Below are positions 1 through 36,568 of a stretch of 36,568 nt of DNA, piece by piece. The stretch comes from Verrucomicrobium sp. BvORR034. GTDB taxonomy: Bacteria > Verrucomicrobiota > Verrucomicrobiia > Verrucomicrobiales > Verrucomicrobiaceae. Below the pieces are notes generated by a model that worked only from the letters and a program-made list of their open reading frames with translations, did no database searches and had not been told where the DNA came from. A program made the position numbers and the translations under genes. Where the stretch lies: positions 1 to 36,568 of the forward strand of contig NZ_BATQ01000129.1 in assembly GCF_000739635.1 (NCBI RefSeq), written 5' to 3'. Positions within the stretch are counted from its first letter, which is position 1; each line of letters begins with the position of its first letter.

Positions 1-370
1 CGATCAGTTCCTTGCCAGTCGCCGCCATCGCCTTCGCCATGGCATCCGCCTCCGCCAATGTGCCGGCATAAGGCTTCTCCATGATAACGTGGGCACCATA
101 CGGAGCCACCTTCTCCACCCACTCGCCGTGACAGGACGCCGCAGGGCAAAGAATCACCAAGTCCGGCTGGGTCTGCTCCAGGCACGCCCGGTAGTCAGTG
201 AACACCTGTCCCTCACCCAGCCCAAAATTGCGCGTTGCCTCCACGAGCCGTTCAGGCTGCTCGTCACTGATGGCCACGATCTCCGCCGAGGGATGCTCAT
301 GCACCATCCGCAGCAGGTCGCCCATGTGGAAGTGATCGAAGTTGATGCCGGCAATGCGCCAAGTTTTCAT
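1..370 (-). CDS. Gfo/Idh/MocA family oxidoreductase, N-terminal part (runs off left edge)
   Basis: The reading frame is open from an ATG at 370 to the window edge (123 codons), so only the N-terminal Rossmann domain is present. It begins MKTWRIAGINFDHFHMGD and contains the family's LVILCPAASCHGEWV and HVIMEKPYAGT stretches, where EKP is the signature lysine region for nucleotide and substrate binding. The first glycine-rich turn is unusual: GINFDHFHMGD replaces the common GxGxxG, a variant seen in part of this family. Members are NAD(P)-dependent sugar or inositol dehydrogenases and related enzymes; the substrate cannot be told from here. The leader before ATG is pyrimidine-rich (CTTCCTCCTC) with no Shine-Dalgarno. 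It lies downstream of an NupG-like permease but is separated from it by a terminator, so it may have its own promoter. Confidence 0.85.
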   Translation of the reverse strand, partial: MKTWRIAGINFDHFHMGDLLRMVHEHPSAEIVAISDEQPERLVEATRNFGLGEGQVFTDYRACLEQTQPDLVILCPAASCHGEWVEKVAPYGAHVIMEKPYAGTLAEADAMAKAMAATGKELI

Positions 371-400
371 GAGGAGGAAGGGGTGCTGTAGGGTTCTTGG

Positions 401-439
401 AAAAAAACAGGCCGTCCTGCAGATGAATACAGGACGGCC
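401..439 (-). terminator. Rho-independent terminator of the permease gene
   Basis: Perfect 10-bp arms GGCCGTCCTG (410-419) and CAGGACGGCC (430-439) with a 10-nt loop, followed on the minus strand by seven T residues (401-407 as A on the plus strand). It sits 34 bp past the permease stop codon, the classical position for an intrinsic terminator. Confidence 0.92.
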
Positions 440-473
440 CCGGAGATGACTGTTCTTTCGACTTTCGCGGGCC

Positions 474-1730
474 TTAGTGGCTCACGTTGCCATCCGGCTG
501 AACGTCCTTGGGCGGGTGGAATGCTACGAGCAGCAGCAACATGGCCAGGACACCCAGACCGGTCGGAACCAGGAACAAGTTCTTGTAGTCTGTAACGCCT
601 TCAGCATTGGTGAGCGACTTGGCGAGCGGAATGAAAGTCCACTTGGCCGCCAGGTCACCAATTCCGAGGATCAACAGGTTAAACCAACCCTGGGCACTGG
701 AGCGAACGTCCTTCGGGAAGATGGCATCCACAAAGATGTACACCGTGGCGAAGAAGAAGGCATAGCAGATGCCATGCACCAGCTGGACCACGATGATGAG
801 CGGCTTGCTTTCTGGGAAGTAGGCATAGACCGCAAAGCGGATCACGTGGCCAGCGATGCCGAAGAGCAGGGTCTTTCTCCAGCCGAGTTTCTTCAGAGCC
901 AGACCGAGCACCGCCATGGTGAGGATCTCTGCCACCTGCCCGAGGCTCATGATGGGCATGATCCATTCCTTCTTGAAGCCTACTTTGTTTTCGAGGAAAC
1001 CACCCGTCACGAGGAAGTAACCGTTGTGAATGGTAGAGTCGATGAAGGTCACCACAAACAGCACCAGGATGCACGGGATCATCAGGTTCTTGCCCGCCTT
1101 GAGCCAGGCCAGACTCGCTTCGCCTGTGGCCGGTTTCGGAGGAGTGTGCGGCAGAGCAAGGCTGAAAGCCGCCAGCACGAGCGAGGCACCGCCAGAGATG
1201 AGGAAGATGTTCCGGGTCGCGTTCATCGCGTCCACGCCTTCCTTGCCCTGCAGCACGAAGTAGAGCGGCCAGGCAGCAAGGATCCAACCAATGGTGCCGC
1301 CCATACGGACCAGGCCGAATTCCCGGGTCGCGTTCGACATGTTGGCAAAGGCCAGTGAGTTGGCCACGGAGATCGTGGGCACGTAGAAGATGGAGTGCAC
1401 CAGCATCAGCACAAAGAAGAGCGGGAACGACTTCACCCAGAAGAGAGCCAGAATCGCAATCCCTCCCACAAGGTGACTAAATGCCATGAACTTCTCCGCA
1501 GAGAACTTGCGGTCAGCGAACTGGTTGCTGAAGAAGATGGCAAGGATGGAGGAAATGGCGAACGCGCTGCCCACCCAGGCGGTCTGCGCTGCAGTGAAGC
1601 CCAAGCCCCCCTTCTCGATTGGCCCCCCCATGTAGTCCCAGATCAATGGCAGCCACGCCCCCCAGATGAAGAACTCCAGGATCATCATGGTGAACAACTT
1701 GGCGAAGGGAGATCGAGATGGACTGCTCAT
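474..1730 (-). CDS. MFS transporter, nucleoside:H+ symporter (NupG/XapB-like) family
   Basis: A 418-residue polytopic membrane protein, the same length as E. coli NupG and XapB. The N-terminus (MILEFFIWGAWLPLIWDYMG) matches the NHS family opening, where an aromatic/glycine-rich first helix follows a short cytoplasmic tail. About 12 hydrophobic segments follow, with a polar central loop near residues 195-210 between the two six-helix halves. The family moves nucleosides or, in PVC-group relatives, probably sugars, into the cell with protons; the substrate here is an inference at best. Neighbours on the same strand are an AraC-type regulator upstream and a Gfo/Idh/MocA oxidoreductase downstream, which suggests uptake of a sugar-like compound. 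The start ATG at 1730 opens the frame. A 28-bp palindrome lies about 170 bp upstream, and a strong terminator follows. Confidence 0.9.
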   Translation of the reverse strand: MSSPSRSPFAKLFTMMILEFFIWGAWLPLIWDYMGGPIEKGGLGFTAAQTAWVGSAFAISSILAIFFSNQFADRKFSAEKFMAFSHLVGGIAILALFWVKSFPLFFVLMLVHSIFYVPTISVANSLAFANMSNATREFGLVRMGGTIGWILAAWPLYFVLQGKEGVDAMNATRNIFLISGGASLVLAAFSLALPHTPPKPATGEASLAWLKAGKNLMIPCILVLFVVTFIDSTIHNGYFLVTGGFLENKVGFKKEWIMPIMSLGQVAEILTMAVLGLALKKLGWRKTLLFGIAGHVIRFAVYAYFPESKPLIIVVQLVHGICYAFFFATVYIFVDAIFPKDVRSSAQGWFNLLILGIGDLAAKWTFIPLAKSLTNAEGVTDYKNLFLVPTGLGVLAMLLLLVAFHPPKDVQPDGNVSH

Positions 1731-1901
1731 GGGCGGGTGTTGAAGATGAAACTGGCGCGGATTATGGATTGAACACTACGGGTTGGGAACAGAAATATTC
1801 GCCGTTGGGAACGGAGAATTCGCGTCCCACACAACCGCAAAAGGTCATGTTTGGCCGAGGTACGTACATCTTATGTCACGAGCAGCCACCGCGTTGCTCT
1901 G

Positions 1902-1929
1902 TATGTCATTTCCATCGCTAAATGACATA
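1902..1929. promoter_or_regulatory. Palindrome in front of the permease gene (candidate operator)
   Basis: Perfect 10-bp arms TATGTCATTT (1902-1911) and AAATGACATA (1920-1929) with an 8-nt spacer. A further TATGTCA half-site lies 30 bp away at 1872-1878 in direct orientation to the left arm. There is no T tract after the stem in either direction that would make it a terminator for the AraC gene ending at 1969. It is placed between that gene and the permease start at 1730, so a regulator binding site is the likeliest reading. Confidence 0.5.
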
Positions 1930-1968
1930 AAAAGTTCAGAGCCTGAGCTCGCTCTAACCCACAATGGG

Positions 1969-2856
1969 TCAGGCCCCGCCAAGGCGCTTCCTGAACTCGC
2001 TGGGGGTCACGCCCTTCCATTTCAGGAACAGGCGGTTGAAATGCGCCAGGTTTCTGAAGCCACAATCCGCCGCCACATCCACAACGCGAAGATCCGTGGT
2101 GGAGAGGAGTCGCGCAGCCCTTCCCAAGCGAAGCTCATTGAGATAGGCGGGAAAGGTCCTGCCGGTGCGGCTGCGGAAGAACCGGCTGAAGGCACCGGGA
2201 CTGAGCGCCGCAATGGCTGCCACCTGGTCCCGGTTGATCGGCTCGCAGAGGTGCTTGTGAATGAACTGCATCACCCGGTCCACCCGGGCCTGATCCCCCA
2301 GCCCCAACTGCGGGGCAAAGCCGGGCGAGCTGAGAAACGCCACGCCAGGCGAATGAGCCAGGTCATCCAGAATGCTGAGCAGCTCGGCCAGACGCCTCAG
2401 CGGCCCCAGCTCGACCATCGCACTCATTCGTTCCGCCACACGGTCCCGCACCTCCCCGGTGATGTGCAGACCTCGCCGCGCCTTGTCCATCAATTGCCGA
2501 ACTGGCTCAAAGTCGCTGCGCACTGCAAACTCGCGGCCGAGGAAATCTGCCACAAACTGGACCACCACCGCCTCCAGCTCCCCCGCAGTGTTGTCCTGAT
2601 GCCAGAGGTGCGGCAGGTTGGATCCCACCAGCACCAGATCTCCTGCCGAGAGGTTGGTGATATTGTCCCCCACGATGCGGTATCCCTGGCTTTTCTTGAC
2701 CAGCACAAGTTCCAACTCGGGATGAAAATGCCATGGCGTTCCATAGGTGGAGCCAGCAAGATGCTCACAGAAGATGGGATCTTCCGGACGACGGGGTATA
2801 TGTTCGCGAATCGGCAGCGTGTGCACGGCACGCCATGTCTCGCATGCCAGCCCCAC
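1969..2856 (-). CDS. AraC/XylS-family transcriptional regulator with cupin sensor domain
   Basis: About 295 residues. The N-terminal half is a cupin-like ligand domain (GTPWHFHPELELVLV, then SAGDLVLVGSNLPHLW), as in AraC-type regulators that sense sugars or aromatics. The C-terminal 100 residues hold the two helix-turn-helix motifs: DQVAAIAALSPGAFSRFFR, and VVDVAADCGFRNLAHFNRLF followed by KGVTPSEFRKR, the typical family ending. The frame has no good ATG after the hisD stop. GTG at 2856 follows an AAGGAG by 16 nt, rather far, and GTG at 2826 is the alternative, giving 285 residues. It lies 44 bp downstream of hisD on the same strand and upstream of the permease, which it may control through the TATGTCA sites. 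Confidence 0.88.
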   Translation of the reverse strand: MGLACETWRAVHTLPIREHIPRRPEDPIFCEHLAGSTYGTPWHFHPELELVLVKKSQGYRIVGDNITNLSAGDLVLVGSNLPHLWHQDNTAGELEAVVVQFVADFLGREFAVRSDFEPVRQLMDKARRGLHITGEVRDRVAERMSAMVELGPLRRLAELLSILDDLAHSPGVAFLSSPGFAPQLGLGDQARVDRVMQFIHKHLCEPINRDQVAAIAALSPGAFSRFFRSRTGRTFPAYLNELRLGRAARLLSTTDLRVVDVAADCGFRNLAHFNRLFLKWKGVTPSEFRKRLGGA

Positions 2857-2900
2857 GCCGCAAGAAGAAACTCTCCTTATGGAAAAGGGGTGCGTCTCCG

Positions 2901-4187
2901 CTACTCGCCACGCACGCTCACGCTCAGACCGTGGGCATCGAGTCCCTCGATCTCGCTGAACACCCGCACGATGGGCTCGGACTTGGCGCAGGCTTCCTTG
3001 CTCAACCGCACGATGCTGGTGCGCTTCTGGAACATGTCCACGGTCAACCCCGGGAAGCTTTTGCCAGCACCGCCAGTAGGCAGAGTGTGGCTCGGGCCGG
3101 CCAGGAAGTCGCCCACCGCCACCGGAGAGTAGTTTCCAAGGAAAATCGCCCCGGCGGTGCGAATGAGCGGCAGGATCTCCTGCTCGCGGGAGGTGATGAG
3201 GCTCAAGTGTTCCGGAGCGTAGTTGTTCACGATCTCCGCGCCCTCTTCCAGCGTCGGCACCAGCATGAGGAAGCACTCCTTGTCCAATACTGAGCGCACC
3301 ATTTCCTGGCGCTTCAGCTTCTGGCCCTGGGTCTCCACCTGACCCACCACGGCATTGAGGAGGACCTCGTCATCGGTGAGGAAAGCCACGCCGCTGTCCT
3401 TGCCGTGCTCCGCCTGCGCCAGCAGATCGGCGGCGATGAAGGCAGGATTGGCACTGCTGTCGGCCAGCACCATCACCTCGCTCGGCCCGGGAAGCAGGTC
3501 CACGGAAACAACGCCGAACACCTGCCGCTTGGCCTCGACCACATAGCTGTTGCCAGGGCCGAAGATCTTGGTCACCGATTTGATCGTCTCCGTGCCAAAC
3601 GCCATGGCGGCGATGGCTTGCGAGCCGCCTACGCGGTAGATTTCCGTCGCACCTGCCAGGCTCAACGCGGCGAGCAGGTTGGCATTGACCTTGCCGTCTT
3701 TGCCACACGGCGAGCAGACCACGATTTCCGGCACGCCCGCCGCAGCGGCGATGGCGACGGTCATGATGGCGGTGCTCACCAGGGGGGCGGTCCCACCTGG
3801 CACATAGACCCCCACCCGCTCAAAGGGGTGGTACACTTCTCCCACTTCTGCCCCCTGCTCGTTGATCATCGACCAGTCCTTGCGCAGACTCTGCTGGGCA
3901 AACGTAGTGACGTTCCTGAGGGAGGCATCCAGCGCCGCACGCACCTCCGGGGTCAGGCTGGCCACCGCGACAGCCACTTCTTCCGGTGAAACCTCAAGCT
4001 GGTCGGCCGTCAGACTGGCCCCGTCAAATTTCTGAGTCAGCTCCAACAGGGCCTTGTCCCCGTTCTGCCGGATGTCTGCGATCACGGCGGCCACCACGTC
4101 CCGTACGCGGTCAGAGGCCTCAGCGCGACGGTTCAGGCGGCAGAGGGCGTCAGCGTAGGTGGCGTCAGTGTAGCGGAGGATTCTCAT
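2901..4187 (-). CDS. hisD: Histidinol dehydrogenase
   Basis: A 428-residue cytoplasmic enzyme that carries out the last two NAD-dependent oxidations of histidine synthesis, histidinol to histidine. The HisD signature IFGPGNSYVVEAKR is at about 208-221, GPSEVMVLAD at about 234-243, the metal/substrate region AEHGKDSGVAF at about 259-269, and the catalytic Glu326-His327 pair falls in NNYAPEHLSL, the same numbering as the E. coli enzyme. The C-terminal GPSHTLPTGG motif is present too. ATG at 4187 is chosen over GTG at 4223 because homologues begin close to MRILRYTD and the earlier start would overlap the previous stop. The gene follows the RlmI-like methyltransferase by 36 bp and is not next to other his genes, so histidine genes appear scattered in this genome. 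Confidence 0.97.
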   Translation of the reverse strand: MRILRYTDATYADALCRLNRRAEASDRVRDVVAAVIADIRQNGDKALLELTQKFDGASLTADQLEVSPEEVAVAVASLTPEVRAALDASLRNVTTFAQQSLRKDWSMINEQGAEVGEVYHPFERVGVYVPGGTAPLVSTAIMTVAIAAAAGVPEIVVCSPCGKDGKVNANLLAALSLAGATEIYRVGGSQAIAAMAFGTETIKSVTKIFGPGNSYVVEAKRQVFGVVSVDLLPGPSEVMVLADSSANPAFIAADLLAQAEHGKDSGVAFLTDDEVLLNAVVGQVETQGQKLKRQEMVRSVLDKECFLMLVPTLEEGAEIVNNYAPEHLSLITSREQEILPLIRTAGAIFLGNYSPVAVGDFLAGPSHTLPTGGAGKSFPGLTVDMFQKRTSIVRLSKEACAKSEPIVRVFSEIEGLDAHGLSVSVRGE

Positions 4188-4223
4188 GGAAAGATGACTT
4201 GTCTGGGGTTTTGACCAGGGCAC

Positions 4224-5159
4224 TCAGGCTACATCCAGCCAGAATGATTTCAAATACGCGTCGCCCGTAAAATCGGCTGGCATGGGGACACTTTGGAACT
4301 CGCTTAACCGGCGTCGTGCCTGGGCCACTCCACTGCGCACCTGCTCCTCCATCTCAAATGAGGACACCTTGCGCGTGTTGGCACAACATAGCATCCAACC
4401 CCCCGGCTCCAGTACCTGGGTCGCCAGCTTCACCAGTTCCGCGTAGTCCTCCTCCACTCGAAACACCTTCTTCACCTGTCCGCGGGAGAAGGTGGGCGGG
4501 TCCAGGATGACTCCCTGCCACTTCCGGCCCTTCTTGGCGAAGGCCTGCAGCCAGTCAAAGGCGTCCCCTTTGACGAAGTAGTGGCTGGCGGGATCCATTC
4601 CGTTGAGCTGCAAATTCCGCTTTCCCCAGTCGAGGTAGGTGGGGCTCAGGTCCACGCTGGTGGCAATCCCGCCCCCTGCTCCTGCCGCCACGGAGAAGGC
4701 GCAAGTATAGGCAAAGAGATTCAGCACCCGCTGACTCCCAGGCTCGGACTGGGAGATCCGCTCCCGAATGGCCAGGCGATTGTCCCGCTGATCCAGGAAG
4801 ATCCCCTGGGAGTAGCCGCTGGTGAAGCTGATTTCGTACTTCACCCCATTCTCCAGCACCGTGAACGGCTCCTCCACCTTCTCCCCCCAGAGCCAGGTCG
4901 GCGACTCCTTGTCCCGCTGGTCCAGCCGCTTCCAGTAGATGGACCTCATCCCCGGAAAGGCTTTCACCATCGGACGCATGTCCGTAGGTTGGTGGCGCTG
5001 AGTCTGCAACAGCAAACGTCCGTCAAACCACTCCGCCCACAGGTCTGGGAAACCGTCCCCTTCCGCATCGAGCAGGCGGTAGCAGGTGGTGGCAGCAGCG
5101 GCCTGCGCCATGAGGCGCTGCCGGGTATTCCAGGCGTTTTGCAGTTTTCCTTCGTCCAT
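4224..5159 (-). CDS. Class I SAM-dependent rRNA methyltransferase, RlmI/RlmK-like
   Basis: 311 residues. SAM-binding motif I is LNLFAYTCAFSVAA and the catalytic-loop motif is VILDPPTFSRG, with motif II around TSVDLSP. The stretch KYEISFTSGYSQGIFLDQRDNR matches the conserved linker of the RlmI family, which makes 5-methylcytosine in 23S rRNA. E. coli RlmI is about 396 residues and starts with a PUA domain; this protein is shorter and lacks it, so its exact target is uncertain. RlmI-type 5mC enzymes use a Cys in the C-terminal part; the CANTRK stretch (MLCCANTRKVSS) is the likely site. It is 36 bp upstream of hisD on the same strand, probably one transcript. Confidence 0.88.
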   Translation of the reverse strand: MDEGKLQNAWNTRQRLMAQAAAATTCYRLLDAEGDGFPDLWAEWFDGRLLLQTQRHQPTDMRPMVKAFPGMRSIYWKRLDQRDKESPTWLWGEKVEEPFTVLENGVKYEISFTSGYSQGIFLDQRDNRLAIRERISQSEPGSQRVLNLFAYTCAFSVAAGAGGGIATSVDLSPTYLDWGKRNLQLNGMDPASHYFVKGDAFDWLQAFAKKGRKWQGVILDPPTFSRGQVKKVFRVEEDYAELVKLATQVLEPGGWMLCCANTRKVSSFEMEEQVRSGVAQARRRLSEFQSVPMPADFTGDAYLKSFWLDVA

Positions 5160-5265
5160 GCGTTTGGGTGGGCGGCCAACATGTGGGACAGGCAGCCGGA
5201 TTGCAACGGCATCCCTGTTTTGACATCACATTGGCGGGGCCACACCCGGTGCCTGCAATCTCGGC

Positions 5266-5766
5266 TTACTTGGGAGCCTGTAGTTTCTGCATCAGTTCAT
5301 ACGCGCTACGCTCCACCCAGTTGTGCGCCAGTTTGCCATCCCGCACCTCCCACACGGCGATGCCCGTGAACTCCACCGGCTGATCGTCCGCCGGGGTGCC
5401 AAACATGCCCTGATTGTAACCCTTCACCACCCACCGGGAAACGACGCGAGTGCCATCAGCGCTTGAAAACATGTCCAGGTTGGTCAGTCTCAAATCGCGA
5501 ATGCGGCTGCTGAAATTTCGCACCCACTCTTTGAAAGCTGCCCGCCCCACCACATCCTTGCCCGAGGTCGTGAGAATGAAGTCCTCGTTGCACAGCCGGT
5601 CGATGACGCTGAGGTCCTGCGGTGGATTGTAGACTTTGGCCCAGAGTTCAGAGAGCAGTCTCTCCCCGGTGGTTTGCGGTTTGGCGGGCTCCGCTGCCAG
5701 AAGACTCGTGAGAGTCATGGACAGGAGTGCCACGACGGCAGAAAGGGCAGGTTTGAGGAATCTCAT
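5266..5766 (-). CDS. Exported SnoaL/NTF2-like protein
   Basis: 166 residues. The start at ATG 5766 gives a clean signal peptide: MRFLKPALSA, a hydrophobic core, then a cleavage site around SLLAA-EPAK. The mature part resembles SnoaL/ester-cyclase-like NTF2 folds: an opening helix, then LCNEDFILTTSGKDVVGRAA, RDLRLTNLDMFSSADGTRVV and the closing FTGIAVWEVRDGKLAHNWVE, a hallmark of this family. SnoaL-like proteins bind small hydrophobic ligands and may be enzymes or not; no substrate can be proposed. It shares the strand with the LysR gene upstream and the methyltransferase gene downstream (106 bp gap) but has no obvious link to either. Confidence 0.82.
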   Translation of the reverse strand: MRFLKPALSAVVALLSMTLTSLLAAEPAKPQTTGERLLSELWAKVYNPPQDLSVIDRLCNEDFILTTSGKDVVGRAAFKEWVRNFSSRIRDLRLTNLDMFSSADGTRVVSRWVVKGYNQGMFGTPADDQPVEFTGIAVWEVRDGKLAHNWVERSAYELMQKLQAPK

Positions 5767-5912
5767 GGTGGGCTTGATTTTGGAGTTGGACCTGGAGCGG
5801 AATGCGGACCACCCGTGATTGATTGTCGGCCCCACAGTTGATCACCGCTCCCGTCCCAGCGAAAATTGAATGAACTGATGGCATCCATGCCATTTGCCAA
5901 TGGATGCAGCCT

Positions 5913-6797
5913 TCAGTGGGTGGCCATGTCCACCGCTCGTGAAACGAAGTCCCCCATCACTCTTGCCAGGGTGTTTGAAGACGATTTCCGACGGTAGATG
6001 GAAATGCCCATGTCGGGCAGCGGAGGCAGGGCCTGACGCCCCTTTGTTGCGATCACCTTCATCCCCGGCACCACCGACCTTTCCCCCAGTACGCCGATCC
6101 CCAAATCCGCAAGAACCGCCGCCTGGACGGAGGCCAGGCTGGCACTGGTGTACACCGCCTCCCAAGAGCGACCCGCCACCTCCAGCCGCTCCAGTGCCGC
6201 CAGGCGGTACAGACAGGGTTCCGGAAACAACACCAGCGACAGCGGATCCTCAGAGGGGTCCACCAGGGAGCCCGCCGCCCGCACCCACACCACCTGCTCC
6301 CTGAGGAGAAGGCTCTCCTCCAGCAAAGCAACCGGCACCGGCCTCCCAGACGCCCCGATCACCAAGTCCATCTCCTCCGCCTCCAGCTTTGTCAGCATTT
6401 GGGAGGTCATGCCCACCTCGACACTCAGCCGGATCTTGGGATGTGATCGCTTGAACTGCGAAAGCAGCTCCGGCAAGGGGATCAGGCCAAACTGCGGCAT
6501 CACTCCCAGGCGCAAGGTCCCTCCCTGGTTTGATTGCTGAATTCGGTCCAGCATCTCCTGGTTCAGCGCCAGCAGCCGTCTGCCATACCCCAGTACCACC
6601 TCCCCCTCCGCCGTGAGCTTCAGACTGCGGCTGGAGCGAATGAACACCTCCTTCTCCAGCAGGCTCTCCAGACGCTGCACCTTCAAGCTCACCGCGGACT
6701 GACTTAGGTGGAGCCTGCCGGCAGCTGCGGTGAACCCACCACATTCCACCACCGCCAGAAAGCAGCGAATCAAATCGAGATCGAGATCAGGCGGCAT
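5913..6797 (-). CDS. LysR-family transcriptional regulator
   Basis: 294 residues. The N-terminal winged helix-turn-helix is typical: LDLIRCFLAVVECGGFTAAA, then LHLSQSAVSLKVQRLESLL and a basic wing RSSRSLKLTAEGEVVL. Residues from about 90 form the periplasmic-binding-protein-like effector domain, starting with the usual TLRLGVMPQFGLIPLPELL. ATG 6797 is chosen; GTG 6803 two codons earlier is equally possible. The gene is divergent from the phosphohexomutase gene with 168 bp between them, which is the arrangement in which LysR proteins often control the neighbour, but the neighbour is a housekeeping-type enzyme so this is only a suggestion. The inducer is unknown. Confidence 0.92.
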   Translation of the reverse strand: MPPDLDLDLIRCFLAVVECGGFTAAAGRLHLSQSAVSLKVQRLESLLEKEVFIRSSRSLKLTAEGEVVLGYGRRLLALNQEMLDRIQQSNQGGTLRLGVMPQFGLIPLPELLSQFKRSHPKIRLSVEVGMTSQMLTKLEAEEMDLVIGASGRPVPVALLEESLLLREQVVWVRAAGSLVDPSEDPLSLVLFPEPCLYRLAALERLEVAGRSWEAVYTSASLASVQAAVLADLGIGVLGERSVVPGMKVIATKGRQALPPLPDMGISIYRRKSSSNTLARVMGDFVSRAVDMATH

Positions 6798-6965
6798 GCT
6801 CACCCATGACTTTTCCCTATGGATGAATTGCCATCAACCAGCTTTGTCAATACATATGGGCTTTATCGTGACAACCGCTTCGTGCCCTTCACAAAATTTG
6901 CAAACCTCAGGGCCAGCCCTAAGATCGGCTTTACCCCACCCAATCACCTCGTCATACTCTCGCCC

Positions 6966-8921
6966 ATGTCGCTTGAATCCCAGCTCCAGCAAGCCGCCGA
7001 TGACGGCAAACTTCTCGAATCTAGCCTCAAAAACATCCAGTCCCTCTTCGCGGGCAGCGTCAATCCCGTGTACCGCGCCAGCGTCGAGGAACTGGCCAAT
7101 GCCGGGGAGTGGACGGAACTGAACGACCGCTTCTACGCCGCCCTGAAATTTGGCACCGGGGGCCTCCGCGGCCGCACGATCGGCAAGATCGTCACTGGCG
7201 CAGAGCGTGGCAACGCAGCCGCTGATGCACGCCCCGAGTACGCCTGCGTGGGCACCAACTCGATGAACGAGTACAACGTGTCCCGTGCCACCCAAGGCCT
7301 CGTCGCCTACGCGATCAAATACCGCGCCAACGCCGGCCTCGCGGGCAAGCCCAAGATCGTCTTCTCCCACGACACCCGTCATTTTTCCCCGGAGTTCGCC
7401 AAAGACTGCGCCAAGATCGCCACCGATCTCGGCTGCGATGTGTACCTCTTTGACGGCCCCCGCGCCACGCCGGAGATGTCCTTCTCCGTCCGTCAGCTCC
7501 GCGCCGACGCTGGTGTGATGCTCACTGCCTCCCACAACCCCGCCCACGACAACGGCTACAAGGTCAACTACGCGGACGGCGCCGGCATCGTGGAACCGCA
7601 CGCCACCGGCATCATCACGGAAGTGAACGCCATCAAGAGCGAGGCCTACACTCCCCTTCCCGAAGATCAGCGCGGCACGCTCACCATCCTGGGTGAGGAG
7701 ATGGACGAAATCTACCTCAAGCGGGTGGAAGCCCTCATGCTCCAGCCCCAGCTCCTCGAGAAGGCCCGCAACCTGAAGATCGTGTACACCGCCCTGCATG
7801 GTGCAGGTGGCGTGCTCGTTCCCCGTATCCTCCGCAAGCTGGGTTTCAACACTCTCACCGTGCCGGAGCAGGATATCTTCGACGGCCGTTTTCCCACGGT
7901 TGCCTCCCCGAACCCAGAAAACGCCCCGACTCTGGCCATGGCTGTGGCCCTCGCTGACAAGGAAGGCGCGGACATCGTCATCGGCACGGATCCGGACTGC
8001 GACCGTATGGGCGTGGGCGTGCGTGGGCCGGATGGCAAGATGCAGCTTCTCACGGGCAACCAGATCGGTTCACTTATTGGCTGGTACCGTATCAAAACCT
8101 TCTTCGATCTCGGCATCATCAACGACGCCAACAAGAAGAACGCCGTCCTCATCAAGACCTTCGTCACCACAGACCTCCAGTCTGCCGTGGCCGAAGGCTT
8201 TGGCATCGGCGTGGTGAACACGCTGACCGGCTTCAAATACATCAGCGCCAAGCTGGAGAAGTACGAGCAGGCCCTTCCCGCCGACATCCGCGCCAAGTAT
8301 CGCGACATGACGGATGCAGAGACCCGTGCCGCCCGTCTGGAGCACAGCAAGTTCTTCGTCTTCGGCGGTGAGGAAAGCTACGGTTACCTCGGCACCGACT
8401 CCACTCGTGACAAGGATGGCAATGGCGCCGTGGTCATGTTCGCCGAAGTGGCAGCCTATGCCGCGTCACAAGGCAAGACCCTGGTGGAGTTGCTGGATGA
8501 CATCTACGCCGAGTTCGGCTATTTCCTCGAAAGCAACCACAGCAAAACCTTTGAGGGTGCCGAAGGAGCCGCCAAGATTCAGAAGCTGGCCGACTCTTAT
8601 GCCAACCAGCCTCCGACCGAGTTCGATGGCAGTCCGGTGATTCGCACCGTGGACTACAGCAAGGGCGGCCACCTTGATGAAGAAGGCGACACCATCCCCA
8701 AGGAAAAGATGCTCTGGGTCTTCACCGCCGACGGACGCGCCTTCGCGGTGCGCCCCAGCGGCACGGAGCCCAAGATCAAATACTACCTCTACGGTCGCCA
8801 GCAGCCCTCCAGTGGCAAGTTCACCGCTGAAGAACTCTCCGCTGCCAAGGAGAAGGTCAGCAGCAGTCTGAAGACGCTCTGGAGCGCCATCGAGAAGGAC
8901 ATCGACGCCCGTCTCGCGTAG
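6966..8921 (+). CDS. Phosphoglucomutase/phosphomannomutase (alpha-D-phosphohexomutase)
   Basis: 651 residues, at the long end for the family, comparable to the PGM2/PgcA type of about 580-620. All four active-site loops are intact: TASHNP with the phosphoserine Ser189 (187-192), the Mg-binding TDPDCDR (341-347), the sugar-binding GGEESYG (467-473) and the phosphate-binding RPSGTEPKIKYY (596-607). The GTGGLRGR motif at about 63-70 is also typical. The enzyme interconverts hexose 1- and 6-phosphates, feeding glycogen, cell-wall and exopolysaccharide synthesis. ATG 6966 is chosen because the upstream extension to 6819 runs through the divergent promoter region and looks unlike the family. Monocistronic: divergent LysR gene upstream, terminator downstream. 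Confidence 0.95.
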   Translation: MSLESQLQQAADDGKLLESSLKNIQSLFAGSVNPVYRASVEELANAGEWTELNDRFYAALKFGTGGLRGRTIGKIVTGAERGNAAADARPEYACVGTNSMNEYNVSRATQGLVAYAIKYRANAGLAGKPKIVFSHDTRHFSPEFAKDCAKIATDLGCDVYLFDGPRATPEMSFSVRQLRADAGVMLTASHNPAHDNGYKVNYADGAGIVEPHATGIITEVNAIKSEAYTPLPEDQRGTLTILGEEMDEIYLKRVEALMLQPQLLEKARNLKIVYTALHGAGGVLVPRILRKLGFNTLTVPEQDIFDGRFPTVASPNPENAPTLAMAVALADKEGADIVIGTDPDCDRMGVGVRGPDGKMQLLTGNQIGSLIGWYRIKTFFDLGIINDANKKNAVLIKTFVTTDLQSAVAEGFGIGVVNTLTGFKYISAKLEKYEQALPADIRAKYRDMTDAETRAARLEHSKFFVFGGEESYGYLGTDSTRDKDGNGAVVMFAEVAAYAASQGKTLVELLDDIYAEFGYFLESNHSKTFEGAEGAAKIQKLADSYANQPPTEFDGSPVIRTVDYSKGGHLDEEGDTIPKEKMLWVFTADGRAFAVRPSGTEPKIKYYLYGRQQPSSGKFTAEELSAAKEKVSSSLKTLWSAIEKDIDARLA

Positions 8922-8954
8922 TTCTAGCCGTCAACCTTTCCCGTTCACTTCATT

Positions 8955-8998
8955 CAGGCGTTCTGTCAGCCCCGCTGGCAGGACGCCTGTTTCTTTTT
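8955..8998 (+). terminator. Rho-independent terminator after the phosphohexomutase
   Basis: Arms CAGGCGTTCTG (8955-8965) and CAGGACGCCTG (8979-8989) pair with one G-U, with an inner CAGC/GCTG pairing in the loop, followed by a T-rich run TTTCTTTTT (8990-8998). It lies 33 bp after the stop codon. Confidence 0.9.
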
Positions 8999-9021
8999 GG
9001 ACGGAGGGTGGAACTGCACCA

Positions 9022-9528
9022 TCACTGCCTTTCCCGCCCCTCGTGTTCCTGCTCGGGGAGATCGTCTTCGTCAGATTCCTCCTCCTGGTCGTCATCCTCC
9101 ACGACTTCCATCTCTGCTTTTTCGCTCCACGTGAACCTCCCTAAAAAGGCGTAGAACGCACAGGGCAGCCCGATCACGAGAAAGCCCAGCGTCGCATTGA
9201 TAGGATGAGCCTGACTCCTGCCGTGATAGTCGGGAAGCGATTCACGATCCCATCCCCACTCATGGACGAGGTAAACCAGATAGGCCAGTGCCACGATCCC
9301 ACAGAGTCCCCTTCCCGCCCAGGCCATGCCCCGGCCCCAAAGAACCAGGATCAACAGCACACAAGAGATCGTCAGGGCGAGCCCGATTCCGCCCGCCGCC
9401 CAGTCTCCCGACCGCAGCCCTCCATAGGCCACCAGTGAGAACAGCAAGGCGGAGACGAAGGCTATAGGAGCCAGCACCCAGAACATCCAGGTCGTTCTTC
9501 CAAACAATGACCGGCCAAACTGACTCAT
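9022..9528 (-). CDS. Small membrane protein with acidic C-terminal tail, unknown function
   Basis: 168 residues, not recognised. Four hydrophobic segments are visible: WMFWVLAPIAFVSALLFSLV, GIGLALTISCVLLILVLW, LCGIVALAYLVYLVHEW and TLGFLVIGLPCAFYAFLG. The last 35 residues are highly acidic and end ESDEDDLPEQEHEGRERQ, a soluble tail of the kind seen on small PVC-group membrane proteins. ATG 9528 is preferred over TTG 9543. It converges with the phosphohexomutase terminator and lies 56 bp downstream of the GFA-fold gene on the same strand, so it may be co-transcribed with it. No catalytic motif can be seen. Confidence 0.72.
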   Translation of the reverse strand: MSQFGRSLFGRTTWMFWVLAPIAFVSALLFSLVAYGGLRSGDWAAGGIGLALTISCVLLILVLWGRGMAWAGRGLCGIVALAYLVYLVHEWGWDRESLPDYHGRSQAHPINATLGFLVIGLPCAFYAFLGRFTWSEKAEMEVVEDDDQEEESDEDDLPEQEHEGRERQ

Positions 9529-9584
9529 GGGCCCATCGTACAAATCCGCCCATCGTTAGTCAACCTCTCCGCGCCCCGGCAATT

Positions 9585-9992
9585 TCACCTGCGATCTCGT
9601 GCGTACTCGGGTAGTCCATCATCCAAGCGGATCCAAGGCAGACGATCCTGAGTCCACGTATGGTCCGTTGGTATGACAGACCCAGGTAGATCCAGACTGG
9701 CCACGGTGACGGCCACCTCTTCTGCGCCCGGTACTGTTTGGAAAGTGAGCGGTGTCCCACATTCCGGACAAAAACTCCGACTACGTCCCGCCCATTCGAT
9801 GGTGCGAGGGTCGCCTGAAGTGAAAGCAAAGTCGGCGCGCCAGAAGGACGCCCAGGTCAGGAAGGCAGAGCCACTGCTCCGCCGACAGTCCTCACAATGG
9901 CAATGCGTGATGTCATGCGGTGCCCCAGCGGCTTCGTATCGGGTCTTTCCGCAAAGGCATCCACCGGTGAGTTTGGGTTCGTGGGCATTCAT
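9585..9992 (-). CDS. GFA/CENP-V fold zinc protein
   Basis: 135 residues. The zinc cysteines of the GFA (glutathione-dependent formaldehyde-activating, DUF636) fold are all present: Cys12 and Cys14 in GGCLCGKTRY, Cys31, Cys33 and Cys36 in CHCEDCRRSSGS, and Cys75 and Cys78 in FCPECGTPL. The closing VTVASLDLPG and HTWTQDRLPWIRLDDGLPEY are typical of the family. The original formaldehyde/glutathione activity has been questioned, so the real reaction is unknown. ATG 9992 gives the usual short N-terminus before the first cysteine pair; an upstream extension to 10121 has no family resemblance. Confidence 0.9.
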   Translation of the reverse strand: MNAHEPKLTGGCLCGKTRYEAAGAPHDITHCHCEDCRRSSGSAFLTWASFWRADFAFTSGDPRTIEWAGRSRSFCPECGTPLTFQTVPGAEEVAVTVASLDLPGSVIPTDHTWTQDRLPWIRLDDGLPEYARDRR

Positions 9993-10103
9993 ACCCAATG
10001 AATCGCTTCGCCCTCTCTGCGAACGTGCATCGCTGCACTGAGCGAGTGCCTCACCATTCGTCGCCCACACGTCGGATCGATGTCGCCCGACATCCGCCTC
10101 ACT

Positions 10104-10141
10104 CTCTTCCTGATCCTTCAACGAAGAAGCATCAGGAAGAG
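10104..10141. other. Hairpin downstream of ybaB, no T tract
   Basis: Perfect 11-bp arms CTCTTCCTGAT (10104-10114) and ATCAGGAAGAG (10131-10141) with a 16-nt loop. It lies 24 bp past the ybaB stop, where a terminator would be expected, but no run of T follows on the minus strand. It may act as an RNA 3' end stabiliser or a weak terminator. Confidence 0.45.
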
Positions 10142-10164
10142 TGCGAGTTCAGCGCGGAGCGCTT

Positions 10165-10479
10165 CTAGAATCCCATGCCAGGAGGCAGGCCCATCCCCTG
10201 GGTCAGCTTGCCCATCTCGCCAGCAGCCATTTCCTTGCTCTTGGCCAGGGCTTGCTGCACGGCGGTCAGCACCAGGGTCTCCAGCATGTCCACATCTTCG
10301 GGATCCACGATCTCTTTGTTGATCTTGATGGCAGTGATTTCCTGCGCCCCTGTGACGGTGACCGTCACGCGGCCGCCTCCGGAGCTCACTTCCATGGTTT
10401 TGCCAGCGAGATCGTCCTGGGTCTGAGCCATTTTGGACTGCATCTGCTGCATTTGCTTCATCATCTTCTGAATGTTCAT
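10165..10479 (-). CDS. ybaB: YbaB/EbfC nucleoid-associated protein
   Basis: 104 residues, the usual length. It starts with the family's methionine/glutamine-rich helix (MNIQKMMKQMQQMQSKMA), then the beta-sheet core with GGGRVTVTVTG and the dimer helices (VDPEDVDMLETLVLTAVQQA), ending in the Met/Gly-rich tail GMGLPPGMGF. The protein forms homodimers that bind DNA like tweezers. It follows dnaX on the same strand after 59 bp, the conserved dnaX-ybaB order found across bacteria (often with recR next, which is absent here). The leader is pyrimidine-rich with no Shine-Dalgarno. Confidence 0.95.
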   Translation of the reverse strand: MNIQKMMKQMQQMQSKMAQTQDDLAGKTMEVSSGGGRVTVTVTGAQEITAIKINKEIVDPEDVDMLETLVLTAVQQALAKSKEMAAGEMGKLTQGMGLPPGMGF

Positions 10480-10538
10480 GCGGGAAAGGTAGGTGCGTGG
10501 TTGGTGGGAAAGGAAATAAACGGGAGCCCTTGAAAGCC

Positions 10539-12515
10539 TTAGGGCTTCACCAAGGTGGCTTTGAACTTGACCAAGGCCTCCTGAATCAGGGGGTCATTGT
10601 AGAAATCTTCATTGATGGCCGGTTTGGCCGCCTCAGCTTTGGCTTCCGCCTTGGGCTCCGGTTTCGGTGCGGACGGCGCTTTGGCAGGCGCAGGCTCCGG
10701 ATCGGAGAAAGTGAACATTGGCTCGGCCATGGGCGGCGGCTCCATGCTGGGATCGAGGTTGATCTCCAGCATCATGGGGCGCCCGATCACATCTGACATG
10801 ATCTCTTCCAGCGACTTGCGGACAGGAGCATAGAGCAGAGCATCCCGGTGGCCCGCCTCAGAGGTGGGCATGCCAATGCGCAGCGTCTTGCCTTCACAGG
10901 ACTGAAGCGCTGCCACATCCAGATAATCCGCCTTGAGCGGGCTCTTGATGCGGAATCGCTCCTTGATCTGACGCCACTGTTCTTCCGGAGTGGCTCCCGC
11001 AGAAGAAGGAGGAACTGCCGGAGCCTCGGCCACGGGTGCCGGGGCGGGAGTGGGCACGGCAGGTTCTACCGCAGGAGGAACCTCAACTGGAACTGCCACT
11101 GGCGGCGGAGTCGGCGCAACAGTAATCGGTGCGGGGCGGTCCGCCTGAGGGGGTTCATCGCGGAACAACGGCGGCACCGGAGCCGGAGCCGGTGGCTCCT
11201 CACGGAAGAGTGCCGGTAGCGGCGCTGGCTCTGCGACAGGAGCAGGGGCAGGAGCAGGGGTAGGTGCAGGTGCCGGAGCAGCTACAGCCACCGGCGCAGG
11301 CCGCGGGCGCTCCGCAGTTGGAGCTTCCACCACGGCACGGGACGGCACCGGAGGAGCCGCGCGCCGCGCGATCAGATCCGGACTAGGTGCGCCACCCAAG
11401 GCCTCAATCACCTCGCTCAAGGTCACTTCTCCAAGGGTCTGCACCGCCTGGATGACGCCAATTTCAAGATGCAGCAGCTTGTTGCTGGCCCAGCGCATGC
11501 GGGCATCGACTTCGGCAAGACCGTCCATCACCCGCAGCAGGGATTCTGCCTGCACCAAGGCGGACTGTTGTCTGACCATGTCTGCCACCTCTGGCGAGAG
11601 ATCTTCCTCCGCCGCTGCCGGGTCCACCTGGTGAACCAGGAGAGTGCGGAAATGCTGGATGAGGTCGGTCAGCAGGCGCCCAAGGTCTTTGCCTGTATCG
11701 GCCTGGGTGTGGAGTTCCTTCAGTGCCCCCACAGTGTCGCGGTCCAGGATGCGTGCCGCCAGATTGGCCACTGTTTCACCCCGGGTAAACCCAAAGATGT
11801 CGAGCACGTCCTGTTCTTCGATCCGCTCCCCGCAGAACGCCACCAACTGGTCCAGCATGGACTGCGCGTCACGCATCCCGCCTTCTGCCCCCTTGGCAAT
11901 GGCGTAGGCAGCTTTTTCGCTCAAGGCCACCTTTTCCAGGGTGGCGATGTGCAGGAGATGCTTGGCAATGAGACCGGCAGGGATGCGACGCAAATCAAAC
12001 CGCTGACAGCGGCTGATGATCGTGGGCAGCACCTTGTGCGCCTCGGTTGTGGCGAAGATGAACTTCACGTGCTCAGGTGGCTCTTCCAGCGTCTTCAAGA
12101 GCGCGTTGAAGGCCGCCGTACTCAGCATGTGCACCTCATCGATGTAGTAGATCTTGTACCGGCAGCGGGTGGGGGCAAATTTCACCTCCTCACGCAGCTC
12201 ACGTACCTGCTCCACACCGTTGTTGCTGGCACCGTCAATCTCGCGTACATCGAGGCTGATCCCCTTCTCAATCTCCACGCAGACCTCGTCATCGGGGTCG
12301 AAGTCCACCCGGGGTCCATTGGGGCAGTTCAGCGCCTTGGCAAAAATGCGGGCGGTGCTGGTCTTGCCCGTCCCACGGGGCCCCACAAAGAGGTAGGCAT
12401 GCGCCAAACGGTTCTGGGCGATGGCATTGCGCAACGTGCGCACGACGTGGTCCTGCCCCAGCACGTCTTCAAACGTGCGCGGCCGGTATTTGCGGGCGAA
12501 AACCTGATAACTCAC
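10539..12515 (-). CDS. dnaX: DNA polymerase III subunit tau/gamma
   Basis: 658 residues; the clamp-loader motor subunit of the replicative polymerase. The opening SYQVFARKYRPRTFEDVLGQDHVVRTL fixes the start: GTG 12515 gives the canonical N-terminus, whereas ATG 12557 or 12599 would add an unrelated leader. Walker A is GPRGTGKTS, Walker B is YYIDEVHML, and sensor 1 is FIFATTEAHKVLPTIISRCQRF. The zinc module is odd: only two cysteines (LNC and DEVC) of the usual four are left. From about residue 370 comes a long Pro/Ala linker with a repeated PALFREEPP/PPLFRDEPP unit, then a tau-type C-terminal domain. No A-AAA-AAG slippery site was found, so a gamma form from frameshifting is not evident. ybaB follows. 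Confidence 0.95.
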   Translation of the reverse strand: MSYQVFARKYRPRTFEDVLGQDHVVRTLRNAIAQNRLAHAYLFVGPRGTGKTSTARIFAKALNCPNGPRVDFDPDDEVCVEIEKGISLDVREIDGASNNGVEQVRELREEVKFAPTRCRYKIYYIDEVHMLSTAAFNALLKTLEEPPEHVKFIFATTEAHKVLPTIISRCQRFDLRRIPAGLIAKHLLHIATLEKVALSEKAAYAIAKGAEGGMRDAQSMLDQLVAFCGERIEEQDVLDIFGFTRGETVANLAARILDRDTVGALKELHTQADTGKDLGRLLTDLIQHFRTLLVHQVDPAAAEEDLSPEVADMVRQQSALVQAESLLRVMDGLAEVDARMRWASNKLLHLEIGVIQAVQTLGEVTLSEVIEALGGAPSPDLIARRAAPPVPSRAVVEAPTAERPRPAPVAVAAPAPAPTPAPAPAPVAEPAPLPALFREEPPAPAPVPPLFRDEPPQADRPAPITVAPTPPPVAVPVEVPPAVEPAVPTPAPAPVAEAPAVPPSSAGATPEEQWRQIKERFRIKSPLKADYLDVAALQSCEGKTLRIGMPTSEAGHRDALLYAPVRKSLEEIMSDVIGRPMMLEINLDPSMEPPPMAEPMFTFSDPEPAPAKAPSAPKPEPKAEAKAEAAKPAINEDFYNDPLIQEALVKFKATLVKP

Positions 12516-12605
12516 CCGCCAATCGTAGCGGGGAGCCCCGTCCTTTCCACCCCGCATTTCGGCATTTTTAATTTCCAAACGAAGATGACCGTCTAGCATC
12601 CGGCC

Positions 12606-13265
12606 ATGCTTTTTCAGAAATCCATCCTGCTCACCCTCGGCCTGGCCACTCTGGCATGCACCAGCTGTGGCACGATGAGCAAGTTGATGCGCAAACCCAA
12701 GGAGGAAAAACCCGCGGAAAAGGCCAAAGAGGAGCCCCCCAAACAGGACATGGCCATCGGTCTGGTGGAGGTGGTCAACCCGGAGCAGCAGTTCGTCCTG
12801 GTCCGGACAGAGTCGCGGATGACGCTCCCCCCCGGCACCAAGCTGATCACCCAGCCCCAGACTGGCAACAAGGCGTCCCTCATCGTCACCCCGGAATCCA
12901 AACAGAACTTCATCTCTGCGGACATCGTGGAAGGCTTCCCGAAGCGTGGTGATGTCGTGATCCTGCCCGTGGCAGGCCAGCCGCCTGCCGTCGGGGCCCC
13001 CAGCACGGCCACCTCAGCGCCTGGCACCCATGCAGGTCCTGAAGCCATGGTTCCCGGCGTCATGCCCGGCCAGACGGGACACGGCACCCAGCACCCGCCT
13101 GCCTTCTCTCCCCCTCCCACGACTCAGCCGACGGCGCCAGCCCCTGCGATGCCCCCGGCACCCGCGCCACCCGCCCAGAAAGCTCCCTCGATCAAGGTCC
13201 CGGCCGATGTGAAAAGCGGTGCCGCCGAGGGTCCCACGGACGCCCTTCCCCCACCGATCAACTGA
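12606..13265 (+). CDS. Putative lipoprotein with Pro/Ala-rich tail
   Basis: 219 residues. The N-terminus MLFQKSILLTLGLATLACTS carries a short signal peptide with a lipobox-like end (TLAC or CTSC), so a lipid-anchored envelope protein is likely. A charged Lys/Glu segment follows, then a small beta-rich domain at about 50-120 (GLVEVVNPEQQFVLVRTES, then IVTPESKQNFISADIVEG and KRGDVVILPV) that I associate with uncharacterised PVC-group lipoproteins. The last 100 residues are low-complexity Pro/Ala/Thr. It is divergent from dnaX and 9 bp upstream of moeA on the same strand, so the two are probably co-transcribed, though no functional link is apparent. Confidence 0.8.
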   Translation: MLFQKSILLTLGLATLACTSCGTMSKLMRKPKEEKPAEKAKEEPPKQDMAIGLVEVVNPEQQFVLVRTESRMTLPPGTKLITQPQTGNKASLIVTPESKQNFISADIVEGFPKRGDVVILPVAGQPPAVGAPSTATSAPGTHAGPEAMVPGVMPGQTGHGTQHPPAFSPPPTTQPTAPAPAMPPAPAPPAQKAPSIKVPADVKSGAAEGPTDALPPPIN

Positions 13266-13274
13266 GCCGCTGCC

Positions 13275-14492
13275 ATGCTCTCTGAACAGGCCGCCCTGGA
13301 GCGGGTGCTGACCATGGTCACACCACTCTCCCCCACCCTCCAGCCCCTCACCTCCACCTTGCTCGGCAGCTATGCAGGGCGACAGGAGCACGCGAAGGTG
13401 CCGCTGCCTGGCTTCGACAACTCCTCCATGGACGGCTACGCGGTGCACGCGGTCGACACCCGGGCAAGCACCCCTCTGCCGGTGATCGCAGAACAACCCG
13501 CCGGCCCCACCCGAAACCTGACACTCTCCGCGGGGACCGCCATTCGCATTTTCACTGGCGCACCCGTTCCCGAAGGGGCGGATGCCGTCATCATGCAGGA
13601 GGACGTGGACGTCCATCCCTCGTCCTCAGGCCCCCACATCGTGTGCCGGGAGCCGGTTGAGCCCGGTGAGAACATCCGCCGTGCAGGCTCAGATCTCTGT
13701 TTGGGCCAAAAGCTCATTGAAGCGGGCACGCTCCTCACCCCCACGCTCTTGGGGGTCCTGGCTTCGCAAGGGCTGCAGGACATTCTAGTCCATCCAACCG
13801 CCAAGGTGGCCATCGTGACGACTGGAGATGAACTGGTGCCAGCGGGAATGCCCCTGCAACCCGGCCAGCTTTACAACTCCAACAGTCTAATGCTGGAGAG
13901 TCTGGTCAGACAAGTCGGAGCGACTCAGGTGCAGAGCCAACACCTGCCGGATGATCTGACGGTGACCACCGCCGCACTCGACGAACTGATTGCTGCGCAT
14001 GATTTCCTCATCCTATCCGGTGGTGTCTCCGTGGGAGACCATGATTGCATCAAGCCTGCCCTCCAGGCGCTGGGCCATCCTGCGGAGTTCTGGCGCGTGA
14101 AGGTGAAACCCGGCAAACCCCTCCTCTTTGTTCGGGCCCAGCGCCCCGATGGCGGCGTCTGTCACATCTTTGGACTCCCCGGCAATCCGGTCTCGTCATT
14201 CGTGACCTTCATGCTTTTTGTGAGACCGGCCCTGCTCAAGGCCATGGGGGCCACCGGTAAGTCCCTGGTTCTCCCCACGGTCAGTGCCACGCTCGCCGCC
14301 ACCCTTTCCAATGCCGGAGACCGCCCGCACTATGTGCGCGGGTTCTATGAAAACGGCCAGTTCACGCCCCAGGGAATCCAGCAGTCTCACGCTCTCTTTG
14401 GCCTCAGCCGTGCCAACGCACTGCTACGGATGGAGGCGGACGAAGTGTTGAACGAAGGTGATTCCGTCGGGCAGGTGCTGCTCGTCTCCTGA
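13275..14492 (+). CDS. moeA: Molybdopterin molybdenumtransferase MoeA
   Basis: 405 residues, the usual length. MoeA inserts molybdenum into adenylated molybdopterin, releasing AMP, in the cytoplasm. Signature motifs: LPGFDNSSMDGYAV (about 43-56), RIFTGAPVPEGADAVIMQED, IVTTGDELV, ILSGGVSVGDHD and FGLPGNPVSSF, the last binding the molybdopterin. The C-terminal beta-barrel domain begins around residue 320. No other molybdenum-cofactor gene is in the window, and no molybdoenzyme either, so its clients lie elsewhere. The preceding lipoprotein gene ends 9 bp upstream. There is no obvious terminator after it. Confidence 0.96.
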   Translation: MLSEQAALERVLTMVTPLSPTLQPLTSTLLGSYAGRQEHAKVPLPGFDNSSMDGYAVHAVDTRASTPLPVIAEQPAGPTRNLTLSAGTAIRIFTGAPVPEGADAVIMQEDVDVHPSSSGPHIVCREPVEPGENIRRAGSDLCLGQKLIEAGTLLTPTLLGVLASQGLQDILVHPTAKVAIVTTGDELVPAGMPLQPGQLYNSNSLMLESLVRQVGATQVQSQHLPDDLTVTTAALDELIAAHDFLILSGGVSVGDHDCIKPALQALGHPAEFWRVKVKPGKPLLFVRAQRPDGGVCHIFGLPGNPVSSFVTFMLFVRPALLKAMGATGKSLVLPTVSATLAATLSNAGDRPHYVRGFYENGQFTPQGIQQSHALFGLSRANALLRMEADEVLNEGDSVGQVLLVS

Positions 14493-14526
14493 TTGAGGTC
14501 AGACCACGCCTAGTTTCGGTAGAGCC

Positions 14527-14955
14527 ATGATCTCCACCTTGATCACCGATACCCTGGCGGATCTCTACCACCGCCTCCTCACCGGTTGTCCCAGAACTCC
14601 CCTCCTTCCCCATGCTGCCGTCCAAGCCTTCCGTCAGGCCAAGTGGAGTGCGGAGGCCGTCCCGTTCATTGAGTTGATCAGCGGCACTCCCATGTGGACA
14701 GATGAAGCATGGGAGGAGTTCACGATGGCGCATCACCATTGTCAGTCGGACCGCTATCAGGACCCCTTCTTGTACCGCCTTTTTCTCATCGATGGAGAAA
14801 AGATTGAAGGTGTGGACTACGCCCGTTGTCGTGAATCTTGGGACTATCTCCGAGCCCGCTGCCCGCGGTGGCCAGGATTCCGGGAAGACCGATGTACTCC
14901 AGCGATCAAGGAGCAAATCCTCATTCTAATGGGCGCCACTTACGCCGCGCTCTGA
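14527..14955 (+). CDS. Hypothetical protein
   Basis: 142 residues, not recognised. It is soluble-looking, mostly alpha-helical, rich in Trp, His and Arg, with a stretch MAHHHCQSDRYQDPFLYRLF in the middle and four scattered cysteines. No signal peptide or membrane segment is visible. It starts 34 bp after moeA, on the same strand, and leads a run of small uncharacterised genes. Codon choice looks like that of its neighbours. Whether it belongs to the moeA transcript or to the next group of genes (90 bp further on) is open. Confidence 0.65.
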   Translation: MISTLITDTLADLYHRLLTGCPRTPLLPHAAVQAFRQAKWSAEAVPFIELISGTPMWTDEAWEEFTMAHHHCQSDRYQDPFLYRLFLIDGEKIEGVDYARCRESWDYLRARCPRWPGFREDRCTPAIKEQILILMGATYAAL

Positions 14956-15045
14956 TCGGTCTTCTTCAGCTTTCTTCAGGGGTTGCGCGAAAATCCAGTG
15001 GCCGCTCCGCATTAGGTCCATGTATAGTCGGAAAAACATCCCCTC

Positions 15046-15387
15046 ATGAACTCTCTCTTCGCCATCGCCCCGTACAAGTACGAGGGTATATGGGTCTTTG
15101 ATGACCCACGCGTCGGCTTGTCTCAGGAACCGTTCGTTAGCGGTGCCGATACTATCATCGACGTCCTGACGGCAGACATTCCCAACGCAGCCGAGGGCTT
15201 CAAGCTGATCTTCTCTCCCGATCCCTTTCCCGGCTTCAATGCCCGCTTCACCTGGAACAGACCCGAGTACGGCGGCAACTGGTACTCTTGGCCGGAGCGG
15301 AACATGGAGGGCTGGCTCTGCCCTGCATTATTCAAGTACTTCGAATCCGCTCCCCAGGAACTCTTCGTCAAGGTTTCAGCCCGGTAA
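15046..15387 (+). CDS. Small conserved protein, probably DUF6717-like
   Basis: 113 residues. The sequence IAPYKYEGIWVFDDPRVGL, QEPFVSGADTIIDVLT and the aromatic block RPEYGGNWYSWPERNMEGWL give a strong pattern that I associate, from memory, with the uncharacterised DUF6717 family, a small protein found in PVC and other environmental bacteria. The C-terminus (LCPALFKYFESAPQELFVKV) has the dense hydrophobic/aromatic pattern of a compact beta-rich fold. No function is known. It begins a tight four-gene set: the next gene starts 3 bp after its stop. Confidence 0.75.
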   Translation: MNSLFAIAPYKYEGIWVFDDPRVGLSQEPFVSGADTIIDVLTADIPNAAEGFKLIFSPDPFPGFNARFTWNRPEYGGNWYSWPERNMEGWLCPALFKYFESAPQELFVKVSAR

Positions 15388-15390
15388 ACG

Positions 15391-15948
15391 ATGAGCCGCC
15401 TCCTCCCTTTGCTCCTCTACCTGATCTGCTGCGCATCGGTCCGAGCAGAAACACCGTCGCAGTTTTCCAAGCGGTTCTTCCACGCCTTGTACAAGTGGGA
15501 GGTTCGTGGCGCTCCAGACAACAAGGAGCTCAACAGGCTATCCCCGTACCTGGGCTCAGAACTGCTCCAACTCTTCAAGCGTGTGGAGATTCAACGCGAC
15601 CAGGAACACACTGGGATCAAACACAAGCACAGGAACGATCCGAATCCCCCCATTCTCAAAGGCATCTGGAGCAAAGAAGGTGACCTTTTTACCAGTGTCG
15701 CGGAATCATTCAGCACCTTTGCCATCGGGAAACCTCAATGGCGACGTGAACGCATGAATGTTCCTGTTCATCTGGAGTATGGCGACGCAAAGCCCGCCTC
15801 CTCTTGGACCGTTACGCTGATACTCGACAAGAACGACAAAGCTTGGGTGGTATCCGACATCCTTGATGAAGACGGCGAGTCACTGATGGCGCACCTTACT
15901 GGATCCATCGCCGAAAACGAACGATACCTCCAGTCGCTTCGCGAATAG
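15391..15948 (+). CDS. Exported protein of unknown function (DUF3828-like)
   Basis: 185 residues. The N-terminus is a good signal peptide (MSRLLPLLLYLICCASVRA, cleaved before ETP), so the protein is periplasmic. The mature part begins with a helix (PSQFSKRFFHALYKWEV), then LSPYLGSELLQLFKRV, and ends with a beta section in which WTVTLILDKNDKAWVVSDIL resembles NTF2-like proteins of the DUF3828 type. The assignment is tentative. It lies 3 bp after the DUF6717-like gene and 14 bp before a membrane protein, indicating an operon. Confidence 0.72.
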   Translation: MSRLLPLLLYLICCASVRAETPSQFSKRFFHALYKWEVRGAPDNKELNRLSPYLGSELLQLFKRVEIQRDQEHTGIKHKHRNDPNPPILKGIWSKEGDLFTSVAESFSTFAIGKPQWRRERMNVPVHLEYGDAKPASSWTVTLILDKNDKAWVVSDILDEDGESLMAHLTGSIAENERYLQSLRE

Positions 15949-15962
15949 CCCAGTCACTTCGA

Positions 15963-16289
15963 ATGAACCCTCCTACGGCTTCCTCCTTCCGGGATCCCGT
16001 CCGCACAGCATTCATCATGGGATTGCTTGCTGTCGCGGCAGGGTGCTCTGCGTTTGCCCTCCTGGTTCCCACTATCCTGATCATCGCTCCCGCCATCATC
16101 ACTCGATCAGTCGAACGCTGCCTCTTCTGCATTCTGGAAGGACTGTTGATTCTGATCTTGGTTGCCGCCCCTCTCTCCGTTATTTCCACAATGGATACCC
16201 GGTTTGGCACCCCGGCAGTATGGCGATGCGTTCCCGGCATACAATATTTCAATCCGGCGCAGAGTCTCACAGGCATTCCATACAAGTGA
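15963..16289 (+). CDS. Small two-helix membrane protein, unknown
   Basis: 108 residues, not recognised. Two long hydrophobic segments are present (FIMGLLAVAAGCSAFALLV and ILEGLLILILVAAPLSVIS), so it is an inner-membrane hairpin protein. The C-terminal 30 residues are polar. It starts 14 bp after the preceding exported protein gene and ends 6 bp before the next small membrane gene, which supports co-transcription. Confidence 0.6.
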   Translation: MNPPTASSFRDPVRTAFIMGLLAVAAGCSAFALLVPTILIIAPAIITRSVERCLFCILEGLLILILVAAPLSVISTMDTRFGTPAVWRCVPGIQYFNPAQSLTGIPYK

Positions 16290-16295
16290 TGCGCC

Positions 16296-16610
16296 ATGAT
16301 CAGTTTCACGGGCTTTACAGGCGTTTGTTTTAACCGACTCGCAGCCCGTCTCAGCACTAAAAACTTTAGAATTACAGCCAAAGCCTGCATGGCCGGAACC
16401 ACTGTCTCAAGCCTGCTCTTTCCCTTGAGTTGGTCCGCAATATTACCAGCGCCCTGGTATCTCGCTGACGAAACCTACGCAGAGCACTTCCTATGTCATT
16501 TGCTGCTAGGCCTCAGCTGGGCGGTGGGCGGCATGGTCACCGCCTTCGTGGCCACCAAGCTACTTCATCAGCAGGCGAAGCAACAACGCAACGACGCCCC
16601 AGCGGCGTGA
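16296..16610 (+). CDS. Small membrane protein, unknown; 3' end overlaps a convergent gene
   Basis: 104 residues, not recognised. Two hydrophobic stretches are visible (ACMAGTTVSSLLFPLSWSAI and FLCHLLLGLSWAVGGMVTAF), ending with a polar tail (KLLHQQAKQQRNDAPAA). The 5' part is noticeably richer in A and T than the surroundings, by eye. The last 51 bp overlap tail-to-tail with the SDR gene on the other strand, so either both are real with overlapping ends or this gene has been extended by loss of an earlier stop. Confidence 0.55.
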   Translation: MISFTGFTGVCFNRLAARLSTKNFRITAKACMAGTTVSSLLFPLSWSAILPAPWYLADETYAEHFLCHLLLGLSWAVGGMVTAFVATKLLHQQAKQQRNDAPAA

Positions 16611-17270
16611 CACGTAGGCCCGCCCATTCTTCCGGTCCACTGCCGAAATGATCTGTGCAGCCGCCTTCTCTGGACTGGCCACCCAAAAAGGCTTCTCGGC
16701 CTTCATCATCGCGGTGTCCACAAATCCAGGCAGAATATCTGTGACGTACACCGGCAGCTTCGCGGCCCTGGCTCGCATGCGCAACCCATCCAGGTAGCGC
16801 GAGGCACAAGCCTTGGAGGCATTGTAAGCCGGAGCCTCAGCAGAGCCCAGCAGGGCGGCAATAGATGTGATGCCCACAAGGTGCCCTGAACCCTGCCGCT
16901 CAAAGAAACGATAGGCGGCGGCCGCCATGCCCGCAAAGCCCAGCGCATTCACCCGGAAAGTCTCATCCTCCAGAGACCAGTCCAGACCGGGATTGAGGTG
17001 TCCTGTACCCGCGCTCAAATAGATCTGATCCACCGTACCCAGCTCATCAAGCACCCTGGCGAAATCTTCTGGCGCACTCACATCGCCCACATCCATCACC
17101 TCCGTGATCACGTCCCCAGGGAGTTCGTCAGCAATCTGTTCCAGCAACTCGCGCCGACGTGCCAAAAGAACCAGCCGAAAACCACGCGATGCCAGCATGC
17201 GAGCCAAGGCGAGACCAATGCCAGAAGATGCGCCAGCTATCACCGCGGTACGCGGAGAAACTTTGATCAT
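16560..17270 (-). CDS. Short-chain dehydrogenase/reductase (SDR), catalytically complete
   Basis: 236 residues, a classical SDR size. The nucleotide-binding GASSGIG is at 13-19, the arginines ARRRE (37-41) suggest NADPH, and the catalytic triad is Ser136 with Tyr149 and Lys153 in YNASK. The NAG motif appears as SAGTG (86-90). The C-terminal LPGFVDTAM (the PG motif) is present. The substrate is unknown; family members reduce or oxidise a wide range of ketones and alcohols. It is followed, head-to-tail on the minus strand upstream, by a His-rich lipoprotein gene and a second, degenerate SDR. The start ATG 17270 opens with MIKVSPRTAVIAGASSGIG. Confidence 0.9.
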   Translation of the reverse strand: MIKVSPRTAVIAGASSGIGLALARMLASRGFRLVLLARRRELLEQIADELPGDVITEVMDVGDVSAPEDFARVLDELGTVDQIYLSAGTGHLNPGLDWSLEDETFRVNALGFAGMAAAAYRFFERQGSGHLVGITSIAALLGSAEAPAYNASKACASRYLDGLRMRARAAKLPVYVTDILPGFVDTAMMKAEKPFWVASPEKAAAQIISAVDRKNGRAYVSRRWGVVALLLRLLMK

Positions 17271-17295
17271 AGGACAATTCAGAGGGTTTGGGAAA

Positions 17296-17340
17296 CATCC
17301 AGCACGGCCACTTGATGCTCAGGCGGCTTCGTGCTGGATG
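17296..17340 (-). terminator. Candidate terminator hairpin after the His-rich lipoprotein gene
   Basis: Perfect 11-bp arms CATCCAGCACG (17296-17306) and CGTGCTGGATG (17330-17340) with a 23-nt loop. On the minus strand the stem is followed only by TTTCCC, so termination may be weak. It lies 17 bp past the lipoprotein stop and 26 bp before the SDR start. Confidence 0.5.
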
Positions 17341-17357
17341 AGCGCATGGCTAAGTGA

Positions 17358-17588
17358 TCAATAGCGCCAGGGACCACGGTCCCTATCCCGATCACGGTCC
17401 CTGCCCTTGCCATGATGATGATGGTCATGGTCATGGTCATCATCATGATTGTGATGTCCACGACCATGGCCATGCCCACGCCCGTGCCCATGTTCATGAT
17501 GGGAATCGTAAGGAATCACGCACGATGGGAGCAGGACCGCGACGCCTGCGAACAACAGACAAAGTCCGATAGTTTTAAGATGATGCAT
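17358..17588 (-). CDS. Small His/Asp-rich lipoprotein, possible metal binder
   Basis: 76 residues. ATG 17588 gives MHHLKTIGLCLLFAGVAVLL followed by PSC, a good lipobox (LLPSC), so the mature protein would start at Cys24 and be lipid-anchored. The rest is a low-complexity tail with about 20 histidines interleaved with Asp, Gly and Arg (GHGRGHHNHDDDHDHDHHHH), then a Arg-Asp repeat and a PWRY end. Small His-rich envelope proteins often bind Ni, Zn or Cu; this is inference, as the composition alone is evidence. It has no recognised domain. Candidate terminator follows. Confidence 0.65.
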   Translation of the reverse strand: MHHLKTIGLCLLFAGVAVLLPSCVIPYDSHHEHGHGRGHGHGRGHHNHDDDHDHDHHHHGKGRDRDRDRDRGPWRY

Positions 17589-17753
17589 ACTTTTTGGGGT
17601 TATTTGAAACCATGCAGGGCAGGTCTCCCGACATAGACTGAGATTTCCCGCCCGGCACACAAGCGCCATTGCAGCACCGATGGCGATCCACGAAACCTTT
17701 TCGAAGGGAGACTGCCCGCCGAGTGCATTAAACAATTGCAGCAGACGATGCGG

Positions 17754-18494
17754 CTACACCGCGCTCGTTGCCGCATTCTTCCAGCTCTCCAACCATCGAT
17801 ACTGGGCAGGAGTCAAAGCAGATCCCCGGCGGAAGGCAGTACGAGCCTCCGTGAGGGCGCGGCAGGCTTCCGTGACAATGTTGCCGACCGCCTCCCGCCG
17901 GGGATGGGGTGTTGGTTGTTGGGAGAAATTGAAGGGCTGGGAAACACGTCGGGCCCAGGATTCATTCCAGTCAAGTTCCGCCAGTCCCACCGCGACATTC
18001 AACCCACGGGGCGCAGACTTCACGAGATCAGCCATGCGTTCACCCACGCACCGGACGACTTCCCAGGCTGAACTCAAAGGACCAGGAGGGCCATGTTGCT
18101 GAACTATTACCTGGACGACCGCGCCAAATCCCTGGTGTCGGAACAACGGCACCAGCGCCAGGGTGGCATTGAGCCCGGCGGCCACTCCTGTCTGAAACAC
18201 CGCCTGGATGCCTCGCGTGAAGTCACCGCGCTCCAGCAGATCCTCGTCGATCTCGGGGATGTTGATGAGACAGTCGATCCGGCCGAATTCTGACAACCCC
18301 TTCGCGACCGCCTCCACCACCGTGGCATGGCGGGAGATGTCCAGATTCACTGCCAGCATCCCCTGACGCCCCATCGGGACGCCGTCGCCATCTTTGCAGG
18401 CAGCGACGACGCCCCAGCCCTGGGTCAGCAGTTCACCAACGACTTCGCGTCCAAGCTCGGACCCGGCACCGGTTACCAGGGCTATGTTTTTCAT
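17754..18494 (-). CDS. Degenerate short-chain dehydrogenase-like protein
   Basis: 246 residues with an SDR Rossmann fold but a broken active site. The dinucleotide motif is kept (LVTGAGSELG, 7-15), and D52 in LDIS sits where SDRs bind the adenine. But the usual NAG motif reads INIPE (78-82) and the catalytic YxxxK is replaced by WEVVR (144-148), so both Tyr and Lys are missing; the active-site serine region (VIVQQHGPPGP) is also altered. It may bind a nucleotide and act as a sensor or scaffold, or be a decaying gene. Start ATG 18494 overlaps the stop of a small lipoprotein-like ORF by ATGA, which would couple the two. Confidence 0.85.
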   Translation of the reverse strand: MKNIALVTGAGSELGREVVGELLTQGWGVVAACKDGDGVPMGRQGMLAVNLDISRHATVVEAVAKGLSEFGRIDCLINIPEIDEDLLERGDFTRGIQAVFQTGVAAGLNATLALVPLFRHQGFGAVVQVIVQQHGPPGPLSSAWEVVRCVGERMADLVKSAPRGLNVAVGLAELDWNESWARRVSQPFNFSQQPTPHPRREAVGNIVTEACRALTEARTAFRRGSALTPAQYRWLESWKNAATSAV

Positions 18495-18631
18495 GGGGGG
18501 TTTGCGGGGTCTTTTTTCGGGGGTTGTTTGCCCCGCAGACTACCGCAGGCCAGGATCGTCACCGCAAGAATGGGTGGAACGGCAACCCACCCGGCTGAAC
18601 GGCCCAAGGACCCGGACGAATGGCCGCCCAT
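18491..18631 (-). CDS. Possible 46-residue lipoprotein coupled to the degenerate SDR
   Basis: ATG 18631 opens a 46-codon frame ending TGA at 18493-18491, overlapping the SDR start (ATGA). The middle is hydrophobic (VPPILAVTILAC) and ends in a lipobox-like ILAC, followed by a short polar tail GSLRGKQPPKKDPANPP, the composition of many small bacterial lipoproteins. The N-terminus (MGGHSSGSLGRSAG) has a single Arg and is weak for a signal peptide. Translational coupling to a downstream gene argues that it is real, but the surrounding DNA looks like non-coding repeat-like sequence, so confidence is low. Confidence 0.3.
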   Translation of the reverse strand: MGGHSSGSLGRSAGWVAVPPILAVTILACGSLRGKQPPKKDPANPP

Positions 18632-18811
18632 GCTCCAATTCGTATGAGTGTGGTAGCGGAGTGGCGATTCGAAGCTCTTCCTCGAAGAGGATGCGGCCAC
18701 AAGCCCCACGTTGACGGGCTTTCAGCGAGTCTACGTTTGGGGGTGCGAGAGCTGAACTTTTACTCCGAAGGAGTTGTAGCGGTCGGATCATGCACCGCCC
18801 GCCGCCCTCGC
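18632..18811. other. Intergenic stretch between the HEMTH membrane gene and the small lipoprotein ORF
   Basis: Non-coding by eye. It holds short hairpins, including ACTCC-GAA-GGAGT (18761-18773) and CTCTT-CCTCG-AAGAG near 18676, and text of the sort I have seen as dispersed non-coding repeats in PVC genomes, which I cannot confirm here. No terminator with a T tract is evident after the HEMTH membrane gene. Confidence 0.35.
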
Positions 18812-19684
18812 TCACGTCGCCATACCCTTCATCCACCCCCAAAGGGTGATCACGATATTCCTCGCATCCTCCCAGACATCCTGCCATCCCAAGGTGGGTG
18901 AGGCACTGATGAACAGCGCCCCGAGCAGAGCAATGTTGGCCAGGAATATCAGCATCATGGAGAAGAACTCCCCGTTGAGCAACAGATCACTCTGCTCGGT
19001 TCGCAGCACCTGAAGGGTGAAGGTGATGTGAAAACACCAGGTCAAGCCGACCAGCCAGTAGAAGATCCAGATCCACTTGAACTCCATGGACCAGACAATG
19101 AGCGGGATCGTCACTGGCCGGTGCATGTCCACAAAGAGGCAGAAGAAACCGTACAGCGCAAAAACCACCACCGTATAAAAAGGCACCATGTACGGTGAAA
19201 GCGTGACCAGCGTGTTCGACGCATCTGTTTCCACGTACCCGCCGGACTCCTCAACGTGCATCCCATGCACCTCTCCTCCGCTCAGGCGGGCCGTGATGAC
19301 ATGAGTCATCTCGTGGGCAAAGACGTAAGCCACCGCTGGCTGCAGGTTCACCCAGCCAAGACTCAGCCAGAAGACACTGCCGAAGGCAAAGAACCAGAAG
19401 CCTTCAGACTTCCAGAAAGCCTTGTCCACCGCGGCGTTGAAGAGCAACTCCATGAAAATCACAGAGGCAAGCAGGCACACGGGCAGCAGTAGCACACCCA
19501 TGACGGCCTTGCGTTTCCGCCACGCCGGCAACTCCTCTCCGTCGTCCTGCTCCACACTGATGATCGCCGATTTACCCCGGGGCATCCCCGCTGCGTCTTG
19601 CAGCTCCTTGATGCGCAGCTTGGCCTCACTCTGCTCTTTGAGCAGTTTGCGGCGTTTGCGCTGGCTCTTGCTGACGGCGCTCAT
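18812..19684 (-). CDS. Membrane metallopeptidase-like protein (M50-type, HEMTH)
   Basis: About 290 residues. After a charged N-terminal region (SQRKRRKLLKEQSEAKLRI) there are about six membrane segments. The zinc motif is HEMTH at 124-128 (YVFAHEMTHVITARLSGGEV), followed by SGGYVETDASNTLVTLSPYM, a layout similar to M50-type intramembrane proteases and related inner-membrane peptidases. The third metal ligand (an Asp in a later helix) cannot be assigned, so activity is uncertain. ATG 19684 and ATG 19696 are both possible; the former is used. galE lies 48 bp upstream on the same strand and the two may be one transcript. Its target is unknown; intramembrane cleavage of a regulator is typical of the family. 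Confidence 0.78.
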   Translation of the reverse strand: MSAVSKSQRKRRKLLKEQSEAKLRIKELQDAAGMPRGKSAIISVEQDDGEELPAWRKRKAVMGVLLLPVCLLASVIFMELLFNAAVDKAFWKSEGFWFFAFGSVFWLSLGWVNLQPAVAYVFAHEMTHVITARLSGGEVHGMHVEESGGYVETDASNTLVTLSPYMVPFYTVVVFALYGFFCLFVDMHRPVTIPLIVWSMEFKWIWIFYWLVGLTWCFHITFTLQVLRTEQSDLLLNGEFFSMMLIFLANIALLGALFISASPTLGWQDVWEDARNIVITLWGWMKGMAT

Positions 19685-19732
19685 GGGAGACGGCATACCG
19701 GGCACACTCTCTTTGTTGCGATTAAAAATCTA

Positions 19733-20749
19733 TTATTGCCCACTGCTCCTATAACGTCCACCCCGGGGTCCTGCGATCCATTTCCACGCAGATTCAATGT
19801 GCTGGCGCGGATCTTTGTACTCCGCCTCCCAGCCCAGAACCTCCTTGGCCTTCGCCGGATTCGCCACAAGCTCCGGCGGATCCCCTGCCCGACGCGGGCC
19901 ATAGGACACCGGGATGGGACGCCCAGTGACCGCTTCTGCCGTGGCCAGTATCTCCCGGACGCTGAACCCGCGCCCCGTGCCCAAGTTCACGGCCGTGGTT
20001 TCCCCGCCGTTTCGCAGATGATTCAATGCCAGCGCGTGGGCACGTGCCAGATCGTTCACATGAATGTAGTCACGGATGCAGGTGCCATCCGACGTCGCAT
20101 AGTCCGTCCCAAACACGGTGATGTGCTCGATCTCCCCTTTGGCAGCCATGAGAATGCGGGGGATGAGGTGTGTCTCCGGCGTGTGGTCCTCCCCGATTTC
20201 CCCTTCCAGGTCGCCGCCACTGGCGTTGAAGTAGCGGAGGAATACGCTCTGCAGGCCCCAGGCCACGCCACAGTCCAGCAGAATGCGCTCCAGCATCAAC
20301 TTGCTTGCCCCGTAGGGATTCACCGGCACCTGCGGGTGATTCTCGTCCATCGGCATGTACTGCGGATTCCCGTAGGTCGCGCAGGTGGAGGAAAAGATGA
20401 ACCGGCGGGTGCCATGCTTCTTCATCGCCTCCAACAGTGCCAGGGGAGCCGTCACGTTGTTCTGGTAGTACTTCAGAGGCTGTTCCACGGACTCTCCAAC
20501 GAAGGCGTAGGCGGCAAAGTGCAAGACCGCTTCGGGTTGATGCTCGGCGAACACCCGATCCATCAGCTCGGCATCTCCCAGATCCCCTTCCACCAGCGTC
20601 ACCCGGTCCAGATCGAGGGCCTCGCGATGACCGAAGACCATGTTGTCCACCACCACGACCTTTTCACCCTGTTTCAACAGATGCTTCACGGTATGGGAGC
20701 CGATGTAGCCCGCGCCACCGGTAATGAGAAGAGTGCCCGTTTTTTGCAT
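19733..20749 (-). CDS. galE: UDP-glucose 4-epimerase
   Basis: 338 residues, identical in length to E. coli GalE. NAD binding: LLITGGAGYIGSHTVKHLL (8-26). Catalysis: YGASK with Tyr146 and Lys150, and the Ser/Thr site in SSTCATYG (120-127). The NYFNASG-type motif appears as LRYFNASGGDLEGEIGE, and the C-terminal domain carries GTDYATSDGTCIRDYIHV and VNLGTGRGFSV, all classical. The enzyme interconverts UDP-glucose and UDP-galactose for the Leloir pathway and for surface polysaccharides, which fits with the phosphohexomutase and acyltransferase genes elsewhere in the window. It is divergent from a Gfo/Idh/MocA gene across a 28-bp palindrome. Confidence 0.96.
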   Translation of the reverse strand: MQKTGTLLITGGAGYIGSHTVKHLLKQGEKVVVVDNMVFGHREALDLDRVTLVEGDLGDAELMDRVFAEHQPEAVLHFAAYAFVGESVEQPLKYYQNNVTAPLALLEAMKKHGTRRFIFSSTCATYGNPQYMPMDENHPQVPVNPYGASKLMLERILLDCGVAWGLQSVFLRYFNASGGDLEGEIGEDHTPETHLIPRILMAAKGEIEHITVFGTDYATSDGTCIRDYIHVNDLARAHALALNHLRNGGETTAVNLGTGRGFSVREILATAEAVTGRPIPVSYGPRRAGDPPELVANPAKAKEVLGWEAEYKDPRQHIESAWKWIAGPRGGRYRSSGQ

Positions 20750-20854
20750 TGAGCCAACTCAGCACGCCCCCCACGCAAATGCAACGGACACCTGCAACGG
20801 GATTGCAGTTGGAAGTACCCTTGTTGCCAAATTATCCAAGGAATCCAAAAATCT

Positions 20855-20882
20855 CAAAATGAGGCACAAATGTCTCATTTTG
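20855..20882. promoter_or_regulatory. Palindrome between galE and the second Gfo/Idh/MocA gene (candidate operator)
   Basis: Perfect 9-bp arms CAAAATGAG (20855-20863) and CTCATTTTG (20874-20882) with a 10-nt spacer; the left arm contains a smaller palindrome CTCAAAATGAG (20853-20863). No T tract follows in either direction. It is 106 bp upstream of galE and 112 bp upstream of the oxidoreductase, in an AT-richer stretch of the divergent promoter region. Confidence 0.5.
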
Positions 20883-20993
20883 TGGCGCTTTTAGCCAAAT
20901 ACGCGCTCCGGGAGCCGGGGAATTTGTCCGGCACACACCACGAAAGAGCAACTCTCCTTGACCCCCCGCCCTTTCCCTCTACCCTCGCCGCCC

Positions 20994-22151
20994 ATGGATA
21001 CTGTTAGACTCGGCATCGTTGGACTCGGAAACATGGGCAAGGCTCACCTTGCGAATATACGTGCAGGCAAGGTGGAGGGCCTGCGTGTCACCTGCCTCTG
21101 TGAAAGCGTCGGCTCCCTGCCGAAGCTGCTGGAGGGTGAAAGCGCCTACACCGACGTCAACGCCATGATCCACAGTGGCAAGATTGACGCCATCCTCATC
21201 TGCACCCCGCACTATTCCCACACCTCCATCGGCATCGAGGCGCTGAAAACGGGCCTCCACGTCCTGGTGGAAAAGCCCATCTCCGTGCACAAGGCGGACT
21301 GCGAACGCCTGATCGCCGCCCACACGGACAAGAAGAAGATCTTCGCCGCCATGTTCAACATGCGCACCAACGCGGTGTTCAAGAAGGTGAAGGACCTGAT
21401 CGACAGCGGTGAACTGGGTGAAGTGCGCCGCGTCCACTGGGAAGTCACCAACTGGTTCCGCACAAACTACTACTACGCCACCGGTGGCTGGCGCGGCACC
21501 TGGAAGGGGGAAGGCGGCGGCGTCCTCATGAACCAGTGCCCCCACAACCTGGACCTCTTCCAGTGGCTCTTCGGCATGCCCCAGCGCGTCCGTGGCTTCT
21601 GCCAGTTCGGCCGGTTCCATGAAATCGAGGTGGAGGACGACGTCACCGCGGTGCTTCAGTACGACAACGGCACCACCGCCACCTTCGTCACCTCCACTGG
21701 GGAAGCCCCGGGACGCAACGTGCTCGAGATCTCCGCCGAGAAGGGCCGCCTGACCGTCAAAGACGGCACGCACATCCACTTCCAGCGCAACCGCCAACCC
21801 ATGAGCGAATTCTGCATGACCGCAGAAGCCGCGTTCGCCATGCCCGAAAGCTGGCACATGGACATCCCCGTGGACAATGCTGGTGGCCAGCACGTGGAGA
21901 TCCTTCAGAACTTCGCCGCTGCCATCTTGAAAGGTGAGAAACTTCTCTCCCCTGCAGAGGAAGGCATCCGCAGCGTCGAGCTGGCCAATGCGATTCTCCT
22001 TTCCACGTGGAAGGACGCTACCATCGAGCTGCCCATGGCCGCCAGCGACTACGAGGCCATCCTCAAGGACAAGTCCGAAAACAGCACCTTCCAAAAGACG
22101 AAGGTGGTCGCCAAGGCGTCCTCGGACGACTTCGCCAAGAGCTTCCGCTAG
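20994..22151 (+). CDS. Gfo/Idh/MocA family oxidoreductase
   Basis: 385 residues. The Rossmann domain has LGIVGLGNMGKAHLANI (a good GxGxxG at the start), ILICTPHYSHTSIGIEALKT and HVLVEKPISVHKAD with the EKP signature lysine. The second domain contains GEVRRVHWEVTNWFR, GGGVLMNQCPHNLDLFQWLF (the H and D that often form the active site) and the beta-sheet expected for substrate binding. Such NAD(P)-dependent enzymes oxidise sugars, inositols or amino sugars; the substrate is unknown. ATG 20994 is used because the upstream part is a leader (TTG 20958) without family resemblance. Divergent from galE; strong terminator follows, so it is monocistronic. Confidence 0.94.
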   Translation: MDTVRLGIVGLGNMGKAHLANIRAGKVEGLRVTCLCESVGSLPKLLEGESAYTDVNAMIHSGKIDAILICTPHYSHTSIGIEALKTGLHVLVEKPISVHKADCERLIAAHTDKKKIFAAMFNMRTNAVFKKVKDLIDSGELGEVRRVHWEVTNWFRTNYYYATGGWRGTWKGEGGGVLMNQCPHNLDLFQWLFGMPQRVRGFCQFGRFHEIEVEDDVTAVLQYDNGTTATFVTSTGEAPGRNVLEISAEKGRLTVKDGTHIHFQRNRQPMSEFCMTAEAAFAMPESWHMDIPVDNAGGQHVEILQNFAAAILKGEKLLSPAEEGIRSVELANAILLSTWKDATIELPMAASDYEAILKDKSENSTFQKTKVVAKASSDDFAKSFR

Positions 22152-22181
22152 GCGGTTCGTTTCGCGCGTATCAGTGATGTG

Positions 22182-22218
22182 GGGGCGGTGACCGCAGAGC
22201 ACGGTCACCGCCCCTTTT
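22182..22218 (+). terminator. Rho-independent terminator after the Gfo/Idh/MocA gene
   Basis: Perfect 13-bp arms GGGGCGGTGACCG (22182-22194) and CGGTCACCGCCCC (22202-22214) with a 7-nt loop, followed by TTTT (22215-22218). Confidence 0.93.
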
Positions 22219-22249
22219 GCTTCCCTTAATTCCCCCAACCCATCACTCC

Positions 22250-22771
22250 ATGCTCGAAGGTCTCGACCTCAAGACGATCGCAGTCTGCCATGTCGGCATG
22301 GTGAGTTTTGTCGCTCTGGTGTTGCTGTTCTGCCGGATTCATCTCAAAACCTATGCCGGTTTTGACTACTGGCTGGCAGGCAATGTGGTGGCCATCTGCG
22401 GCTATATTGCGCTCCTGGCCCGCCTGTCTGGCCACGAAGCTCTCAGCATCCTCCTGGGGAATGCGCTCTTCGTGCTCACGGCAGTCCTTCGCCTGGAAGC
22501 CACCTTGCGATTCCTGCGCGGTGTCCCGGCAAGCCGCGCCTATTATCTCCTCATTCCCGCCGTCACCGGAGCCCTGGCGTGGTTCTATTTTGCAGAGCCC
22601 AGCATCAGCTTGCGGAATCTCGTCATCAGCCTGGCCGTCGCGGGTGTCTGTCTCAAGATGGCCTGGGAATTCCTCCGGCATGCTGGCACACGACGCCCAG
22701 CCTTGTACCGCGCTATTTCCTTTATGATGGCGGTGTTTGCCGTTGTCATGCTCATCCGGGCCGTCTTGTAG
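22250..22771 (+). CDS. Membrane part of a split 7-TM sensor-like protein
   Basis: 173 residues with six hydrophobic segments and little else, ending MAVFAVVMLIRAVL and TAG at 22769-22771. The next coding stretch, in the same reading frame and only one codon (TGC) later, supplies a seventh membrane helix, a coiled coil and a zinc-ribbon-like tail. Together the two would make a protein of about 296 residues of the type in which a 7-TM sensor carries a C-terminal CxxC domain. The likely reading is one gene interrupted by a nonsense change (or a sequencing error), with the stop codon as the only lesion seen. The leader before ATG 22250 is pyrimidine-rich, and the gene directly follows a strong terminator. 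Confidence 0.75.
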   Translation: MLEGLDLKTIAVCHVGMVSFVALVLLFCRIHLKTYAGFDYWLAGNVVAICGYIALLARLSGHEALSILLGNALFVLTAVLRLEATLRFLRGVPASRAYYLLIPAVTGALAWFYFAEPSISLRNLVISLAVAGVCLKMAWEFLRHAGTRRPALYRAISFMMAVFAVVMLIRAVL

Positions 22772-22774
22772 TGC

Positions 22775-23140
22775 ATGCATCCTGAGGCCGGCCTTTTCGA
22801 AGCGCCTGGCTTCCATGCCCCCTACGTGCTCGGGGCCATCCTTGGAGAAATGGGCATGGGAATCGCCTTTCTCCTCGTCAACAGCCAGCGCCTCGAGGAA
22901 GAACTTGCTGATTCCGAGGCCGAACTCACCGCACGACTCGCCGAGATCAAAGTCTTGCGTGGGATGCTGCCCATCTGTGCTTCCTGCAAGAGCATCCACG
23001 ACGGACATGGCCATTGGGAGAAGATTGAATCCTACGTCCAGCGGCACACTGAAGCGGAGTTCTCTCACAGCATCTGCCCCGATTGCGTCCGCAGACTCTA
23101 CCCCGAGTATGCCCATGCCATGAATCACCCGGATGCCTGA
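22775..23140 (+). CDS. C-terminal part of the split sensor: helix, coiled coil and CxxC domain
   Basis: 121 residues in the same frame as the preceding piece. One membrane helix (HAPYVLGAILGEMGMGIAFL) leads into a coiled coil (NSQRLEEELADSEAELTARL), then the motif VLRGMLPICASCKSIHDGHG and FSHSICPDCVRRLYPEY with Cys68, Cys71, Cys101 and Cys104. This CxxC/CxxC tail is common at the end of membrane or PAS-type signalling proteins in many bacteria and probably binds zinc. ATG 22775 could allow independent translation, but with one orphan helix it is more likely the remainder of a single gene cut by TAG 22769. Confidence 0.75.
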   Translation: MHPEAGLFEAPGFHAPYVLGAILGEMGMGIAFLLVNSQRLEEELADSEAELTARLAEIKVLRGMLPICASCKSIHDGHGHWEKIESYVQRHTEAEFSHSICPDCVRRLYPEYAHAMNHPDA

Positions 23141-23153
23141 GCATCAGCGCGTC

Positions 23154-25013
23154 TTAGTACTGGAAGACAAACTCGCTCGTGTTGAGCAGTGACCACACCG
23201 TGTCACTCCACCCGGTTCCCAGGTTCTCCAGGCAGTAGTCCAGAGTCTTCATCTTCTCCACGTGTGTGGGCGGGCGGCCCAGCACAGCCAGGAAGGCCTC
23301 CTCCACAGCAAGATCTCCAGGCTGCGTGTTCTTGAGCCGCTGCACCAGCGGGCCGTCCTTGGCACTCGCCTGCTTTACCGTATCTCCCGTCATCAGCGTC
23401 TGCACCAGACGATGAGTGATCGTCCGCAGCGAATCGTCCCCCCAGGCCCGATCGGCCCGCCCGAGAGCGCGGGAGGGATGCTCGCTGTCTGGCACTTGAG
23501 GCAGCTCGTGGCTCAGCAGGGCTTTGCCGACCGCCGCTCCATCCGTCTGCACCAGCACCAGGTTGTTCCAAATCGTCTCCGCAGGCAGTCGGCGGAAGGC
23601 AGGGGAAAAGGCGTAGCCAGGCTCCCCCAGTGCGACCACCTGCGCCTGACGTTGATAGGCCTGAGTGTGGCACAGCGCCCTCTCGAACTCCCGCAGGTCG
23701 TACTTCATCCGCACCAACTCCGCTGCCAACACTTGCGTAAAGCGCTTGTGGGGTTCGTTGGCAGAATCCCCGACAAACGTGCCAAAACGATTGCCGTATC
23801 CCATATAGCCGCCCGACTGAGTCCGCGGTCCCGCCCCTTCACAGGATCGGGACTGATAAACCTCCACCGCTGTTTTCCCCGTGGCGAAGTCTTCCTTGAT
23901 CCAAACATCAGCGGCCTGCGCAGGGAGCCCAAAAAGCTCCTGCCACGTCCGCAACACCGCCACTTCTGCAAAACGGGTACTCCCGATCACCCAATCTGCC
24001 AGCTCCACAGCCACCTCGCCATTCCTGCCCGCCGCTGGCAAAAAGGGCCTGGGTACTCCCATCCCCTTTGGAGTCCAGACTGGCAGCCCTGGCTTCACTG
24101 CATCTCCCGGTTTGCCATCGCGGTAAAGGTAGTCATTGGGGAGGAAAATCGGCACCCGCGTCTTGGCGGGTTGGGTCATGAGTTGCTCACCCGGAATCAC
24201 AGGGCTGTCCGGGGTCAGCACGGATCCGCCCACCGGCCACAAGCGCGCTGGACGCACTGCACCGGGCACCCCTTTGGTCAACTCCACCCCCGTAAGACAC
24301 GCCGCCAGCTGATAATATTGCATCTGGGTGGTGTCAGTGAAGGGATGATCATGACAGGTGGCGCATTGAATGTTCTCATCCAGGAACACCCGCATGATCT
24401 CCTGCATGGTCACCTCCATATGGCCGCCATCCGTCATCAGGAATCCTGCCGCTGGCACCTTGCCGATCTCGCCTGACGAAGTCAGCAGCGCCCGAACCAT
24501 TTTATCGTACGCCATGTCACTTGCGGCAGCCGCCCTCAGCCATTCCACATAGCTCCTCATGGGGTACCCCAAGACGGCATCCTTAACCCGCAACATGTCC
24601 GCCAGTCTAAGAAACCGCCGGGCTCCGGACATGGGATCCGTCAGCAACCGATCCACCAACACGTGACGTTTCTGTGGATGGGTGCTGACCAGAAACGCCC
24701 GCACCGTGGCGGCATCCGGCAATCGGGCGTGCAGATCCAGATAAGCTCGTCGGATGAAGACCTCGTCTGACACTTGTGGTGGCATTTGCAACGGCTTGCG
24801 CTGGCCTGGCGCGACCTTCTCGTTTTGTTGCCGCCAGATGTCCCCTTCCATTTGCAGGATCGCCTGATCAATCCGGCCCGCCACGGCATCCGGCGTCATC
24901 GGGAACGAGCCAGACTGTGCCGCGAGCATGATCCCCGGCACGCTGGCATGGAGATCTGTCGGGCCCGACATGGCCAGAAGCGCCATCAAGAGAGTAACCA
25001 AGGAAGAGCGCAT
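23154..25013 (-). CDS. DUF1549/DUF1553 domain protein with a cytochrome-like CxxCH motif
   Basis: 619 residues. A signal peptide (MRSSLVTLLMALLAM) exports the protein. An N-terminal DUF1549 region contains DEVFIRRAYLDLHARLPDAA and LVDRLLTDP, with the heme-type CATCH motif at 217-221 in ENIQCATCHDHPF. The C-terminal DUF1553 part has ELADWVIGSTRFAEVAVLRT, SANEPHKRFTQVLAAELV and closes with FLAVLGRPPTHVEKMKTLDY. This architecture is a hallmark of PVC-group bacteria and is usually placed next to a DUF1501 gene; no such neighbour exists here. The function is unknown, perhaps linked to polysaccharide breakdown or redox in the periplasm. It converges with the split sensor gene after 13 bp. Confidence 0.92.
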   Translation of the reverse strand: MRSSLVTLLMALLAMSGPTDLHASVPGIMLAAQSGSFPMTPDAVAGRIDQAILQMEGDIWRQQNEKVAPGQRKPLQMPPQVSDEVFIRRAYLDLHARLPDAATVRAFLVSTHPQKRHVLVDRLLTDPMSGARRFLRLADMLRVKDAVLGYPMRSYVEWLRAAAASDMAYDKMVRALLTSSGEIGKVPAAGFLMTDGGHMEVTMQEIMRVFLDENIQCATCHDHPFTDTTQMQYYQLAACLTGVELTKGVPGAVRPARLWPVGGSVLTPDSPVIPGEQLMTQPAKTRVPIFLPNDYLYRDGKPGDAVKPGLPVWTPKGMGVPRPFLPAAGRNGEVAVELADWVIGSTRFAEVAVLRTWQELFGLPAQAADVWIKEDFATGKTAVEVYQSRSCEGAGPRTQSGGYMGYGNRFGTFVGDSANEPHKRFTQVLAAELVRMKYDLREFERALCHTQAYQRQAQVVALGEPGYAFSPAFRRLPAETIWNNLVLVQTDGAAVGKALLSHELPQVPDSEHPSRALGRADRAWGDDSLRTITHRLVQTLMTGDTVKQASAKDGPLVQRLKNTQPGDLAVEEAFLAVLGRPPTHVEKMKTLDYCLENLGTGWSDTVWSLLNTSEFVFQY

Positions 25014-25189
25014 AGGGTAATCCAATAGAGAAACACAACCGCATCACCTAAACGAATGCGAAGTCGGATGTCTTAGGACGGGCTTGCGAGCAGACCGTGT
25101 CAGACGACCAAATGACGCACCTCGTCTTATTCCCGGGATTTTTTCATCATCCTGCTTGCTGCCACCCCATCCGCCTCGCATGCTATGCC

Positions 25190-25687
25190 ATGAGCAGCCT
25201 CTTGTCCCACCTGACGCGCCTCATCCTCCTGCCGGCGCTGGTCCTTGTCAGCCTTGCCACGATCGTAGCCCCTCCCCTCCACGCCGCAGAGCCCCCGGCC
25301 ATGGTGTTGGAGATTGGCGGACTAAAGAACACTTACCGGGTGGTTTTTCGTCAGTTCGACGAGGCCAACGAATTTGCATCCGGGACCCTTGAAATCTACG
25401 GTCAGGATGATGAAGACACGCCGGAATCCAAGCTCCCCTTCGCGGCCGTTTTGAAGAAGGATCCCAAAGCCAAAAACACCGAGCTCCTCGAGATCCGTGG
25501 CACTGGCCTGTTCACCTTCTTTCCGCCTGCCAACCTCAAAGAACCTTACCCTCCCCTGACAGCGTGGAAGCTCATCGGCCGGAAGTCTGGCAAGGCCAGA
25601 CTGAAAGCCACGCTGTGGCAGTTCGACGCCGACAAAAACACCTGGGCGGCGGTGGTGTCTGAGTTCGAGGAAGTTTCGCGCAAATAG
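25190..25687 (+). CDS. Small exported protein, unknown
   Basis: 165 residues. ATG 25190 gives a signal peptide (MSSLLSHLTRLILLPALVLV, cleavage near LHA-AEPP). The mature part is a single small beta-rich domain (AMVLEIGGLKNTYRVVFRQF, ASGTLEIYGQDDEDTPESK, then RLKATLWQFDADKNTWAAVV). Not recognised. It is divergent from the DUF1549/DUF1553 gene with 176 bp between, and converges with asnB after 10 bp. The upstream frame extension has no support. Confidence 0.7.
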   Translation: MSSLLSHLTRLILLPALVLVSLATIVAPPLHAAEPPAMVLEIGGLKNTYRVVFRQFDEANEFASGTLEIYGQDDEDTPESKLPFAAVLKKDPKAKNTELLEIRGTGLFTFFPPANLKEPYPPLTAWKLIGRKSGKARLKATLWQFDADKNTWAAVVSEFEEVSRK

Positions 25688-25697
25688 AAGGGCTTTC

Positions 25698-27632
25698 TCA
25701 GCGTCCGAACGAGAATGCCTTGTCCACAAACACCTGGTGCCAGAGTTCGAGGATCACCAGTGAGACCACCTGCTTGCAGAAGACAAACTCCCGGGTGCGG
25801 TTCATGTTCTCCACCAGGGCCTTGACCTTGGCTGGTTCGAAGTAACCACGGCGTTTCACCGCCGTCTCGTTCAGCGTCTCCGCCACCAGATTGCGGAACT
25901 GCGGCTTGTCGAGGAAATATTCCACGGGCAGGTAGAACGGGATCTTGGCCCGCCGGGCGATATGGACGGGGAAGATCTTGTCTGCCAGCTTCCGCTCGAT
26001 GTACTTGTCCGTGCCGTTGTTGATCTTCATCTCCGCAGGCATGGTGAAAGCCAGCTCGATCAAGCGATGGTCCAGGAAAGGCAGGCGGTACTCCAGACTG
26101 TGGGCCATGGTGTTCTTGTCCTGCCGGATCAACGCCCAATCCTGAAGCCATTCGTCATATTGGAGCTTCAGGAGACGATCCAGGAAGGGCCCGCCCTTGT
26201 CCTTCTCCTTCTCTTTCGCCATCCAGGCATCAGTGGCCAGCCGCTTGTAGCTGTCTGCATAGACGTCATGGCGCTCATCATGGCTCCACAGGGTCCGCAG
26301 GGCGTTGAAGTTGTGGTTCAGATCCCGGCGCGTGTATCCAGCCAGGAACTCCACCACCCGCTTCTTCCCCTGGCTGCCCAGATCCGCGGGAAACTTGAAG
26401 AATTTGTTCAGCAAGCTCGCAGGAGTCGCCGCAAAGATGGGAGCCGCCAGACTGGTGACCCCGGGGATTTTGCGGCGCATCTTCTCCACTTTGGTGATCA
26501 CGCCCTGGAATGAATAGCCGGCAAAGGCCTCGTCGGCTCCCTCGCCGCCCAAGACCACCTTCAGGTCTTTGCTTGCCCCCTGGGCCAGCTTGTAGAAGGC
26601 AATCAGCAAGGCATCGCCCACCGGGCGGTCCATGTGCCACACGATCTTGGGCAGCAGGTCAAAGTCTTCCGGCTGGCAGATGATTTCGTGGTGCTTGGTG
26701 CCCAGAAACGCCGCCGTTTCACGAGCGGCAGGGGTCTCATCCACTGGTGAATTGAAGCCCACCGAGTAGGTGTTGATGTTGGACGAATGCTTCGTCATCG
26801 CCGCTACCGTGAGGGATGAATCCACCCCAGCGCTCAGGTAGGCACCCACCGGTACGTCACTGCGCATGCAGAGTCGCACCGCATCATTGAAGACCTCCTC
26901 CAGCGCTTCAAAGTACTCACCCTCGCTCTTGTAGGTGGCGGTGCGGGCGTCGAGAAGCGGCACCTCCCAGTACCGCTGGATTTCCAGCGAGTTGTTCGCC
27001 AGCTTGTAGTGCAGGTAGTGACTGGTGGGCAGGATATAGATGCCCTTGAACATCGTCTGGGGCTCCGGCACGTTCCGGAGTGTCAGGTAGGGATCGATCG
27101 CGTCCAGATTCGGCTCCGCGCTGACGTGCTCGCTCTCCAGGAGTGACTTGGCCTCACTGCCAAAAAGGAATCGTCCCTTGGCATGATGGTAATAAAGCGG
27201 CTTCTGCCCGCAGCGATCCCTGGCGATGAAAAACTCCCGCTTCCGCGCATCATACAGGCAGAAGGCGAACATGCCGTTCATCCGGTGCAGGAGCCCCTCG
27301 ATCCCCCATTCTTCATACCCATGCACGATGCACTCCGTGTCGCTGTGGGTGCGGAAGGCGTGCCCTTTGGCAATGAGCTCCTGGCGCAGCTCGACGTAGT
27401 TGTAGGTCTCTCCGTTGTAGCAGACTGCCACGGTGGAGTCCTCGTTGTACACCGGCTGCCAGCCCCCCTCCAGATCGATGATGGAGAGGCGCTGCATCCC
27501 CATGCTGAAAGGCATCCCGTCCGGAGCCTCATACCGCCCCTGGCCGTCCGGGCCCCGGTGGTGAATGATCCTTCCCATCCGGTCGAGCAAATTTTCTTCT
27601 TTGAAACCGGCGAAACCGTAGATGCCACACAT
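25698..27632 (-). CDS. asnB: Asparagine synthase (glutamine-hydrolysing)
   Basis: 644 residues. The start is fixed by MCGIYGFAG, where Cys2 is the glutaminase nucleophile after Met removal. The glutaminase domain has HHRGPDGQG, MQRLSIIDLEGGWQPVYNE and YNGETYNYVELR; the synthetase domain has the PP-loop as LSAGVDSSLTVAAM, with EGADEAFAGY, and closes around LEYRLPFLDHRLIELAF. It makes asparagine from aspartate, glutamine and ATP, or, in exopolysaccharide clusters, amidates other substrates. The extension upstream of Met to 27749 is disregarded. It is divergent from the yqjD-like gene; a 196-bp region lies between. Converges with a small exported protein. Confidence 0.95.
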   Translation of the reverse strand: MCGIYGFAGFKEENLLDRMGRIIHHRGPDGQGRYEAPDGMPFSMGMQRLSIIDLEGGWQPVYNEDSTVAVCYNGETYNYVELRQELIAKGHAFRTHSDTECIVHGYEEWGIEGLLHRMNGMFAFCLYDARKREFFIARDRCGQKPLYYHHAKGRFLFGSEAKSLLESEHVSAEPNLDAIDPYLTLRNVPEPQTMFKGIYILPTSHYLHYKLANNSLEIQRYWEVPLLDARTATYKSEGEYFEALEEVFNDAVRLCMRSDVPVGAYLSAGVDSSLTVAAMTKHSSNINTYSVGFNSPVDETPAARETAAFLGTKHHEIICQPEDFDLLPKIVWHMDRPVGDALLIAFYKLAQGASKDLKVVLGGEGADEAFAGYSFQGVITKVEKMRRKIPGVTSLAAPIFAATPASLLNKFFKFPADLGSQGKKRVVEFLAGYTRRDLNHNFNALRTLWSHDERHDVYADSYKRLATDAWMAKEKEKDKGGPFLDRLLKLQYDEWLQDWALIRQDKNTMAHSLEYRLPFLDHRLIELAFTMPAEMKINNGTDKYIERKLADKIFPVHIARRAKIPFYLPVEYFLDKPQFRNLVAETLNETAVKRRGYFEPAKVKALVENMNRTREFVFCKQVVSLVILELWHQVFVDKAFSFGR

Positions 27633-27828
27633 GTTGTTGCGAAGGAAGGGAGGGTGAAAGGGAAGCGCGGAGTATGCCAGCCCTCTCGCACCGGGCAAAT
27701 GGAAACAAGGGGCCAGCGGGGCTGTCCGGCCCGTATCAAAGTAAAACAAGTTTTCCTCGCTTCACGGGCATCTTGTAGTTGAATCCCTCAACACGATTTT
27801 TTACACTCAATCTTCCACCCTTTTGACC

Positions 27829-28176
27829 ATGAGTGATCTGCCAAACGACACCTTCGGCGCTGCACCTGGCAGCGATCCCTTTGCCGCCGCCAAGGCGAGC
27901 GCCTTGAAAGCTGCCGAGGAGCTGCGTGCAGCCGCTGCGGCCAAGGCAGAGGAGTTTCGCTCCGTGGCCGAGAATCAGGCCCAACATTTCAAGGAAGCCG
28001 CAGGCGAAAAAGCCGCCGAGTTCAAGGACTACGCTGGCAAAGCGTGGGATGGAGCTCGCACTCAGGCCAAGGATTTCACCGCCGAAGCAGAAAAGTTTGC
28101 CCGTGAGAAGCCTCTCCAGGCCCTGCTAACCGCCTTTGGGGTGGGATTTGTGCTCGGAGCCATCTTCAAGCGCTGA
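27829..28176 (+). CDS. YqjD/ElaB-like (DUF883-type) membrane-anchored protein
   Basis: 115 residues. A long amphipathic, Ala/Lys/Glu-rich helical region (AAEELRAAAAAKAEEFRSVA and AAGEKAAEFKDYAGKAWDGA) carries apolipoprotein/LEA-like 11-residue repeats, followed by a C-terminal glycine-rich membrane anchor (LLTAFGVGFVLGAIFKR), as in E. coli YqjD and ElaB. In E. coli, YqjD binds ribosomes at the membrane in stationary phase; that activity cannot be assumed here. ATG 27829 follows a pyrimidine-rich leader (CTTCCACCCTTTTGACC). First gene of a yqjD-yqjE-yqjK-like set. Confidence 0.78.
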   Translation: MSDLPNDTFGAAPGSDPFAAAKASALKAAEELRAAAAAKAEEFRSVAENQAQHFKEAAGEKAAEFKDYAGKAWDGARTQAKDFTAEAEKFAREKPLQALLTAFGVGFVLGAIFKR

Positions 28177-28199
28177 CCTTCAGGCGCAATCTTTTCAGT

Positions 28200-28221
28200 T
28201 CCGGCAGGATGGTCTGCCGGA
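28200..28221 (+). other. Short hairpin between the yqjD- and yqjE-like genes
   Basis: 8-bp arms TCCGGCAG and CTGCCGGA with a 6-nt loop, then CGGTTCTTT. It is placed in the 74-bp gap between the two genes and may be an attenuator or mRNA-stability element rather than a full terminator. Confidence 0.35.
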
Positions 28222-28250
28222 CGGTTCTTTACGTCCCTTTCCACTCCTGC

Positions 28251-28661
28251 ATGGACACGGCCCCGCCGGTATCCAAACCTTCCGCCTCCCCCCATTCTCA
28301 GGAGGGACTCTCCTCATCTCTGGCGGCCTATCTGGAAGCCCGCAGCGTCCTGCTGACGATTGAAGCCCAGGAGGCAGTCCAGCAGGTGTTGCGCACTGTG
28401 GTGTTTGCCATCATTGGCGGCATCACCGCGCTCACTGGTTGGGGGCTCGTGGTGGCAGCCCTGATCGGCTTCCTCGTGGAGCAATCCGGCTGGCACTGGC
28501 TCAAAGCGGCCATGGTCGTCGGCGGCGGCAACCTCTTTGTGGCCTTCATCTTCCTCCTGGCCATGTCCAAGCGCCTCTCCTCCATGCGCTGGTTTGCAGA
28601 CACCCTCAACGAATTCAAGAAAGACCGCGCATGGCTGGCCCGACAGACAGGAAAGCGCTAA
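28251..28661 (+). CDS. YqjE-like (phage holin superfamily / DUF1469) membrane protein
   Basis: 136 residues. After a polar N-terminal stretch there are two membrane helices (FAIIGGITALTGWGLVVAAL and AAMVVGGGNLFVAFIFLLAM) separated by a short loop, the pattern of YqjE-like proteins of the holin-III superfamily. The final 25 residues (RWFADTLNEFKKDRAWLARQ) are amphipathic. ATG 28251 is preferred to the upstream ATG 28209 which adds an unrelated leader. Its last 31 bp overlap the next gene in another frame, so the two are coupled. The set resembles the E. coli yqjC-D-E-K region, thought to help the envelope under stress. Confidence 0.72.
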   Translation: MDTAPPVSKPSASPHSQEGLSSSLAAYLEARSVLLTIEAQEAVQQVLRTVVFAIIGGITALTGWGLVVAALIGFLVEQSGWHWLKAAMVVGGGNLFVAFIFLLAMSKRLSSMRWFADTLNEFKKDRAWLARQTGKR

Positions 28662-29032
28662 AAGCGCAAGTGATTCACTCTCTGGATCTTGCCCGCGCCT
28701 CCCTCGGGGGCGAGATCGCTCAAGTGCGGGAACAGTGGCACCCCAGACACCTGATTCAGCAGAGCGTCGAGAAGCATCGGCTGGCCGTAATAATCAGTGC
28801 CGCCGTTGCAGGATTTATTGCCACTCGAATGATTTTTGGCTCCCGGCAGAATAGTCGTGACACTTCTGCAAAACCCGCTAGAAAACGCACGCTCGCCAGC
28901 TTTCTATTGTCAAATATTTGGAATTTGGCGCGCGAACCGTTGTTCGGCCTCGCCGCCCAACATTTGATGCCGGTAGCTCTCCAATATTTGTCCCGATTCC
29001 AGTCACCCCCGAAGCAAGAAAATTTCGAATGA
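28631..29032 (+). CDS. YqjK-like small membrane protein
   Basis: 133 residues. It starts within the 3' end of the yqjE-like gene (31-bp overlap). One clear membrane helix (LAVIISAAVAGFIATRMIFG) follows an amphipathic N-terminal helix (AQVIHSLDLARASLGGEIAQ), and the C-terminal half is basic and carries a hydrophobic stretch (FLLSNIWNLAREPLFGLAAQ). The similarity to YqjK is only in size and position; this is inference from gene order. Its TGA stop overlaps the ATG of pilT1 (ATGA at 29029), so translation is likely coupled. Confidence 0.65.
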   Translation: MAGPTDRKALKAQVIHSLDLARASLGGEIAQVREQWHPRHLIQQSVEKHRLAVIISAAVAGFIATRMIFGSRQNSRDTSAKPARKRTLASFLLSNIWNLAREPLFGLAAQHLMPVALQYLSRFQSPPKQENFE

Positions 29033-30162
29033 GTCAAGACCAAGAAGAAGCCGTTGCCGTCGCCGTCGCCGTGGAAGAAGAAGCTCCCAAGGTGGCCACG
29101 CTTTCGTCCGTGGACGAGTACCTGCAGCTTGCCCAGCAGTACGACTGTTCCGATCTTCACCTCGCCACGGGCTCCCCGCCGATGTGGCGCCGATATGGCA
29201 CCCTTCAGCCCATCTGGAACAACGCCTCCCTCATCACAGCCGAGGAGGCCCAACGCCTGGCTTACTCCTTCCTCACCGACGGTCACATCAAGACCCTGGA
29301 GAAGCGCGGAGACGTGGATTTCGCCTACTCTCCAAACTACGGCCGGTTCCGCTGCTCTGTAGTGCAGCAGCGCCTGGGCATTGACATGGTTTTCCGCGTC
29401 ATCAGCACGAGCATCCGTTCCATTGAGGATCTCGCCCTCCCGGAAACCTGTCGCACGTTGACCCGCTATCACAACGGCCTGGTGTTGGTGACCGGGGCCA
29501 CCGGCTCCGGCAAGTCCACCACCCTTGCCGCCCTCGTGGATGAGGTGAACAAGGAACGTGAGGACCACATCATCACCCTGGAAGACCCGATCGAATTCGT
29601 GTTTGCAGCCAAGGGCTGCCACGTCAACCAACGTGAAGTAGGGTCCCATACGCAAAGTTTCGCCGCCGCCCTTCGTGGTGCCCTCCGTGAAGACCCGGAT
29701 GTCATCATGGTGGGTGAAATGCGTGACCTTGAGACCATTTCACTGGCCATCACGGCTGCAGAAACGGGTCACTTGGTGCTCGGAACCCTGCACACCGGCA
29801 ACGCACCTCGTACCCTGGACCGTGTGCTGGACGTGTTCCCCTCCGACCAGCGCGACCAGATCCGCATCATGGTGAGCGAGTCCCTGCGTGGCATCATTTC
29901 GCAGCAGCTGATCCCCCGGCAGGACGGCCAGGGCCGCATCATGGCCCTGGAAATCCTGGTGAACACCCCTGCCGTGGCGAACTGCATTCGTGAAGGCAAG
30001 ACCTTCATGCTGCCCGGCATCATGCAGACCGGTAAATCCGTCGGCATGGTCACCATGGATGACTCACTGAAGACGCTGTACTCCCAGGGCTACATCTCCC
30101 GTGACGAGTGCTTCGGCCGCGCCGATGACAAGATGAGCATGAAGAAGTTCCTCGAAAGCTGA
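29029..30162 (+). CDS. pilT: PilT-family twitching-motility ATPase (first copy)
   Basis: 377 residues. An unusual Glu/Val-rich N-terminal extension (EAVAVAVAVEEEAP, encoded by GCCGTN hexamer repeats) precedes the PilT N-domain (DEYLQLAQQYDCSDLHLATG). Walker A is VTGATGSGKSTT, the Asp box is TLEDPIEF, Walker B is MVGEMRD, and the His box is GTLHTGNA. The C-terminal motif corresponding to AIRNLIRE reads VANCIREGK. PilT hexamers depolymerise type IV pili for retraction. Its ATG overlaps the stop of the yqjK-like gene by ATGA, an unusual coupling of pili retraction to a stress-type membrane set. A second PilT gene follows 72 bp later. Confidence 0.94.
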   Translation: MSQDQEEAVAVAVAVEEEAPKVATLSSVDEYLQLAQQYDCSDLHLATGSPPMWRRYGTLQPIWNNASLITAEEAQRLAYSFLTDGHIKTLEKRGDVDFAYSPNYGRFRCSVVQQRLGIDMVFRVISTSIRSIEDLALPETCRTLTRYHNGLVLVTGATGSGKSTTLAALVDEVNKEREDHIITLEDPIEFVFAAKGCHVNQREVGSHTQSFAAALRGALREDPDVIMVGEMRDLETISLAITAAETGHLVLGTLHTGNAPRTLDRVLDVFPSDQRDQIRIMVSESLRGIISQQLIPRQDGQGRIMALEILVNTPAVANCIREGKTFMLPGIMQTGKSVGMVTMDDSLKTLYSQGYISRDECFGRADDKMSMKKFLES

Positions 30163-30234
30163 GTGAACGTGACCGGGGCGCACCACCGCCTGCTCCCACC
30201 ACCCTCCTAACGATTCCTTTTTTCTTTTTCCACC

Positions 30235-31338
30235 ATGCCCATCATTGACGACTACTTCCGCCGCCTCATCGAGCTGGGCGGTTCGGATCTTCACCTCACC
30301 CAGGGCCAGCCGGCCAAGGTTCGCGTGCACGGCAGCATCAAGCCGATCGCCGACGAGATTCTCACGGAAGCATACATGGAAACCATGATGCGTGAGATCT
30401 GCGAGCCTCGCGCCTGGGAACGCTACCGGGAACGGGGCGACCTTGACTTCGCCTATGAAATGGACGCGGACTCCCGCTTCCGTTGCAACTACCTCCGCCA
30501 GATCAGCGGCTACGGTGCCGTCTTCCGTATCATTCCTACCAAGATCGCCTCGCTGGAGCAGCTTGGCATTCCTCCGGTGGTGAAGGAGTTTGGCCACATG
30601 CGCAGCGGTCTGGTGCTGGTCACCGGCCCCACGGGTTCCGGCAAGTCCACCACGCTGGCCGCGCTGATCGACTACATCAATTCCAACTTCAACCGGCACA
30701 TCATCACGGTTGAGGAGCCGATCGAATTCGTGCACCGGAACAAGAAGAGCATCATCACCCAGCGTGAAGTGCCCATCCAGACTCCGACCTTCTCCGACGG
30801 TCTCCGTGCCGCCCTCCGTGAAGACGCCGACATCGTGCTGGTGGGGGAAATGCGAGACTATGAAACCATCTCCCTCGCTCTGACGGCCGCAGAAACGGGT
30901 CTGCTCGTCTTCGGCACCCTGCACACCAACAACGCTCGCAAGACCTGCGACCGTATTGTGGACGTGTTCCCCGCTGACCAGCAGAGCCAGGTGCGCACCA
31001 TGCTTGCCGCCTCCCTCCGCGGAGTGGTGGCCCAGCTGCTGGTGAAAAAGGCCGACGGCAAAGGTCGTGCCGCCGTGAATGAGATCATGGTCTCCACGCC
31101 AGCCGTGGGTGCCATCATCCGTGAAGGCGCCACCCAAAAGCTCTATGACGTCATCATCGGCGGCAAGGCTCAGGGCATGCAGTTCATGGACGAAGCCATC
31201 TGGGAAAAGCTCCGCGACGGCTACATCAGCCCCATGGAGGCTTATATGAAGGCCATCGACAAGAACCGCTTCAAAGCCTTCCTGCCGCCAGACGAAGCTG
31301 CCGTGGCGGTGGCCTCAGGCGCTGAGGCAAACAAGTAA
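30235..31338 (+). CDS. pilT: PilT-family twitching-motility ATPase (second copy)
   Basis: 367 residues, of usual size. The N-domain (FRRLIELGGSDLHLTQGQPA) is followed by Walker A VTGPTGSGKSTT, an Asp box that reads TVEEPIEF (Glu in place of the usual Asp), Walker B LVGEMRDYETISLALTAAET and a His box GTLHTNNA. The C-terminus VGAIIREGATQKLYDVIIGG matches the AIRNLIRE/EGK region. It shares the strand with the first PilT and is followed by a perfect terminator, so both are probably one transcript. Dual PilT/PilU-type ATPases are known; which copy is PilT and which PilU cannot be told. ATG follows a pyrimidine-rich leader (CTTTTTTCTTTTTCCACC). Confidence 0.95.
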   Translation: MPIIDDYFRRLIELGGSDLHLTQGQPAKVRVHGSIKPIADEILTEAYMETMMREICEPRAWERYRERGDLDFAYEMDADSRFRCNYLRQISGYGAVFRIIPTKIASLEQLGIPPVVKEFGHMRSGLVLVTGPTGSGKSTTLAALIDYINSNFNRHIITVEEPIEFVHRNKKSIITQREVPIQTPTFSDGLRAALREDADIVLVGEMRDYETISLALTAAETGLLVFGTLHTNNARKTCDRIVDVFPADQQSQVRTMLAASLRGVVAQLLVKKADGKGRAAVNEIMVSTPAVGAIIREGATQKLYDVIIGGKAQGMQFMDEAIWEKLRDGYISPMEAYMKAIDKNRFKAFLPPDEAAVAVASGAEANK

Positions 31339-31380
31339 GCCGGGCCCGATACGCCCGGGCTCCCCTTCCTGACTTCACAG

Positions 31381-31415
31381 ACACCCCTGACCGGCAAGGT
31401 CAGGGGTGTTTTTTT
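31381..31415 (+). terminator. Rho-independent terminator after the PilT pair
   Basis: Perfect 12-bp arms ACACCCCTGACC (31381-31392) and GGTCAGGGGTGT (31398-31409), a 5-nt loop, then seven T residues (31409-31415), with the first T counted in the stem. Confidence 0.96.
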
Positions 31416-31550
31416 GTCTGCAGAAGGATGCCTGAATGACAAAACAAAGCCATCGGAGTTGCTCCACACACTTGACCTGGGACCTTTTCGCTGTCAGGGA
31501 CACTTGGGGACAGGCGGAAACCTGCATCAGCCCTGCTTTTCGCATTCGTC

Positions 31551-32675
31551 ATGGGCACCCTTCGTCTCTTTCTGGCTTGTGTGGTCATCGTTGCACACAC
31601 CAGTGCAAGTGGCCTGCTCCCCTGTATCGGTGGCAAACATGCGGTCCGGATTTTCTTTATCATCTCGGGCTTCTACATGGCCATGATCCTCTCGGAAAAA
31701 TACCACGAGGGAGATCGGAGGAAGTGGCTGTTCTATTCAAACCGCGCCCTGAGGATTTTCCCGCCGTTCTGGATTGTGCTGGCTTTGGAAATCATCGTGA
31801 CGCTGGCGTTCTCATCGTTGGGAAGGTCCCCCGAAGACTCTCCGTGGCTGCCGGCGTTTCAATTTCTCGTGGAGCATGGGAAATGGGGCGTCGTTAGTGC
31901 CTATGTTGTGAGCCAGATCTCCTCCATTGGAGTGGATCTTATGTTCTTGTTTACCATCACCAAGGACGCGACGCTGGAGTTCTATCATGGCTCCGCTGGT
32001 CCAGGAGAATTCCGCGGATGGAAGCCATTCCCCATGGGGCAAATGTGGACCATCTCCTGCGAACTGCTGTTCTATGCGCTGGCGCCGTTCCTCAACCGTC
32101 TCCGACCACACTGGCTTGTCGGTCTCTGGCTGTTGATAACGGGGTTTGCCATATCCAGCTACCACTGGCTCCCTGCGAACGTTTCGACCGTTGCGACAGA
32201 CTTCATGGGCCTCATGCAGATGGGCTACTTCCTGGGTGGGATGGTTGCCTATCACGTCCTCCGTCCCCGTATGAATATCTTGCCGCGATGGGCCCACTTC
32301 ACCCTCGTCCTGCTTCTTGTATTGCTGATAGTGGGCTTTAGCCCTGCCACTTCCATCAGCTACACTGGCTCGGAAATGATGCTCTACCTCCTGACCATCG
32401 TGACGCTGCCTGCATTGTTCTCGCAGACCAGTAAATTGGGTTGGGATCGATGGCTGGGGAGTCTGTCCTATCCAGTCTACCTCGTCCATGTCAGCGTCAT
32501 CAGGATTGGAGATCAACTGGGATTCAAGAAGACGCTCAGCGCCACAACACAAGGGCATCTGCTGTTCACTGGAATCTGTATCGTGGTGTCCATCCTCCTC
32601 GCAGCCGCACTGGCCTCCTTGGTCGAAAACAGGCTGGATCGGTGGCGGCAACGGAGAGTTCCTCACTCAGCTTGA
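31551..32675 (+). CDS. Acyltransferase family 3 (OafA/YrhL-like) membrane enzyme
   Basis: 374 residues. The family opening is clear: LRLFLACVVIVAHTS with the catalytic His in VIVAH, then AVRIFFIISGFYMA and the conserved Arg motif RALRIFPPFW. About ten hydrophobic segments span the chain. Such enzymes O-acetylate surface sugars (O-antigen, exopolysaccharide, peptidoglycan) using acetyl-CoA; the substrate here is unknown. It follows the PilT terminator by 135 bp and converges with a small membrane gene after 40 bp. It probably has its own promoter. Confidence 0.88.
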   Translation: MGTLRLFLACVVIVAHTSASGLLPCIGGKHAVRIFFIISGFYMAMILSEKYHEGDRRKWLFYSNRALRIFPPFWIVLALEIIVTLAFSSLGRSPEDSPWLPAFQFLVEHGKWGVVSAYVVSQISSIGVDLMFLFTITKDATLEFYHGSAGPGEFRGWKPFPMGQMWTISCELLFYALAPFLNRLRPHWLVGLWLLITGFAISSYHWLPANVSTVATDFMGLMQMGYFLGGMVAYHVLRPRMNILPRWAHFTLVLLLVLLIVGFSPATSISYTGSEMMLYLLTIVTLPALFSQTSKLGWDRWLGSLSYPVYLVHVSVIRIGDQLGFKKTLSATTQGHLLFTGICIVVSILLAAALASLVENRLDRWRQRRVPHSA

Positions 32676-32715
32676 CTTGCCCATCCTCGAAATCGGGCGG
32701 CACCGCCCTCTTGGC

Positions 32716-33240
32716 CTACAGCCTTGCGCAAGCAGTTTTCCCTTCCCACCATGTTTTCACGCCCCATCGTTTGACATCCAGTTCGTCAAAAAAATCTAGG
32801 ACGATTCTGTAGATTTGACCTGATCGGAAGGTCATTTCTACATATCCCATGGCACCGAACCGGATGTAACCCACCTTTACGAGGTCCGATACCGGCTCAT
32901 CACTCGAACGACCTTCATGGCGAATTTTTATCCTCGCCGCCTGAGGATCAAGTTCAGCCCAACTGGCGAACTTGCGCATAAACCTGATGTGGCAGAAAGC
33001 TATGCCCAAAAAAGCCGCCATGAAAAAGCATCCAGTGATGAGAACAATCAGCCATGGCTCCCCTCTTCCAATCCTTTCTGCAATGCCCCCAATCACTGTA
33101 GCACTCCCCCCGACGGCCACGAAGAAAGCAAAAAGCTTTTGGCCAACATACAGAAGCCAGTAGCGAAAACTGCTCGACAGAGGAACCACCCGGTGATCTG
33201 CCTGTAAAACACCTGATCGCAAGCTACAAGCCAGGCTCAT
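32716..33240 (-). CDS. Small membrane protein overlapping the ECF41 sigma gene
   Basis: About 174 residues. ATG 33240 lies inside the last codons of the sigma gene, a 17-bp overlap, which implies that it is translated from the same message; a GTG further on would avoid the overlap. Two hydrophobic helices (LLYVGQKLFAFFVAVGGSATV and PWLIVLITGCFFMAAFLGIA) precede a soluble C-terminal domain (ARIKIRHEGRSSDEPVSDLV, MGYVEMTFRSGQIYRIVLDF). Not recognised. Because it overlaps a sigma factor known to be controlled by its own C-terminal domain, it may be a modulator of the system; that is inference. Confidence 0.62.
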   Translation of the reverse strand: MSLACSLRSGVLQADHRVVPLSSSFRYWLLYVGQKLFAFFVAVGGSATVIGGIAERIGRGEPWLIVLITGCFFMAAFLGIAFCHIRFMRKFASWAELDPQAARIKIRHEGRSSDEPVSDLVKVGYIRFGAMGYVEMTFRSGQIYRIVLDFFDELDVKRWGVKTWWEGKTACARL

Positions 33241-34120
33241 CAACCTCGGAAAACCATTTGAGCTTGTCTGGATTCCGATGAGCAAAGATTGCCGAGATCT
33301 TGCCTTCATGCACCTCTAGGGCAAGAGCTGTCGCCAGCCGGCCTTCCGAGAATAACAGGACGCCGGGCACGCCATTAAAGGTTGTTTCCCGGACCTCATA
33401 TCCAACATCACCCGCCTCGCTGCCACGCATAACTCCCAAAAAGAAGCGGGCAATCTTGTCGCGGCCGTGCATGACCACGGCCACAGCTTGAGCTTTGCCG
33501 CCTCCATCGGAGTGAAATGCTGCGTCTTCACCCAGAAGATTCATCAGCGGTTCCATCTCACCTGCCCTGCATGCCGTGAGGAAACGCTTCAGCAGTTCCT
33601 CATGCTCCCCATGGGTGGCAGTGAAGCGTGGCTTGTCTGCCCGCACTCTTTCTCTGGCGCGAGACACCAGTTTCCGGCAGTTCACGGTGGGCTTGCCCAA
33701 GATCTCGCTGATCTCATCAAAGGTGTGACCAAACACTTCGTGAAGGAGGAACCCCGCCCGTTCCACCGGTGAAAGTTTCTCCAGTACGAGGAGCAGGGCG
33801 ATGGAAACGCTCTCATCAACCTGGGCCGTCTGGTGAGGCTCGACACTGCCCACTAGGGGTTCAGGCAGCCAGGTGCCAAAGTACTGCTCCCGTTGCACCT
33901 GGGCTGACTTCAGCCTGTCCAGACACAGCCGGCTCACCACGGTGAGCAGCCAACTGCGCGGCACCGCCACCGTTCCCACGTCCACGCTCCTCCAACGCAG
34001 CCACGCCTCCTGCACCATGTCTTCCGCGTCAGTCACGGAGCCCAGCATGCGGTACGCCACCCCGGTAAGAAGGCTGCGATGTGATTCAAAGGCGTCCACA
34101 TGAGGGTCCAGGCTTTTCAT
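33224..34120 (-). CDS. ECF41-group RNA polymerase sigma factor (SigJ-like) with SnoaL-like domain
   Basis: 298 residues. Sigma2 (SHRSLLTGVAYRMLGSVTDA, then DMVQEAWLRW) and sigma4 (LSPVERAGFLLHEVFGHTFD, then IAEILGKP-type EILGKPTVNCRKLVSRARER) are followed by a C-terminal NTF2/SnoaL-like extension. The three hallmark motifs of group ECF41 are all visible: WLPEP (84-88) in the linker, DGGGK (205-209) and NPDKL (283-287) in the extension, which regulates the sigma factor in place of an anti-sigma. The partner gene (carboxymuconolactone decarboxylase-like) lies 32 bp upstream on the same strand, as is typical. ATG 34120 is used. Confidence 0.95.
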   Translation of the reverse strand: MKSLDPHVDAFESHRSLLTGVAYRMLGSVTDAEDMVQEAWLRWRSVDVGTVAVPRSWLLTVVSRLCLDRLKSAQVQREQYFGTWLPEPLVGSVEPHQTAQVDESVSIALLLVLEKLSPVERAGFLLHEVFGHTFDEISEILGKPTVNCRKLVSRARERVRADKPRFTATHGEHEELLKRFLTACRAGEMEPLMNLLGEDAAFHSDGGGKAQAVAVVMHGRDKIARFFLGVMRGSEAGDVGYEVRETTFNGVPGVLLFSEGRLATALALEVHEGKISAIFAHRNPDKLKWFSEVDEPGL

Positions 34121-34152
34121 GATAGCGAGAGCGAAGTTGAGGATGGATTGCG

Positions 34153-34692
34153 TCAGGCAGCCAGTTCGGGGATCAATGAGCAACTGGAGGCGTGACCAAG
34201 ACCGCGTTTGAGAGTGGGATAGATTTTGGCCGCCACAATGGCAAGCGCCAGTTCTGCGATGACCTCTTTGCCCAACCGCTGTTCCAGGCGAGTCAGGAGA
34301 TCAGGATCCAGCGCCTCATTCGTCGCCACTGCCTGGGCATACTGGTGCACCTCAAGGTGTTCCGCGCTCAGCCCCCTGCCACCGCGCAAGGCTCCCTGAA
34401 TGACCGCCTCAGGCACTCCGGCCTCACGAGCCATTTTCACGCCGAGCAGCGTGCACGGCCCACAGTCTTCAGAACGGGAAGCCGTGAGTTTGGCGATGGT
34501 CAGGAGATCCAGTGGGGCCACCTTGTGGTATTGACTCATGCCCATGGCCCCTTGAAACGCCAAAAAGGCTTCCGGGGAAACGTCCATAAGCTCGTCCAGG
34601 TAGCTGACGTCGTAGTCATACTGCCGCCCAAAGGCGCGGATGGAGTTGCGGGATGCGTTGATACGGTCGGTGGTGTTTTGCGTGTCGTTCAT
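34153..34692 (-). CDS. Carboxymuconolactone decarboxylase / AhpD-like protein, ECF41 partner
   Basis: 179 residues, all alpha. The AhpD-like redox CxxC is Cys77-Cys80 in RSEDCGPCTLLG, with LTIAKLTASRSEDCGPC and EVHQYAQAVATNEAL in the usual positions. Such proteins (carboxymuconolactone decarboxylase, oxidoreductase or epimerase) are the classical targets of ECF41 sigma factors. Its role is probably oxidant or organic hydroperoxide defence; the substrate is not known. ATG 34692 is the first residue of MNDTQNTTDR; the predicted promoter lies only about 12 bp upstream, so the transcript would be nearly leaderless. The upstream extension to 34794 runs through that promoter and is rejected. Confidence 0.9.
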   Translation of the reverse strand: MNDTQNTTDRINASRNSIRAFGRQYDYDVSYLDELMDVSPEAFLAFQGAMGMSQYHKVAPLDLLTIAKLTASRSEDCGPCTLLGVKMAREAGVPEAVIQGALRGGRGLSAEHLEVHQYAQAVATNEALDPDLLTRLEQRLGKEVIAELALAIVAAKIYPTLKRGLGHASSCSLIPELAA

Positions 34693-34703
34693 AACGTCCC
34701 TAT

Positions 34704-34730
34704 GACGAGACCGGGAGGAAAAGTGTGACC
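34704..34730 (-). promoter_or_regulatory. ECF41-type promoter upstream of the carboxymuconolactone-decarboxylase-like gene
   Basis: On the minus strand GGTCACA (34730-34724), a 16-nt spacer and CGTC (34707-34704) match the ECF41 consensus that I recall as TGTCACA-N16-CGTC, with one mismatch. The ATG follows 11 nt after CGTC, so the predicted start of transcription is only a few nucleotides before the start codon. The sigma gene next in line would be auto-regulated through this promoter. Confidence 0.72.
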
Positions 34731-34746
34731 GACTGCCCACACTTTT
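34719..34746. promoter_or_regulatory. Palindrome overlapping the ECF41 -35 element
   Basis: Perfect 9-bp arms AAAAGTGTG (34719-34727) and CACACTTTT (34738-34746) with a 10-nt spacer. The left arm and spacer overlap the -35 hexamer, so a protein bound here could block or aid sigma access. There is no gene whose 3' end could use it as a terminator; the next plus-strand gene starts at 34824. Confidence 0.5.
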
Positions 34747-34823
34747 CTTTTGGAAAGCTTCTTTCGCCCGCGCTTCAAGCGCTTTCCCCAACATAAAGAA
34801 TTCTGTACACTTCGAATTTCTCC

Positions 34824-35444
34824 ATGAACAAGCCTGGTTTCCGCCGCTGGCTCCGCAGAAGCATCATTGCCATCGGCTGCATCTTGGGCTTCATCCTGAC
34901 AGCCGGACTGTACTTCGTGCGCTGGACCCCATACGTCTTTCGTCCGGAGTTGTCGTACAAGTCCGAGCAGTTGCTTCCGTTTTACAAAGCAACCGAGTGG
35001 ACGCTCTTCTCCCTGTCTCCCAAACTGGTGTTTGCTGACTCGCCCTCTGATCCCGTCGTGAGCGCCCCAAATGTTCCCGAGCTGTTTTACGACCATCCCA
35101 TTCTCGGAAAAGTGGCAACTCCCATCACATCCGACATCAAGGCCATCGTCGCGGACCTGGACAAATCCGGCAAACATTGGTCCGGTGCCGTCTATGCCTG
35201 TTTCAGCCCCCGACACGGAATACGCGCGGTGGAGAATGGCAAGGTGCATGACCTGCTCATCTGCTACGAATGCGCCTCGGCTGAGATCTACGAGAACTCC
35301 GTCCAAGTCGGAACCATCTATCTCTCGTCTGACCACTACGATCGAAATCAAAACGAACGCTTCAATGCCATCCTCATTCGGGCAGGAATTCCGACCGCCC
35401 TGCCCCCACAGGAGAAGTCTTTGAATTCCGAATCGGATCAGTGA
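34824..35444 (+). CDS. Membrane-anchored protein of unknown function
   Basis: 206 residues. An N-terminal anchor (SIIAIGCILGFILTAGLYFV) follows a basic start (MNKPGFRRWLRR), so the rest is probably periplasmic. The soluble part has the pattern GAVYACFSPRHGIRA and DLLICYECASAEIYENS, which I have seen in small PVC-group proteins of unknown function; I cannot name the family. It is divergent from the ECF41 operon across the palindrome, so it could share that regulation. The last base pair overlaps the next possible start (GTG 35441). Confidence 0.68.
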   Translation: MNKPGFRRWLRRSIIAIGCILGFILTAGLYFVRWTPYVFRPELSYKSEQLLPFYKATEWTLFSLSPKLVFADSPSDPVVSAPNVPELFYDHPILGKVATPITSDIKAIVADLDKSGKHWSGAVYACFSPRHGIRAVENGKVHDLLICYECASAEIYENSVQVGTIYLSSDHYDRNQNERFNAILIRAGIPTALPPQEKSLNSESDQ

Positions 35445-35467
35445 CCATTCCCCTCTCGCCCTCAGTC

Positions 35468-35779
35468 ATGCTTCGCACTCGTCACCTCTCACTTCCGCTC
35501 TGCGCATTTCTCGCGGCTGCGGCCATGATATCTTGCAGCACGCGACACCAACTGCACTCCCCTGTCCAACTGAAGACGCTGCCCATGAGCCGTGGATTCA
35601 ACCATGGAAGCTTGGTCGCACCGACGCACCGACGCACCGACGCACCGACTACTGCGGCACCGGATCCACCGCCGCCTCCTCCTTGCTCCAGGGTCCTTCC
35701 ATTTCCACGAACCAGTGCTTCTTGCCTGCCTCTTTGCCGATCTCGGTCTTGTAGCACCGCCGTTCGATGGCCTGGATGA
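35468..35779 (+). CDS. Possible short lipoprotein gene running into a tandem repeat
   Basis: ATG 35468 opens MLRTRHLSLPLCAFLAAAAM followed by ISC, a fair lipobox (AMISC), so a lipid-anchored protein is plausible. After about 50 residues the frame enters four copies of an 8-bp repeat and then low-complexity Pro-rich sequence, overlapping the convergent TPR-like gene by 131 bp. An 8-bp unit changes frame with each copy, so the true C-terminus may be lost or variable. Only the first 50 residues look like real protein; confidence is low. Confidence 0.35.
   Translation: MLRTRHLSLPLCAFLAAAAMISCSTRHQLHSPVQLKTLPMSRGFNHGSLVAPTHRRTDAPTTAAPDPPPPPPCSRVLPFPRTSASCLPLCRSRSCSTAVRWPG
35618..35649. repeat. 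8-bp tandem repeat, four copies
   Basis: Four perfect copies of GCACCGAC (35618-35649). The last base is also the last base of the stop codon of the convergent TPR-like gene. A unit of 8 is not a multiple of 3, so copy-number change would shift the frame of the putative lipoprotein reading through it. Confidence 0.9.
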
Positions 35780-36568
35780 AACGATCCGCCTCCTTGGGGT
35801 AGCGCCCTTTGAGCCACCCTCCCGCCGTGTTCAGCACATCGGCGGTAATTTCTGACTGGTCGGGCAGCAAGCCTGCCGCCTTCCAGGCCAGACCTGCGGC
35901 CACGTGGCGGTAGTGATAACGCTTTTCCGGATTGAGTTTGGTGCTCGCGAGGCGCTTCTTCTCATCCGGGCTCACCGGCACAACCAGACTCGCAGGCCCG
36001 GGCTTGAAGTCTTGCTCTTCTTCGTCATCAGAATAACCGATCTTCTGCTTCTGTCCAGTCAGGCGTTCCATGGCCGTGTTGGGTGAGATGAAGTCCCCAT
36101 TCGTAGAGCTGGAATCAGGGCCGCCCTCTGTCCCCATCAGTTCCATGCCGTGATAGCGGGCCACCCAGGCCGCCGTGAACAAAGCGCGGGCGCTCTCCTG
36201 CTTGGCAGCCTTCTCATTGGTCGCCACCTTTAGTGCCGCCACGTAGCGGTCATGGTTGGGCCATTGATTCTCTGGAAGGTAGGGGCGGGCTTCGGCATAG
36301 CGATCTTCCCGCATCAGACGCCGCCCCAGCAGCGAGCGGATCCGGGTGGCTTCGTCATGCTGCTTTGCTTCCCCTTCGCTGTAGTTGTCCGGGTCTTTCG
36401 GCTTGGGTATCTCAGGGAAGTGTTCGGCGACGTAGCCGAGCAGTTCCTTGGTCGTCAGCACTCGCTCCGCCACATAGGCTGCGTCGTCCCACATGTTCAC
36501 CGCCAGGAAGGAATCGAGCGCGGCCAGATAGTCGCCTCGCGTGAGCTGGATCATTCCCAGATCGCAAC
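35649..36568 (-). CDS. TPR-like repeat protein, C-terminal part (runs off right edge)
   Basis: The frame is open to the right edge, without a start in the upstream codons shown (CDLG before MIQL), so the ATG at 36554 is probably internal and the gene is partial at its 5' end. About 305 residues are visible. The first part (MIQLTRGDYLAALDSFLAVN, then DDAAYVAERVLTTKELLGYV) has the helix-pair pattern of tetratricopeptide repeats, then ARPYLPENQWPNHDRYVAAL, and a C-terminal domain (HYRHVAAGLAWKAAGLLPDQ, GRYPKEADRFIQAIERRCYK). It is known to me only as a PVC-type hypothetical protein; an envelope-associated scaffolding role is possible. The stop abuts the 8-bp repeat. Confidence 0.78.
   Translation of the reverse strand, partial: CDLGMIQLTRGDYLAALDSFLAVNMWDDAAYVAERVLTTKELLGYVAEHFPEIPKPKDPDNYSEGEAKQHDEATRIRSLLGRRLMREDRYAEARPYLPENQWPNHDRYVAALKVATNEKAAKQESARALFTAAWVARYHGMELMGTEGGPDSSSTNGDFISPNTAMERLTGQKQKIGYSDDEEEQDFKPGPASLVVPVSPDEKKRLASTKLNPEKRYHYRHVAAGLAWKAAGLLPDQSEITADVLNTAGGWLKGRYPKEADRFIQAIERRCYKTEIGKEAGKKHWFVEMEGPWSKEEAAVDPVPQ

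Follow-up and report, generated by a model that had tools for sequence, protein, structure and literature searches.

A near-leaderless start predicted for an ECF41 target gene of Verrucomicrobium sp. BvORR034, and promoter-to-start-codon distances in Verrucomicrobiae

Can an ECF41 promoter lie so close to the start codon of its target gene that the message is left with almost no leader? This question is raised by a locus on contig NZ_BATQ01000129.1 of the soil bacterium Verrucomicrobium sp. BvORR034, of which we analysed positions 1 to 36,568 (36,568 nucleotides, from here on the window). A preliminary description had reported GGTCACA-N16-CGTC as an ECF41 promoter with one mismatch and exact spacing, an ATG 11 nt past CGTC and, downstream, a carboxymuconolactone decarboxylase-like (CMD-like) gene followed by an ECF41 sigma gene carrying WLPEP, DGGGK and NPDKL. 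Inspection of the sequence confirmed each of these points. On the minus strand GGTCACA differs from the consensus TGTCACA only at the first base, the spacer is N16, and CGTC, which ends at 34704, is followed by ATAGGGACGTT (11 nt) and then by the ATG at 34692-34690. The features of the locus are the following:

34724..34730, minus strand: -35 element GGTCACA of the ECF41 type, with G instead of T at the first position; read directly, GTCACA being invariant in five aligned orthologous pairs.
34702..34709, minus strand: extended -10 element CTCGTCAT, with the core CGTC at 34707-34704, 16 nt from the -35 element; CTCGTCAT is invariant in five aligned orthologs.
34693..34695, minus strand: predicted transcription start G 34695 and 3-nt leader GUU, placed by taking the ninth nucleotide after CGTC.
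34153..34692, minus strand: CMD-like gene of 179 aa with CGPC as CxxC motif, the presumed target of the promoter; from the translation and a sub-threshold PF02627 match.
33224..34120, minus strand: ECF41 sigma factor of 299 aa, SigJ/SigX4 type, with a C-terminal SnoaL-like extension; from family models.

We consider it quite probable that the locus is an ordinary autoregulated two-gene ECF41 operon in a near-leaderless variant typical of its class, with the transcription start at G34695. Four observations carry this reading, namely the motif, its conservation, the distribution of promoter-to-start-codon distances and the lack of a Shine-Dalgarno (SD) signal.

Regarding the sigma factor, it matched the SigJ model PRK09636 with 347 bits (cut-off 271) and the SigX4 model with 328.5 bits (cut-off 323.25), PRK09636 and TIGR02957 both being above cut-off, as were the domains PF04542 and PF08281. 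The SigJ-model match extends to residue 289-290 of 299 and thus covers the C-terminal extension of about 100 aa that is expected of an ECF41 factor; SnoaL_2 scored 23.1 bits, under its cut-off of 27. The linker between sigma2 and sigma4 reads GTWLPEPLV, and WLPEP in this linker is a defining ECF41 feature (PMC3426412; here and below, citations refer to the portions of the papers available to us). DGGGK and NPDKL are also present, neither being named in the available text of that paper. The nearest solved protein is SigJ 5xe7 (E 1.9e-56), the sigma of Verrucomicrobium sp. BvORR106 is 88% identical, and the genome holds no second match to the window sigma at E<=1e-8. The sigma gene begins 32 nt past the stop of the CMD-like gene on the same strand. 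The CMD-like protein matched PF02627 with 17.0 bits, under the cut-off of 23. The locus therefore has the sigma2 and sigma4 of the SigJ/SigX4 type, the C-terminal extension, WLPEP, an adjacent COE gene and the promoter, all of which belong to ECF41, and family models, orthologous loci and earlier studies of ECF41 all back the ECF41 identity, the COE-sigma order and the promoter.

The bare pattern proves nothing, because a scan of the window with up to two mismatches gave 10 matches where 10.4 were expected, and conservation was therefore used as the test. The 10-base core (GTCACA and CGTC, N15-17) occurs once in the window, with an expectation of 0.085 per spacer length, or about 0.26 over the three spacers; for the 100 bp before one gene the expectation over three spacers is 0.00035. 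A genome scan with TGTCACA-N15-18-CGTC gave 6 sites, the window site not among them, against 8 for a reversed control. With the extended -10 element in the pattern, the window site was the sole match in the genome (control 3), and the related genomes G065, G066 and G067 had 3 sites (the ortholog included), 1 and 0 (controls 3, 1 and 5). The motif search proposed in the preliminary description thus returned the window site as the only extended match, at counts that are at chance level and that only weakly suggest that the genome may hold a single ECF41 target.

Conservation gave a clearer answer. In the family, 9 of 68 genomes gave matches to the sigma (11 in all), and five of these loci also carry a relative of the window CMD gene. 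All five have GTCACA and CTCGTCAT upstream, so that the comparison in relatives, in which an absent motif would have spoken against the promoter, found it before every intact CMD-ECF41 pair detected in the family. Four of the five read GGTCACA with N16, and the fifth (G061) reads AGTCACA with N17. In the aligned upstream regions the motif is the main invariant block, with poorly conserved flanks. Among 384 genomes of the class, the CMD search gave matches in 10, of which 7 have the strict motif, one (G403) has it with one mismatch and 2 lack it; these two are a broken pair in G012 and, in G296, a CMD-like gene without a nearby sigma gene (L066). The broken pair (L065) is a decayed same-family CMD-ECF41 pair whose CMD frame has one TGA and one TAG, whose sigma is partly matched and before which there is no promoter motif. 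On these comparisons, and not on the pattern alone, we regard the promoter as real.

The possibility that a real ECF41 promoter is only auxiliary here, and that the main translated message starts at a more distant upstream promoter and has an ordinary leader, is unlikely. About 93 nt separate the motif from the divergent gene at 34824, which is enough for a second promoter, and the open reading frame remains open above the motif to 34794. However, a consensus scan of 34650-35000 on both strands found no sigma-70-like site, and the orthologs keep the motif but share little of the sequence above it.

We give hardly any credence to the idea that the CMD protein starts upstream, at the ATG 34794 or the GTG 34740, the motif then being chance coding sequence. 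In the window no stop interrupts the frame over the 171 nt above the ATG, a stretch that includes the ATG 34794, but in the ortholog of the same-genus genome G065 a stop closes it after 57 nt, with no start codon in between. Furthermore, two orthologs have 11 nt between CGTC and ATG and a third has 12, and therefore the frame across the motif shifts. The differences between the window gene and the G065 ortholog by codon position are 0, 1 and 4 in codons 1-10 and 4, 3 and 24 in the first sixty codons, but 11, 17 and 12 in the thirty triplets above the ATG; that is, third-position bias begins at codon 1 and there is none above it. The start codons of the class members with short distances (24 cases, see below) were examined as well. 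Going upstream in frame, 12 of the 24 reach a stop without passing any start codon beyond the first 6 nt, in 20 of the 24 codons 2-12 contain no ATG, GTG or TTG, and the azoreductase-like targets, read by eye, share an N-terminal stretch from residue 2-3 onward.

The transcription start was predicted with a rule taken from three mapped ECF41 promoters, all of other phyla. The B. licheniformis and R. sphaeroides targets have a G start followed by a 22- and a 23-bp leader with a ribosome-binding site, and Table 5 of the same paper lists 31 and 32 for these two genes (PMC3426412). We read 31 and 32, against the table heading (leader lengths), as distances from the -10 element to the ATG and assumed the pairings 22 with 31 and 23 with 32, which gives a difference of 9 in both cases. 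Relatives of R. sphaeroides in our survey have their ATG 31-32 nt past CGTC. The third promoter, that of S. meliloti, is printed as ending ...CGTCATGGTGTCG (PMC6180224, Table 1); its start was taken as the last printed base by analogy with the entries mapped by two methods, which end in a lower-case start mark, the bold start mark being absent from the text used. In the pSymB sequence SMb20029 has G at nucleotide 9 past CGTC and its ATG 32 nt past CGTC, with aaaaggag before it. Among 75 long-leader promoters of other phyla base 9 is G in 63%, and its information content of 0.51 bits is second only to that of base 2 (0.52) among the first 14 bases. Since the mapped ECF41 starts are read as lying 9 nt past the -10 element, the start in the window would be G34695 and the leader GUU. 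The preliminary description had predicted a leader of about 5 nt; a very short leader still stands, but calibration on the mapped starts makes its length probably 3 nt (range 2-5) rather than 5. A leader of this predicted length would fall outside the strict definition of a leaderless message, in which the start is the first base of the AUG (PMC3616915). We also observed a GGTG-like element past the -10 element, at +6 to +9 in other phyla and at +7 to +10 in Verrucomicrobiae, where T9 and G10 are each found in 7 of 8 long-leader promoters; the start in Verrucomicrobiae may be shifted by 1 nt relative to other phyla. The window promoter lacks GGTG.

With 11 nt between CGTC and ATG, there is too little space for the 22/23-bp leader and ribosome-binding site of the characterised ECF41 targets. 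An AGGGA does occur in ATAGGGACGTT, 4 nt before the start codon, AAGGG is found in the ortholog of the same genus, and a 16S 3'-end-type pattern with CCTCC is present in the genome. A start only 1-3 nt past CGTC would turn AGGGA into a very close SD site of an ordinary leadered message. This is very unlikely: the mapped ECF41 starts, as we read them, lie about 9 nt past CGTC; G019 (ATACCCAGTGCC) and many other short-spaced members lack the purine run; and the genomes sampled from the class show SD cores at no more than background level. With the start at G34695, itself a prediction, AGGGA would lie upstream of the message and a 3-nt leader would have no room for an SD site, and the first gene would therefore be translated as a leaderless or near-leaderless message.

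The operon that we favour would then work as follows. With a permissive fused C-terminal domain, the sigma factor would direct RNA polymerase to GGTCACA-N16-CTCGTC, and transcription would begin about 9 nt past CGTC, at G34695. The mRNA would thus have its 5' end 3 nt (range 2-5) before the AUG, without room for an SD site, and the CMD gene would presumably be translated from the 5' end as a leaderless or near-leaderless message. The CMD and sigma genes would be co-transcribed, the sigma factor presumably autoregulating its own operon in response to a putative trigger. In Verrucomicrobiae, with SD cores at background, the leader of about 23 nt of the characterised ECF41 targets may be dispensable, and in most ECF41 targets examined in the class the start codon would lie within the start region of the promoter.

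In order to place the window distance, we searched ECF41 loci from several phyla for the strict motif NGTCACA-N15-17-CGTC. The loci are a non-random sample, taken among the matches listed and completed with 40 further stretches. Regarding the class, 32 of 384 genomes gave a SigJ-type sigma match in the family-model search, 30 of them over the cut-off. Among the matches listed there are 44 distinct class ECF41 loci, the matches in G325 and G344 being outside this set; the strict motif lies correctly oriented upstream in 32 of them, a version with one mismatch in another 6, and 6 have no motif (a one-mismatch match at L017 was scored as no motif). Among the matches listed, the strict motif gave 139 sites in all, 122 of them with an ORF, against means of 7.3 sites, 3.5 with an ORF and 0.8 with any start at 12 nt or less for 30 shuffled motifs. 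The other 17 of the 139 sites were excluded, as no ORF of 100 aa starts within 120 nt. Each distance runs to the first ATG in the longest frame; for L015, L061, L085 and L094 the start was set by hand, one strict Verrucomicrobiae site on the far strand of L065, with no gene, was dropped, and 12 rows of other phyla with their first ATG at less than 8 or more than 120 nt were left out of the counts. As only ATG starts entered the counts and some Actinobacteria frames have a GTG or TTG at 0-9 nt, short cases are perhaps undercounted there.

The ATG lies 9-13 nt past CGTC in 24 of 32 strict Verrucomicrobiae promoters (24 short, 8 long) and in 10 of the 80 assigned promoters elsewhere. By group, we found 4 short and 38 long promoters in Pseudomonadota (4 left out), 6 and 14 in Actinobacteria (4 left out), 0 and 10 in Acidobacteria (3 left out), 0 and 5 in Myxobacteria (1 left out), 0 and 2 in Cyanobacteria and 0 and 1 in Chloroflexi. 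The commonest range in Pseudomonadota is 28-37 nt (22 of 46). The comparison of short and long promoters in the class and elsewhere gives a Fisher p of 3e-10, a value that overstates the evidence because the rows are related and non-random and hold only 1-2 independent class-versus-others pairs. In a sigma tree built quickly from 102 rows, the label changed between short and long at least 15 times, and the 31 Verrucomicrobiae sigmas fell into two supported groups, with short distances in 15 of 18 and 9 of 13 rows. The class effect is thus descriptive: two old lineages, both mostly short, in which the short distance persists across large sequence divergence.

A short leader is not required. The distances in the five family pairs are 11, 11, 12, 27 and 33 nt, so two of the five orthologs are long, as are 8 of the 32 strict class promoters and 4 of the 6 one-mismatch class loci, which are outside the counts and whose short members are L088 (10) and L200 (9). 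The short Verrucomicrobiae targets, assigned by reading translations, are of CMD types, azoreductase-like and epimerase-like. In 16 of the 24 short Verrucomicrobiae genes, counted by eye, the second codon starts with AA (ATGAA), which is perhaps part of a 5'-end initiation signal. A distance of exactly 8 nt was found in three Mycobacterium and four Pseudomonadota loci; with the start at base 9, their messages would have no leader at all. In three Pseudomonadota loci (L168, L171 and L172) the ORF exactly 8 nt past CGTC resembles the ECF41 gene itself, whose message would in that case be strictly leaderless. At L060 (G288), CTCGTC directly on the -10 element is followed at once by the ATG of a nine-codon frame whose TGA overlaps the gene ATG (ATGA), a possible tiny upstream ORF or chance.

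Does the class use SD sites elsewhere? First ATGs of long open frames were rejected as a start set, as they gave SD in 7% in the Rhodobacter control and are thus poor starts; therefore a codon-usage start caller was used, and SD cores were sought 3-17 nt above the starts. As controls, the caller recovered SD in Pseudomonadota and, in Mycobacterium, TANNNT 5-8 nt before the start (20 against 2.4 expected). Five Verrucomicrobiae genomes from four families gave 284, 89, 91, 55 and 65 starts, of which 9, 11, 11, 5 and 11% have SD cores against 12, 15, 8, 7 and 8% further up, whereas the values were 43, 42 and 55% against 12, 12 and 11% in three Pseudomonadota and 32% against 8% in Mycobacterium. 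A shuffle control gave 18% for the 32% of Mycobacterium, and 9, 11 and 11% for three Verrucomicrobiae genomes with 11, 11 and 11%. The long ECF41 leaders (up to 90 nt) agree: none of the 8 from the class has an SD core, as against 52 of the 65 from elsewhere (four phyla tested). TANNNT was observed 11, 5, 4, 5 and 6 times in the five Verrucomicrobiae genomes, against 7.7, 1.1, 2.9, 3.0 and 0.6 expected (pooled 31 against 15.3, Poisson 3e-4), a genome-wide leaderless signal that is weaker than that of Mycobacterium. The CCTCC-bearing pattern typical of the 16S 3' end is found in 3 of 4 genomes of the genus, the fourth being 76% complete; Akkermansia and another member of the phylum have been described as SD-scarce with a conserved CCUCC (PMC10783764). 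Leaderless starts make up 10% in Akkermansia, of the same class, and 0.4% in E. coli (PMC4782308). The hint of leaderless translation in this lineage, raised in the preliminary description, is therefore strengthened by the 24 of 32 short promoters, the SD background level in five genomes and the Akkermansia figure. These data are consistent with a class that makes little use of SD sites and that tolerates, and mostly has, start codons beside the ECF41 start site.

Compared with known systems, the window promoter resembles those of B. licheniformis ydfG and R. sphaeroides RSP_0606, with a TGTCACA -35, a CGTC/TGTT -10 and a spacer of 16 (+-1) bp, and these systems share the COE target, the commonest linked order COE-ECF, the fused C-terminal domain and the WLPEP linker (PMC3426412). 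It differs in the first base of the -35 element, G in the window and T in theirs, and in the leader, predicted at 3 nt without a site as against 22/23 bp with a ribosome-binding site (PMC3426412). The RpoE9 (ECF41) target SMb20029 of S. meliloti also has CTCGTCAT, N16 and a CxxC CMD gene followed by the sigma gene (PMC6180224), but the 32 nt and aaaaggag before its ATG set it apart. The Mycobacterium ECF41-linked loci L040, L044 and L046 share the short spacing, with the ATG exactly 8 nt past CGTC, although their target protein is unlike that of the window, and Mycobacterium is already known for leaderless messages (PMC3898074). Akkermansia muciniphila, of the same class as the window, has leaderless transcripts by Cappable-seq, 10% of the starts coinciding with start codons, but the available text does not tie these to an alternative sigma factor (PMC4782308).

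The promoter, the operon order and a single-operon regulon are known ECF41 biology (PMC3426412). In the literature searched, with most subscription journals outside it, we found no link between ECF41 and leaderless messages, both terms co-occurring in the S. meliloti start map; searches on leaderless messages in Verrucomicrobia, in Akkermansia and in connection with extracytoplasmic function and start sites, and on Shine-Dalgarno use in Verrucomicrobia, yielded, among the papers listed, general results only. Leaderless genes with sigma-70 boxes have been surveyed, the names searched for the phylum of Verrucomicrobiae being absent from the available text (PMC3160421). To judge from sequence comparison, the most interesting part is that the hint for the lineage appears to extend over the class. 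With somewhat less than even confidence, we propose that ECF41 regulons were rebuilt throughout Verrucomicrobiae, so that the start region overlaps the start codon (leaders of 0-4 nt) before unrelated targets, the sigma factor setting both transcription and translation from a 5'-end AUG in a class that largely gave up SD. As the ECF41 promoter is regular, the distance from the -10 element to the ATG can be read across phyla, a ruler for leader length against initiation mode. If confirmed, Verrucomicrobiae would provide a set of near-leaderless messages that is defined, can be induced and lies outside actinobacteria; translation initiation in this class is little studied in the literature searched.

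Regarding the rest of the window, two consecutive plus-strand genes at 28918-31338 resemble, as read from their translations, PilT-type twitching ATPases, and a short tandem gcaccgac run lies at about 35618-35649, between the hypothetical gene 34824-35444 and the minus-strand gene 35649-36554.
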